Part shown: piece by piece, positions 1 to 64,000 of the stretch
Layout: every line of letters starts with the position of its first letter
How positions within the stretch are numbered: position 1 is the first letter of the stretch
NCBI GenBank assembly: GCA_963920525.1
Contig: OY986436.1
Location: 85,096,970-85,160,969 of the forward strand
DNA from: Dichetophora obliterata
Taxonomy: Eukaryota; Arthropoda; Insecta; Diptera; Sciomyzidae
Length of the DNA stretch: 64,000 bases
Reading direction: 5' to 3'
Position numbers and translations under genes: made by a program
The notes under the pieces: model-generated
Databases searched by the model: none
Seen by the model: the letters and a program-made list of their open reading frames with translations, nothing else
Told to the model about the DNA's origin: nothing

Positions 1-1104
1 ATCTTTTTTGGTTTTTTTATATAAGGCTTTTTTATCTGGTGTTACGTTACTTAAATTTCTATTATAGTTCAATTGGGTAATTAAGTAATTAGGTAGTAGA
101 GTAATTATGTAATTTAGTAATTAAAAAACTAATTAAATATATTTTTTCCTTGCCTCAACCAATTTTTTATTATATTTAGCCAATGCCTTGCATTAATACT
201 AAAACAAAAAAGTTTACGAAACATTTAGTAAACATTTACGACAAATAAAAACTACATTTGCGAAAAAGGACAGACGATTTGATCATAATAGTAAATTAAT
301 TTATGTATAAAATAGCTTGCTTAAATTAAAAAAATTAAAATGTTTCTCTTAGATTATATCATAAAATAAAAAGTTTTTATAAAGCTTTAATTTTTTAGTC
401 AAGGTAGTCTTTTCTGTTAAATTGCCCATAAATTGCAAACTTTAGCAATTATCATTTAGAAAATTTCTAAATATAATGTTTTTTCATACCTTAATGATTA
501 ATTTATCAATTTTACTATATATTTCTACTCCATATAAAAAACTTTTACTAAATATCTATTACTACATGCGATTAAGTAAGGGATAAAAGTTTGATCCTTT
601 GAACTTTTCTAATAGTCAAACAACTGAAGAATATAGTCCCAAGACTTCAAGTCAATCATAACAAAACTCTCGAAGTTATTGACTTATTAATCCCCTATCT
701 AAGACTGTAGCTCCGATAACGAAGTTTTAAACGCGTTTTTCTTAAAACCACTTTTTAAAACTCCGAGCTCACTGCCATTTAAAAACTACATTACTTATTC
801 ATATCAAACTTGGTACACTTTTTCTACATAAAAAATACCTCCCCCAACGATAAGTTTTACAATTCGATTTAGGATAAACGAGATTATAGCAATTTTCACT
901 TCAAGTGAACAACAAAAATTTCAAAATAAAATAAATAATAATCAGAAAACGTTGGGGAAAGATTTGATGATACTTCCACTTTCATGCTCGAAGCATTTCG
1001 ATTTCAAGCTGAGAGACCGCAAATCGTCTTCTTCCAAAAAACGTTCTTGGAAAAGCTTTTTCACCGGGTTGTTTGCCGATATTTTTGAATAAAAAAATAG
1101 GAGA
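1..1104. other. AT-rich noncoding stretch
   Basis: No open frame of interest on either strand. Around positions 75-125 there is a loose AT-rich tandem pattern built on gtaatta-like units. I see no recognisable gene or element here. Confidence 0.5.
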
Positions 1105-2146
1105 GATTACGATTTCGTGGGCGCTGCGATTTGACAATGGATTCGTAAACTACTTTCAATAAAGATATGAATGGCAGAAGGAAAAACCGATTTATCGATT
1201 TGTTTTTGAGTTGTCGATATTTGAAAATAATATTTTTCTTTAGTCTTAGAAATCTTGCTATATTTTCCTTATTGTATTACCGCTAAAGATGCTTGAGGCA
1301 TTATTTTAAAGAGAGTTGAGTTGAGTTGATAAATCCGTTAAGTATTTCACATTGTATAGCTATTTGTATGTAAAAGTACAATTATTGTTTATAATACAAT
1401 TTTATTTTCTCAAAAAATTTGGTTAAAAAAATTAAAATTAAAGCTTACGAATTTATCTTTTATTTGGTATATTACATTAACCCTTGTGATTTTCCCTTGT
1501 ACGGAATGTTGTTATTTTAATCATATGTATTTTAATGTTTCTGTTTTTCTAACTCCATATTTTCTTTATTACAGTAAACGACTGATCTTAACACACCATT
1601 GTAGCTGTTATATTTATAAGAATTATAAGGACTTTCCAGCCAGTAAAAAAATTCGAAATTTTGCATAGATCAGTTTTGGTCAAATTAAATCAAATAGTTG
1701 ATTTTCGTTCATTCGAAACTATTACATATTATTATATTCCAAATTAAAGATAAAATTTTAAGCTTTTAAAATATATGATAACTTTAGCATCTTAGTAACG
1801 CAAATTTTGTCGAAAATAGCGGTTCTTTTTAATAAAAAATTCAAGTATGATATAAAAGAGCTTGTAAAATGTAAAATATACTTTCAAGAGCTTTTTATCT
1901 CACATCATATAAAGGGTAATTAAATAATCTGTCAAATGCATTGTCAATCTTTTGGATTGATTGAATAATGACAAAGATACAGATGTTTTATTAAACACAA
2001 CTTTTGGTAAGAAAAAAATGTAAAAAATCGATAAGTAGTTTATTTATCGATATTTTGTTCAGTCAGACATTTTTTTCTATACCAGAAAACGTTTTTTAAT
2101 CGCCCAATCGCACGATTACGATTTAGGCGCCCAAGAAATCGTAATC
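1105..2146. mobile_element. Possible TIR element (about 1.04 kb)
   Basis: The left end (GATTACGATTTCGTGGGCGC, 1105-1124) and the reverse complement of the right end (2127-2146) match at 19 of 20 positions. The interior is AT-rich and noncoding. I could not find a target-site duplication, so this may be two independent fragments of one repeat family rather than one element. Confidence 0.4.
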
Positions 2147-3847
2147 GTGCCAAATAATAACAGAATGTTATTAAACTTGATACCTTATAATATTAAAAAG
2201 GTTTCAATGAATTTGCTCTATCCATATTTCTAAAACAATTCACCAAAAAAAATGTTGTTTACGATAAAATCCTTACTCCTCCCTTAAGTTGATATAACAC
2301 CTCATATAATTGTTCCTACTTTATTTATACTTTTTATCATGTTAATTTTCTGGTAGCACATCATATGAATCTAAAAAACCAGTATTTTTGCCACCCCATC
2401 TCTCTTTAGCTTTGGTTATTCACTCACTCATGTAGAAAAACACTCATTTGTATTTTCGAAGTTCGAAAAAGACTGCATGCTAGAGAGCGCTGTTTTGTGT
2501 GTCACTTTATGCTCTTAAACTACGCTGACAGCTGTCAAATAAAATTGTGCTGTCTCTACAAATATAAACTACGGTCGGCTGCGAAAAAGTGTGCTCAAGA
2601 ACATTTATTATATATAAATAAATAATCGCTTATAAGAAATGAATAGTTGTGTGAAGCAAACAAGTAAACCACCGTGCAAGTGAATTTAGTACATTTCTTT
2701 GCTTCAGCTTTTATTTCGAGCTACCTGAAACAGTAAACGTTTGCAAGTAAGTCGAAACTGCCACAGTGGCTTGTCGATGTGTTTTTATTATTTGGATTGC
2801 AACTTTCAAAACACACCTCTATATAAAAAAGTGAAGTGAATTAATTTATTAAGTTACCGATATGCTTTACTACTGCTTCTTAAATAGTTCTTAAACTGTG
2901 TTTTCACTACAATCTTTGTATTATTTGCGCCGCATTAACTTTTGTTTTGTCTGCTTTTGTTTGGTTCGCTTGGTCGAACAGCTGTTTTCTGTCATTCCTT
3001 GCTACTCAGAAAATTATTTGCGTTCTCACAGGGAGCGGAAGAGCGTAATTTGTAAATTATAACCAACCTGCTCTCTTGAGGGTTACTCTGCTTTGTTTTC
3101 ATTGAGTATGAGTCGTTTTGCCAGTGCTTTAGAGCTGCCATATCAGTTTTAATTTACATAAATAAAAAAATTAAGGCCCTACTTTTTGAATCCGATTGTT
3201 AAAATTTTCAATGCAAGTTTTGAGGTCAAGGAGTTGTATCTGTACAAATATTAAATATCCAATGTATTCTTTGGCTTCGGTGGCTTAAATGTTGACCGAT
3301 AAAAGGGCACCTGAGTAAAATAAAAATATTAACATTTATTCGCATTAAAAAAAATGTAAATGATTTTTAGTAAAAAACATGGTTTCTGCAATAATGCAAA
3401 AAAGAATTAGCTAATCTAAAATTCTTATCATTTAAGAACTAAAAAAATAAATTAAAAAAGAAACAAATCAGTAAAACGATAAAAGTTTGACAGTGGTCAA
3501 AAAATCGACAAGTGACTTAACAATTTTCTGTTCGCTACCAAAAAGAGATACAACATAGCAGTCCATCAAATTTGTGAATTTACACATTTGTAACTTAAAT
3601 TATTTTTTGCTAGGGTTGTTCAAGTTTTAACCTTTTTACAGCAGTCGAGCAAATCGGTTTGTCAACAGAGTATCCTTAAATTTATTACTTCTGTTTCTGT
3701 TCAAGTTTTCTAGTAAAACAAGTAATTATTCAAAAACTAGAAGAGACGGAGACGTCTTTGATACTGCATTAAAAATCTAGATAATTTAAGATGAATGCAA
3801 TGTGTTTAGTTTAGATTAGTAAATATTACTAATAACTGCGTCCATTC
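2147..3847. other. Noncoding stretch, possible unique host DNA
   Basis: No substantial open reading frame. From about 2400 to 3150 the sequence is less AT-rich and more complex than its surroundings, and a good splice-donor-like GTAAGT occurs at 2747-2752. It could be host intergenic or 5'UTR/intron sequence, but nothing proves transcription. Confidence 0.35.
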
Positions 3848-4465
3848 TACGAATTTTATTCTTAATTTTTAGCCACGATTAGTTTTCGTAGAATTTACGT
3901 TGTTTGGTACATGTTACGAATATTTTGTTATTATATTATTTTATTATTATATTATACGAATACATTTACCAATGATATCTACTAATACCTAATAACGAAA
4001 AAAAACATTCTGTCTGAGCTGGGCTTTGCACCGCGGTTCTTTAGCTTACGGGCCACGTACTCTTCCAGTAGGCTTGCAATCATACATTTCCTTTTATTTG
4101 GCTTTTGTTCAACAAACCAGGCTGAACGATTTCGGTTGTAAATTTTTAAAACTCAACTAGTACTTCGTATATTCTATAAATAATGTGTACGGTCAATCTG
4201 CGATTGGTTTTTATCTACTAATGTAATTTTTAATTCGTAAATAGTACGAAACCATTAGTAAATACTACGAATACTACCTATTAGTAAATACTACCTCGTT
4301 TTTCGTACGAGGAATTGACGAATGTTAAAGAATGATATTGCTTATCAGTCGAATATCATTCTTCGGAGCAACAGATGGCAAAAAACATTTAAGCCAATAG
4401 CGCATATAAACTTTGACGATAAGCAAATTTTTCTTTTAAAGTCATTGTACCTTAGTAATAAACAT
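3848..4465. repeat. Left arm of an 8.4-kb inverted repeat
   Basis: This arm matches the reverse complement of 11510-12241 over most of its length, with many substitutions and small indels. Aligned blocks include TTAAAGAATGA (4325) and its mate near 11620, and GCCACGA (3872) and its mate near 12212. The outer edges read TACGAATTTTATT-like. The arm contains a tRNA-like segment. It looks like one end of an old foldback or long-TIR DNA element, later split by a LINE. Alternatively, two copies of one repeat landed head to head. Confidence 0.6.
4010..4084 (-). repeat. tRNA-derived SINE-like segment, copy 1
   Basis: Read on the minus strand, this segment matches the tRNA-like unit at 12029-12102, 44621-44706 and the one split by the provirus at 53031/60832. 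The internal B-box region is degenerate in this copy, so Pol III activity is doubtful. It lies inside the left arm of the inverted repeat, with its counterpart at the same place in the right arm. Confidence 0.6.
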
Positions 4466-4554
4466 TTTAAAGTCGACTCTAAATTTAGTGTAATCTTTTT
4501 GATAACCAATTTATTTATTTAATTATTTTATTTATTAATATGTTATATGTTGTA

Positions 4555-5994
4555 TGCGTATAAAATTAAAAATGCTCCAGGATGAAATTAAAAACTTAAA
4601 GCAGCGTATAACAAAGCAGGATAATGCAGCACTGAAAAAGAAAATGTGGCTGGGATCTTTTCGAAATTGTGCATAACCATCGATGCGCCATTGCCGAAGA
4701 TTGAAAAGATTCTCGTATACCAAATAAAACATTGCAACACACAAAAACTGATCCCATAATCTTGATAACGCTAGCTTCGCCAGCTGATAAAAATCGTATA
4801 CTGAATTCGATTACAGAGTTTAAGCGCAGAACCAATGACTTACTACGACTTCACTAAGCTGGTTTTCAGTCCGACGTTCCAATTTATGTAAACGAATCTC
4901 TTACTAAAGCAAATCATGTCATCTGTAAAGCTGCTCTTCGTTACAAGAAATAAACAATTATGGGCTGTGTTCAGGGTTGCCAAAATTTGGGAGAGATAAT
5001 TTCCGTTTTATCATTTCATTAAGTTTTTCCCGTTCTTCCCCTAACATTTTCCCGTTTTTTCCTTTTTTTAAAGTAAATTAAAGGAAAATTACCGACATTT
5101 TACTTTTTGCGTCAGTGTTTTATTTTATATAGGAGCCATAACAACCAAAACTTCGTAATGTAAATAAAAATATGCCTTCAAAAAACATATCACATTTATT
5201 ACTTCTACATATTACTTGAGTGTAACAGGAAACACTTCCTTCTGATTTCTTATCCTATGCAATTTTGATTTTTCATATGTATTGGTGCGAAAGATACCTG
5301 AGAAACAACTTCATATTTTGTGTCAATAAAATAGCTGATAAATGTCCGGTGCCCGTATCGGTAAATGTCCGATCTCTGCACCGAAAGAAGTGTTAGTTCT
5401 GGAAAACTTGGGCAGGCACAATTTACGAACGAAGACCGATTCGGGCACTCGTCAGTTTATTGTGTCCGAATATTGTCGCAATAGAGTCTAAATGCTCCGC
5501 CATCGTCCAAGAAATTAAATCTTTTAAAATCCCCAGTTTTACTTACCCATTTTTCACAGTAAATAGTACCCATTTTGCAAATAAATCAAATGACCCTGGG
5601 CAAAGGACGAACTACGTTTGAATTTACAGCTGATGACAATCCAAATGAATTTAAATAAAATACATAGGCTAATTCAAAAAGTAATAAAATGAAATTAAAC
5701 TCAAGGTGACTCAGATAATTTTAAAATGTATTTAAATACAAGATGTTAAAACTTTATAACATAATTTGATGAAATTGTAACAAAATAAACCTAATTTTCC
5801 ACGTTTTTAAGAGTGTTATTCCCGTTTTCCCTTTTGGGTTGAAAATTTCCGCAAAACGGGGAAAATTCCCTTTTCTGGCAACACTGGCTATGTTTACCAG
5901 GAGAGGTCTCGTGCATGTTAAGAGAATGCGTGATGATCATGTCTCTTGCATCAATTCTCTGACGATGCTTGATGAGCTTCTTCGCATGTGTTAA
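4555..5994 (+). pseudogene. LINE ORF1 remnant (CR1/jockey group), split by hAT
   Basis: Conceptual translation in shifting frames shows a short coiled-coil-like stretch (EIKNLKQRITKQ, near 4580) followed by a region resembling the conserved C-terminal half of ORF1 proteins of CR1/jockey-type LINEs, with an IYVNESLT-type motif near 4885. The sequence stops at the hAT element beginning at 4972 and resumes at 5895, ending in a hydrophilic tail and a stop near 5992. Several frameshifts and stops make it nonfunctional. ORF1 proteins bind the LINE RNA. The same-orientation endonuclease and reverse transcriptase fragments at 7775-8330 and 9618-10890 are taken as ORF2 of the same insertion. The family call rests on motif recognition only. 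Confidence 0.6.
4972..5886. mobile_element. Nonautonomous hAT element (915 bp)
   Basis: The termini are CAGGGTTGCC (4972) and GGCAACACTG (5886), imperfect inverted repeats typical of hAT transposons. Flanking 8-mers are GCTGTGTT (4964-4971) and GCTATGTT (5887-5894), a 7/8 target duplication. Subterminal sequence is rich in cccgtttt/aaaacggg motifs on both sides. No transposase frame is visible, so it would depend on a relative for movement. It splits the LINE ORF1 remnant. The element at 33778-35206 has similar tips (CAGGGCTGCC). Confidence 0.85.
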
Positions 5995-6300
5995 CTAACA
6001 TAAGAACTCTAAGTACAATAACTTTAACGATGGGTTTCGTGATGGAAAGCAGTAACAATAAAACCTACTTTAATATTTTTATATATATTTCTGTTTATAT
6101 TTTATTATGTTTCTTGCTATTAACTCAAATCATTTCTTTACTTATTCAAAAAATCTTGCTATATATATCTTATTTTCTTTTAATGTTTCTCTTTCTTTTT
6201 TTATTTTGATACCTATTTTGCTAGGTATTCAAAAATTCAAAAGCTTGCGTTACTTATTTTCCAGAAAATATACCTTATTAATATATGACTGTAGACAACC

Positions 6301-7409
6301 CATGAAACAAAGATATACAGATAGCTAGCTTACTCCGTGCGCAAAAAATGAAATCTTCTGCGCACTACGTCACTCGACCTTGTCAGCTGTAACACGTGGT
6401 GCATACATAAAAAAGAAAATGTGAAAAAGCAAAAAGTAAACACAATCAGCACAATTGCAAGCATTTAAGAAATATTGCATTCATTTAATTTAATTTCTAG
6501 TATTGTGCACTTATAGTACGCGTAAATTATAATTTTCAATTATATTTTATTTAATTAAAATTAGTACTAAAGTTTTAGATGCTTTTGATGAGAATAGCAA
6601 CGATTTTAATTCGGGCCATAAAATGAGTTTACAATTTTTTCAACAAACGAAACAACAAACGAGAAGAACAAGAAAATGAAAACGAAGCAATGGCCGCATT
6701 CAGCGCAGACAACTGTTGTGAACTGTAATGGTAGCGCTTCCTTAGTTCACGATGCTTTTCTCTGAATGTGTTGCTACTCTACACGTCAGAAGTTAGATTC
6801 AATTTAATTTTTATGTAAATTTAATTCAATTGCAAAGGTTTCTCACTTAAATTTGCTGCGTTCTTTCTGCGTTTATTAATTTAACAGTGTGAGTAACAGC
6901 ATCTGACAGTTAAGCAAACAGTTGTGTTCATGTAGCATAGAATTTGTTCGCTTGATTAAAAGGCGTTCGCTACTTTATCAGTTTAAGTTAGCGCTACCAA
7001 ATTTGTACCATTCAGAGAATTTTAACACAACAGTTGCCAACTGTTGTCTGCGCTGAATGCGGCCAATCAAAGTGCTGTCAAACACATCAAGTAACGTAGC
7101 TATTTTTTTTTGAGTAGGAGAAAATGGGAGAAAACATTCCTATTATATATGCATTTCTTTTCAATAATAGCACTGAAAAATAAATTCGCTTAAATTTATT
7201 TATAAATATATTTATAATGTAATTTATTTCATTTCAATAAACCAAGTTTCAATAAAAAAATGTCGAACTTTTTCATCGCTACAAAGAAATTATCCCCTTT
7301 AAGTATATTATGACTACGTTTTTATTTAGCCACTTTGACAAGCTCGAACTACGTCACAACAAATATGGCGGACATGCGCAATACTTTATCTGTAGTTCTT
7401 TGTATCATG
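6301..7409. mobile_element. Long-TIR element with 9-bp TSD, Mutator-like candidate
   Basis: TAGACAACC occurs immediately outside both ends (6292-6300 and 7410-7418). The ends form inverted repeats: CATGAAACAAAG at the left and CTTTGTATCATG at the right. Weaker inverted similarity continues inward for about 100 bp, including GCGCA, ACGTCA and CTTGTCA blocks. A 9-bp duplication with long TIRs suggests a Mutator-like element. No transposase is recognisable inside. A separate TIR element (6692-7064) is nested in it. Confidence 0.6.
6692..7064. mobile_element. MITE with GGCCGCATTCAGCGC termini (373 bp)
   Basis: The first 22 bases (starting GGCCGCATTCAGCGCAGACA) are repeated as a perfect inverted copy ending at 7064. 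A 3-bp AAT flanks both sides (6689-6691 and 7065-7067), consistent with a 3-bp target duplication. It is noncoding. A related partial copy lies at 48855-48985 inside another element, so this is a family. Confidence 0.75.
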
Positions 7410-7602
7410 TAGACAACCCATGGTATAAGGGTAGAGGTAGCTGCAGCGCTGACTGTGTTCTCTTTCCATACTGCCAATTTGTCAAATTCAGAAGTGTGGC
7501 GAATGGAAACAAAAGAAAAGAAAGAAAAAGTTTTGCTTCGTTTTGACATTTCCGGCAGTATGCTCTCATCTGGTGCATCTACCATGAGACAATAGGGCAG
7601 TT

Positions 7603-7743
7603 CACGATCTTGTTGCATCGTTGCAAATGCAAAATAAAGAGCTTTTACAAAAACAAAAATCATGTGTTGCAAAAGCTTTTCAATGCTTTTTGTTTTTGCA
7701 AAAGCTGTTTATTTTGCATTTGCAACGATGCAACAAGATCGTG
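7603..7743. repeat. Near-perfect hairpin, about 57-bp arms
   Basis: Starting from CACGATCTTGTTGCATCG at 7603, the sequence returns as a near-perfect reverse complement ending at 7743, with a loop of about 27 nt (7660-7687) that itself contains GCAAAAGCTTTT. It lies just upstream of the LINE endonuclease fragment and has no homology to it. Confidence 0.85.
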
Positions 7744-7774
7744 TACTGATACGAATGATACGATACGAATCTTT

Positions 7775-8330
7775 CTTATGTAAGCAAAAGAATGGTTTAA
7801 AGATATGCCACAAAAATGCACAAAGTCTAGGGAAGAAAATTGATGAATTCAGATTCATTTTTGAAAATTCAGCAGTAGATTTGGTATGTGTATCGGAGAC
7901 GTGGTTTAACCCATGGAAAAGTGATAATTTAGTTAAAATACATGTCTTTAAATTATTTCGATTAGATAGAAAAGATCATGGAGGAGGTGTAGCTATTTTT
8001 GTGAGGGATGGAATTCAGTGTAGACTAGTTTGCTCTTCTGATCCCGACAGTATTATTGAATACTTATTTCTTGAAATTGAATGCACCGTAAGAAAAATTT
8101 TTGTTGGTACTATTTACAGACAAGATCGGTATATTGGTCTGCGCTTATGACAATGTTAGACGAGTTATCTTTAACCCATCGTGAGATCGTTTTAGCGGGA
8201 GACATCAATAGCAATATTTTAGTTGAACACGACCTAGTGCACAAGATGCGAGGTATTGGATTATTCTCAATTAACACTGTGATGCCAACACATTTTCACA
8301 TGGTCGTCCGCAGGATTTCTTCTAGGGGGA
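7775..8330 (+). pseudogene. LINE ORF2 endonuclease domain, decayed
   Basis: The translation begins with a motif like LKICHKNAQSLGKKIDEF (near 7797), then DLVCVSETWF (near 7880) and GGGVAIFVRDG (near 7981). It changes frame at about 8110 and shows LAGDINSN near 8190. These are hallmarks of the apurinic-type endonuclease that nicks target DNA for LINE insertion. At least one frameshift breaks it and sequence similarity stops abruptly near 8329, where an unrelated 1.3-kb segment begins. The reverse transcriptase resumes near 9618 in the same orientation. Confidence 0.75.
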
Positions 8331-8559
8331 AAGACAAAAAAGGTCTAGAAAAAAGGTCTAGAATGAGCATAAAGAAAATGTAGCCTATATAAGCCTATTT
8401 TTGGAGATTTTTGGTACTAATTACACATAGGAAAATCCAATATATTTTAAAGATGGGGTAAAAATCTTTCTTGTGTCATGCTCGAAATATTTCCAAATTT
8501 CATTTTATATTTTTGTCTTGTAATACATTTCAATAATTTTTTGCAAAAGAAAATATTCT

Positions 8560-9205
8560 TGAAAAGTTAATGATGGCATATTTTAATTATAATATTGTTT
8601 TTAATAATTCTAAAAAAAATAATAATTTTTAGAATTATGTATAAGCTTAATGCCAATTAAGTTCATGAAGCAACAGGTTGCAACAACAATAAGTTCTTTG
8701 CAGAACAAACCACCAAGCAGACTAGACAGCTGTTTCGTTGATAGCTACATCAACTCATCAGTAGTCTTCTGTGGCTTCTGCAGTACCATCCACTTTGATA
8801 AGCTTATACTTACACCTTCTGTTTAATTAAAACAGAATTATGTGCTGTAGGTCGCCTTTCAAAGCAATGTTTTTCTACTACTTTGCAAAAGCAAAGGTTC
8901 AAAAAAGCGACTGCATTGATTCTGCAAAGACTTGTTTGTTGTGCTCTTTGTTTACTTCTTTATCACGAATCAATCTAGGCTCCAACAGTTCGCTGGTATA
9001 AACCATAGAAGGCGTGAAGAGGGTTTTTTTAAAAAAGTTGTTTTATGTGTAGAGACATAATAACATACTTGTTTTCATAGGTCGGGCTCGCACCAGTGTT
9101 TACATGAAAAGTTAATGATGGCATATTTTAATTATAATATTGTTTTTAATAATTCTAAAAAAAAATAATATTTTTTAGAATTATGTATAAGCTTAATGCC
9201 AATTA
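8560..9205. repeat. Direct repeat of about 100 bp flanking 445 bp
   Basis: 8560-8659 and 9105-9205 are nearly identical; each starts TGAAAAGTTAATGATGG and ends AATGCCAATTA. The copies enclose 445 bp of unrelated, more GC-balanced sequence (8660-9104). The whole lies in the segment that separates the LINE endonuclease from its reverse transcriptase. It could be a segmental duplication, two ends of a small element, or a template-switching product. Confidence 0.8.
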
Positions 9206-9617
9206 TTCGAAAATATTCTTAGTTGTTAAGAAAATTAAATAATGTTAGGTCTCATTTATTTTTAAATGAAATTGCATTAATTACTTTTGAGTCCTCAAGT
9301 TTTCAAATTTCAAATACAAATACAAAAATTTGCCAATATTAAACAATATTTTAGTTTTGTTGGAAAACTGGAAAAAACACAAGATTTTTAGGCCATTTTT
9401 TCAACTTTGCAGGTATATAACTTCTAAACCAATTGGAAGCGACCTGAAATTTTTCGAGTTTTAAAAATTTCGTTATTCTTGAAATGCTTCCCGCATACTA
9501 ATTGAGATATTTTTGACCGGATCTCACACCGCATTGATCCACGACATAATAATTATATGAATAATTTTAAAAAAAAGTGTTTTTCTTAATTCAAAACGTG
9601 AATTTGAGTTGAGTTCT

Positions 9618-10890
9618 TGGATGTGTGGAAGGAATCTTTCATTGTTCCAATCCATAAAGTAGGTAGTAGGCAGGAAGTGTCTAATTATTGACCCATTGCT
9701 AAATTACCGATAATCCCTAAAGTTGTTTAAGAAATTGTGAAAAAATGAGTTTATAATACTATAAAAAATTCATTAACTGTATATCAATATGGTTTTGTTG
9801 GTGGTCGGTCCACATCTACCAATTAAACGCTTTTTTCAAGCTTCTTAAGAAATCATCTTGAGAAAGATAAACATATAGATGTTGTTTTTACAGATTTTGC
9901 TAACGCTTTTGACAGAGTGCAATACCATATCTTACGAACAAAGTTGGCTGCAATGGGTTTTCATTCGACATTTTTGAAATGGCTGTTGAATTACTTAATT
10001 GGCCGTCAGCAGTTTGTAAAAATTGGTAGTTTCATTTCAAAAACTGTTTATAATTATTCAGGAGTTCCTCAAGGAAGTCATCTGGGACCACTACTTTTTC
10101 TGCTTTTTATTAATGATTTGCCAAATTGTATGCTTCATTCTCAATGTTTGATGTATGCAGATGATGTGAGGATTCTAAAATCCATCGAGTCTTTAGCTGA
10201 CTGCGAGCTACTGCTGCACGATATTGACCGGTTGCAAGTATGGTGTTATGAGAATAAACTAAATCTCAATATAGAAAAATGTAAGGTAATGTCCTTTAAT
10301 AAGATCCACAGTAAAATTTGGTTTGAGTACTCCATTTTAAGTAATGTATTGTTTCGAGTAAGCAATAAGTTGGATCTTGGGATCTTATTCAACAAAAAGC
10401 TTAGCTTTACTAATCATTTTGATAGAATCATATCCAATCCGATGTTAGGATTTGTAACCTCGAAATACAAAGGATTTTAAAGATACTAATACTTTAAAAT
10501 TTATCTTTATTTCCTTAGTTCGTTCTGTTGGAACACAGTTCCATTATATGGGATCCCCATTATATTGTACATGTAAAAAGAATTAAAAATATTCAAAAGC
10601 GGTTTAAATAAGAAGAAAGTATCAATTAATTATGATGGCTTGAGATGTAATGATGAGCCATATTGATTGTGCAGAAATTCTTGGTCTTTTTAACATATAT
10701 GCTCCTGAAATATATATTAGGCAAAGAGGGGTGTTTAATGTTTCTTATTATAGAACAAATTATGGATTATGGACGCAATGATGTTGTCCATAATGCGTGT
10801 GTTGCATTAAATTCTGTGTGTGACTATTGATCTCAGTCAAAACAGAGAAACTTTTAAGGCTTATTTATTGTTTATTATTAGATAATATCT
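9618..10890 (+). pseudogene. LINE ORF2 reverse transcriptase, CR1/jockey group
   Basis: The longest clean stretch is 9917-10480. Recognisable RT motifs in order are YQYGFVGGRST (near 9780), FTDFANAFDRV (near 9890), SGVPQGSHLGPLLFLLFINDL (near 10061) and the catalytic YADD box followed by V (near 10155). Downstream frames contain thumb and C-terminal similarity, with no RNase H domain, which fits CR1/jockey-type elements. Frameshifts and stops upstream of 9917 and after 10480 make it nonfunctional. A 3'UTR-like tail with AATAAATAAGTAAATAAATT ends near 11005. Confidence 0.8.
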
Positions 10891-11005
10891 TATAAGCTGC
10901 ATTTTCTTTGTTTTTATTAATATGTATATATTTTTATCGTAATATTGAATTAAATAATCTATAACACTAGTGTCGCTAGATTGAAATAAATAAGTAAATA
11001 AATTA

Positions 11006-11509
11006 AAAATTCAAATGTGGGTTCCATACATTTTCTTAACATATTCCAGAACCTCAATACAAGGTTTGAATCTGAATCCTGAATTTAATATAAGCACGTG
11101 ACGCTAAAAAAACGTGAATTTTAAGAAGTATTTAATGGATGTTTCAACTCAAGTTTCCTATTTACATTTAAGTAATAAAAATTTTTTGAAAATAACATAT
11201 TTTAATGTAAAATTGTTTTCTTATCCGAATTTTTCATATGATTTTTAAAAAATTTATTCCTTGATTCAAAATTGGCCTACTTTATTCATAATTTCCAAAT
11301 TTTTTTTCTTTTGCTTTTGAATAAGAAGCCTTGCCATGCCTACATCGCTGCAACTTTCTCAATTTTAAATGCTGCAGGATTGTTAGCTATTTTCATAAAT
11401 TTAGGAAAAATTATCTAAATTGGATAATGTTTATGAGAAAAATTCTTTTTTTATGCCGGAAAATATTTATGTTTATAAAATTTATTTCGCTTTGTTTTCT
11501 GGTTGTTTA
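11006..11509. other. AT-rich noncoding stretch
   Basis: This separates the LINE 3' end from the right arm of the inverted repeat. No supported gene. Weak inverted similarity to about 4470-4560 may be the decayed inner part of the arms. Confidence 0.4.
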
Positions 11510-11860
11510 CAAGGACTTTAAGATAAAAATTTGCTTTTCGTCAAAATTTATATCCGTTATTAAATTAAATGCCCCTTGTTATCTATTGCTACGAAAAATG
11601 ATCTTCGACTAACAAGGGATGTCATTCTTTAACATTTTTCAATTTCTCGTACGAATAACTTCTTCATTTCTTCCATTACATTCGTAGTATTTACTAATGG
11701 TTTCGTACTATTTACGAATAAAAAATAATATTAGTAGAAAACATTCATTCGTAGGTTGACCATACGCATTATTCGTATAATGTACGAATTATTAGTTGAG
11801 TTTAAAAAATTTAAAACCGAAATCGTTCAGACTGGTTTGTCGAACAATTACCAAATAAAA

Positions 11861-12005
11861 CGATGGTTAAGCGCACAAAAGTGATAAGTCAAAATTTTGA
11901 AATTTCCAGAAAAGATTTTTAATTTTTTTAACGGAAATGTATTGAAATAAGCGTTTCTGAAAATTTAAAAATGTTTACTTATGACTTTTATGCGCTTAAC
12001 CATCG
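11861..12005. mobile_element. Small MITE (145 bp) with CGATGGTTAAGCGCA ends
   Basis: The ends CGATGGTTAAGCGCA (11861) and TGCGCTTAACCATCG (12005) are a perfect 15-bp inverted repeat. Flanking ATAAAA and ATAAAG suggest a 5-bp duplication (ATAAA). The homologous position in the left arm (near 4095) lacks the insert and so acts as an empty site. Noncoding. Confidence 0.85.
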
Positions 12006-12028
12006 ATAAAGAAACGTATGATTGCAAG

Positions 12029-12102
12029 GTGGCCGTATCCTACTGGAAGAGTAGCTGACTTGTAAGCTAAAGAACCACGGTTCAAACCTAAGCGCAGACA
12101 GA
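12029..12102 (+). repeat. tRNA-derived SINE-like segment, copy 2
   Basis: An A-box-like region near 12034-12050 and a B-box GGTTCAAACCT at 12079-12089 have the right order and rough spacing for a Pol III promoter. The sequence does not fold into a standard tRNA and matches the other SINE copies in the window, including the gacagaa-type extension after the B box. Confidence 0.6.
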
Positions 12103-12241
12103 ATGTTTTTTTTTCGTAATTAAGTATTAGGATTATTCGTAAATGTAACAAATTTATTTGTACTATATAAATTTTTTTTTGTACCAATACAAATAAAATA
12201 CGAATCCTATTCGTGGCTTAAAATCCCAAATAGAATTCGTT

Positions 12242-12622
12242 GATTTAAAAATGCATGGTTTAGATCAGCTTTATTTAACCCAATTTTGGCAGGGCAGGGC
12301 GGGAATTGTACCTAAACCAGCCAGTTGACTGCCACTGTATGATACATATATATAAAATCAAAAAAGCGGTAAGTTTCAAACAATTTAAAATCAACTTTTG
12401 GATTAATTATGATGCACATTATCAAAACACAAGTTGCAGCAAAATTTTACACTCCTACAACTAAAAATGGATAAACAAAGCTCTTAAAACCCAAGTTTAA
12501 GTACAACTTACAATTTAGAAAGTCTTTTGCTTTTCTCGTAAAATTTTTTAATTGTACTTTACAGCTTTTTTATTTAGTATGAAGATATATTAAAAATTTT
12601 TCCTGCCTAGGGGGAGGGGTGA
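12242..12622. other. Noncoding spacer
   Basis: Short spacer between the inverted-repeat arm and the next LINE. I see no gene or clear element. Confidence 0.5.
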
Positions 12623-13265
12623 GTGCCACTTTCTCCCCCTGCGGACACCCATGCATTTACTAATACAATCAATTCTCTTTTAGATCTTTTCTTTGCCGAT
12701 GATATATCAAAAAGCTTTTTTTATAACCAAATTTCTGTCTCTATGTTTTCCAAACACGACCTCATCTTCCTAATTTATGACTCCCCCAATGAAACTTGTG
12801 CTAAACAATTTATGTTTCGTGATTTTAGAAACATTGACTACTTTTCACTCAATGCAGCGATAGATTTAATTAACTGGGATCTAATTTACAACATGTTATC
12901 CGTTGATGATCAATTATTGTTCTTTGAAAATAGTCTAACTAGTCTCTTTGATATATTTGTCCCGTTGAAACTTGAAACATAAAAAATATAGAAATATGGT
13001 TCCATGATGTAATAAAAAATATTGTAGAACGAAGAAATTTTTCTTACAATCACTGGAAGAGATATAAAACGCCAGAAGCCTTCGAAAGGTACTATTGCCT
13101 AAAGAAGAGTGTCACACAAACGGTCAAAAAAAATTCTTATTCGGACAAGTTCACATCTGATGCGAGCAGTAAAAACAAATGGAAAGAATTACGTGATATC
13201 GGAATGGGGAAAATTAAATTCCATCCGGCAGTTGAGAATAACATAGAACTTGTAAATAAGCCGGT
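12623..13265 (+). pseudogene. Second LINE, endonuclease-RT linker, decayed
   Basis: An open stretch at 12623-12979, followed in a shifted frame by 12983-13265, resembles the region between endonuclease and RT in CR1/jockey-type ORF2. Recognisable pieces are WFHDVIKNIVERRN (near 12998), YNHWKRYKTPEAFERYY (near 13050) and KWKELRDIGMG (near 13180). The endonuclease itself is missing, so the copy is 5'-truncated. RT motifs follow downstream on the same strand. Confidence 0.6.
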
Positions 13266-13419
13266 ACCTGTTCCCAGCTAAAACCATTATAAAAATACAA
13301 TCACACTACGAATAGCACTTATTTTTCTTTCTCAGCTGTGGACTAACAAGAAGTCCTGCATAGCTTTCTTTCTATGTGTTAACGGCTTCTGTCCCATTTT
13401 TTGAAAAGCCTTGCTTCCT

Positions 13420-14780
13420 AAAATTCTACTTCATGTAACTCATATATTCAATACTGTTCTAACTAAATCTATTTTTTCAAGTTACTGGAAGAGAGCAAAA
13501 GTCATTTCGATCCCAACAGCACAGAGTTTCGGCCAATAGCTATTCTTCATTTCTTATCAAAAGTCCTCGACAAGTTAATTCATTCACAAATCGCACGATT
13601 TTTAGCAAATACTCAATGCTATCTGACAGTCAGGCTTCTGATAAAATCGGGGTTGTGTAACAGCATTATTAGAAGTGACAGAAGAGATTCGTTCTGCGAT
13701 AGATAAAAATAAAGTCATTTTCCTTACACTCCTAGACCACTCCACAGCCTTCAACTCTGTCGACCACAATATTGTTATATCAAAACTTAAAAGATTATTC
13801 AGCTTTTCAACAACCTCCGATCAACTTCATACCTGAATGGGAGATAGCAGGCAGTTTTTTCTAGTGACTCAAAATCCAGCTTTCTTTTTTCTCAAGGGGA
13901 GTACCTCAAGGATCCGTCCATGGCCCGCTTCTTTTTTCAATCTACATTAACGACCTTCCAGAGCAACTAACCGGATGTGAAACTCATATGTATGCAGATG
14001 ATGTTCAACTATTTATATGTTGTGATATGAAATCAGTAAGTACCTGCATCTCTGCTTTGAATGCCAATCTATCTGCAATTAACCACTGAGCGGGAAAAAA
14101 TGGTCTGCAATGCGTCGTAATGCACTAATATTCTTTTTGACGCATATCCACACTGCCGAATGTTCATGTGAATGGTGTAGCATTCGAATTTGCAGAATAT
14201 GCCAAGAACCTTGGAATCACCTTTCCAGAACATTATCTTAGAATACACACATCAATAATACTGTCGGCAAGGTCTATGGTATGCTCCGTGCACTTTGGTC
14301 CACCCAATTCTTTATCCCTTTCAACATTAGATTATTACTGGTGAAAATATAACTCATTCCTACCCTGCCATACGGTTGCGAAATTTTTTCAAACTGCGAC
14401 TCGATGAGTAAACAAAGGCTTAATAAAACCTTTAATAACATTACACGGTATGTTTATAGATTGCGACGCTCCAATCATATATCTAGGTATGCTGTTCAAA
14501 TATATTCAATGCCTTTTAATAAATTGCTGAATTCTCGAACTCTGTTAATGCTTCACAAATTAATTTTTACTAAAGAACCGTTTCAGCTATACGCAAAACT
14601 AAAATTTTCTCGATCCAATCGCAATAATGACTTGATTCCGCTAAAACACCCGATGCTTTTGTGAAAACGCCAATTCTTTGTCAATTCAATATGGCTTTGG
14701 AATCAATTGTCATATAACTTACAGATCATAAGCAACGCAAGCAATTAAGCAATAAGTAAGCAATTTAAAGCACAAATATT
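13420..14780 (+). pseudogene. Second LINE, reverse transcriptase, decayed
   Basis: Across several frames one can read YWKRAKVISIP (near 13482), a catalytic first-aspartate region (near 13730), GVPQGSVHGPLLFSIYINDL (near 13900) and THMYADDVQLF (near 13985). A C-terminal part open at 14404-14661 resembles CR1-type LINE ends (RRSNHISRYA, LLMLHKLIF). Multiple frameshifts and stops. A pyrimidine-rich and AT-rich tail follows. No RNase H domain is visible. Confidence 0.7.
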
Positions 14781-15144
14781 TAAACACTTCTCAACCTAAT
14801 TTTATTTTTTTTTTCTTTTTCTTACTCCTTTAAATTTTGCAAATTTATTTCTATATTTTTATTTCTAATTGTGACTAACATTTTAAATGTATAAGGGTTA
14901 ACCACTTTTAATTTTTAATACTAAAATACAATTTTTTATTTGAAGTATAACTATAAATTAACATATATTAAGGATTAGACATTTATGAAAAAATATTTTT
15001 TAAAGGAAAGAAAGAAAAACAAATTTTAGAAAGGAATAGATCACAAAATAGAAATAGGAAAATAGAGTTAGAAATAGAAATCTGGTTACTGTACATGAAG
15101 ATTTTTGCAATTAAGAACAATGATTTAAAACGGCCTTCCTAAAG
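14781..15144. other. LINE 3' flank, purine/pyrimidine-rich
   Basis: This holds a T-rich tract near 14800 and a short repetitive agaaataggaaatag-like stretch near 15045-15080. No gene. Confidence 0.5.
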
Positions 15145-16120
15145 ATGCCTTTATTTCCAAATTCATCATATGAAGTCACAAAATTTGTTCTTCGGGGGGT
15201 TCCAGGGGTCGCTGATCACGAATCTGACTTCGGAAACTTGAAAAAGTTAAAAAAAGCATCGAAAAAATGGCGGTTTAATTTATTTGTTTTTAATTTAAAT
15301 TATGTTTTAAAATATTTGTTTTAAACATTAAAGTTTTAGCATTAAATTTTTCGTTTAAATAAATATGTTTAAACTTAAATTTTTTACAATGAAATTATAT
15401 TTAAAAACATTGTTTTGAAAACAAAAACTTTTGTTTTAAACTAAACTTTTAAAACATTTGTGTTTAACTTAAATGAAATTGTTTCAAGCTCTATTTTAAA
15501 AACAAATTCGTTTAATCATATTAAACAATTTCATTCAATTTTAACACATATTTCCTTCAGTGTACAATTTCACATTTCTTGAGCGCTTTTTCAATTGAAT
15601 ACAACACTCAATTGTAAATGAATGATTGAATGAAATTTTATGCTTACAACATTCATAAATTCGAAATATATTTTCTTACGCGTTCTCAAGATTTTGTAAA
15701 TATATCTATATAAAATTTCCGCAAATAATTACATTGAATTGAAAACTACAACGAATAATTACATTGAGTTGAAAACTACAACGAATTTGATTTTGAAATA
15801 GAGCTTGAAACAGTTTCATTTAAGTTATACACAAATGTTTTTAAAGTTAAATTTAAAACAAAAATTTTTGTTTTCAAAACAATGTTTTTAAATGTAAATT
15901 CATAGTAAGCATTTACAGCTAAAAAACTATTATTAAAAAAAAAATTTGAAACAAAATCTTTAATGTTGAAAACAAATATTTTGAAACATAATTTTAAAAT
16001 ATTATTCTTGAACTAAAAACAATTAAATTAAACCGCCATTTTTTCGATGCCATTTTTCAGATGCGTGATAAGCGACCCCTGGGACCCCTCGAATACGATA
16101 CTTTAACTCCATTCGATGAA
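15145..16120. mobile_element. Large palindromic (foldback-like) element
   Basis: 15145-15530 and 15770-16120 are inverted copies. The clearest block is CCAGGGGTCGCT (near 15202) against AGCGACCCCTGG (near 16071), followed inward by AAAATGGCGGTTTAAT and its complement, then AT-rich attttaaa-type runs. The centre (15540-15770) contains a 30-bp unit duplicated in tandem (about 15725-15784, acattga-ttgaaaactacaacga). Noncoding. No unambiguous target duplication was found. Confidence 0.75.
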
Positions 16121-16855
16121 GCTTGCGTTTTATTGCGTCTTAAGTTACTGAAATATTTTAAACATTAAAATAATTAATATTTAATCTAATGTTCAATATT
16201 TGTGAAACCAATTTAAAAATATTTTCAAACACTCAAATGTAAAACCGGTATATTTTCAGCTCGGTCTGAAATAATTTTTTGCAAATAATTTTTTAATTCA
16301 ATCTCAAATAGCTACATGTTTTTTGTTATTGCAAAGAAATAAGAGAAAATTATAAAAAAAAATAAATGAGCCTATAGTTGAAAATTAAACACGCTTGTTT
16401 TAAATTTTGTTTTGTAGAAATGCAAATGCGTTTAATTTTTATTTTAAAATTGTTTGTTTAACTTTAGTATATTTTTATTCTCAGTGTAGTATTTTCGAAT
16501 AAAATTTACTATTACAGTGTCTGCACATGCGATTGAAATTTTCCGCAGGAAATTAATTAAGCCACGCTGGAATAAATGAACTGCTACTGTGTCGTGCTTT
16601 AAGCATTGCGAATTACATCATAACTTAAGCGCATTACATCCACATCATCTTTTTCAACTATTGTTTATGTTTACAAGATCAGAACAAAAACTATAAATAA
16701 AATGTTAAAATAATTTTACATACTTTAGTATTAATAATATAGGTATTTACGGAATTACAACCAAGAAAAATTTTAGCAAATTTCAAAAATAGAGTCTCTT
16801 CAGAGGAAAGGTATATTTTAACGAGTTGATAAAATTTTTCAATTGGACTGATTTT
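16121..16855. other. AT-rich noncoding stretch
   Basis: No supported gene or element; short ORFs here are chance frames in AT-rich DNA. Confidence 0.5.
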
Positions 16856-17105
16856 ACATATCGTCGCTGCGCTAGAAAAACCAGTTATGTGATTTTTGTA
16901 AATTTTTTTATAGCATACTTTGCTTACACTATCTATTACCCACATTTCTGCATTTGCAGTTTTTATACCTCTTATGATTTAGAAGTGATCAAAAACAGTT
17001 ATTGCTCGCAGTACCAGAAATGCTCTAAAAAAAATTTGTTTTTTGCTCTCTTGAAAAGTTACTGAAAAACATATAACTGTTTTTGTTGGCGCAGCGACGA
17101 TATGT
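16856..17105. mobile_element. Small TIR element (250 bp)
   Basis: ACATATCGTCGCTGCGC (16856-16872) recurs as its perfect reverse complement at 17089-17105. Weaker inverted similarity continues inward (AAAACCAGTTATGT against ACATATAACTGTTTTT). Noncoding; the target duplication is unclear. Confidence 0.55.
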
Positions 17106-17963
17106 ACCAAGTTAAGTAAAAAAATACTAAAAATTCCATTTTTAATTAAAAATAAAAGTATTTTGTACTTAAAAATTGTGTAGTCAGTTTTTGAAAATTT
17201 TGTTAAAAATAGTAAACATTGATTCTCCAACATCAAATTTTGAGAATGCAATAAGAATGAATGCTTCAATACGATACTATTTTCAAAGTGCCAAAAAATA
17301 GTGTTGCTGACCTTGAAAAATGGGAATGCAATTTTTAGTGGTCAAAAAATTTAGAATTTTTCTCCAAAGTGTTCGTAAAAAAAGACACCAGAATAAAGAG
17401 CAATTTAAGATCTTTAAATAATGTCCTTAATTTTTTTTTTTTAGGACTAACGGTTTAGAAGATAAAGTTGTTTCCAATGACAATTTTTGTTTTTCTTTAT
17501 AATTTTTCACAGTGTATAGCTGCAAAAAAAAATTAAAATTATAAAAAAGATATGCAAATATTTTTCTTTTTTAAAGTACTATCCTCGTGCAAAGTACCAA
17601 ATTTTAACAGAAATGTGAGTTTCGAAAAGCGTCCGATTTGACATGGAATGATCGATATACATAATAGTCTTTTCACTATAAATACTTTAATTTGTGTTTA
17701 TTTTTATATTTTTCAAACGTGCTTTAATTCAATAACATTACTAATAACAAACTCGGTATTTGCTTAAATATTTTTTTGATTCAAGTCTTGTTATAGGTTC
17801 TAAATCAAGAATTTTATTCTTGTTTCAAGCAATCATTTATTTTGCTAAATTTTAGCAATAAATGTTTATTAAAATTTTTTTCCCTAATTGTAGTTTTTAA
17901 TGCTTGATTTGAGCAAATGAGACATAATTATAAATTTTCTTTAATCAACCAATTTGCTTCATA
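17106..17963. other. AT-rich noncoding stretch
   Basis: I see no gene, RNA or clear element here. Confidence 0.5.
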
Positions 17964-19190
17964 CAGTAAAACTTCGCTAAATCGAAGTGTCAAGGGACCA
18001 GAATTTAACTTCGAGTTACGGAAAATTCGAGTTACAGAATAAAAAGTTATGTAAATTAAATTAATTTTTTTCTGCGAAGTGATATCTTTCGAAAATGGTT
18101 GTCGTTGGAATATCTTCAACGTCATCATCATCAGACTTATCACTTTTATATAGTCGTGAAGTCAATAAGCATCTTCTTAAATACTGTAAAATTCATAAAT
18201 ACATAAAATACTGTAAAAACTTTGCAAATTCAAAAAATCTCTTTACATACACAAATCATACACCAACAAAATACACACATCACAAGATACAATAGGTCTG
18301 TTTCCGTACTCTACACTGTGTAAGATTTGTGTAACTTCTGGTAAACTCGAACTGAGAGAGTAAAAATTAAATTTGAGAATATTAGCAAAAGTGCGGAAAC
18401 AGCTTCTAGCAAGTTTCGAGCACAAAACAGCTGATTCTGACAGCAGACGAGTCAAACGTAAATAGCGCCAATTGAAATTGTTTGTGAAGTAAATTTTTTA
18501 AAGCTATAAAATCTTTTAAGCTATGTTTTAAGTTATAAAATTACTTTAAATAATTTATTTATAGCTAAAAATTGGAAGATCAAAAGAAACTGCACTTTGT
18601 AAATTTATTTTTAGCAGCACAATTTGTGAATATTTGTGAAAAACATAAACAAACATTTGACACTTGCTTGTTCTTCTTGATGCTTCTTCTTATTGATGCT
18701 TGTTCCTAATTTACTCGAAGTCTTGAGTTCTAGCACTCTCTGTGCACATTCTATGCTCGAGAGAGCGATTTTATGCTTGTTCTTCTTCTCCCATTTCTTA
18801 CACAAAAAGTACGGAAACAGAAAATAGCGACTCACAAGTCACACAGTGTGAGTACGGAAACAGACCTAATAACTTTTATATCTTTCGACGCAAGCTGACA
18901 AAGATGCCATGCAAATTTTTTTCATACGATCGCAGCGCGATGCTTCGACGAATTACAACACACACAGAAATATTGAAGTTGTTTGAGTGAGAGAAATTCG
19001 AGTTATGGAGGTGAATATGAGTGAAAGTCTTCCTAATTCAAATGAGATTTCGGTTTGACTTGAAGAAAAGTTTGAGTTAGGGAAATTCGACTTATAGATT
19101 TCAAAATATAAGGAAAATGTCTTGGGAAAGCAAAAAACACAAATACGAATTCAAGTAATGGATAATTTCGAGTTATGGAATATGCCTCCC
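17964..19190 (-). mobile_element. pogo/Tigger-like DNA transposon remnant
   Basis: The left tip CAGTAAAACTTCGCTAAATC, preceded by TA (17962-17963), resembles pogo/Tigger ends, and repeated ttcgagttA(c/t)gg motifs occur near both sides (18005-18035 and 18988-19180), as subterminal repeats do in that group. On the minus strand at about 18070-18145, the translation gives an acidic run (SDDDDVEDIP) like the acidic C-terminal tail of Tigger-type transposases. The rest of the transposase is missing. A separate TIR element (18295-18866) is inserted in it. The right boundary is uncertain. Confidence 0.5.
18295..18866. mobile_element. TIR element GGTCTGTTTCCGTACTC (572 bp)
   Basis: GGTCTGTTTCCGTACTC at 18295 is mirrored by GAGTACGGAAACAGACC ending at 18866, and further inward ACACTGTGT pairs with ACACAGTGT. 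TA flanks both ends (18293-18294 and 18867-18868). Internal sequence is noncoding but contains the same motif region again (GTGCGGAAACAG near 18391, AGTACGGAAACAG near 18808), perhaps as transposase-binding repeats. Confidence 0.75.
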
Positions 19191-19794
19191 ATACAAAGTG
19201 ACGAAATAAAAATATACTTTGTATGGCAATTAGGTGGGGTGGTTTTCATCCGTTTTGGCTAGATTTCAAATTTGATCTCTACTTTTTAAACATAATTTTA
19301 TGTATCAAATTTCATTACAAAAGTTTCCAAAATGCAGTACTTGGACGTGATCTAATAGCTTATCTTAAGGCTAGAAACTGTAGAATTTATGAAAAAATAT
19401 CACCTGCATATCACTTCAGTTGAGCATGTCTAGAAGAAGTTACACCATTATAGTTCCGAGGTATTATTCGTTAAACTCTTCCCACCTGTTTTCCATCAAT
19501 GCCATCAGGTTGTGAAATGGTCTGCCACGAAGGCTTAGGGAGATCAGAGGATGAGTATATTTTAGGCAATCTACCTTTTTCTTTTTTTCCACTCTTTAGT
19601 TTAATTTCTTCATCTCTTTCTCTTCTTATACATCTGTACAATCTAGGTTTTTTTGAAGATTTTAATTTTTTTTACATTTATTTTAAAATATTTGGGCAAA
19701 ATTCTGCTGAATAAATTTTGTTTTGTAATTCCATTTAAGTTTGCCCCAAAACAACGAAAAATTAGAAAATTTGCAGAACACTATTTGTTAGTTA
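19191..19794. other. Noncoding stretch
   Basis: Short ORFs only. A ggttttcatccg-ttt-gct motif near 19240 also occurs near 34470, so part of this is repetitive. Confidence 0.4.
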
Positions 19795-19798
19795 TTAA

Positions 19799-20570
19799 CC
19801 CTTCATCACAAACCTTAGGGTGGAATGAACCCAGTCACAGTTTCTATGCAAGGTTTTTAATGCGATACATGTGTGACGATCTAAAAGTCGAACTCTAACC
19901 TATGTTCAATATTTTTACTTCAATAATTTTTAGTTTCTAGTATTCTCGGAGATATAAGCATAGCAGCGCAATTACAATAAGTGTTTGGGTGCTTTACTAC
20001 CAGGTTAGTTATTAATGAATTCTTTTTGGAAATATCACAGAATAAAACAGATCACAAAATTAAGACTACGTGGCCTAACTATGGTTAATACATTTGCCAA
20101 GTAAGTAAGTGCTTCAACGCAACGTCTTTTCAAACATTAAAAATTTCAGGCGGTAGTTTCTCCAGTAGCGTAATTTAATTGTGTAAGTTGAATACATTTA
20201 GCTGGAATATTTGCTCTACAGAGAAAAAGGCAATCATATCATTTTTTTTTCTATATTCTTTCAGCTTTACAATAATATGTTACATATGCCCTAAAACTGC
20301 AGCAATAACACGCTTTTAACCCTATTTTTTTATTTTAATTTTAAACATGAACTAATTTTTAATTTTTTGTTTTACATAGAACAAACCAATTTTAAAAACC
20401 AAATAATAAGAAACATTTTAAAATGGTAAAAATAATCTTGAATTTATTTAAAACCAACACTTCTCTTAGGTTTAAGCAATTATATCCTTATAAATGATAA
20501 TTTCTTATGTGGGTGAAAAGCACCCAGAGTTAGTTGTGACGCAACTCAGCAATAGGTTAGTGATCCAGGG
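19799..20570. mobile_element. piggyBac-type MITE (772 bp)
   Basis: TTAA flanks both ends (19795-19798 and 20571-20574), which is the strict piggyBac target duplication. The tips are CCCTTCATCACAAACCT (left) and AGGTTAGTGATCCAGGG (right), inverted at most positions. No transposase frame inside, so it is nonautonomous. Its inner sequence includes gtgac/gtcac motifs on both sides. Confidence 0.75.
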
Positions 20571-20574
20571 TTAA

Positions 20575-23500
20575 ATTTAAAATTTGTGACGATAGTTTAA
20601 AACCAAATAAGACTATCCTTTATAATGTTCTGATCAAAAATGTACAAAAACCTTTTCGGAAATGTACCTTTTTTAAGAAAAAAGTTTTTGAAAAAACTTA
20701 TACATAAAATTAAATTTTTGTTTCTTAAATGGTTATTTTTTTAGCCCAATAAGCAACTATGAAAAATAAAAGAGTCATTACATGAATACAACATTGTTTT
20801 TAACAAATTCCTTAGAAGATAACAGCTGAAATAAAAGAGAAAAAAGTAAAAGTTTTTTTTTAACAACTGTCCTCAAACTAGATAAGTTATAGAAAGAGCT
20901 CAGATGTTGAGTTCCAGGGTTAACCGGAATCACTCACACAAATTGATGAAGTCACTCACATGTATGTTAATGATTTTACAAAAAGATTTTTTTTAAAGTT
21001 ATTTGAGGTTAATTAAAGTTAAAGGAACCATTTGTGACCGTCATTTCGCAAGCAAATGGGAAATACTCTATTCAGATAAATCGATCGAGAATGTCCGATC
21101 TTCAAACTGCACCAAAACAGTTTAACGAAAAGGCTTTCTGTTGTTCTTAGCCAATCAGCAGTTGTGGAGGGGAAATTATTATTAGTTTGGCCATCCAAGT
21201 GGTTGCACCCTGTACGTGAACAAACAATTATCATTATTTATGATTCAATTATGCGCTGCGATTTTAATTGGATCTCTCAATGCATTCCATTGTTTCTCTA
21301 AACTCTAATTCCAACCCATTTTGGCAGAATGTATCTATTGTGGATCTCTTCGCACTTGTACGCTATGTATCTGATGGATACACTACCCGAATGAGTGAGC
21401 TGATGCCTCATCGTTCAGTTGTTGTTGTTGCTGCTACACACATTTGTCAATCAATCACCTGTCAAGCAAGCCACACAGAGATGGTTGTTGTGCAGCCCAG
21501 ACCATGACGTTGTTTTTGTTGTTGATGTGGATTTTGGCTTGTGCCTCTGTCTGTATCCATGCGATACTTGCTTATATCTTCTCTCTCTCATTCGCTCATT
21601 CTAGTGCGCAAGCACGAACCGTAGTACTTGTCTCGAAACCTGTTTGCTATACTATATTTCAACAAAACCATTGCAAAACTATGCTAAAACAAAACAACTA
21701 ATAAACTAAAAAATAAAAAGTTTTATACTTCCTAACTTTTTTTAATTTTCGATGAGTGTTTGTAGTTAGTTGAAAATGAGCTGAGTGGATTGTATAATGT
21801 TGAGTGTGGAAAGTGGATCTTAAGTTACTTGTATTTGTTTTTAAATGAGTTATTTAAATCTAGAAAAAGATATATAAAATTTCTAACCAGAGAACAAGTG
21901 TAAATTTAAGACAATTTTAGATTGCAGAGGCCAACAGCGTTATTCAATGGTACATTTTTGAAAGGGAATTTCATGCAAAAAACTTTTGTTTAAAAAAGTA
22001 ATAGTTCAGTTCCTCCAAGTTTCTTTTGATTAATGGTAATATTAGAGTTTTTGTCATAAAACAAGGGTCAAAAGTCAAAGTATAATGATTCTTTCCACTT
22101 CTTATTGGCGACTGATATAAAGAAGTCTGTATCAACTATAAAATCCATAGGTGAAGGCATTTTTAAGAAATATAAATCAACATGAAGTCTTTAACAATTC
22201 TAGATTGAGAAAGTTCTGTGTTTTTTATTTATGACTAACCTGAATTTTACTAAGTAACTTGACCCGTTAGTGACCGTACTAGCGCTAATTTTAAGATCAA
22301 CAATGCTCTGACCTTTTGGCATCAACAATTTCAGCTTCTAACGCTGGCATATTGGCCTTTTTAAGGGTTGTGTGTCAAAGGAGACTTTATAAATCAAGAG
22401 AGCTTATTAAAATTGCCATAAGTACCCAGTTTGCAAGATGAAATTTATAAATTTCCTAAATTCAGAAAATATCGATGCCCCAAATAAATGATTTGAATAC
22501 TTATTAATTTTTTAAATGTTTGGTTTAAAAGATGTCTCCAAAAGGTTTTGTTATTTGGAAACCACTTCCCCCATATTGTTTTATGAAAAATATTTTTACT
22601 GAAGAATACATCAAATAAATCATAATACATTACTTCACAAATTGTCAAAAATACTGGTTAATAGGCAATTCTGTTTGAAGGCCTACTATGTACTAGAAAT
22701 TGAGTTTGTATTGTTTCTTAATGTAAAATCGTCCAAGAAAAATAGTGGTACACACTATTCTTCCCCAAAACTACTCCAAATGCCTACAAAAGAGGTTTTA
22801 AAAGTAAATACGCTCTTTTTCTTGATTTCACGTGCTTAGTCAAAGAAATATTTTGTAAACAGTTCAGTATAGTTTTCCATAATTCTACTCTATTATTTTC
22901 TTAACATTACAATAAGTTGCTTGAGCCAAGTATATCACTTTCTTATAATAAGAGCATTCATTGTGTTTGATATGAAAAACAAAACAATTTTATTGATTTA
23001 AGTAGATTTTTTCTAAAAACAAGTACATTTGGCTTAAGGAACTTTGCACAATGAAAAAAAAAAGAAAAAACTTATTTCTTAAGACTAAGAAATTAAAAAC
23101 ATTTATTATGAAAAGACTATACCACATAGTAGCTTAACATATTTTTTACGTAAATAATACAAAAACAATAATCCAAAAATGTTTTTGTTTTTAATGCATC
23201 TTCTTCTCGCTAGGTGACGAACAATTAGTCGTTTGAAGCCGGGTCAAGATATTTTGGTCCTAATTTATCGGAACCAAAAAATCGAAAAACTCAATTCATT
23301 TATGATTTCGTATAACCCTGCGTTCTTCGTGACGACAGCAGACTTCAAGCGTTGGTGCCAAGCTTAAATTCGAAAAACGCTGTACTAAATGTTTCGATCT
23401 ATGTTGGGAAATAGAACGGGTTTTTGCCGAAAAAATATCTTTTATTCCTTATCAAATTGCCCTCGTTTTTTTGTTTTTAATTAATTATTTTTAATGCTTA

Positions 23501-23954
23501 GTTCAAGTAAATTTAATCATATCCAAAAATGATTTCTGAATAAAAAAAAAAACTTTTTTTCCCAGTGTCAAAGTTGTTTTCATTTCGAATCCCGACTCAA
23601 GTCTATCTATCGTTATGCAATGCCATTGTTTTTTTTATAGGCCGACCAGTGGTTTCTTTTCAATACGCAACTTAGCGAAAGTTAAATCCAAAATTTGAAT
23701 TTGAATTTTAAAAGCCGTTTTATTTATATTCACCGTAAACGTGTACTTTTTGCAGGTTTTTTTGATAAGAAAAAGAATATTTTTTTAAGTTTTTAAAAAA
23801 AATTTAAAATTGCACAATCGTGATGGAAAGGTAGTTTTTTGGTGTTATTGAAAAATTACTTCAGACGTTCGAGTAGAGTTTTAAGAACAAGCGACTTAAT
23901 AAGTCAAAAATTTGTATTATTGTGATATACACAATTTTCTGTTCGACAATTTAT
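20575..23954. other. 3.4 kb without a supported gene
   Basis: Mostly AT-rich sequence. Part of it (about 21010-21660) is of balanced composition with GTTGTTGTTG runs and looks like single-copy host intron or intergenic DNA. Another CCAGGGTTAA at 20915-20924 resembles a piggyBac tip without a visible partner. ORFs of 65-85 codons here have no recognisable motifs. Confidence 0.4.
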
Positions 23955-24159
23955 TGACTTAGATTAGGTTAGGTTAGGTTGAAGTAGCGGCAGGTCTTTA
24001 GACCAGCCCACTTAGACAAAATTATTGATCCGTTGTGATACCACAGAATGGAAGAAGGGAGTTATCGAGTAAAACTTTTGGGTAGGATGTTCTTAATGTG
24101 GCAGAAGCTGTAGAAGTATGTGATATTAAATCTTAAGCGAATGTATGCCTTAACCTCAG
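23955..24159 (-). mobile_element. LINE 3' end with TTAGG-type tail
   Basis: ttaggttaggttaggtt at about 23965 is followed by gaagtagcggcaggtcttt and further noncoding sequence. Read on the minus strand this is a LINE 3'UTR ending in an AACCTAA-type microsatellite, like the tail at 33270-33312 after the LOA/R1-like LINE. Only the untranslated end is present. Confidence 0.5.
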
Positions 24160-24373
24160 TCAAATATAGTAACTAAGCATTTTTCTCCACAAACTTTTCC
24201 AACCACCACCAACTACAACTTTTCGTCGTAAATTGATGTGTTTTAAAGTTCCTTTGATTAAAAATAAGGAAATAAAGGTTATAGCGTAGGACCAAAGTTT
24301 GAGCTCGGCCAGGATTCGAACCCGGGACCCCTGAGCGGCAGTTAAGCTCGCTACCACAAGACTATCGAGGCCA
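24160..24373 (-). repeat. tRNA-derived SINE
   Basis: On the minus strand, a B box GGTTCGAATCC (24312-24322) lies about 30 nt downstream of an A-box-like TAGTCTTGTGGTAGC (24350-24364). The stem-loops are only partly tRNA-like: an anticodon-arm-like GAGC/GCTC pair has an enlarged loop. A non-tRNA body extends to about 24160. It differs from the 12029/44621 family. Confidence 0.6.
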
Positions 24374-24450
24374 CCTAAAAATTTATTGGCTTAAGAGGAT
24401 ATTTTTATTACAAAATACCATTTCTGATTAAAATTTTTTTTTTCAAACTT

Positions 24451-26589
24451 CACTATGCGCCACCATTTTATGGTATAAAATATATGCCCCCTGAACACGA
24501 AAATCACAATAAAAAATTTTTTTATGTATAGGTTTTTGAGATATATATTTCTGAATTTTTTACCCAATTTTTTTGGACATACAATAGCTCCATACATTTT
24601 ATCACACCTTCAGTTTTAATTGATGGATTTTGTTATATTAAATATCAAATTAAAAAAAAATAAATTCAATTTAAATCTAATTTATACAATTTGCTAATTT
24701 GTTGAGAAGTTAGCGCACAATCGAAAGAAATATAAGAAAAAAATAATTTTTTTCAGTGAAAGATAAAATCAAAAAATCTTTAAAAAATTAGCAAAAATAG
24801 AAGACACCAAAATATGCACAGTTTATCGTTTTATGCATACATGTGGCTCTTTTAAAAAAAGAATGAGTTACTGATGAAGAATATTTATGGAAGAACAACG
24901 AAGTTAGAGACAACAATGTGAAGGTACCAAAAATAGAATTTTTTCCGTTTATTTAATTTTATTGCAAACTGGGTAAAACCCGCCGCATTGCTGCCACGCC
25001 CTCTTGTCCAACGTTCATAAAATGAAAGTGTTTCGATAGCAAAAATTTAAGTAGTATGTGAGTGCCACATCCAATTTTTCAACGCACATAAAATGTAATC
25101 AATGAAACTGCATGTGTACATTGAGGCCGAAAATTTGTGTTAAATAAGAGGAGCCACGCCCCCTTGACAAACACCTTAAAATGTTATCATTAAAGCTGCA
25201 TGTGTAGTTTGAGGTCGAATACTGAATTCCGAAGCTGTGCAATCATATAATTTAGGAGGTGCAACGCAACGTGTCCAACTCCCATAAAATGTTATCAGTG
25301 AAACTAAACGTGTAAATTATGGTCGAATACCCAATTTCGATTCGGTGCGAGCCATAACTTCAAAGATATTCGATATCGCAAATTTTTTATAGCTTTGGGC
25401 GGTAAAAGGAGATGTGCCTCCTCCTGAAACCATCTCGTACTTGAAACAAATCCATTGCAAAAGTTTGAGCTCAATCGGACCAGTAGTTTCGAAGTCTTTT
25501 GATCATTTCTTAAAAGTTTCGTAGATATAATGTGACCACGCCCATTTTTGGTATAGTTACCGACAGTTATCATACGAACTTATAACGAAATTTTATTTTA
25601 ATAAGATTATATAATTTTATTTTAGTAAGAATATAGCATTTTTATTGATTTGTGGGCGTTTAAAGGTAAAGCTAATGTTTAGGTCAAGTTTTATTAAAGT
25701 AATGGTAAATGTACATTTCAAAAGTGATTTTGGCTCCTTTTTGCTATCGGTAGTCGATGCCAGAACATGCCAATGACTTTTACATCACAAAAACCTTCAA
25801 ACAATTTGAAGTTTGCTTATATGTCCGATGCTGTACAGAGTTTGATTTGCATAATATAATTGTCCGAACACTTTAAAAATGAGCAAGAGATCGCGAGTTT
25901 TTTTGTGCAATAACCATCCCGACGATTTTTGTTACGTATGCGGTGAATATGTCACTAATAACAAAAAATTATATTTAGTCATAACCTCAAAAAAAAATAT
26001 GAGCAGTACTTTGGAATGGTAATTAAATTATGCAAATCGAACTCTGTACAGCATCGGACATATAAGCAAACTTCAAATTGTTTGAAGGTTTTTGTGATGT
26101 AAAAGTCGTTGGCATGTTGGGTTAATCGATAACTATAGACTATCGATAACAAAAAAGGAGCCGAAATTACTTTTAAAATATACATTTACCATTACTTTAA
26201 AAAAATTTATTTCAGTGTCTTCTATTTTTGCTAATTTTGTAAGGATTTTTCAATTTTATTTTTCACTGAAAAAAATTTTTTCCTTTTTTATATTTCTTTC
26301 GATTGTGTGGAAACTTCTTGATAGATTGGCAAAATCGATGAAAAGAGTTAAAATTAAATTTATTTTTCTTTAATTTGGTATTTATTATAACCAAATCGGT
26401 TAATTACAACTGAAGATATGGTAAAATGTTTGGAGCTATATCCAAAAAAATCGGGTCAAAAATTCAAAAATATATGTCTCGAACACCTATCCATAGAATT
26501 TTTATTGCGATTTTCGTATTCAACGGGCCGAAATCTAAAATAAAAAGTAGTGACATCACAGAAATTTTTTTCCATTTTGGCGCATAGTG
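24451..26589. mobile_element. Nested inverted-repeat element (2.1 kb)
   Basis: 24451-24806 and 26215-26589 are inverted copies: CACTATGCGCC against GGCGCATAGTG at the outer edge, AGAAGACAC against GTGTCTTCT at the inner edge. Inside, 25690-25865 and 26025-26205 form a second inverted pair containing tttgcttatatgtccgatgc and its complement. The left side carries about 880 bp of extra sequence with tandem repeats (24990-25345). The innermost 160 bp (25865-26025) includes a loop-like unique region. No transposase frame is recognisable. Confidence 0.7.
24990..25345. repeat. Degenerate tandem repeat with CCACGCCC motif
   Basis: Three to four units of roughly 100-120 bp share gccacgccc-cttg-ccaac, ataaaatgttatcagtgaaac, tgcatgtgta and gaggtcgaata blocks. 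Spacing and sequence are degenerate. It occupies the asymmetric extra segment of the inverted-repeat element. Confidence 0.65.
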
Positions 26590-29109
26590 TTTTTACTGTA
26601 AAACTTAGAAAAATTATTACCTGGTTTATGAAAGAACTTTTGCCTGATTTCCGCAACAAGAAATCCGTAAAAATGTAGACTTGACCCACAGCGCCATATG
26701 GCCAAAAGCTTTTATTGCTTAGTTGGCATCACTCTGTAGTATGTTTTAGCCAAAGTCCTTCGATCCAAGCTGAGGTGGGTGGGTTTAAAGTAACGTTCCA
26801 GTCTCACTCTTTACCTACTTTAGCCCTCTTGCTGCCATCGGCAGGCAGCAGTCTCCCCAACAAAGCTATAAATCTATCAGTTTTAATAGCTTCTTCCGAA
26901 CATAATTTTATGAGTTTTATTCTGCAAATGTTTTCCACACTGAAATCCAACAACCAACCACCCGCCTCTTTCGTGCTGATATCTCAGAAGACCCACAAAT
27001 TACAAGAAGAAGCAATTCAATCAATCAATTTTGACATTTCAGCTGCCAACCCACCACCGACGAAGTAGTGCTGCCACAGGACGCAGCCGAAGCCGAGAAA
27101 GAACGCCATTTACCGTTATCCTCACGTACACAATCACAATTTTGTGATTTTCTATTTTCCATGAGTTTTGTGTGGGTGGGGGTGACTGACTTCATAACCA
27201 ACAAAATAAAAATAAAAAAACAAAAGCAGAAGAACTTGGAGAAGAAGCATGGAAACACTCTGCACCCAAGACGTCATTCATTCATTCACTGTAAAATGTC
27301 AGTCTTCATGCCTCACTCTTCCCTTCCCTCTATCTATCCATCTATCTCAAAAGCTCTCCTTGTCGCTCTCCTTATTGAATGCTGATGCCCCAACAACCAC
27401 CCTTCTATAACTTTAAATATTTTTTAATTGCCCACCCTTGGCCAACCCATCCACACCGAGCGGACCCACTTGGCCTTGCCATTATTCTTATTTATTTCAC
27501 TTTTTCTTCGTTTTTCTTTTACTTTGTTTTAAAATATTTTTGAATGCTTTGTTCGCTGTAGTTATTTAGACTGTGTTTGGTTTTCGGGGTAATTCAAGTT
27601 GTTTGCCCTCTTTGTGCTTTTTTGCCAATTATCAATAAATTTTAAGTCGAAGACAAAGCAAGCAGAACCAGAAAAAAGAACTTTGAGACAATGAGACGCA
27701 TTGTGAGTAAGACGCATTGTGAGTAAGACTCACGGGCCAGATGAAGTAGAACACTCTGCTATCAACTTTTATGGATACCTATGTCAGGTCGTGGACAGTG
27801 CCTGGACTTCTATCAAAAAATATTTCACTGCCGAATATCGGTTGCAAATTAAGCTACTCCAGGAAATAAGAAGACAGAAGATGGCCGCAATTAATTAAAT
27901 TGCTAACTTAATTGAATTACTGAGAATTAAAATGAGAAAGTTGAAATTGACGATGGTTTATTCCAAATTTTGTAAAATCTATATTGAAATCAACAGAGTC
28001 ATCTATACAAGTTTAAGATTTTAAAATCTTGTTATTTCAACAAAATCTAATACAAAAGCTCATAAAATGCAATGCGGTATCCCTGAAAAGTTATATCAGT
28101 ATTAAGCTTATGCCAAATTTTTCATATTGAAATTTGGCATTGACAACTAATTAATTATTAAAAAAAAACAAAAACAATAATAAAATTTAAAAATGCAAAA
28201 CAAAGGAAATATGAAAATAAAAAGGCTTGAAGATTCAGTGAGGAGAAATTGCCAGTAGCAATTTTGGAGAAACACATTTAAGAGCTCCGGAAATGGCAAA
28301 TGAAATGTAACAACGCAATTGCTCCTTCATGATTTGCTCATTCTTAAATTTATCAAATGAAGTCTTAATTGTCAAATGAAATCTAGCTGTCATGACATGC
28401 CAGATGGAAATACTTTGAAATCACTTTTTCAAATTCGTAAGATTTCGAGCGGCACGTTGAAGCATATTATCTTACATCGTTTTGACTCAGTGCAGATTAA
28501 TGTAGTGTGTTTATACCCAGGCACTGAATCAACTTCAGTGAAAGCGATTGTGAAAGCGTTTTGAAAATTTAACAACTCCAATGAGCAACTGAAATTAAGT
28601 TTGACAATTAAAGCAAAAAAGCTGATTTTCAGAACGGTTTAAAAATAAATTTTTGTTTTGTCACTTTCAAAGCGACTTGAAAGTTTAAGAACCGATTTTA
28701 AATTTGATTGAATTAAATCGCTTTGAAATTTTCAAGACGGATTAAAGTTCAATTTATGCAATGGTTTGAGTCAAATCGACTTGAAGCGTCGGATAAACAT
28801 GGCAATAGTATAACTAATTTTTTGCTTTAGCATTTTTTGTCACATTTAAAAAAAAAATATGTTAAAAATTATGGAATTAAGGACGTAATCGTTTTTTACA
28901 ATGAAAGTGCAATATATTGTAAATATACTGTAAAAGTTTGAGACCAACATTTCAAATATTAACGAAGTTATAGCACTTAGTCGAGAGTGTCTCATAGCTG
29001 CGCGCTGTATGTTATTAAAACTTTAAAAGCGTTTTTCTTAAAACAAAATTGTGTGTTTAAAAATTTTATCAAGCCGATTCAATATCAAGTTTTTGGGTAC
29101 AATTGTCTT
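26590..29109. other. 2.5 kb without a supported gene
   Basis: 26700-27480 is of balanced composition and looks like unique host DNA. Its 117- and 105-codon ORFs overlap on one strand without motifs. At 27687-27730 a short tandem (gagacgcattgtgagtaa) is duplicated. The remainder is AT-rich. I cannot support an exon. Confidence 0.4.
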
Positions 29110-30515
29110 TTCCTATGACATCAACATGTAAAAAGCGTCAGTTCGATCAATGTAAAAAGGTATTGTAGAGGGACCAGTACTGGTCCTTTTTGGAACTAGT
29201 TCAGAACTATATAAAAGTTGGTCAAATTTTCTGTAGGTAATCTATTTACATTGTTTGTTTTAAATTACTTGAAGTACCATTATCACCAGGGCCACCAAAA
29301 CACCTTCTTTTTTGTCCACCTTAGACGTACAAATTAAAAAAAAAATTAAATAAAAAAGATTTTTGTACAGTTTGAGATATTTTTAAAACCATATAAAAAC
29401 ATTTAAACGGTTGTATTTTATTTTCTTATAAAAAAACCATTCCGAAATAAACATTGAAAATTAGGGCAGAGCACCGGATTACATTCTAAATTCAACACAA
29501 TTAGTCGAAGCTATTTTCAATTTAGTTTGTTTAAGATAAATGCGCAGCTTTTTAAAAATAACAACCTGCTTAAAATTTTAAATCTATATATAGTTTGAAT
29601 AATAAAAGTATATAGCCAGTTTACGTAGTACTAGCATACAACTGGTTTCAGAAAGACTAGAACAAAACTAATACTAGCACACTTACTTACTTAGTTGGCG
29701 CTACAACCGTATGTCGGTTTTGGCCTCATCTAAAAATTTGCTCCAGCCATTTCTGTCTCTCGCTTGCTGGCGCCAGTTGGAAATTCCAAGCTTCGTGAGG
29801 TTGTCCTCTACTTAGTGTTTCCAACGAAGATGCGGTCGTCCTCTTCTGCGTTGACCGCCGCTGGGACCAAATCGAATATTTTCTTCAATGGAGCATCGTC
29901 TTTCATGCGCTGAACATGACCTAGGCAGCGAAGCCGCTCGATTTTAATTCGCTTGACTATGTCGATGTCAGCGTACAGCTCATACAGTTCATCATTCCAC
30001 CGTATTCGGTACTCGCCATTGACGCAGATTGGTCCGTAGATCTTACGAAGAATCTTTCTCTCGAATACTCCTAAAGTCTTTTCATCTAAACTGCTCAGCG
30101 TCCAGGTTTGTGATGAGTAAAGTAGGGCGGGCATGTTGAGCGATTTATAGAGCGTGATTTGCGTTCGTCGAGAGAGGGCTCTACTTCTCAATTGCCTACT
30201 GAGCCCAAAGTTACACCTGTTGGCGAGAATTATTCTTCGTTTGATCTCAATGCTGATGTCGTTGGTTGAATTTAAACCAGCATACAACTAGTATGAAAAA
30301 TACTAGAATTGAACTGGCTAAAATAATAGCAATATGAAACTGGTCAATATAAAACTAGAATTTAACTAGTTAAAAATATACTACCACAAAGGTGACTTAA
30401 ATCATACCCGTAAAAAGCCTAGTTTTGATTACACTTCCTATGACATCAACACAGAAAAATAACCATTTTGCGCAATGTAAAAAGCATTTGAGCTGAACTA
30501 GTACTGGTTTTTTTT
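29110..30515. repeat. Direct repeat pair, ACTAG-rich region
   Basis: 29110-29190 and 30430-30515 are about 80-bp direct copies sharing TCCTATGACATCAACA, CAATGTAAAAAG and AGTACTGGT. The DNA between and around is rich in actagt and aactgg words, and an RTE-like fragment is embedded at 29690-30290. The structure could be a decayed element with repeated ends. Confidence 0.55.
29690..30287 (-). pseudogene. RTE-like LINE, RT C-terminal fragment
   Basis: The minus-strand ORF 30287-29808 (159 codons) reads like the C-terminal part of endonuclease-reverse transcriptase polyproteins. Motifs include ANRCNFGLSRQLRS, LSRRTQITLYKSL, a SSQTWTLSSLDE-type block, FERKILRKIYGP and RLRCLGHVQRM. These follow the RT catalytic core, which is absent, so the copy is heavily 5'-truncated. 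The 3' end continues to about 29690, where an acttacttactta microsatellite forms the tail. Clade assignment (RTE or a relative) is from motif memory. Confidence 0.7.
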
Positions 30516-30545
30516 TACCTAGTACATTTACTAGTTTTTAACTAG

Positions 30546-33312
30546 TTGGCTACACTGCAGGGTAGTTTCACAAATTCCATTAATAAAGCTCTCGATACCG
30601 CTTATCCGCAAAAAACTCCAAAGGGAAAGCAAAAGCCACCCTGGAGAAACAAAGGAATCGAGGAGCTCCGTAAAAGGTCCAAAACACTCTTCAATAAGGC
30701 AAAGGCCACTAGATCCACAGATTCGTGAACGAACTGTAAAGTGGCTCTAAAAGAATACAAGAATGAAATGAGAAAATCACAAAGACAAGCCTGGAGGATC
30801 TTTTGTGAAAAAGTAACACAAGCCTCAGAGGTGTCAAGGCTTAGCAAAATTTTAGCGACGGTTCCCTCTAAACTTCATGAAAAAGGAAGATGGTACTTGT
30901 ACCACCAACTGGAATCTCTGAATGATTTAGTAGAAACTCACTTTTCAGGATGTTCAGAGATATGTAATGCACCAATTCAGGAAGATCAAGAATAGTTTCG
31001 AACAATTAAAGTCACCATGACCTATTGGTATAGTTCTCATTGAAATTCAGAAGTAGTACGCACTATTAAGGAGCGGCTCATGTTGATCTACCAAAGCTGC
31101 CTTGACCTATATCACATACCCAAACGTGAAGATTACCTTTATACGTGAATGTGAAGATTACCTTTATACCTACGGCAAAAGCTCACACGTAAACCCAAAA
31201 TACCAATTAGTCTTTCATCTTTTCTTCTAAAAATTCTCGAGTAATTGATCGATATTCTCTTGAGATTTAAAATATAAAAAGCCATTGTCAATAGCACAAT
31301 ATGCTTACACCAAAGGCAAATCCGTGGAAACAGCTCTCCACTTCATAGTCTCCATCACTGAAAAAGCCCTCCATCAGAAGCATATACGATGATAGCTTTT
31401 ATTGATATAGAAGGGGCCTTTAATAACGTCGAATCAAGAGCTATCACTAATGCGCTGAAGGAGCTATGGGTGGATGCCGCACTGATAGCACTGATAAATC
31501 AAATGCTAGTTGGCAGGATGATAAGTGCAAAAATTGGTGCGGCATCCACGTTAAGATCTGTACTGAGGGGAACTCCTCAGGAAGGGGTTCTTTCGCCTCT
31601 ACTCTGGAATTTAGCAGTAAATGAACTGTTAGTCAAACTGTAACTAGAGGGGTGCAGGGTGCCGATAACATTGTTATTGTTACCTCTGGAAGATACATAT
31701 CTACTCTTAGATACATTATGCAAAACTTTCTAAATAATCTAGTCAACTGGGCTATCAGCTATGAGCTCAACGTTAACCCAAATAAAACTGAGTTAATGGT
31801 TTTCTCCAGAAAACACAATTTACCTCTAATTAGTCCTCCTAAACTGGTAAACACAAGACTTAGTTTTTCAGATCCATCAAAATACGTGGGCCTTGTAATG
31901 TATAGGTAACTACACTGAAAGCCCAATCTGCTCGAGAGAGCCAAAAAAGTAAGTACTGCCCTGTACTCATACAAAAAAGTGGTAGGTATCAAATGGGGTC
32001 CTCAACCAAATGCAATGGAAGGCCAATCTTGCTGTAAGGTTCATATAAAAGGTTGTGACACTTGAGAGAAATGCACTCGAACTGTCACTGTGCTTTTCTT
32101 TGTTCTAAGCATTAATTTTCTTCATTTGTTTTGATCCATACTGATAGTTCGCCCGAGCTCTCTCTCAAGTGCCACAACCTTATAAATGAGCCTTGATGGT
32201 GCCATTGTCTGGTGACATGCACTCAAAAACATACTCACTTAAGCCTTCTCCGTAAAGTCCAAAGATCAGCGGAACTGTGCTTCAGTGGAGCCCTACAAAC
32301 CACTTCGACAGATGAATTAGACATAATGCTCCATCTTACACCACTTGACATCCTAGCTAAACAGATGACCGCTAATACAGCCATCGGTACACTAGGACAG
32401 TCATGCCCTCCTATACCTAGGTCCATCGACTACATCACATAAAAACAATCCTTTGAAAGTTCGATGTTTAGGCTCCCATTAGGCTCCCTGATCATTGCAA
32501 TGTATTTCAAGCTGAAATCTCTGCTATACATGAAACGTTAACTTGTCTTCAGGCAAATAAGAGAGCTTCCATGTATTGCACACTATCCGATAGTCAAGCC
32601 GGTTTAAAAGCCGTAGGAACTGTTGAAATAACATCTGAAATAGTTCTCAACTGCCTCAGATCTCTTAATGAGATGGCAAAGCAGCTTAGAATCCTTCATG
32701 CTGAATATGGGCATATGGATTTTCTAAGTAATTGCAAAGAAGATGAACTCGCTCGTACAAGTACTACTTACAATTATCTACAGATAAGGCAAGCCTTGGT
32801 ATTCCTCTCACCACATTTAAACTCCTTACACATGAGTTATCCTGAATTAAAACCAACTACAAATGGTAGGCAGGTAGCACGTGTAATATAACTCGGCAAA
32901 TCTGGCCCAAACTCTCACTTAAGCATTCAAAAGAACTCATTTCTCTTAGTAGAGACGACATCAGTATCATGGTAGGGGTCTTTGAGCACTGCCTGATAGG
33001 CATACACGCTCAGAGATTAAACATTCCCCACAACGACTTCTGCAGAAGCTGTAGAGATGAGGAGGAGGAAGAATCTACAGTATATTTCCTCTGCACTTGC
33101 CCAACGCTGGCTTAAAAACACTTCTTTCACTTAACCAACTGGTAAACAGCAACTGGTAATATTAGGCTTAGTAAACAGCTCAAATTGGTTTAAATAGAGA
33201 AAGGAAAATTTAATCCTTGGTATCACAATAAGCTTCATTAACCTAAGAGTGTCTCATTTGAGTCAGCCACACTAACCTAGCCTAACCTAACCTAACTTAG
33301 CCTAACCTACTC
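30546..33312 (+). pseudogene. LOA/R1-like LINE ORF2, decayed
   Basis: Pieces in order along the plus strand: linker with KQKPPWRNKGIEELR (near 30628), RT with MIAFIDIEGAFNNVESRAI (near 31389) and RGTPQEGVLSPLLWNLAVNEL (near 31568), a palm region where the expected YADD box is replaced by GADNIV (near 31658), thumb region (to 31909), connection (32212-32439), an RNase H piece with LSDSQAGLKAV (near 32580), and a CCHC-like C-terminal zinc region with CRSC and FLCTCPTLA (33037-33115). Several frames and stops are present. RNase H plus terminal zinc motif fits LOA/R1/I-type LINEs. The 3' end is a CCTAA-type tail at 33270-33312. It shares architecture with the LINE at 50061-52230. Confidence 0.8.
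33270..33312 (+). repeat. CCTAA microsatellite tail
   Basis: Repeated cctaacctaacc with variants. The unit equals the ancestral insect telomere repeat (TTAGG on the other strand), but here it sits at a LINE 3' end, so it is best read as the LINE tail. Confidence 0.7.
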
Positions 33313-33777
33313 AGCGGACAAGTCCTTGGCGACTAACAACCATCAATTTTCCTGCGAACAATGCAAGGCCTTGAACTAGGACAGTTGGTTGATAACGTCA
33401 GCAAATCACTCTTCTTAGAGCAACTGCCAGACAATATTCGTGCCGTTCTTGCTATCGTATCAGTTAATAGCAAGATATTAAGAAACTCGCAGAGCAAGTT
33501 GATAAAATTATAGATATGGCCTGTCCTGCAATCATCTCTGCTCTCTCAACATCATCATCTGTACCAGATGCATCTGAAGATATACCACCATGAAATGCCT
33601 TCTCAAAGCAAATTGAAGCCCTTGAGCAACGCTTCGAACAGATGAATTGAAGCAGAGAACACCAGCGTAGACGAAGCTCATCGTTTAAGCGGCGTCCGGT
33701 TCCTAGGAACGTCAACAATGGTTATTGCTGGTATCACAAGCGATTTGGTGATAAAGCAAATGAGTGCACGTCACCAT

Positions 33778-35206
33778 CAGGGCTGCCAACTCGTTTCAAC
33801 CAAATTCCACAATTTTGGTGATCGAACTCCCACATTTTGCAGCCGATTCCCCCCCAAAAATATATATGTATTTAAAAACAGTCCTTATTCAGTAAAAAAT
33901 TTTATCTCTTTTTATTTAAGCTCATATGCAAACATCAACAAAAAATTTGACAAAACATTTTTCAAAAATAGGTTATAATAACATAAAATAATAACATAAA
34001 ATAGGTTATAATAAACGACTAGAATAAATCCTTTTAAAAATTAAATATAAACATGTTTAAAAATGGTTTGGCTTTTTTTTTAATAACGCATTAAATTTAA
34101 GAGATCTGTTATAGGTTTTTTGATAAATTAAATATTAGGGAATTATCTTCAACTAGACCGAATCCGTGTATTCGAAGATATCAATATTGTATTATTTTGA
34201 TGACGCCGCTATTCTAGGTCGTTGTTATATCCAAATATTTTATATATGAGTAAAATATCAAGTATAAACCATTATTTTTTTGAAATTTATAAAATTTTTA
34301 CTATTATATTTATAACGTCACTTTGTAGGGATATATTTCAAATAAGTGATAAATATTTCACGCCAAAGCATGTATGCAAAATTTGAAGCATATGCTTTTA
34401 TTTTTGTGGCATTCGAAGAGATCACTTTTGCTAAAATCCTTTTAGCTAAAATTACTTTGTATGGGAGGTAGACGTGGTTTTCATCCGATTTCGCTCATTC
34501 TTGAACTCGATCTTATTTTTTTGTAATATAGCCGATAGACAGACAGACGGTCATGACTAAACCAATTCAGCAGGTGAGTTGATAAAAAATATAGGTACAT
34601 ACTTTTCTATAGCTACCACGCCTCCTTATTTTTTTTTAAAGATTAAAAAACCAAGTCATGCGCCTTAAACAAACAAATTTTGGTCTTTCACCTGAAAGGA
34701 AAGAGATAGATTATTTAAAGGATTTGATTGGAAACCATACGTTAAATATTGATTAGGCGAAACAAAATTATTCACAATTTAGTTGTGGATTTTTTTAGTT
34801 TTCCATAATTCTTAAATGTAGGAAAGAACAAAGAAAGTGGAGAAACCATGCCCGAGCCCGGATTCGAACCAGGAACCTCTGGGTTGATAGTCTAGCGCAC
34901 TCTACACCAGACTACAAAAGCCGACAAACGGAGTGACAAAATTAATATAGCCGTTACGCAGTACGCGTGGGGATGTAAAAACTGAGGTTTTTAATGCAAT
35001 GAGTAAGTTCAGGAATAAAAAAACTCAACAAAAGTTTCTAAGCATATTAATACGGAACATTTTTAAATTTGCTATGATTTTTAAAAGAATTTAGAAATAA
35101 AAGAAAAATAAAATTTATTCCCCTAAAAATTAACTCATTTACCCACTTCCCCATCGAGTCAAAATTCCACCCAAATGGGGGAATTCCCCACAAGTTGGCA
35201 AGCCTG
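33778..35206. mobile_element. Nonautonomous hAT element (1429 bp)
   Basis: A perfect 8-bp duplication GTCACCAT lies at 33770-33777 and 35207-35214. Tips are CAGGGCTGCCAACT (left) and AGTTGGCAAGCCTG (right), imperfectly inverted. The interior is AT-rich without transposase and contains a tRNA-like sequence (34850-34928). It interrupts the gag zinc-knuckle region of the gypsy element. Confidence 0.9.
34850..34928 (-). repeat. tRNA-like / SINE head inside hAT
   Basis: On the minus strand a consensus B box GGTTCGAATCC (34860-34870) follows a TAGTCTGGTGTAGAG A-box-like stretch (34901-34915) at tRNA-like spacing. The acceptor and anticodon stems are imperfect, so I call it a SINE head or tRNA pseudogene. 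Confidence 0.55.
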
Positions 35207-35309
35207 GTCACCATGCAACTACCCAAAAAAACAAAGACGCATTTCGGACTCGTCGGCCGCCAAAATTGCTAGCAACACAACCGGCCGTCTATTTATCAAC
35301 GATAAAATC

Positions 35310-35577
35310 AAATAATGACATATTGGATTGATACAGCAGCAGACATTTCGGTTATTCCAAGGAATAAGTATGTAACAAACTCATTTGAAAGTGCTAGCAT
35401 CCAGCTTTTTGCCGGGAATGGTACACCTATCAAGACTTTTGGAATTAGAAATTTCCAACTTGATCTTGGGCTTAGAAAATCATTTTCGTGGTTAGTTACT
35501 GTACTAGATGTTACAAAATGCATCACCGGATCTGATTTTCTTAAGCACTATCACCTTCTGCCCGGTCTCAAAAACTA
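35310..35577 (+). pseudogene. gypsy-type protease remnant
   Basis: An 87-codon frame contains WIDTAADISVIP, equivalent to the retropepsin active-site loop (normally D-T/S-G), with the glycine replaced by alanine. A second half with GSDFLKHYHLL matches the end of the protease domain. It belongs to the same decayed element as the surrounding gag and RT pieces. Loss of the active-site glycine and disconnected frames indicate no function. Confidence 0.7.
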
Positions 35578-35749
35578 AAAACTAGTCAATGGAACTACGT
35601 TACTGTCAGCAGTTAGTAGCATCTTAAAAGAACCATCACTTAAAATAACAACGATAATCAAAGACAACACTGCTTATCAAAACCTGCTTGCAGAATTTCC
35701 AGATATTCACAACGTTGCGATGTCACTTTCAAGCAAGAAAAATGGCTTT

Positions 35750-36700
35750 TATCATCACATCAATACTTTCGGACCTCCTGTGTGAGCAAAGATACGACCT
35801 CTTGATTCCAAACGGTTTAGTATAGCAAAAAATGAGTTCAGGCTAATGCTGAACAACAAAATTATTCTTCCTTGTAAAATTATGTGGTCTAATCCTTTCA
35901 ATATGGCTCCTAAAAAGAATGGTGAATGGAAACCCTGCGGAGATTCCCGACTGTTAAACAAAATGTCTGTTTCCGATCGGCATCCCATCCCTTTTTTTAG
36001 TATTATGCTCATTCTCTTCAAGCTCGCTATTTTTGTTTCAAAGCTAGACCTTATTGGAGCTTACCATCAAATCAGCATGCATCCTGATGACAATAAAAAA
36101 AACTGCTATAATAACGCCATTTGGCTTATTTGAATTTCTCAAAATGCCAGTCGGCTTAAGAAATGCAGCCTAAAGCTTCCAATGTCTTATAGAAGAAATT
36201 GGTCGCGATATGGACTTTGTTTTCGTTTATATCGATGATGTTATTTTAGAATTTCAATTTGATATAAAATCTGTTAAGGCTTAGCAACCAAAACATAAAT
36301 AAATAAATAAATGTTCTGATTGCATCATTTACCAAAGAACAGCATCTTTAACATGTGAGAGAAGTTTTTGCACAATTTCGAAAATTTGGTTTGTCATGCA
36401 ATTCAATAAACCGGAAATTGATTTTCTCGGATTTCACATTAATTCCGAAGGAAGCAAACCGACATTTTCAAAGATGCAATCTATTACTAAATACCCAAAA
36501 TGGTTTCAGAATTACTTCACTTTAAATGTATGCTTAATTTTTACCGTCGTTTTTTACCTCAAGCTAATAAATTAGAAGCTCCACTCAACGATTATCTTAA
36601 ACGTGCTGCTAAAAAGTTTAAACGACCTATAGTTTGGACAACTTGAGCCAATGAGCCAATTACAAGAGCATTGATACTTTTTAATGAGCTCAGTGTATCC
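35750..36700 (+). pseudogene. gypsy-type reverse transcriptase remnant
   Basis: Pieces include NPFNMAPKKNGEWKPCGDSR (near 35890), VSKLDLIGAYHQISMHPDD (near 36035, motif A), a shifted frame with FLKMPVGLRNAA (near 36135), and VYIDDVIL (near 36225, catalytic YxDD). FLGFHINSEG follows near 36427. An A-rich insertion (36250-36311) falls right after the catalytic box, and frames shift repeatedly. Confidence 0.75.
36250..36311 (+). mobile_element. Short LINE 3' tail insertion
   Basis: About 60 bp ending in aataaataaataaataaat interrupts the gypsy RT just after the YIDD box; the RT-like translation resumes beyond it. This fits a severely 5'-truncated LINE insertion. Confidence 0.5.
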
Positions 36701-36885
36701 TGTGATTTTGACCTTTTTGATCCTAATCAATTAAATAAAAATTTTGTTGATAGTATTTTTTTAACATAGAATTTTCTACTTCTATATTAAGTATAACTTA
36801 CTTAGTATGTTGATTTTTATTGTAAATTTAGTCTGTAAGGAAATGTACTCCAAAGACTTTAATAAACTAAACTAAACTAACTTTA
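36690..36885 (+). mobile_element. Second short LINE 3' end insertion
   Basis: A LINE-like coding scrap (SCDFDLFDPNQLN, near 36697) followed by noncoding sequence and an ataaactaaactaaactaa tail (near 36863) separates the RT from the RNase H part of the gypsy element. The downstream frame resumes at about 36893. Confidence 0.5.
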
Positions 36886-36892
36886 CTTCTAC

Positions 36893-37190
36893 TAACCCAT
36901 CCCGTAAAGGATGCTATATTCGCTCTTAAGGTAGATGCATCAATGTAAATATAGCACTTATTATCGTAAACTCCTTGCGGCATATAATGCCCTGAAGCAT
37001 TTTCGTAACATTCTCGAAGGGCGAGAGTTCACTCTGTTAACAGATCACAAGCCACTGACTTTTTCTTTCAGTCAAAATCCCACAAAAACTTCTCCAAGAA
37101 ATATCGTCATTTAGACAATTCACTTCAAGAATTCTTTACATTTCTGGAGTCAACAACACGGTAGCAGGAAAAAACATTTCACTTATTGAG
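36893..37190 (+). pseudogene. gypsy-type RNase H remnant
   Basis: Readable pieces are THPVKDAIFALKVDAS (near 36895) and GREFTLLTDHKPLTF (near 37021), which match the RNase H/connection region of gypsy Pol. Stops and shifts in between. Confidence 0.65.
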
Positions 37191-37289
37191 GAAATCTCAT
37201 CCATCAACTATACGAAATTATCTGAAGCCCAGAAGACAGATGAAAAGCTACAAAAACTTCTATCAACTCATAATTATTTGACAAGCTAG

Positions 37290-37500
37290 TAGTGACAGTT
37301 TTTTGGCGATCAGGAGTTGTCAAAAAGAGCTACAGGAACTGTTGTAGTTTGCTGCTGTTGACTAGCTATGTTTAAGTCGTTGCTTATTTTGTAATTTTTC
37401 TTTGATTCATTAAATTTATTCGCAAAGTTTATTGGAATGTTTTTAGTTTGTTGTGGTTGACTAGCTATGTGTAAGTCGTTGCTTATTTTTTCACTTTTCC
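37290..37500. repeat. Insertion with about 100-bp tandem repeat
   Basis: Two copies (about 37330-37390 and 37440-37495) share gttgactagctatgt and taagtcgttgcttatttt. On the minus strand the two copies translate to similar peptides (KISNDL-IASQ-QQT-). The segment has no counterpart in the gypsy reading and separates RNase H from integrase. Confidence 0.6.
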
Positions 37501-37679
37501 GATGCAACTTCCGATCGCCGCTCGTGAGAAAAAAGCCAGTTTTCGCTACTACCTTCTCAGTAATTATACCATGTACCAACTGAGACTGAACTTAAGCTTC
37601 AACTCGTACAAATACCCTGTGGGTTGTTCTAATGTTGATATATATTGCGACATATCTCAAAGTATCATATCTTCCTACC

Positions 37680-38460
37680 AATTTCCGTCGTTCAGCTTTT
37701 AACATGCTACACAAAATTTCACATCCTGGTGTAAGCGTAACAAAAAACTGATCACAGATCGTTTGCTTTGGCCTAAGATATCATAAGATCTTCAGGATCA
37801 CCTCTTGGAAATTTTACTGTTACAACAAAAAGTTTTTTCGATGTTCGTGTCAATATCGTAGGACCTCTACCACCTTCTGAAGGCTTTTCATACTTGCTTA
37901 CAGTAATTGATCGTTTTTCCAGATGACAAGAGAAAATTCCTCTTGAGGATATCACTGCTGAAACGATTTGCAGAAGTTTCTTCGAAGGTTGGGTTTCAAG
38001 GTTTGGATGTCCAAGTAAAATGATCTGTGATCGTGGCCGCCAATTCACGTCCACACTCCTTCATGAACTCGCTGATTTTCTTTTATCAAAATGTCAACAC
38101 ATAACTTTTTTTCATCCTTAAGCAAATGGTATGGTCAAGAAGCTACATAGAATGCTTAAAGCATCATTGATTTGCAAGCAAAATTCACAGAAGACTAAAA
38201 GCTACAGTTTTTTAAGAAGACATTCAAGCGTCTCTGCTGCTGAACTACTTTATGGTGAAGGTCTTCATCTGCCCGGGGAGTTCTTCGATTTAAAAACGAA
38301 TTATCGATTAAATTCAACTGATTTTCTAAGTCAACTTAAGGAAACTGTGACAAAGGTTCAGCCATAACCTCAAGGATCACTCCATAGCCAACAATCATTT
38401 ATTTCAAGTGACTTTTGTGATTCAAAATTTGCGTGGGTAAGAAAAGATGGCTATAAAAAG
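37680..38460 (+). pseudogene. gypsy-type integrase remnant
   Basis: Frames show VNIVGPLPPSEGFSYLLTVI (near 37850, first catalytic Asp region, with Asp apparently replaced), KMICDRGRQFTS (near 38020, second Asp) and NGMVKKLHRMLK (near 38125). At the last site the expected catalytic glutamate of the DDE triad is lysine. The C-terminal part reads FAWVRKDGYKKPLE near 38430. With stops and lost catalytic residues, this integrase cannot work. Confidence 0.75.
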
Positions 38461-39460
38461 CCACTTGAATCTTAATATAGTGCTTTTTTTAATTAAAATC
38501 AAGTATTCTAGATTAAAGAAAAGAAAAATTTAATTAAAAAACAAATTTCTTGATTACAAAATGAAAAATTTTTTAACCAAAATGGAGTAAATCATTTATT
38601 TCAAGAGACTTTCGTGATTCAAAATTTGAGTGGGTAAGAAAAGATGGCTATAAAAAACACAAGAACCTAGATATAATGAACCTTGTTTTTTAAATAAAAT
38701 AAAGTATTCAGCCCTATTCCAGAATCCATCGTAATGAATTTTCGAATACGCTACGAATACGACAAATTTTCTAATTCTAATTCCGAACGAAACTTCCCCT
38801 TTTCGAATTTACATTCGGGAGTTCGAAAACAACTGATTTCAACAGCAGACAAATAAATAAAAAGAAAAATTGAAAAACTGAAGTCTTTTTGATCAACATT
38901 GTATTTTTTAGCTGTGATTTTTAATAAATTTCATTGCAATTGCAATTTTCGCACAATAAGAGGAAGATTCAGACAAAGATAATCTATGTTAATGCATAGA
39001 AGAATATTGTGAGATTCCATCAACCCTTTGGAAATGGATTACGAAATGTAGGAAATGCAATTTATTAATTTCAACTAACATATTCACAGATTTAAAAAAA
39101 ATATTATATCTACATTTACCAAAAATTAATTATAATTTTTATTTTGCGGACTAATTCTATAAAAATTCAATTGTTTTCTTTTGTCGTAAACAAATCCGTC
39201 GAGACAAAGCTTTCGTGAAAAAATCCGAAAAATAGCTGTCAAAAGTTGATGCGTTCGGATTGTGGAATAGCAATGCTACGAATGTTCGAATACGATGCAA
39301 TGATTCGGATTGCAGAATACGGCATTACGAATCCGAAAGAAAATTTACGCTGCGGATTATGGAATAGGCTCATTGTAAAGTTAAAAAAAGGAAAAATTAA
39401 TTAAAAAACAAATTTTCTTATTACAAAATTAAAAAATTTTTAAACCAAAACGGAGCTAGT
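38392..39460. repeat. 197-bp tandem duplication, second copy split by MITE
   Basis: 38392-38588 (start tcatttatttcaagtgac) is repeated from 38589. The second copy is interrupted at 38711-39369 by a MITE and resumes to about 39460. The unit includes the very end of the gypsy coding region, so duplication post-dates that insertion. Confidence 0.75.
38711..39369. mobile_element. TIR element GCCCTATTCC...GGAATAGGC (659 bp)
   Basis: Tips GCCCTATTCCAGAATCC and GGATTATGGAATAGGC are inverted repeats. TCA flanks both sides (38708-38710 and 39370-39372), a 3-bp duplication. The style resembles PIF/Harbinger MITEs, though TCA is not their usual TWA target. Contains repeated tcgaata/tacgaat words. Noncoding. 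Confidence 0.75.
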
Positions 39461-40369
39461 TTTAAAAAGAGAAAGGACTTCCACTGAGTCAACAAACATT
39501 ACATTTTCAAATCAACGAAAGTTGAAACTTGATTTAACGAACTTAAATTTTTATTTCAAAACATAGATTTTTTTTTAGAGCAAAACAGTCACATTTTCAT
39601 TTAAAAAATAGATCAAAATTTTTCAGAATATTTAAATAAAATTCAGTTCTATATTTTCGAGTTTTTTATTTAGGAACTTTTTAATTTACTTTCAGAACTT
39701 ATTAGCTATTATAGAAAATAAAAAAGAATTTTAGTATAAAAATAGTCCTTAGGTCGCAGAAAAACATTTTTATTAACTGTATGAAAGTGAATTGAAAAAA
39801 TGCATAATTTTTCGAGAAAAGATAACACCATTTGTTTCTATTTTATACACCAATAAAACAAGCAGGCTTCAAATCAGACTATTAAATTATAATTATCTTA
39901 TAGTGTTTTATGTATTTATAAAAAGATACCAATTGTCAATAAAACGATTATTAATATTGGTTAATAAATTATTAAGCAAAAAAAAATTTAATTTTTGAAT
40001 AAAAATTCTAATTTTCTTAAAAGAAATATAAATCTTTTTGTTTGCAAAAGGAATTTCCTTATAACTAAAGAAAATTAAAGTTTTCAAACCAAAAACTTGT
40101 GTTTTTTGATTTTAAAGATGAATTTTTTACTGAGTGTAGGCAAAATAAAAAGAAACTTATAAAAAAATCAATCCTCGATGTCGATTTAATACGGTTCTCC
40201 ATTTTGCAACTAAGTGAATCGAACGCTGCTTAACTTCAGTATTGATCGCAAGAAGCGATGCACAGTGCAACGAGGTCTATGGGATGAGGGACAAAAATAG
40301 AAGGAATCATCTTAGGTACATGAAACGTGTCATTATTTAATAAATATTAAACGCCACACAAATATAAGA
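39461..40369. other. AT-rich noncoding stretch
   Basis: No supported gene or element. Confidence 0.5.
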
Positions 40370-40760
40370 CCACGCCCTTTCTCCACTTCCCATACAAAAT
40401 TAAGATTAAAAGTGCATCTCGAGTTGTAGAAAGTATTCGAAAAAATTTAACTATTTTTTATTAACTTAATTCACATTATTATCATATAAAATTTTTATCA
40501 AGATCTGCCACGCCCTTTTCCCAAAAATAAAAGTGTAATATCTCCAGGTGTACAACAAGTGTAAGGAACAAAATTAATTAACTTTATTAACTTGATAAAC
40601 ATAATTACCGTATAAAAAATTCATCAAGATCTGCCACGCCCCTCGCCCACCTCCCATGCAAAATGAAGAATAAAAGTGCAATATTTCCAGTTGCAGAAAC
40701 TATAAGAAAGGAAATAAATTTGTTTATTTTTAACTGGTTTCACTTAATTATCATACAAAA
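40370..40760. repeat. Tandem repeat, three units of about 125 bp
   Basis: Units begin near 40370, 40505 and 40632. Each carries ccacgccc, caaaat/aaaataa..aaagtgcaatat.tccag, a taactt(t)attaactt block and tatcata(t/c)aaaatttt; the junction atcaagatctgccacgccc occurs twice. Same CCACGCCC keyword as the repeat at 24990-25345. Confidence 0.75.
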
Positions 40761-41178
40761 TTTTTTAATTAGATTCAATCGATTCAATGAAGTTCAATGT
40801 CACAATAATAAATGGGTTTTTTAAATTGAACATGCATCTTAAGAATTAGAAAAAATAACAGAGAAAATTATTGACTCATCAGAATAATTTGTGGAGTAAC
40901 TCGACACACAAAGTCAGAGATATCGATACCAGACATGAAATCAATTTTTTCAACATTCATATCATGATCTTCATTTACAATTAACTCATTGATTTCATTC
41001 TAATTGTTCTGTTTTTTCAATATTTTTCTAACAAGATATTACATGATCTGATTAAAGCAGTAATCGTCGGAATAGATCTATATTGCATAGTTCTCAGAAG
41101 TTTTTACGGGTATGATTTAAGCTAATTTTTCTTAACTCTTTATGACTAGGTTCTAAAGCAATACAATTAATATTTGTA
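40761..41178. other. Noncoding spacer
   Basis: AT-rich, no supported gene. Confidence 0.5.
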
Positions 41179-42824
41179 CAGTGGCTCACAACGAAAGTCG
41201 GGCAGGCATTTCTTAGCACTTTCGCATTGATTTAAAAATGAAAATGTATGAAGAATATTGCAATATATATTTTTTTCGAAACGTTATCTTTAAGTGAACA
41301 AAATTGAACAGAAACATAATTACAAAATTAGAATATAACGGTGAAACAAATTTAAATCGAAACATACCCTTACAAACGAGCTCACATTGAAAGTGGGGCA
41401 AGTAAAGAAAAAATGCAAATTGTGGTCCTTAAACCGTTATTCCTGCTTACAACTTTTAACTACTGTTGGAATAACTTCAGTCAAACGCAAAACTTAAAAA
41501 ATAAACATTTCTCGAAAAGTGAATTAATTAACACTGGCAAAAAGGCAGATCGTGGTAGATTATTATTTGAAAGAAAAATCCGAGCGACGAATTTCACAAA
41601 TCGCCTTGAAAAGTAAATCAACAGTGCACGATATAATCAAGCATTATATACAAGATAAGAGAATATGCAATAGAGAACGTACAGTAGCTAAAAATAAACT
41701 TAGCTCCAAAGATGAAAGGTATTTTTAAGAAGAATAATAAAATACTCATTTTTATTTGCACTAAAACTAGAGGACATGTTAAAACTCAATTTGAAAAAGA
41801 GTGTACACTTAGAAACAATTTGAAGAGTTTTGGGAAAAAATGTTTAAATTGAGGAGTAGCACGAAAAAAGCTCTGTATTAGAAAGAAAAATGTAGTAGAA
41901 CGCCCCAATTTCGCGCATGAGCAGATGACCAAAGACTTTCTATTCTGGAGCAAGGTCAATAAAACAGAAAACATTAGGATCTTAAGTACTTTTAAACAAT
42001 AAACTTTTAGTACAGATTTTGTTTACCGATGAGAGTTTATTTAATTTATATGGTTCAGATGGAAAGCGAAAACCGAATGATGAATTTTGCAATATAAATT
42101 CTAAACATACCATTAAGCATGGTAGAGGGTCAGTCATGGTTTGGGGCTACGTCTGATGTTGGAAGGATTCATTTTATTGAAGATATAATGGACAAAAATA
42201 TGTTCCTTGGCGCAAGTAAAAGAAAGTGCGGGTAAATAAAGAATTGCAGACAATTTTTAGTTTTACCAAGACAATGACCTGAAACATACGACGCTCTTGG
42301 TAAAGAATTGTGTACTTAATATTTGTCCCAATGACATAAAAACAACCTCACAAGGCCCAGCTTAAAATGTTATAGAACATCTATGAGATGAACTTGAACC
42401 CTGAGTGCAGTATCAGAGATGGGCAACTAAAGATCCAATCCTAAAAAAAAGTATCCTAAGTGAAGAGTGGAATCAGGTTGGAGCTGAAGTTTTTAAAAAT
42501 TTGGTTGCACCCATTCCAAAAAGGCTGCAGGCTGTCATATAAAAAAAGGATTGACAACAAAATATTAAATTCTTAGTTTTAGCATTGAATTCCTTATCTG
42601 CCCGACTTTCAATGTGAGCTCGTTTTTAAAGCTTTGGTTTGATTTAATTTTGTTTTACCGTTATGTTCTAATTTTTTAACTATGTTTTTGTTTAGTTTTG
42701 CTCACCAATGAAGAATGTTTTGAAAACAATATTTACTCCAAGTTTCTTCTTACATTTTCATTTCTGAAACCAATGCGAAAGTGTTAAGGAATGCCTGCCC
42801 GACTTTCGTTGTGAGCCTTTGTGA
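41179..42824. mobile_element. Tc1-like transposon with IR/DR ends (1.65 kb)
   Basis: TA flanks both ends (41177-41178 and 42825-42826 or one base off). The terminal inverted repeats are about 220 bp (41179-41402 and 42598-42824). Each contains two related motifs: an outer GCTCACAACGAAAGTCGGGC and an inner GCTCACATTGAAAGTGGGGC (left), mirrored on the right. This doubled binding-site layout is the IR/DR arrangement known from Sleeping Beauty- and Minos-type elements. A decayed transposase lies between. Confidence 0.85.
41540..42545 (+). pseudogene. Tc1-like transposase, decayed
   Basis: DNA-binding part: ISQIALKSKSTVHDIIK (near 41600). Catalytic part: FTDESLFNLYGSDGKR (near 42020, first Asp), HGRGSVMVWGYV (near 42118), FYQDNDLKHTTLLVKN (near 42260, second Asp) and NVIEHL preceding DELE (near 42366, Glu of DD34E). 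Several stops and shifts are present. It would cut and paste the element by binding the ends described above, but this copy is inactive. Confidence 0.8.
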
Positions 42825-43159
42825 TATTTAAGCCTTTAACCTTCACTAATATTCTTACGCAAGGAGAACTTTATGGTTGAAAATGACAGCGCAAGATCAG
42901 GGAGAATAAATTGTAACCAAACTTAATAATTCTAGTGAATGTTGTTGCCAAAACCCTAACCAACAATTTAAGATGAACTACGATGTAATCAGATGCATGG
43001 CTGAAAACGACTTTTTTGCGACACCACCTAACAAGAAAAAGATACATAAATATTAAAAATAAAATTAAAATTTTAAGGATATTAATTTCAATTCAAGTCT
43101 CTATGAATTATTGTCATTGCACAATAAAGCTTTAAATTAAGCCCTTTTTATTTTAAGGG
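42825..43159. other. Noncoding spacer
   Basis: No supported gene. Confidence 0.5.
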
Positions 43160-43229
43160 TGTGGGATGTCACCTTGTCATTTATTTTTTTGTACTCAATT
43201 GGTGCTCATTTTCGTCAAAACATGCTTTA

Positions 43230-43800
43230 GAAAAGTAACCATAAAATCCTCATTTGAATGTGGTCTGAAACCAAGTTTTGGGAATGTGTTAAGAAAGACA
43301 TATTTTAAAACATACTCAGAAATAAAAAATACAAAAGTGTTTGAACCTGTGCTTGAACCTATGAAAAATTTATAATTCGTCATATAAATTTGCGCATTTT
43401 TGTAAAAAAATGCTCCAGGGAATAGGTCATAAAATACTTAGTTTTTATTTTTGGCTTCCCACATTTCGAGAATGTGCTACGAAAGAGTTCTTTTAAAACA
43501 TACTTAAAAATAAAAAAACAAACATGTCCTTTTTGTTTGATTCAGTTTGAAACTTAATAAGAACTTTATAAGAAATTTGTTATTTTTTCAAGAAGTCTTA
43601 AAATTCTTTATGTAATGTTGTCTCAGACCAAATTTTGAGAATGTGTTAAGAAAAGCATATTGTAAGACATACTTAAAAATAAAAAAATACAAAAATTTTT
43701 TATGCTTTAATTGTATTATAGAAATTTAGGTTGTTTTTCTTTTGGATTTCAAGGACCTTTTTTGTGGTATATAAAATTTTTTTATTTATATTTTTGAAGT
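43230..43800. repeat. Degenerate tandem repeat, about 180-bp period
   Basis: Three units share gaatgtg(t/c)ta(a/c)gaaag, aaaacatact(c/t)a(g/a)aaataaaaaa and preceding ctcagacca-like blocks (near 43260, 43455 and 43625). The sequence is diverged, satellite-like and noncoding. Confidence 0.6.
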
Positions 43801-44620
43801 TTTTTTTAGCAAGAACTAGTAAAATATATTTTTGTTAAAGTTTTCGTATATGAATTATACTAAAGTTTTAGAGGTTTTGGAATTCAGTACAAAACTATAA
43901 AAACTGAAACTCAGTACAAACTCGTAAAATTTTCAATAAAATTTAAAGACTATAACTACCACAAATGGAAAGATATCAAATAATCCTTTAAGATTCAGAT
44001 AATTAAGACTCATAACTATTTGCACACTTACTTTTACCAGTTTATCACTTTTTTTACATACCTACTTTTGTCCACCTCGCTACAGTTCAAAAAGAATATG
44101 AACAAAGAAACAAAGTAGCATTGAGTGGCGGTCTGCTTGTATACGAATCTTATAATGTTCATGCGCAAGTATTAACCTACGAGTGCCAAAATGGTAAAGT
44201 AGAAGTACAATTTTCTTGAAAAATCGGTTGCTTAATACGTAAATAAGCATCCAACCTGGTAAATAAAAATCCAGCCAAGAAGAACTGAAATCAAATCGAC
44301 AACGATCGAGCTTCGGATTTTCGGCCTTAAGCCATCGTATTTTATTTGTATTGTAATCCTACGTTCACATAAAAAAAATAAACTGGCCATTTCAGCCCTT
44401 GGAAGGACTTTGACCTAGCTTCTATTGATCGATTGTGTTGTGCGTGTTATTAAATGTTTGATCACAACTGACCGAGAACTAGACCTACGTGTTTTATGCC
44501 GACTCCGAACGGCTTATGTTCTCAAGAAGCTTTACATGGCAATTTTAACTCTCTGAGGTTTGCCATTGTCTGCAGAAAGGTGGCGACCGAACAGAAAAAT
44601 TAATTAAATTGAAAAAACTT
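43801..44620. other. Noncoding stretch
   Basis: AT-rich, then balanced composition from about 44100. No supported gene. Confidence 0.4.
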
Positions 44621-44706
44621 TCTGTCTGAGCTGGAATTGAACCCGGGCTACCGCGGTTCTTTTAGCTTAGGGGCCACGCACTCTACCCACTAGGCTACGG
44701 CCGCCA
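44621..44706 (-). repeat. tRNA-derived SINE, copy 3 (best-preserved promoter)
   Basis: On the minus strand the A box TAGCCTAGTGGG and B box GGTTCAATTCC (complement of 44633-44643) are both close to the Pol III consensus. The spacing includes extra bases between the boxes relative to a normal tRNA. The non-tRNA extension after the B box reads agctcagacagaaa, as in the copies at 12029 and 60806. Confidence 0.7.
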
Positions 44707-47476
44707 CTCTACGTTTACATACACAGATTAAATCGAGATTAAGGATCTCGAATGATTAACTCCTAAATATTATTGAATTCCATTAGATTAGCCATAGAAA
44801 AGATAACCTCATTCTGAAGCAGATTAATAATTAATCACCTTGCTTTTCTTCTAAAAAAGTTTGCAACTCAATCAATATTGTGAATTTCTTAAAAATTGCA
44901 ATACTGTAAGTGAGAAAAGAAAACTGACTTATTGAAGGTCAGTAAAGGCTATGTTATAGTGGCGGTTTTATGACACCCGGTCTCGTGTTTTCATGCTAAA
45001 ACACAAATGTTGTGAATAATTTCACAACGCAACCTACTTTGATCCCATGATTTGGTCAAAATTTTAATCCCTCGCTCACTCGCTCAAAGTTCCCATTTTC
45101 ATTGAAACAACAGCAATTCAGGACGTGCCCTTGACCACCACCATAACATAGCATTAACCTAAAACAAAGCAAAACGAAATGCCAAAATTAATCTCTTTCA
45201 CACTAGTGTAAACAGTGTAGATTACAAAAGAGGTTTTTCCTAAACTTGTTTGTTTTAATCTCGTATGTAAACATAGTATAAGACCGCCGTGTGCACTCGG
45301 CAATTAGAATGTTAAGTAAATGAAATACATTTAATCGTATAAGGAATTTTGGTATGCAAACAAAATCGAAGGAAAGAGGGGAAAATAAGTAATAAAAAAT
45401 AAAATAATAAATCAAAATTAAATAACAAAAAGAAAATTAATCGATATATGATAAGACCTCCAGAATTAGTTATAAAGCTGGCCTAGCTATCAATCGTGGC
45501 AAATTTTGCGGTTGATAAAACAATTTATTTTTCTGAAAAAAAACTAGTTTTGCCTGATGGTTGCCAGACCCCTTGGACGGGCCTTGGAACAGCTGACTCT
45601 GCCTTGGCCTAAGAAGAAAAACTCGTTACATGTTTTGAACTTAATTTTTCAAGGATTGATGTAGTTTATTGACAAATTATTCGAATGGAACAACTCATAA
45701 AAGAAAAAAATTATGAAGTGAAGATTATTTGCACAAAATTCAAGATGGTTTAAAAATGAACAAATTAATAAAAAAATTAAAATAACAATAAAATATTCAA
45801 AGTTTTTTCACACCGTTTTTGAGACTTAGTGCAAAACTGTCAGACGGTTTTTAAGTTTTTGGTTCCATTGCCTATTATTTGGTTCGTTGTAAGATTCCTC
45901 CAATTCATCAATAGCTAATAAATTAGCAGATATAAAGTTATAGTTAAACTTAACATACATAAATCCTGCTTTGTATGTCAAATCTCCGGCAGAATCGCGC
46001 TTCTAATCCGACTCCAAATAAATAAACGCATTAATCATTTGCATATGAATGAGCCATCGGAGCCCAAAATAATAAAAATCCTTTCAATTAATTAATTAAA
46101 ACATTTTGCATTGAATTCGCTTCCCATTAATTCCACCAAGGATCTACTTATTCTTTGTTTAATTCTTAGGCGTCTTTTTTGTTTTGTTTTGTTTGGTTGT
46201 GTTCTTGTAATTTGTTTTTGGCTGGCAATTGTTGTTATTGTTTTGTTTTTATACTGGGCTCCAAATAATTGCGGGGCCCCGAAAAGAAGTATCAGAAACA
46301 GAAAATGCAATAAATAATGAGAATTTATGCGGCCAACGTCGGCTGCCGGTTGAGCCTTTTGGGCCAGGACTTATATGACCGGGTGTTGGTGGTGGTGGCA
46401 AAATGCAGAAACTTTTGCCGGAATTACCATTCAATCATTTGTAATTGCTTTTTGCACAGCAACTCATTCACTCAGCATCTACTGCTCTGAATCTTCAGCT
46501 TGAGCTCAAACACAATATATTTTAATATCCTTGTGCTGGGGTTTCATCCTTTTTGGGCTGGTCGTTCCTTTTTTTTCTACTTTGCTGTCTTTTGTACTTT
46601 GCTGCTGGTCATTAGTTTGCGCGCACAAAGTCCTTTAATCGTTAATGTGCAATTTATTCTGTAACGAAACAAAAACAAAACCAACAACAACAGCACAAAA
46701 AGAGCACCGCTAAGAAGAACAATCAGCGCCAACATGAAGAAGCAGTCACACGGGCACTGATGATAGAACTCCGAAGCGTCCTTGTCATGGGTGCGAAAAT
46801 AATGAATATTCATATCAACGTCAACAGCAAAAATAGAAATTGTGAAAAGGGCATTAAAAGGGAAGGGAAGGAAGGGAAGGGAAGTCAAATGACTGAGCTG
46901 AGGGAATTCATCGTTATAATTATAGAATAGAAAGAAGTAGCTAGAAACTTACTAAAATAAAGCTAGGATTAAATTAAAACAATTACTAATAATGTTTAAT
47001 TAAGGCGGGTCCTTTCTACACAACGCCTTCAAACCTTATAACATAATCTGTCTCATTAAACTGCTCGCAGTTAAGCCTTGACAAAGGCTATGAGTTGTTG
47101 TGAAATCAAAGGCAAAAGATAAAAAACAAAATAACCAAAATGTGTTGGCTTTATTTTTGATCCATAAGGGGATGTATTTAAAAGCATTCAAGTTCTTTTG
47201 ACTAAAATTCGTTTATAAATGTAAATCTCGTTTTAAATTAAGCAATTTATGTACAGTTCACAACAGTTACTTCTGAAATACCTGGCCGCCTTATTTGAAA
47301 ATTCTTTCGGTATTAAAGGTATCTGGCAGGTCATTTACTCAATGTCATCCTGAAGAACCTTATCACATTGCAGGTATGCCGAACTCAGACATTGTTGCGT
47401 ATAGGCAGTCCCTACTTGGACTATCGATCAAGAGCAGCTTTATAATCGACAAAGAGGATTTGACGTAGTGTGTCAA
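44707..47476. other. 2.8 kb of probable host noncoding DNA
   Basis: 45990-46900 has balanced composition, GTTGTTATTGTTTTG-type runs and a purine-rich aagggaagggaagg stretch (46857-46887). It looks like fly intron or intergenic DNA. No supported exon; ORFs of 60-100 codons are without motifs. Confidence 0.4.
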
Positions 47477-47478
47477 TA

Positions 47479-47571
47479 CACTGTAAAAAGGATATCTTAT
47501 TACTAGGTGAAAAAACTGTCTTGAAGTAAGCTGCAACAGCTTTCAGACAGCGTTCGCTCAAATTACACTCG
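47479..47571. mobile_element. Left part of a MITE split by a LINE
   Basis: Begins CACTGTAAAAAG after TA (47477-47478) and matches the reverse complement of 62290-62383. Its other end is at 52228-52323, which ends TTTTTACAGTG followed by TA (52324-52325). The two halves therefore belong to one TA-flanked element. Confidence 0.8.
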
Positions 47572-48229
47572 CCTTTGGTTGGTTGGTTGGTTGGCTTAGA
47601 TGGTGATTCTAGGGATGTGCAAGTCGAAGTCGAAATAAGTCGAAAGTCGACTTTTACTTGATAATTTTCGACTTTTGGCAATCGACTTTCTGATATTGAA
47701 AAAAGTCGAAAGTCGGCTTTTACTTTCGACTTTTACATTCGACTTTTTTCATTTTATGCGAAACAAAAACATTAACGCTAATCTGAGAACTGTCTTCTCT
47801 AAACTAATAAACGAAATAGCTGTTTAACAACAAATAAAGCTGCGTTGGCAACTCTTGATTCGATAAATGTAAAAAAGTGGTCGCCAAAATTAAAAACAGG
47901 GACTGTAAGTGGAAGTGTGACAAAGAAATTGCGTATCATCTGATTATGTTAAACGCGTAACAAAATGTTAATGAAATTGTCACTATTGGAAAAGCAGGTG
48001 ACAATTTTATTTTTTAAATTTATTATTTTTTAGCTTCAAATTTTTTTTTTAAAAAAAAAACCATTACAATAAACACATAGAAATATCAAGAATACTGGGT
48101 AACAATTGTTACTTTGCCAGAATAGGGCTGTTAAAACAAATTTATATTCACAATATTCAAACTACGCTCAAATGGATTAATATTTTATTATAGACAGCAG
48201 AGCAATGTTCTGCTTTTAGTCAAGTTGGC

Positions 48230-49320
48230 AAGAATTTAAAACGAGTGCTTTCCATTGAAATCACAAAGAAAAATACAATATTGAATTGGTAAAACCATAC
48301 GCTTCTTTAACACATCTAGATCCTAGGTTAAAAAAGCACGCATTTCAAAATATCCGTGAGTGTTCTCCAGCAATCTTTCATCATGGTAAGTAGCAGTGCA
48401 TAAATAATTACTACAAAATTAAACTCCCCCTTCCATTTAGGCGATCTTGTGAATGCCGAGATGAGACAAGCAAGAATTTCAAATGAAGAAATTGTGATAG
48501 TGGCATCGACATCTAATAATCAAGAATCCGATAACAGTAGCTGCGTTCCATTCGCTTCAAAATAATCCAGATTATTTTTTTACATGCAAAGCAAAAACAA
48601 AAATACTAATCCTGCAACAAATAGGATTATTTTTACTATCCATATAAAATTGTGATATAGCCTTTAAAAACATTTAAAATACAGGTGCCGCACCTGTATA
48701 ATTTTATGAGCTGTCATTTCAGTTTTTGAATTATTTGTTTCTTTGATACAATGACTATTAGGTAGCCATGACAGCTACCTATTTCCTCACGAGCTGCGAC
48801 CATCGAATATTAAACAAAAGAAAACAAAACAAAATGCGTGTGTCACACACATTGGACGCATTCAGCGGAGCCAACAATTGCACTTAAATTATTTATATAA
48901 TTTTTCTGGCGTTTAGAGTAAAACACATTCAGAGAAAAACATCGTTCACTAAGGTATCGCTACCATAACAGTTCACAACAGTTTTGAATGACACACGTTC
49001 TCATGACACCTAATATTTATTGTAACATGATTGCTTGTTTGAATTTGATTTTGACCTCTACGAGTCGTTTTTCTTACCGTTCCTTTGAGAAAATTTGTTA
49101 TCGCGATTATATTAAGGTGAAAGAAACGCAGCTAGTAACATATTATGTTTCTTGTTTGAGGTGGTTAAGACAAAAATTGACTCTACCATTGATGAAATTG
49201 ATGGGGTGCCCACTCTGCTGCGCCCTTATCTGGCTCGCCCAGCTGTTGATCGAAAACTTAATAAAAATCCGCTTGTTTGTAAACAAAGACGTCAACTCCA
49301 AAAATTTCACATCTCTACTT
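48230..49320 (+). pseudogene. hAT transposase C-terminal half, decayed, with intron
   Basis: 48285-48385 reads YASLTHLDPRLKKHAFQNI, matching the conserved LDPR-FK-region of hAT transposases. A GTAAGT at 48386 and a pyrimidine-rich CCATTTAG ending at 48440 define a credible 55-bp intron, after which an acidic stretch continues to about 48545. After an unrelated insertion, 49150-49310 reads PYLARPAVDRKLNKNPL, resembling the C-terminal hAT dimerisation region. Stops and missing N-terminal half make it nonfunctional. Plus-strand orientation. Confidence 0.7.
48855..48985. mobile_element. Partial copy of the GCATTCAGCG MITE family
   Basis: Starts GGACGCATTCAGCGGAGCCAA and ends with cgctaccataacagttcacaac, matching the tips and subterminal parts of 6692-7064. 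It lies between the two hAT transposase fragments. Confidence 0.6.
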
Positions 49321-49444
49321 AAACTTTTTTAAAGCTATATCGAACACAAAAATAAAATTGACATGTTCCGCTTATGCAAAAAAAAACAAGGAAAATTCTT
49401 TATTGTAAAGTTTGGTTGATAACGCTTAATTCAGCGGTTAGGGC

Positions 49445-49690
49445 TTGATATTCAGCCCAATTATGAATAAGTTTTCCTCGGGAATCGGAAAAGGGAGCTT
49501 ACCTTTTTAAGATAGCAGATAGAGACATCACATTTTTTTACTTTCATAAATATTGACGGTTGATGAAGAAATTATCATTAAAATTTTCCAAAATTTTCTT
49601 AAACTTTATCTTGAAAATTAACTCTCCTTTTTCCGATTACCAGAAAAAATTTATTCATAAGAAGTCTGATTATCAATAAAAGAACTAAAA
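49445..49690. mobile_element. Palindromic MITE, second family member
   Basis: gaataagttttcctcgggaa (near 49464) and its complement ending ttattcataag (near 49660) form inverted arms. The sequence matches the better-preserved copy at 63466-63707. Confidence 0.6.
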
Positions 49691-50060
49691 TTGCATTTCT
49701 TTTGTTTTTTATTTATTTTGTTTTTTTTGTATTATATTTATTTACTGAAGTACGATGTTTTTGTTTATTTTTTAACAATAAAACACATTTTTCATATTGA
49801 ATCATTTGCTTCTTAACTGTTCTGCAAAAATATTTTTAAAAAAGTCGAAAAAAGTTGAAAAGTCGACTTCTAAAGGTTCAAAAAGTCGATTAGTCGACTT
49901 TTACATTTTCAACGGTTGAAAAAGTCGAAGTCGACTTTAGCTGGCGGTTGCACATCCCTAGGTGATTCTACATGCAAGTAGGATCCAAGTAGCTCTAGTG
50001 AGCCGTTTTGATACCATAACATCGTGTTTCTGTTGGTTGACTGGGTAGCGCACTGCTAGG

Positions 50061-52230
50061 TTATAACCATCCGGTGCGATTGATGAACGATAGGAGATTG
50101 TTGATTTTTGTTGTTGAGAGTTCCTCTAGGTTGCTGAGGAAGGGCCTGCCAAACGTTGTTAGTCTGGACCTGGCCAGGGCCGGGCAGGTGCACAGAAAGT
50201 GTGTAAGTGTTTCTTTTTCATTTGGGTCATCGCAGCTGCGACAGTGGGTGTTGAAAGGTAGTCCAATTCTCTCGGCATGAACTCCGATGCACCAGTGACC
50301 CGTAATAATAGCCGTTAATCTGGCTATGTCGTTCCGGGGCTTTGAGAGCATCTGTTGAGTTCTGCCTATGTTGTACAGGGGCCATATTTTTCTTGATGTG
50401 TTGCAGGTTGGTAGTTCTCTCCATCTACGACCGGCTAAGGTTAAGTAGTAAGAACGAATTCCTCCCTTGACTGTGTTAAGTGGAACTTCGACTGGTTCCA
50501 CTCTGGAAACGTCAAGGGAAGAACCCCGCCTGGCCAATTCATCCGCCTTTTGATTACCATAAATGTTCCTATGGCCGGAAACCCTGATTATGGTAATGCT
50601 AAGTTGGTGACTTAGCCGGGCCAGTTCATCCTTACACTGCCTTACCAGTTTGGAGTTAGTACTGATCGCAGCTAAAGATATAACGGCAGCTTGGCTATCC
50701 GTCAGAATAGCTGTGTTAAGGTGGTTGGTGTTAGCTCTCCTTAAGGTGCGACAAGCTTCTCTTATCGCAAAAAGCTCGGCCTGAAAGACGCTGGTTGAGG
50801 TTGGTAGACGAAAAGAGTCCGCCACCCCCAGTTTCTCAGAGTATATGCCCGCTCCCACTCCGCACTCCATCTTGGAGCCATCCGTGTAAAAGGACACATC
50901 GAAGGCTAGATCAATTCCCCCATTGCGCCATTCCACCCTGGTGGGAAACTTGGCTGTAAAGGATTTCGTGAAGTCGAGTTTGGGAGTGTCGTAGTCCGTT
51001 ATTCCAGGAATCAGTTCCCGAGGTAGCGGATTAAGAACGTTGCTGTGTCCATATGGTCTATTTCGCCAGTTGTACGACTCTCTAAGTCTGACTGCACTGT
51101 TTGTTGCAGTAAGCTTATTGTGTAAATCTATGGGGAGTAAATGTGTCAGGACATTAAGTGCATCAGTGGGGCATGAGCGGATACCCCCTGTGATACCTAT
51201 GCATGCGGATCGCTGGATCCGAGCTAGTTTTGTTGTGTTGTATGCTTTATTCAGTGCAGGCCACCATACTAGTGCACCATACGCCAAGATAGGTCGCACT
51301 ACCGCTGTGTATAGCCATAAGAGCATTTTTGGTTGAAGACCCTTTGTTCGATGTTAGTTTTCCAGCTTAGCTTAGGATCCAGAATGACACCTAGGTATTT
51401 TGCGCTACTGGATAGTGTTAGAGGTTGGTTGTTGAGCTTTGGAAGGACAAATTGTGGCGCTTTGGTTTTTGTGGTGAATAACATCAGTTCCGTATTGCTA
51501 GGGTTAACTCCTAGGCCGCACCTGGCAGCCCAGACACTGAGTTTTCCCAAAGCAACCTCCATTAGCTCACTGAGCGTAGAGGGGAACAGTCCTGACACCA
51601 TAACAACCACATCATCCGCATAAGCCACCACTTTGACCCCATTGCAATTTAGTGTATTAAGAAATTCATTCATGACGATGCGCCAGAGTAGGGGGGAGAT
51701 TACTCCTCCTTGCGGAGTACCCCTACTGACAAATCTCGTGAGTTGGCAGCCACCCAGGTCTGCCTGGATTATTCTGTTTCTGAGCATTGAGACTATCCAG
51801 TTTCTCACCGGTGCTTGTACACCAAGGTTGGTAAGAGAATCAAAAATGGCCCTAGTATGAATATTGTTAAAAGCCCCTTCTATGTCTAAGAAGGCCGCAA
51901 GAGTGTATTGTTTAAAGTAGATTGATCTTTCAATAGTGGTAATAACCTCGTGTAGGGCGGTATCTGTGGATCTGCCCTTGAGGTATGCGTGTTGGGCGCT
52001 GGATATGTTAGCATCCTTTAGAACGTCCCTGAGATGAATATTCAGTACACGCTCTACGGTTTTCAGTGCGAATGATGTGAGGCTTATTGGTCTAAAATCC
52101 TTGGCTGATTCGTGACCTCTCCTCCCAGCTTTGGGTATAAATATTACCTTAACTCTTCTCCAGCTCTTTGGAGTGTAGTTAAGGCAGAGACACTTAGTGA
52201 AGATAGAGAGTAGGATAGGTGCAACAATTA
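50061..52230 (-). pseudogene. LINE ORF2: RT + RNase H + zinc motif, one frameshift
   Basis: Two overlapping minus-strand frames, about 52230-51299 and 51326-50061, join through a single frameshift near 51300-51335. The first has the RT fingers-to-palm region: KVIFIPKAGRRG, AAFLDIEGAFNNIHTRAIF (first catalytic Asp), RGTPQGGVISPLLWRIVMNEF and VAYADDVVVM (catalytic YADD). The second (421 codons) holds thumb, connection, an RNase H with all expected acidic residues (FYTDGSK, QAELFAI, ILTDSQAA, NQKADELA), and a terminal zinc motif (CRSC with THFLCTCPAL). N-terminal endonuclease and ORF1 are missing through 5' truncation. Apart from the shift it is well preserved, hence fairly young. LOA/R1/I-type by domain order. 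Confidence 0.85.
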
Positions 52231-52323
52231 AGGCTGCATAAACTTAATATAAAGACGATGATGAAATTAAGGCTATTGATGGTTTTAAGGCTGTGTTTAA
52301 AACAACACTTAGTTTTTACAGTG
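52228..52323. mobile_element. Right part of the split MITE
   Basis: Matches the reverse complement of 61977-62070 and ends TTTTTACAGTG before TA. Compared with the full copy at 61977-62383, about 200 bp of middle sequence is absent from both halves, so the middle was lost at or before the LINE insertion. Confidence 0.75.
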
Positions 52324-52325
52324 TA

Positions 52326-53030
52326 CAGCAGCACTGATAAAGTCCATTCAGTGTTATTATATGTAGCTTTAATCTTTTACACAATATGTTTGAAAAGATC
52401 TCTGCAATAATATTTTTTTTACTAAACTTTTTGTACTATTCCTGCAAACACAAATTTTTGCCTTAATAAAGTCATTATTTACTAATGGTGGTACCAAAAA
52501 TAACATTATAGTTGAAATCATAAAAATATTGAAATCGTCAATATACTATGATTGCTATCTTGTTGAACTATTAGCTGCAACAAAAATGTTCTAGTTCTGT
52601 CAATCTTTATAAATGTGAATATTATTATAAAGATAAACATATTAGAATTTTGAATGTTTGTCTGAACTATTCTTTGATTGTTGGCAAACGAAGCAGAACA
52701 TAACCAAAAATCGAAAGAATTTATTGTGTCTGAACAGTTTGCAGGAAAAACTTTCACTTCATTTAGACACAATAAGTTTTATCGATTCCTGGCTATATGC
52801 CATTTCGTTTGTCAACTGTTCAATTACTGCATTTTGTTTTAAATCGCCTTATCCTAAAAACAGCACGCAGAAAAGTGACATTTTCGACTTTAATTGTAGC
52901 AAACATATTTCTATTGACCGTAAATATATTTCGCAATTCTGATCATATTTTGTTTATCACACATATTGCTATTTTTGTGACAATGCACTTAATGTACCAT
53001 GTTTATGAATGGCATTTGTCAGGGGAGCGG
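52326..53030. other. Noncoding spacer
   Basis: AT-rich; overlapping short ORFs without motifs. No supported element. Confidence 0.5.
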
Positions 53031-53062
53031 TATTAGCGGCAGTGGCCTACTGGTAGTGTGCA
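53031..53062 (+). repeat. SINE copy 4, left part (A box)
   Basis: tattagcggcagtggcctac is followed by tggtagtgtgca, matching the A-box half of the 44621-44706 family. The provirus begins directly after it. The second half with the B box continues at 60783. The last four bases, TGCA, are the target duplication. Confidence 0.75.
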
Positions 53063-53376
53063 AGTTAAGTATCCCATTTGTATGATAACCATATGTTAAG
53101 AATAAACAATATTTAATTTAATGCTTTTCATATCAAAGTATGCTTTGTTTATAACTTGAATCATATTTCATTGTTGGGAATATGATTATGCTTTGTTTAT
53201 AACTTTAATCATATTTCATTGTTTATAACTAAGTCATGGGAATATTGATCGGATGATGTTTATGATCAAATTTCTTTATATGATAAATTCCTAAAAGTAT
53301 CTAAGTGTCCAAATACATTAATAAATGATATGTAATACATAAGTTTTATGTAAAGAAGTAAATAAGACAATTAAGG

Positions 53377-53413
53377 TATAAAAGAAGTATGAACTTAGAA
53401 TACTTCTTCAGTT
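53377..53413 (+). promoter_or_regulatory. LTR core promoter: TATA box plus initiator
   Basis: TATAAAA begins 33 bases before the A of TTCAGTT, the usual TATA-to-start spacing and an arthropod initiator match (TCAGT). The predicted transcription start is about 53408-53410; the same site exists in the 3' LTR. Confidence 0.7.
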
Positions 53414-53494
53414 GAGCTTCAGTTTCAGCTTCAGTTGAGTTTCAGTTTCAGTTTCAGTTCAGTTTCAGTTCAGTTCAGTTCAGTTCTTCAGTTG
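53406..53494 (+). repeat. TTCAGT array in LTR R region
   Basis: About twelve TCAGT cores spaced 5-12 bases apart, as ttcagt, tttcagt and ttcagttgag variants. They begin exactly at the predicted start site. Repeated identically in the 3' LTR (60597-60685). Confidence 0.85.
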
Positions 53495-53586
53495 TAATTT
53501 AGATAATAAGAATATTTTTGATTGTTAAGTTTGTTAAGAAATAAATAAAGATTTTTTTTAACAAAACCTAACATAAAAAATATAAT

Positions 53587-53604
53587 TGGCGATCCTGCCA
53601 GGAG
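53587..53604 (+). other. Primer-binding site, tRNA-Arg type
   Basis: TGGCGATCCTGCCAGGAG overlaps the last LTR base. Its reverse complement ends GGATCG-CCA and fits the 3' end of insect tRNA-Arg(ACG) as I remember it over 18 nt. Minus-strand DNA synthesis would start here. Confidence 0.7.
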
Positions 53605-53941
53605 AAGTGGAAATAAAAAATTAATCCAGAAATCAAAGTTAAAGTGAAAAAATCCGTAGCGAAACCATTCCTTTTTTAAGTCGTGGTCCCTCCTAGGATA
53701 AAAAATTAAAGTTAACTTTGGACAAGTTCCTGAAAACAACAGATCCCGAGAAAAAGTATTCCAGAAGGAAGAAAAATAAAGGACAAGATAAAAAGTAAGG
53801 AAAAAGGACAACCATTCCACCTCTCCAGGACCAAAACTAAATCACAGCGCGGAAACAGCATTAGCCTGCGAAAAAAACTGACAAAGCGAATATCCTGAAA
53901 ATAAGGAGCTAAAGTCATCTGTGAAAAACATCAAGTATCTT

Positions 53942-53953
53942 AACAAAGTAAGA
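53942..53953 (+). promoter_or_regulatory. Candidate 5' splice site in leader
   Basis: aacaaaGTAAGA: a strong donor (AAA/GTAAGA, cut after 53947), upstream of the gag ATG. Errantivirus env messages are made by splicing from the leader or early gag to a 3' site before env, so this is the natural partner for the acceptors at 58547 and 58781. Confidence 0.55.
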
Positions 53954-54063
53954 GAAATAAGAAAACTAATTTATATTTAAGAAATTAATAGCAATTAAGA
54001 ATAATCAAGCTGGAAGATATTTTAAATAAAATTACGGAAAATTTAAGAACACTACAAATCAAT

Positions 54064-55275
54064 ATGCCTGGCGAAAATAATACAGATTTAATTTCAAGGC
54101 TAATAGCCACAAGCACTGCAAACTTAAAAGCAGAGATTGAAGCGTTAAAAAATCAAATTCAAAATATGACATGCTCAAATATAGTCGCGGAATATAAAAC
54201 AGAAGAAATAGATGTAAATATTAGATGTGAAGAAACGTTAGAAGTTATAAGGTCACTACCAGAATTTAACGGTAAAAATTCCTATGTAAGTTGGCGAGAA
54301 GCCGCGAATAATACAATGTCTTTATATGAAAGGGGAAGTAAAAGATACTTTGCCGCCTTAACAATTCTCAGAAATAAAATAACTGGCGAAGCCAATGATC
54401 ACCTGACTAATCATGGCACAGTTTTAAATTACGACGCGATAATAAGTCGATTAGATTTTTCTTATTCGGATAAAAGGCCGATACATATTATTGAACAAGA
54501 ACTTAGCATTCTTCGTCAAGGTTCAATGAATATTTTAGATTATTATAATGTAGTTAACCAAAAATTAACGTTGTTAACAAATAAAACAATTATGACATAC
54601 GGTTCCAATAATCCAATTACTAAAGAATTAAATTTGAAAAATAGACAAAATGCTTTAAGAATATTTATAACAGGTTTAAATGGTAATTTGTCAAATATTT
54701 TATTCTCTTTATGTCCAGAGGATCTCCCAAATGCACTTGCGAAAGCTCAAGAGCTTGAATCTAATCAATTAAGAGCAAACTTCGCTCTACAATTCGGTAG
54801 GAATAGTAATATGAATAATTTAGGTCGAAATCAAAACCACTTACGATTTCCAGAATATAATAATAACAAAACGGTAAGAATGAACGGAATAGATTGGTCA
54901 CCTTGGCACGCAAGAAATGTGACAGTACCTCAAAGAACAATGAATACAATGTTCAAGTTGCTCCCTAGAACAGAACAACAACCACCTCCGGTTCCAATGG
55001 AAGTTGATCCATCAATTCAGTCTAGACCAACTCAAGCCTTCAATAGAAACAATAATAATAATACATTCAGACCATATAATAATAGTAATAACTTCAGGAC
55101 ATTCCAACCCAGGTACTATAATCAAAATAACTCACCAATAAAAAGGGGAAACGAAAGTATTCAACAACCAAATAAAATTCAAAGAGTTAACAAAATTAAT
55201 GAAAATACTTTTTTAGGAGGAGATATATCTTGCCCTACATCTTCGGGACAAGTAACTCAACAGGAAAAGAAATGA
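54064..55275 (+). CDS. gag: Gag polyprotein
   Basis: 403 codons from the first in-frame ATG after the leader. Residues 5-40 are helical and coiled-coil-like. The middle (about 70-250) resembles gypsy-type capsid Gag (PEFNGKNSYVSWREA, SILRQGSMNILDYY). The C-terminal 80 residues are rich in Asn, Arg and Pro. There is no CCHC zinc knuckle, as is common in errantiviruses, so RNA binding probably uses the basic Asn/Arg-rich tail. The 3' end overlaps pol in another frame and contains the TTTTTTA slippery site. Gag assembles the particle in the cytoplasm and packages the genomic RNA. Open with no interruption. Confidence 0.9.
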   Translation: MPGENNTDLISRLIATSTANLKAEIEALKNQIQNMTCSNIVAEYKTEEIDVNIRCEETLEVIRSLPEFNGKNSYVSWREAANNTMSLYERGSKRYFAALTILRNKITGEANDHLTNHGTVLNYDAIISRLDFSYSDKRPIHIIEQELSILRQGSMNILDYYNVVNQKLTLLTNKTIMTYGSNNPITKELNLKNRQNALRIFITGLNGNLSNILFSLCPEDLPNALAKAQELESNQLRANFALQFGRNSNMNNLGRNQNHLRFPEYNNNKTVRMNGIDWSPWHARNVTVPQRTMNTMFKLLPRTEQQPPPVPMEVDPSIQSRPTQAFNRNNNNNTFRPYNNSNNFRTFQPRYYNQNNSPIKRGNESIQQPNKIQRVNKINENTFLGGDISCPTSSGQVTQQEKK

Positions 55276-58200
55276 AGATACTAATAGATACGGGTGCTAC
55301 GAGTTGCTATTGTAGACCAGGAGCTGCAGTAAAAAAATATGAGCTCCCCATAAAAAAACAGGTTAAAACCATTAACGGGTACACAATAATTACCCATTTC
55401 GCTGAATTAACGTTATTAAATGTTAAGCAGAGATTCTATATAATAGATAACCTTGAAACAGATTTACTAATAGGGTTAAATTTTATAAAACAAAATAATA
55501 TAATGTTAGATTTTAAGAATTCACATTTAATCCATGAGAGATTAAAATATGATATAAAATATTTAGATAATGATGAAATTGTGGGACAAAATGATCCTAC
55601 AAAGCCAGTCGAAGGAAATACCGACAAGAAAAATATATTAAAGAAAAATGAATCAAAGAAAAATTATGTGGAATTTGAAAGAAATTCTACAACGCCAAGC
55701 GAAGTTAATACCGCTAATAAAAATACAAATCTGAGAAAGAATCTCAAAACGCCTAGCGAAGAAAATAATACCGCTAATAAGAATATAATTTTGAGTAAGA
55801 AACTCAAAACACCAAACCAATCAAGAATTAATAATATAATAAAAGAAAATGAATATACAAATCAAAGAAAATTGATTATTGAAGAGATAAGAGAATCTCA
55901 TAAGGAAATAAATATGAATTTACCTTTTAGAACGGATGTTAGAAGTGAAATTCGCACTACAGTAGAAACACCGATATGGTGTAAGCAATATCCTTATCCT
56001 TTATCTGTCAATACATTTGTAAATAAAGAAGTACAAAAATTGCTAAAGGAAAATATAATAAGACCAAGTAAGAGTCCATACAATTCACCAATATGGGTAG
56101 TACCGAAAAAAGGATTAAATGAGGATGGTACACCAAAATTAAGAATGGTAATTGATTTTAAAAAATTAAATGAATTAACTATATCAGATAGATATCCAAT
56201 ACCAGACGTTGGTATAATTTTAGCAAATTTAGGGAAAGCAAAAATTTTCTCTACTATTGATTTGGAATCAGGTTTCCATCAAATATTAATGAATGAAAGT
56301 GATATAGAAAAAACCGCATTTTCAGTAAATAATGGCAAATACGAATATGTTCGAATGCCATTCGGATTAAAAAACGCTCCAAGCATTTTTCAAAGAGCTA
56401 TGGATGATATATTAAGAGATTACATTGGAAAATTTTGTCATATATATATAGATGATATAATAATATTTTCAAAGGATATTGAAGAACATACAAAACATTT
56501 AAAAATAATAATTAAAACATTACGAGATGCTCATATGAAAATATCATTAGAAAAATCAACCTTTTACAAAAAAGAAATAGAATTTTTAGGATACGTAGTA
56601 GCAGAAAATGTTGTAAAAACGGATCCAAAGAAAATAGAAACAATCTCAAATTATCCGATACCTAATACATTAAGACAACTAAGAAGCTTTCTAGGACTAA
56701 CAGGATATTATCGAAAGTTTATAAAAAATTACGCAACAATAGCTAAACCACTCACGAAATACCTTTCAGGAGATAATGGAAGAATATCACAATATAAATC
56801 AAAAAAGACAGAAGTCAAACTAGATAATGAAGCTATTAAAGCTTGTAATAAATTAAAAAATGCTCTAAAAGAAAAAATAGAATTATATCAGCCGGATTAT
56901 AATAAAAAATTCACATTAACAACTGATGCTTCTAATATAGCGATAGGTGCTGTATTATCACAGGATAAAAATCCAATCATCTTTATTTCAAAAACACTGA
57001 ATGAAACAGAGCAAAGATATGCAACAAATGAAAAGGAATTATATGCAATAGTTTGGGCATTAAAGAATTTAAGAAACTACCTTTACGGTATATCAAACTT
57101 AGAAATTTATACAGATCATCAACCTTTGACATTTGCAGTTTCAATAAGAAATCCTAATGCAAAAATGAAAAGATGGCACGCATTTATAGAAGAATTTGCA
57201 CCAAAGATAATTTACAAACCAGGTTTAACCAATGTTGTAGCTGACGCATTATCCAGACAACAGTTAAACATTCTTTCAGATGAATCATCATCAATTCATT
57301 CAACAATACATTCAGCAGAGAGCAGTGATAATAGCCAAATAAAGGAAACAATGAAACCTTTGAATCAGTTTAAACAACAATTATTAATATCAAGTGGAGC
57401 TAGAATAACAGTCCACGAGCAAATACGTAATTTTGGAAAAACAAGACATCTTATAGAATACGACACCGTTGATAATTTAATTAATATTTTGAAAGAATAT
57501 TTACAACCAAATTTAGTAACAGCAATTCATTGTACAGTAGAAGACTTATATCAAATAAAAGATAAAATCAAAGAAACATTTACAAATAAATTTTTATATA
57601 CAAAGAAATTCCCAATGGATATAATTAATAGAGACGATCAAGGATCAATTATAGAACAAACACATAATAGAGCTCATCGGAATGATAAAGAAAATATTAA
57701 ACAAATAGAATCAAAATATTATTGGCCAGAAATGTATAAACAATTTAAACAATTTGTAAAAAATTGCGAAATATGTAATGAAAATAAATATGATAGAAAA
57801 CCAAAAAAGATACCAATAGGAGAAACTCCAATACCGAATACAGAAGGAGAACAAATACATTTAGATATTTTCTTTGCACAAAACTTAATATTTCTTACAA
57901 GTATAGATTACTATTCAAAATATCTTGTAGTAAAACAAATTGAGGATAAAACAAATCTAGAAGAAAAAACAATGGAGATATTGCAAAACTTTCCAGAAAT
58001 TAAAAAGATAACAGTTGATAATGAACCAGGATTCAGTACACCACAATTTAAAGCATTAATGAATAGAATGAAAATTGAAATATTTTATTGTGATCCAAAA
58101 CACAGTTTGACGAATGGTCAAATTGAAAGAGCACATTCAACTTTAATAGAAATAGCAAGATGTTTGCAAAAGGAACATGAATTAATAAGTTATTCCGAAA

Positions 58201-58526
58201 TAATATATAGAGCAACAACTCAATATAATAAAACAATTCACTCAGTTACAAAAAAGAAACCATTTGAAGTCCTCTTTAATAAAGTACAACATGACAATTT
58301 ACCTACAGAATTAACGAATAATCAATCAAAAATGTTGCAGTTCCATAATAAAAAAAGAGTTATAAAAACATATCAAAATGGAGACATAATATACGAAAAA
58401 ATTGTTACGGAAAGAAATAAATTAAGACCACGTTATAAAAAACAAAAAGTAAAAGAAGATTTAGGGAATAAAGTTAAAATCTATAATAGAGATAGAATCG
58501 TTCACAAAGACAACATTAAAAATTAA
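55203..58526 (+). CDS. pol: Pol polyprotein: protease, RT, RNase H, integrase
   Basis: Open from 55203, entered by -1 frameshifting; numbering here is from TTG at 55230 (1098 codons). Protease: ILIDTGATS with catalytic Asp at about 20. A linker (about 110-240) holds a 19-20 residue tandem repeat at 155-193. RT: STIDLESGFHQ (Asp about 344), FGLKNAPSIFQ and YIDD (406-409). RNase H: TTDASN (Asp about 566) and YTDHQPLTF (Asp about 629). Integrase: zinc motif with H812 and H816 and CEIC at 846-849, then Asp about 879, Asp about 930 and Glu about 966, giving a D,D(35)E triad. The C-terminal basic region has no chromodomain. All catalytic residues are present, so it should copy and integrate the element. 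Confidence 0.93.
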   Translation, partial: KYFFRRRYILPYIFGTSNSTGKEMKILIDTGATSCYCRPGAAVKKYELPIKKQVKTINGYTIITHFAELTLLNVKQRFYIIDNLETDLLIGLNFIKQNNIMLDFKNSHLIHERLKYDIKYLDNDEIVGQNDPTKPVEGNTDKKNILKKNESKKNYVEFERNSTTPSEVNTANKNTNLRKNLKTPSEENNTANKNIILSKKLKTPNQSRINNIIKENEYTNQRKLIIEEIRESHKEINMNLPFRTDVRSEIRTTVETPIWCKQYPYPLSVNTFVNKEVQKLLKENIIRPSKSPYNSPIWVVPKKGLNEDGTPKLRMVIDFKKLNELTISDRYPIPDVGIILANLGKAKIFSTIDLESGFHQILMNESDIEKTAFSVNNGKYEYVRMPFGLKNAPSIFQRAMDDILRDYIGKFCHIYIDDIIIFSKDIEEHTKHLKIIIKTLRDAHMKISLEKSTFYKKEIEFLGYVVAENVVKTDPKKIETISNYPIPNTLRQLRSFLGLTGYYRKFIKNYATIAKPLTKYLSGDNGRISQYKSKKTEVKLDNEAIKACNKLKNALKEKIELYQPDYNKKFTLTTDASNIAIGAVLSQDKNPIIFISKTLNETEQRYATNEKELYAIVWALKNLRNYLYGISNLEIYTDHQPLTFAVSIRNPNAKMKRWHAFIEEFAPKIIYKPGLTNVVADALSRQQLNILSDESSSIHSTIHSAESSDNSQIKETMKPLNQFKQQLLISSGARITVHEQIRNFGKTRHLIEYDTVDNLINILKEYLQPNLVTAIHCTVEDLYQIKDKIKETFTNKFLYTKKFPMDIINRDDQGSIIEQTHNRAHRNDKENIKQIESKYYWPEMYKQFKQFVKNCEICNENKYDRKPKKIPIGETPIPNTEGEQIHLDIFFAQNLIFLTSIDYYSKYLVVKQIEDKTNLEEKTMEILQNFPEIKKITVDNEPGFSTPQFKALMNRMKIEIFYCDPKHSLTNGQIERAHSTLIEIARCLQKEHELISYSEIIYRATTQYNKTIHSVTKKKPFEVLFNKVQHDNLPTELTNNQSKMLQFHNKKRVIKTYQNGDIIYEKIVTERNKLRPRYKKQKVKEDLGNKVKIYNRDRIVHKDNIKN
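55209..55252 (+). promoter_or_regulatory. -1 ribosomal frameshift signal (slippery site + hairpin)
   Basis: T TTT TTA at 55209-55215 is in the correct gag phase for a -1 slip. The pol frame is closed by TGA at 55200-55202 and gag ends at 55275, so the shift must occur inside this 70-base window. A hairpin follows 13 nt later: CTTGCCC (55229-55235) pairs with GGGaCAAG (55245-55252) with one bulged A and a 9-nt loop. Confidence 0.75.
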
Positions 58527-58530
58527 TAAC

Positions 58531-58548
58531 GAATAATTTCATTTTAGA
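58531..58548 (+). promoter_or_regulatory. Candidate 3' splice site before small ORF
   Basis: gaataatttcattttag followed by aATG: AG at 58546-58547, one base before the start codon of the 71-codon ORF. T-rich tract and distance fit a fly acceptor. Confidence 0.5.
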
Positions 58549-58764
58549 ATGAATCCTAAACAAATTATTACCCAAGAAGACGTGGACATGCCTTTAAGTT
58601 CTGAAGAACCAGTCATGGTATCCAAATCAGAAAATGCACAGATTATAATGTTCATAGATGAAGCTATGGTAGAATTTTTACGAAGTCATGAAATTGTAAT
58701 GAGAAATAGGCGTATAGCTAGAAGAGAACGCAGAAGAATAATGCAAAACAATAATGTATATTAA
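58549..58764 (+). CDS. Small arginine-rich protein (accessory ORF)
   Basis: 71 codons between pol (stop 58526) and env (start 58782), in a frame separate from pol. Residues 1-30 are acidic and polar. Residues 31-46 are hydrophobic-helical (IIMFIDEAMVEFL), with spaced Ile/Met/Phe/Leu as in a leucine-rich export signal. Residues 52-63 carry eight arginines in twelve (RNRRIARRERRR), an arginine-rich motif of the kind that binds structured RNA and acts as a nuclear localisation signal. A 3' splice site abuts the ATG. I do not recognise it as a named family. By position and composition it could be a post-transcriptional regulator of Rev type, or an extra basic Gag-independent RNA-binding factor. 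Alternatively it is a leader peptide or chance ORF, although the very recent provirus gives little time for a false ORF to be distinguished by decay. Confidence 0.6.
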   Translation: MNPKQIITQEDVDMPLSSEEPVMVSKSENAQIIMFIDEAMVEFLRSHEIVMRNRRIARRERRRIMQNNNVY

Positions 58765-58781
58765 ATTCTCTTTCATTATAG
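58765..58781 (+). promoter_or_regulatory. Candidate 3' splice site before env
   Basis: attctctttcattatag directly followed by the env ATG (58782). Strong pyrimidine tract and AG; the splice would put the start codon at the first base of the exon. Confidence 0.65.
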
Positions 58782-60242
58782 ATGCTACAATTATTAATAA
58801 TTTTATTACTCACCATATACGCAAAATCAGAAGTCTTGGATATAATTGATTATACAAGAGACAATTATATACTAATAGAAAATAGCAAGGCTATAATATA
58901 TGAAGAATTTGGAGAATTATTTCATGTCACTAACTTAACGTACTACAATACAATAATAGAAAGTTATAAAAAGAATAAAATAATTAAAGGGAGTAAAATA
59001 TCTGAAAATTCAAGAATAATTACATCAGAAAATGATGAAAATGATTTAGAAATTGGATTAATTGAAATTTTGCTAAGCCAATTACAAAAACAAAAGAACA
59101 TTAAGAAAAATAGAATAATCAAAAGAGGAATTAATGAAATAGGTACAATTTGGAAATGGATAGCAGGAACACCAGATCATGATGATATGGTTAATATAAA
59201 TACAAAATTAGAAGAGCTAGTCCAAAATAATAATAAACAATTTGTCATAAATTCAGAAATTTTTAAAGCAATTCAAGAAATTCACACAACAATTAAAGAT
59301 TTACCTAATTCATCAAATTTAAAATTTTTAACAAAAAAGAGAAACCAATTGATACTCAACGAATTACATAATGTAATTTTTACAATAACATTAGCTAAAG
59401 CAGGAATCTTGAGCCCAGTTATTTTACATCTTGACGAAATTAAGGAAATAATTAAACATGAATACGAAAGAATAACAATTGTAGATTTATTAGACGTTTC
59501 TACATTTAAAATTGTTCAAAATAAAGATTTAATTGTAATATATATTAAATATCCAATTGCTATAAAAAATTGTAAATTTTTTGAAACAAGGGCAATAAGC
59601 CAAAATAATGGGAAATTAATAATTCCACCAGAAATAATTAAATGTAATAAAATATTTGAAAATGTCAAAAATTGTAAAAAAGAATTATCGAACACATTTT
59701 GTAAATTGAATAAAGAAAAGACATGTTTATCAGAAATTCTAAATAATAAAAAAGGCAAATGCACCAAAATTAAAGAATCAAATAAGAATATTGAAATTAT
59801 AAAAGATGGAGCCATATTGTTAAGTGGTAACCATACCGTAAATGATGTTAAATTAAATGGAATTTATCTTGTAACATTTAATGATAATATAATAATTGAC
59901 AATGAAACATATTTTAATGAAAAAGATATAATTTATAATTATATAAAAAATAATAATTTTAATGATTTTGATATTGTTAATTACATAGAAAATGACATTG
60001 AAAAAGATATGGAAAATATAAATTTATTAACATTAAGTAAAACATATACAAATGTAAAACATTCAATTTGGAGTCTGACAGGTTTAATAACACTTGCAAT
60101 AATAATGTTTATCTCTTATAAAGTAATTAAATATTTTTTAATTAAAAGAAATCAAAAAACTGAAGACATTGAATTTAAAGTAATACAAGGAAAAATTGAA
60201 AATTTCACAAAAGAGATAACAAACCGGGACGTTTTGTCTTGA
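58782..60242 (+). CDS. env: Envelope glycoprotein (errantivirus Env / baculovirus F-like)
   Basis: 486 codons. A hydrophobic signal peptide covers residues 1-15. The basic site RIIKR at 111-115 fits furin-type cleavage and is followed by GINEIGTIWKWIAGT (from 116), the fusion-peptide pattern shared by errantivirus Env and baculovirus F proteins. The ectodomain is Asn-rich, with sequons such as NLT (52) and several more, and a Cys-rich cluster at about 270-335. A membrane anchor lies at about 431-452, with a basic cytoplasmic tail of some 35 residues. Fully open. Family knowledge: F-type Env is a class I fusion protein that can let errantiviruses move between cells. Expression is expected from a spliced message using the acceptor just before the ATG. 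Confidence 0.88.
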   Translation: MLQLLIILLLTIYAKSEVLDIIDYTRDNYILIENSKAIIYEEFGELFHVTNLTYYNTIIESYKKNKIIKGSKISENSRIITSENDENDLEIGLIEILLSQLQKQKNIKKNRIIKRGINEIGTIWKWIAGTPDHDDMVNINTKLEELVQNNNKQFVINSEIFKAIQEIHTTIKDLPNSSNLKFLTKKRNQLILNELHNVIFTITLAKAGILSPVILHLDEIKEIIKHEYERITIVDLLDVSTFKIVQNKDLIVIYIKYPIAIKNCKFFETRAISQNNGKLIIPPEIIKCNKIFENVKNCKKELSNTFCKLNKEKTCLSEILNNKKGKCTKIKESNKNIEIIKDGAILLSGNHTVNDVKLNGIYLVTFNDNIIIDNETYFNEKDIIYNYIKNNNFNDFDIVNYIENDIEKDMENINLLTLSKTYTNVKHSIWSLTGLITLAIIMFISYKVIKYFLIKRNQKTEDIEFKVIQGKIENFTKEITNRDVLS

Positions 60243-60253
60243 AAAATGGGGGG
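60243..60253 (+). other. Polypurine tract
   Basis: aaaatgggggg directly after the env stop codon and directly before the 3' LTR; serves as the plus-strand primer. One T interrupts the purines. Confidence 0.85.
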
Positions 60254-60778
60254 AGTTAAGTATCCCATTTGTATGATAACCATATGTTAAGAATAAACAA
60301 TATTTAATTTAATGCTTTTCATATCAAAGTATGCTTTGTTTATAACTTGAATCATATTTCATTGTTGGGAATATGATTATGCTTTGTTTATAACTTTAAT
60401 CATATTTCATTGTTTATAACTAAGTCATGGGAATATTGATCGGATGATGTTTATGATCAAATTTCTTTATATGATAAATTCCTAAAAGTATCTAAGTGTC
60501 CAAATACATTAATAAATGATATGTAATACATAAGTTTTATGTAAAGAAGTAAATAAGACAATTAAGGTATAAAAGAAGTATGAACTTAGAATACTTCTTC
60601 AGTTGAGCTTCAGTTTCAGCTTCAGTTGAGTTTCAGTTTCAGTTTCAGTTCAGTTTCAGTTCAGTTCAGTTCAGTTCTTCAGTTGTAATTTAGATAATAA
60701 GAATATTTTTGATTGTTAAGTTTGTTAAGAAATAAATAAAGATTTTTTTTAACAAAACCTAACATAAAAAATATAATT
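60254..60778 (+). repeat. 3' LTR
   Basis: 525 bp, identical by eye to the 5' LTR, including TATA box, TTCAGT array (60597-60685) and AATAAA signals (60731-60740), which would process the viral RNA 3' end here. Confidence 0.93.
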
Positions 60779-60782
60779 TGCA

Positions 60783-60832
60783 TGGCTCGTAAGCGCAAAA
60801 TCCGCGGATCAAACCCCAGCTCGGACAGAAAA
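60783..60832 (+). repeat. SINE copy 4, right part (B box)
   Basis: Continues the segment split at 53062: tggctcgtaagcgcaaaatc, then a B-box-like GGATCAAACCC (60806-60816) and agctcggacagaaaatttt, matching the 44621 copy. The B box is degenerate. Confidence 0.7.
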
Positions 60833-60949
60833 TTTTATCAAAAAGATTTTTCAATTGAATTAATATTTCTGTGCAGCCCAGACAATCTGAGGATATCTAT
60901 TAATAGCTGTGGAAATTGGATTGCATGAAAATTAAAAAAAATAAAATTA

Positions 60950-61120
60950 TTGTTTCAATAATATTCATGATCCTAAAAATAAATTCATAATATAGTTGTT
61001 GCAATCATTCTATTTTCGACCCAATAAGAGAATAATGATTGTTTCAGTAATATTTTGGTTCCTACAAAAAAATTCCTTTTCTAAATATAATTGTTGTAAT
61101 AATTTTATCATGATCAAAGA
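60950..61120. repeat. Two-unit direct repeat, about 85 bp
   Basis: attgtttcaataatattcat (near 60950) and attgtttcagtaatatt (near 61037) start two similar units with gttgt(t/a)gcaat or gttgtaataat at comparable positions. Noncoding. Confidence 0.5.
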
Positions 61121-61214
61121 AAATATTATGTATTTAAGAACATGTAAGCAACAATCATAATCCGAATCATACTATGATCCTCTTAAAACATGTTTGTTGC
61201 TACTATGTTTTTTG

Positions 61215-61315
61215 TCTGAGTGTATGCGATGGAAATATGACTGATACTTCGGTAGTTGGCGCAGATTGTCGGATGTTCTTTCTTAAGTAAAGGACAAATC
61301 ACACTGAGACTTCAA
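61215..61315 (-). pseudogene. RTE-like reverse transcriptase scrap
   Basis: Minus strand reads VICPLLKKEHPTICANYRSI, the segment before RT motif A in RTE-type and related LINEs (ICP-Y-KG--NYR-I pattern). No other RT motif was found nearby. Confidence 0.5.
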
Positions 61316-61976
61316 CCGTTACGCATGCTTAACGCTTGGTATATACTTACAGGTACACATTCAAAACAATAAAAGCGTGCCTTCCGGCGATAGCCAGGTG
61401 CCCTTCTGAATGTCAAGGTGTTTAAATCTGGTGCTGCTAATCTAGTTCAAAGTCGATCGATCTTGGACCGTTCGAGGTTTCCTCGTGGATATTAAACTGA
61501 CTGACACATTAATATAGTCTAGTACTACTTTGACGTCATAATCCGGACGGCAGTTGCACGTTCTTTAGGCCCGGTAAGAAACCCGCATTTGCCTTGATGC
61601 AGGCCAATCCTTCATTCACAAACGTGAATCGGTAAACAAGGTGGCGTAGTTTCCTGTCTACGATGAATCCTCATCCAAATTCACGCTTCTCCATATGTCT
61701 GCTCATTTAGTGTTGTCAACGTAGTAAGAGTTATCATCCGAGTCTGGTTTTGTTTTCATTAGGTGTATATAATGTGATGAAACGAAACTCCTACTCAATT
61801 TCCAAGCTTAAAGTCTAGGAGCGAATGTATAGAAGAGACCAGAGGCGCAACAAGATATTTTAGGGGGGGGGGCTTATAATAATTCGGGCTAATATATGAA
61901 AGTAAATGTTCGTAACTATAGCAGCTGTGATGTAGAGGTTAGTGAGCCCGATTTTTGCACAAATTTTTCCTGGCTT
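61316..61976. other. Balanced-composition stretch, no gene recognised
   Basis: Possible remains of a retroelement coding region, but I recognise no motif in any frame. A run of ten Gs lies at 61863-61872. Confidence 0.35.
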
Positions 61977-62383
61977 CACTGTGAAAACTAAGTCTTATTT
62001 TAAACACTGCCTTAAAATTATCAATAGCCTTAATTTAAGCGTCGTCTTTATATTAAGTTTATCTAGCCTTAATTTCAGACAATAGGAAGTTGAAATTCAA
62101 AATTTTTAAGCGTGCCTCTTGAAAATCATGCAGTCTTACTCTTATTTCAACAGGGCTCACATTAATTTGACGTATAGGCTGCTTTTTTACTAATAATAAA
62201 GGCTGGAATTCAGCGAAGCTACTGTTGCTTTTACAATTTAAATTCCTTAAAATAAGACAGTATTGGATGCTGGTTTGCAGCAAATAAAGACGAGTGTAAT
62301 TTCAGCGAAAGCTGTCTGAAAGCTGTTGCAGCTTACTTTAAGATAGTTTTTTCACCTAATAATAAGATTTACTTTTTACAGTG
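61977..62383. mobile_element. Full-length MITE of the family split at 47.5/52.3 kb (407 bp)
   Basis: Tips CACTGTGAAAACT (61977) and TTTTTACAGTG (62383). TT lies outside both ends, where the split copy has TA. Internal sequence has scattered ttaagg/ccttaa and gctgaa/ttcagc words. Noncoding. Confidence 0.75.
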
Positions 62384-62475
62384 TTATTCATAGTTTTCAT
62401 ATAAGTTATGACATTGCTTCATCTGTACAAAGATATGACACCATATATGACACCAATTTTTCATACTTATTTGAA

Positions 62476-62830
62476 ACCTGTAAAAAGGAAATCTTATAAC
62501 TAGGTGGAAAAAACTTTCTTAAAGTAAGCTGCAACAACTTTAAGACAGCTTTCGTTGAAATTACACAAGCCCTTATGTACTGCAAACCAGCATCCAATAC
62601 TGTCTTACTTTAAGGCAGTTAAATCGTAAAACCAGCAGTAGCTTTGCTGAATTTCAGCCCTATTTGTTAGCGAAAAGCAGCTCAACCTATCTGAAATTTT
62701 TTACTTTAAGGAAGTTAAACTTTAAAAGCAGCAGTAGCTTCGCTGAATTTCAGCTCTTATTATTAGATACATAAAAGCAGCATAACCTCTCTGAAATTAA
62801 GTTCCAGTATGCTGAAAGCACACACCTTGA
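62476..62830. mobile_element. Second MITE copy, opposite orientation
   Basis: Starts CCTGTAAAAAGG and follows the reverse complement of 62383-62120 over about 250 bp. The 3' half then carries a tandem pair of about 100-bp units (from 62613 and 62712; agcagtagct(t/c)(t/c)gctgaatttcag). Right end uncertain. Confidence 0.65.
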
Positions 62831-62965
62831 GCTGGTGAAATAAAACTAATTTTTTCGACTTTGCTTATCAGTCGAAACATTTCATGAAAAAAAAAAAAAA
62901 TAATAATTAACACCTCCTTAAACATTAATTTCTTAATTAATAGCTCCCAAGGCTTTAAAAAAGTG

Positions 62966-63280
62966 ACATTGCACGTTTGAAAAAAAAAGAAACAGACTCA
63001 ATTTAAACATTTATAAAAAAACTATTAAACAGAAAATATTTAAATTATATTATTAATTATTGATTAATGACCTATTAATTAAAAGCTTTAAATGACTTTA
63101 AAGAGACATTGCACGTTTGAAAAAAAATAAAAAGACTCAATTTAAAACATTTTTGAAATACTATAAAACAGAAATTTTAAATTGTTTTTTGCATAAATAA
63201 TAGATACGTTTAAAAAAAGAAAAATACTCAGTTTTAAACATTTATGGAAACACTATAAAACAGAAAATATTTAAATTAAT
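62966..63280. repeat. Three direct repeats, about 80-90 bp each
   Basis: Units near 62966, 63109 and 63205 share (gcacg/tac)gtttgaaaaaaa, (g/t)actca(a/g)tttaaa-cattt and actat(t)aaa(a)cagaaa(at)att(t)aaat. Spacer lengths differ. Noncoding. Confidence 0.65.
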
Positions 63281-63465
63281 TTGCGTACAGCTGTGGTCAA
63301 AGTAGTAGTACTCTTATATTCAGACATGTAGGGATAAATAATACAAGTCTACAATTTTCGGATCCGGTAAACCTATTCACATTCCTATATGTACTTTCAA
63401 CGCTGGTTCCAAATCTGTACACATTTTTGAAAAGAATGTAAGACATAGTTAATTTAAATTATTTG

Positions 63466-63707
63466 TTACGTAAATAATCAGCCCTGACATGAATAATTTT
63501 TTCCCGGAATCGGAAAAAGGAGTTTTCATTTTTAAGATGAAGCTCAAGAACATTTTGGAAATTTTAAATGCAAATTTGTTTATAAACACTCAATATTTAT
63601 GAGTGTAAAAGAAATATGAAGTCTTTATCTGCTTTCTTAAAAATGAAAACTCCCTTTTCAGATTCATGGCGAAAAACTAATCAAGATAAGGCTGATTATT
63701 TACGTAA
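63466..63707. mobile_element. Palindromic MITE (242 bp)
   Basis: TTACGTAAATAATCAGCC at the left and GGCTGATTATTTACGTAA at the right are perfect 18-bp inverted repeats; similarity continues inward for about 70 bp (GGAATCGGAAAAAGGAG). Related copy at 49445-49690. Confidence 0.8.
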
Positions 63708-64000
63708 AAAAATAATATTCATTATATATTTTAACAATGTCTATGATAGATGTAGTTTTGAAACCGTAGGTTTTACAGAAAATAAGTGTTCGTATATTTG
63801 ACAGATCTTAATATTTAGTGTAGTGTTGAGTTAAGGCATCAATTTTAAGGACCAACACACAATTTAAGGTTGGGACTCAAACGATTGCTATTTTTAATGA
63901 ATTTTTTAAAAATGCCTACAAAATATTTCCTGTTTTTACACCGAAAATTTCATATTTTTAAATAATTTAACAGTTTTTAAAAATGTAAAACAATTAAAAA
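63708..64000. other. AT-rich noncoding end of window
   Basis: No supported gene. Confidence 0.5.

Follow-up and report, generated by a model that had tools for sequence, protein, structure and literature searches.

A small conserved gene, probably spliced, between pol and env in one errantivirus lineage of Dichetophora obliterata

The stretch of DNA analysed here, 64,000 nucleotides that we call the window (C2:85096970-85160969 of a 1.31-Gb genome), contains a provirus in which gag, pol and env are all open and are enclosed by a pair of long terminal repeats (LTRs; Table 1). Five contigs of 216-317 Mb each account for most of this genome. The element shows paired LTRs, a short target duplication, the gene order gag-pol-env and an env resembling baculovirus F, as is expected of an errantivirus; the duplication, read by eye, is the 4-bp TGCA at both outer LTR ends. 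Errantiviruses are usually treated as simple, with the three genes gag, pol and env. The relative of this env that carries an organism name is from Drosophila pseudoobscura.

Table 1. Features of the provirus and its predicted signals, in window coordinates (a slash marks an exon boundary)
Feature	Position	Strand	Remarks
Errantivirus provirus	53063-60778	+	gag-pol-env between paired LTRs
5' LTR, 525 bp	53063-53587	+	same as 3' LTR; TATAAA at 53377, initiator-like TCAGTT at 53408
Leader, presumed transcription start to gag ATG	53408-54063	+	start inferred from TATA and initiator
Two candidate splice donors	53794-53947	+	exon ends 53794 (AAA/GTAAGG) and 53947 (AAA/GTAAGA)
gag, 403 codons	54064-55275	+	without Pfam match
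pol	55230-58526	+	protease, reverse transcriptase, RNase H, integrase; first ATG 55272
Predicted splice acceptor of small gene	58527-58547	+	ends ...TTTCATTTTAG/A; exon start 58548
Accessory ORF, 71 codons	58549-58764	+	acidic Ser-rich N-terminus, long predicted helix, Arg-rich C-terminus
Predicted env splice acceptor	58766-58781	+	TTCTCTTTCATTATAG; adjoins env ATG; exon start 58782
env, 486 codons	58782-60242	+	signal peptide-like start; Pfam Gypsy PF07253 (2.8e-52)
3' LTR, 525 bp	60254-60778	+	same as 5' LTR

Between pol and env lies a further open reading frame (ORF), which the original prediction took for an accessory gene of an intact errantivirus, served by a separate upstream splice acceptor. 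The present data support an accessory gene with a predicted acceptor of this kind in an errantivirus that is intact in other respects. The 71-codon frame itself is confirmed as open and ATG-started, and once gag, pol and env are set aside no other ATG ORF on the sense strand of the element exceeds 31 codons. The chance that a closed ATG ORF of at least 71 codons would arise in the 255-nt spacer between pol and env was estimated at 0.00045 to 0.0014 (three Markov models, 20,000 trials each). Codon usage favours the ORF's own frame by 15.0 and 29.4 bits against the two other frames, as compared to means of 25.4 (sd 6.5) and 27.1 (sd 8.2) for true-frame reference pieces and of -23.5 to 11.6 for wrong-frame ones. 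Homology to gag, pol or env was rejected (best E 0.08), the comparison with gag giving no significant match, and an extension of pol or env is ruled out by the different frame and the ORF's own stop. The two LTRs have zero differences and the element must therefore have inserted recently, so that an open ORF in this single copy proves nothing alone and relatives are needed to decide.

A search of the host genome with the ORF returned at least 43 matches, fragments included. The ORF region is present in 15 copies of the window's own family, which we call family A. The frame is intact in 12 of these; of the remainder, two carry a frameshift and one a stop. A second family, B, was found in 27 copies with a homologue in the same place between pol and env, mostly 42-50% identical to the A protein, while the env of the best copies is 67-68% identical to that of A. 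Of the B homologues, 26 align over most of their length and one is frameshifted, and 24, counting L042 (C3:229525054), which has lost its end, lack an internal stop; these counts are not independent, because the B copies, like those of family C below, are near-duplicates. Stops in most copies, which the original prediction had named as evidence against the gene, are thus found in neither family.

The third family, C, has an env identity of 77-78% and was reached via env, not via the small gene; genome searches with the A and B small proteins did not reach it at E <= 0.001. Its pol-env gap of about 520 nt holds two tandem homologues, C1 then C2, which were recognised in a tblastn search of 19 loci by weak but positioned matches, the best E being 8e-5 (C2) and 8e-4 (C1). 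C1 is decayed, its start codon being absent by eye and a stop being present in all five loci (L052-L056). C2 is open in four of the same five, and the tandem may possibly reflect gene replacement by duplication. Two arrangements were noted in passing. Three B copies (L031-L033, C3:96155429-96171630) are spaced exactly 7308 bp apart, apparently as a head-to-tail provirus tandem array, and two C env copies of equal score lie 16,278 bp apart (C3:112465090 and C3:112481368), perhaps through a local duplication of host DNA.

We examined the substitutions in the ORF between and within these families. Over 65 codons, mismatches between A and B number 17, 11 and 42 at codon positions 1, 2 and 3; two alternative alignments put the third-position count at 40 and 43. 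Of the 65 residues, 34 are identical, as against a mean of 21.8 and a maximum of 30 under the null in 5000 trials. Judged from the sequences, this pattern is the signature of a selected protein. In the eight B loci compared out of 26 fetched, pN/pS between A and B is 0.34-0.45 for the small ORF; the end of pol is similar at 0.30-0.51, and the start of env gives 0.27-0.36. A third-position excess is also seen for A-C2 (P 0.002) and B-C2 (P 0.0017); that of B-C1, one of the six pairs among A, B, C2 and C1, is not significant (P 0.064). Within B, relative to L028, omega is 0.27-0.44 in three of six copies, the other three having too few changes.

Within family A the picture differs. No purifying selection on the ORF was seen in the four copies compared out of the 14 others, which offer 2 to 13 substitutions per pair: the two open copies that have diverged furthest give omega values of 0.87 and 1.85, L019 and L021 have 9.5-11.5 non-synonymous against 1.5-2.5 synonymous changes, and L014 and L018 have 2-3 against 0. 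In these four copies the ORF changes look neutral, or faster than those of pol and env, which may reflect relaxed constraint, rapid host-driven change or old dead copies. The neutral dN/dS that was to speak against the gene is absent between A and B, and within A the changes look neutral. It could be argued that the ORF is not a working protein and instead adjusts env translation as an upstream ORF, or is a remnant in decay, given that it ends 17 nt before the env ATG, that the changes within A look neutral and that C1 has decayed. Conservation at the protein level, between A and B and with C2, is not expected of a remnant or of an ORF that matters by its length only, and we hold this explanation to be very improbable. 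A chance ORF is ruled out by the spacer statistics together with the A-B conservation test. The small ORF is very probably a real, selected gene.

The product of the A gene would be a protein of about 70 residues, with zero cysteines in the translation as read directly. The dense arginine cluster that was reported for it is confirmed at residues 52-63 (RNRRIARRERRR), where eight of 12 residues are arginine. Such a density occurs at a frequency of 2e-5 among 50,000 shuffles of the ORF's own composition, and the maximum in any 12 residues is 2 in gag, 3 in pol and 2 in env. A single-sequence structure model predicts one helix over residues 26-68 (mean pLDDT 84.3), and the hydrophobic helix appears amphipathic by eye (P 0.06 in a shuffle test of its moment).

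This arrangement recalls the sORF2/FAST proteins of MDG1-group retrotransposons, small membrane fusogens whose roughly 30 outer residues are followed by a hydrophobic stretch and then by a juxtamembrane basic patch (PMC11952523). The present protein matches them in length and in the order of its parts (about 29 residues, a hydrophobic helix, a basic cluster), with the eight arginines of residues 52-63 adjoining the hydrophobic stretch in A, a patch that is lost in B; and sORF2 is placed downstream of pol in 7 of 22 lepidopteran consensus sequences in the same account (PMC11952523). The hydrophobic part, however, does not behave as a membrane segment. Its best 19-residue Kyte-Doolittle mean is 0.99 in A and 0.96 in B, which is not that of a transmembrane helix, as compared to 1.9-2.0 for the ends of env by the same script; its octanol energy is +6.0 kcal/mol; and residues 30-51 include six charged or His residues. 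A transmembrane or FAST-like protein was rejected. The N-myristoylation motif MGxxxS/T is absent from the start of the ORF, as it is from some known sORF2/FAST members, and the element already has an env. A fusogen is thus largely refuted, and we give it hardly any credence.

Comparison of the families shows which parts of the protein are kept. The best conserved region is an N-terminal motif around P.SS.EP..VS.SE together with the start of the helix, shared across A, B and C2 and partly by C1. Arginines per 12 residues number 8 in A, 6 in C2, 4 in C1 (6 when R and K are counted) and at most 3 in B, and hence the arginine-rich helix, present in A and C2, is not kept across the relatives. Since B keeps the gene without the cluster, the cluster does not define the gene, and the idea that an arginine-rich motif is its defining function finds no support in the form proposed. 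The same distribution would suit a protein that antagonises a host factor, whereby the acidic Ser-rich motif and the helix dock a host protein, for example one of small-RNA silencing or nuclear transport, and disable or recruit it, the basic end being only a localisation signal. Such a role would agree with the N-terminal motif as the part best conserved across A, B, C2 and partly C1, with the loss of the basic end in B, and with fast, neutral-like change within A, as might be expected of a protein that meets the host. On the other hand, no host partner motif was identified in the protein, and the fast change within A is a matter of 2 to 13 substitutions per pair. We regard a host-factor antagonist as an unlikely but credible reading.

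Expression of the gene can be considered from its predicted signals, which were ranked with a generic splice-site matrix. By this matrix the first of the two leader donors ranks 7 of 206 GT sites and the second ranks 15, and the env acceptor ranks 7 of 433 AG sites. The upstream acceptor claimed for the small gene does exist, at a middling rank of 42 of 433; it is unchanged in 14 of the 15 A copies, with one base changed in L023. Two leader donors, one GTAAGG and one GTAAGA, are common to A, B and C, B also has an acceptor at the end of pol as A does, and of 41 loci in the two families 39 have [CT]AG adjoining the env ATG (the exceptions are L040 and L042). The A leader has no ATG from 53389 to the gag ATG at 54064, so that translation of a spliced message would begin at whichever ATG comes first in exon 2. 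Two C leaders likewise have none between the presumed start and gag, and C2 has no clear acceptor beside its ATG by eye.

In family B the start codon itself may depend on the junction. The donors of 17 further B leaders end in A throughout (the first donor is present in 17/17 and both in 15/17). On the acceptor side, a pattern match finds 22 of 26 loci in which GCAG is followed by an exon that opens with TG, and inspection by eye adds L043. Splicing would therefore create a start codon, and the predicted junction reads ATG followed by L-P-[I/V]-I-T, matching the start of the A protein. Of the 15 leaders with both donors, 14 have no ATG before the second donor in the 701 bp read, L096 having some. 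At locus L050 there is none from the presumed start to the second donor and one between that donor and gag; at L051 one precedes the first donor and one lies between the donors. In 13 of 26 B loci, moreover, the frame has an ATG ahead of the acceptor, where it overlaps the end of pol, and another ATG lies inside the ORF. An unspliced start is therefore possible in B, and these 13 loci lower our estimate for splicing. On the predicted sites as a whole, the small gene is nonetheless quite probably made by splicing as set out here.

Taken together, the data make us lean somewhat towards a genuine accessory gene of one errantivirus lineage, spliced, whose product is perhaps RNA-binding or an adaptor to a host factor. 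One of the two leader donors would be joined to the acceptor at the end of pol to give a singly spliced RNA for the small gene, and the same donors would be joined to the next acceptor to give env RNA. In A the small ORF would be the first start in its message, and in B the splice would make the start codon. The product would be a soluble protein of about 70 residues, made up of the acidic Ser-rich motif and a single long helix, to which A and C add a basic end. As an adaptor, it might bind a host factor by its conserved N-terminus and element RNA by its basic helix, in the latter case affecting splicing balance or the way in which unspliced or env RNA is exported or translated. Contact with RNA through the basic helix would fit A and C, and contact with a host factor through the N-terminus would fit A, B and C. 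That RNA binding is the main action of the product seems rather doubtful.

Rev and other arginine-rich-motif proteins of complex retroviruses are small, are made from spliced RNA and carry an arginine-rich helix. The A protein resembles them in being small, predicted to be spliced and provided with such a helix, a likeness of general features and not of aligned sequences; unlike Rev, it has no sequence match among PDB sequences and its basic cluster is not kept in B. A strict Rev equivalent would bind a structured element in its own RNA by the arginine helix and export unspliced RNA through a receptor. The 8 of 12 arginines in A and 6 of 12 in C2 would serve this purpose, unspliced RNA would compete with the two predicted splice routes, and a precedent exists in CERV of the Cer1 element, an LTR-element protein described as needed for genomic RNA export (PMC10309623). 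Against this, the cluster is absent from B, and the export-signal pattern is uninformative, in that three of ten pattern classes match the ORF and 97.7% of shuffles match as well. RNA fold stability was scanned in 90 windows, a measure of stability that is no test for a response element: the lowest z, -4.4, is at 53483-53632, at the LTR end and primer-binding region, two overlapping windows near the start of pol reach -3.3 and -3.5, and none in env falls below -1.6. Because the export pattern is no better than chance and env has no stably folded window, a strict Rev equivalent, possible as it is, is not favoured, and we consider it improbable. In a looser version, the element would be a 'complex' insect retrovirus in which the spliced pol-env gene, with two donors and two acceptors, controls its own unspliced RNA in a Rev-like manner while its RNA-contacting end is quickly remodelled between families, B lacking what A and C have gained or kept. 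This version, too, we think unlikely, if slightly less so.

The history of the gene was traced with env and pol trees. In the env tree (12 carrier and 8 other rows, L061 and L064 dropped for short matches) the carriers form one clade (97/95), inside which A and C stand together (95/95). The pol tree places L061 next to the carriers as the nearest non-carrier and leaves A, B and C in no resolved order. Other errantivirus families leave no space for such an ORF between pol and env in any of the 11 loci whose pol end and env start could both be located (L058, L060, L062, L063, L064, L066, L067, L068, L069, L071 and L072, of which L062-L064 are near-copies); L059, L065, L070, L073 and L074, with a pol or env end missing, damaged or rearranged, were left out. 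In L061 the pol stop is followed after only 76 nt by env residue 88; this locus lacks the env start and is too damaged to inform on the gain. Since the 11 loci have no room for the gene, a single gain is probable, in the common ancestor of the three families and at a site before the env acceptor and after the pol stop, with a later duplication in C; one gain plus the C duplication is the simplest history.

Searches of protein databases and viral contigs found no homologue outside this genome. Protein databases yielded nothing with the ORF itself and, with nine aligned homologues, 27 candidates that all had E above 1. No relatives came from scanning viral contigs with env, with aligned env or with integrase, nor from one scan of genome contigs with aligned env. 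The sole viral-contig match to the ORF (L001, 56% over residues 45-71) has no provirus-like surroundings within 1.6 kb and was dropped as chance. In the PDB the ORF weakly matched three unrelated proteins (best E 0.24) and the alignment matched none; Pfam returned nothing for the ORF itself and two weak hits when other members were used (best E 0.084). In the open-licence literature, searched by titles and abstract openings, we found no description of an errantivirus gene located between pol and env; that scope does not include Chary and Hayashi's 2025 survey, cited in PMC13172572, of 289 metazoan errantiviruses.

Small accessory proteins of related elements have been described, and by analogy with them such proteins can be real and important. 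The MDG1 group (412, mdg1, Stalker) encodes sORF1 and sORF2, of about 110 and 70 residues, which have low non-synonymous rates (PMC11952523). Both these and the present ORF encode short accessory proteins of insect Ty3/gypsy-type elements. In Drosophila, sORF1 and sORF2 lie upstream of gag, the passages of PMC11952523 that describe them report no splicing, and sORF2 is transmembrane; unlike them, the present ORF lies between pol and env of an env-bearing element, is predicted to be spliced and is not transmembrane. CERV of Cer1, from C. elegans, is assembled from five exons, has peptides in common with Gag and carries a candidate Cys finger (PMC10309623). It is like the present product in being a spliced accessory protein (predicted to be so here) of a Ty3/gypsy-family element from the region downstream of pol, and unlike it in that the present ORF is one coding exon without cysteine or significant gag match. 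The Drosophila errantiviruses of the ZAM, Beagle, springer and idefix subclades share the LTR-gag-pol-env layout, and their env is made from spliced RNA, as is predicted here, with a first exon that differs by subclade, that of springer supplying an AU dinucleotide (PMC12992720). Unlike the present element, they are described with gag, pol and env-F, and the terms sORF, small ORF and accessory do not occur in the main text of that paper (PMC12992720).

A selected and probably spliced fourth gene, if such it is, would imply that insect retroviruses arrived independently at the accessory-gene layout of complex vertebrate retroviruses. It would also offer a natural case for studying unspliced RNA export or the response to host silencing in elements of this kind. 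The lineage has been recently active, as this copy has identical LTRs and several copies are open. The single apparent gain, the duplication in C, the loss of the basic end in B and the predicted splice-made start should make the gene easy to follow across fly genomes.

Two further observations concern the element and its surroundings. Some retroviruses are A-rich on the coding strand, and so is this element, strongly, with an AT skew of +0.24 to +0.26 in three 2-kb windows (54001-60000) as compared to -0.12 to +0.13 elsewhere in the window. Adjoining the provirus, on the minus strand at 50061-51808, is a LINE-like fragment in which two abutting frames carry reverse transcriptase and RNase H domains.
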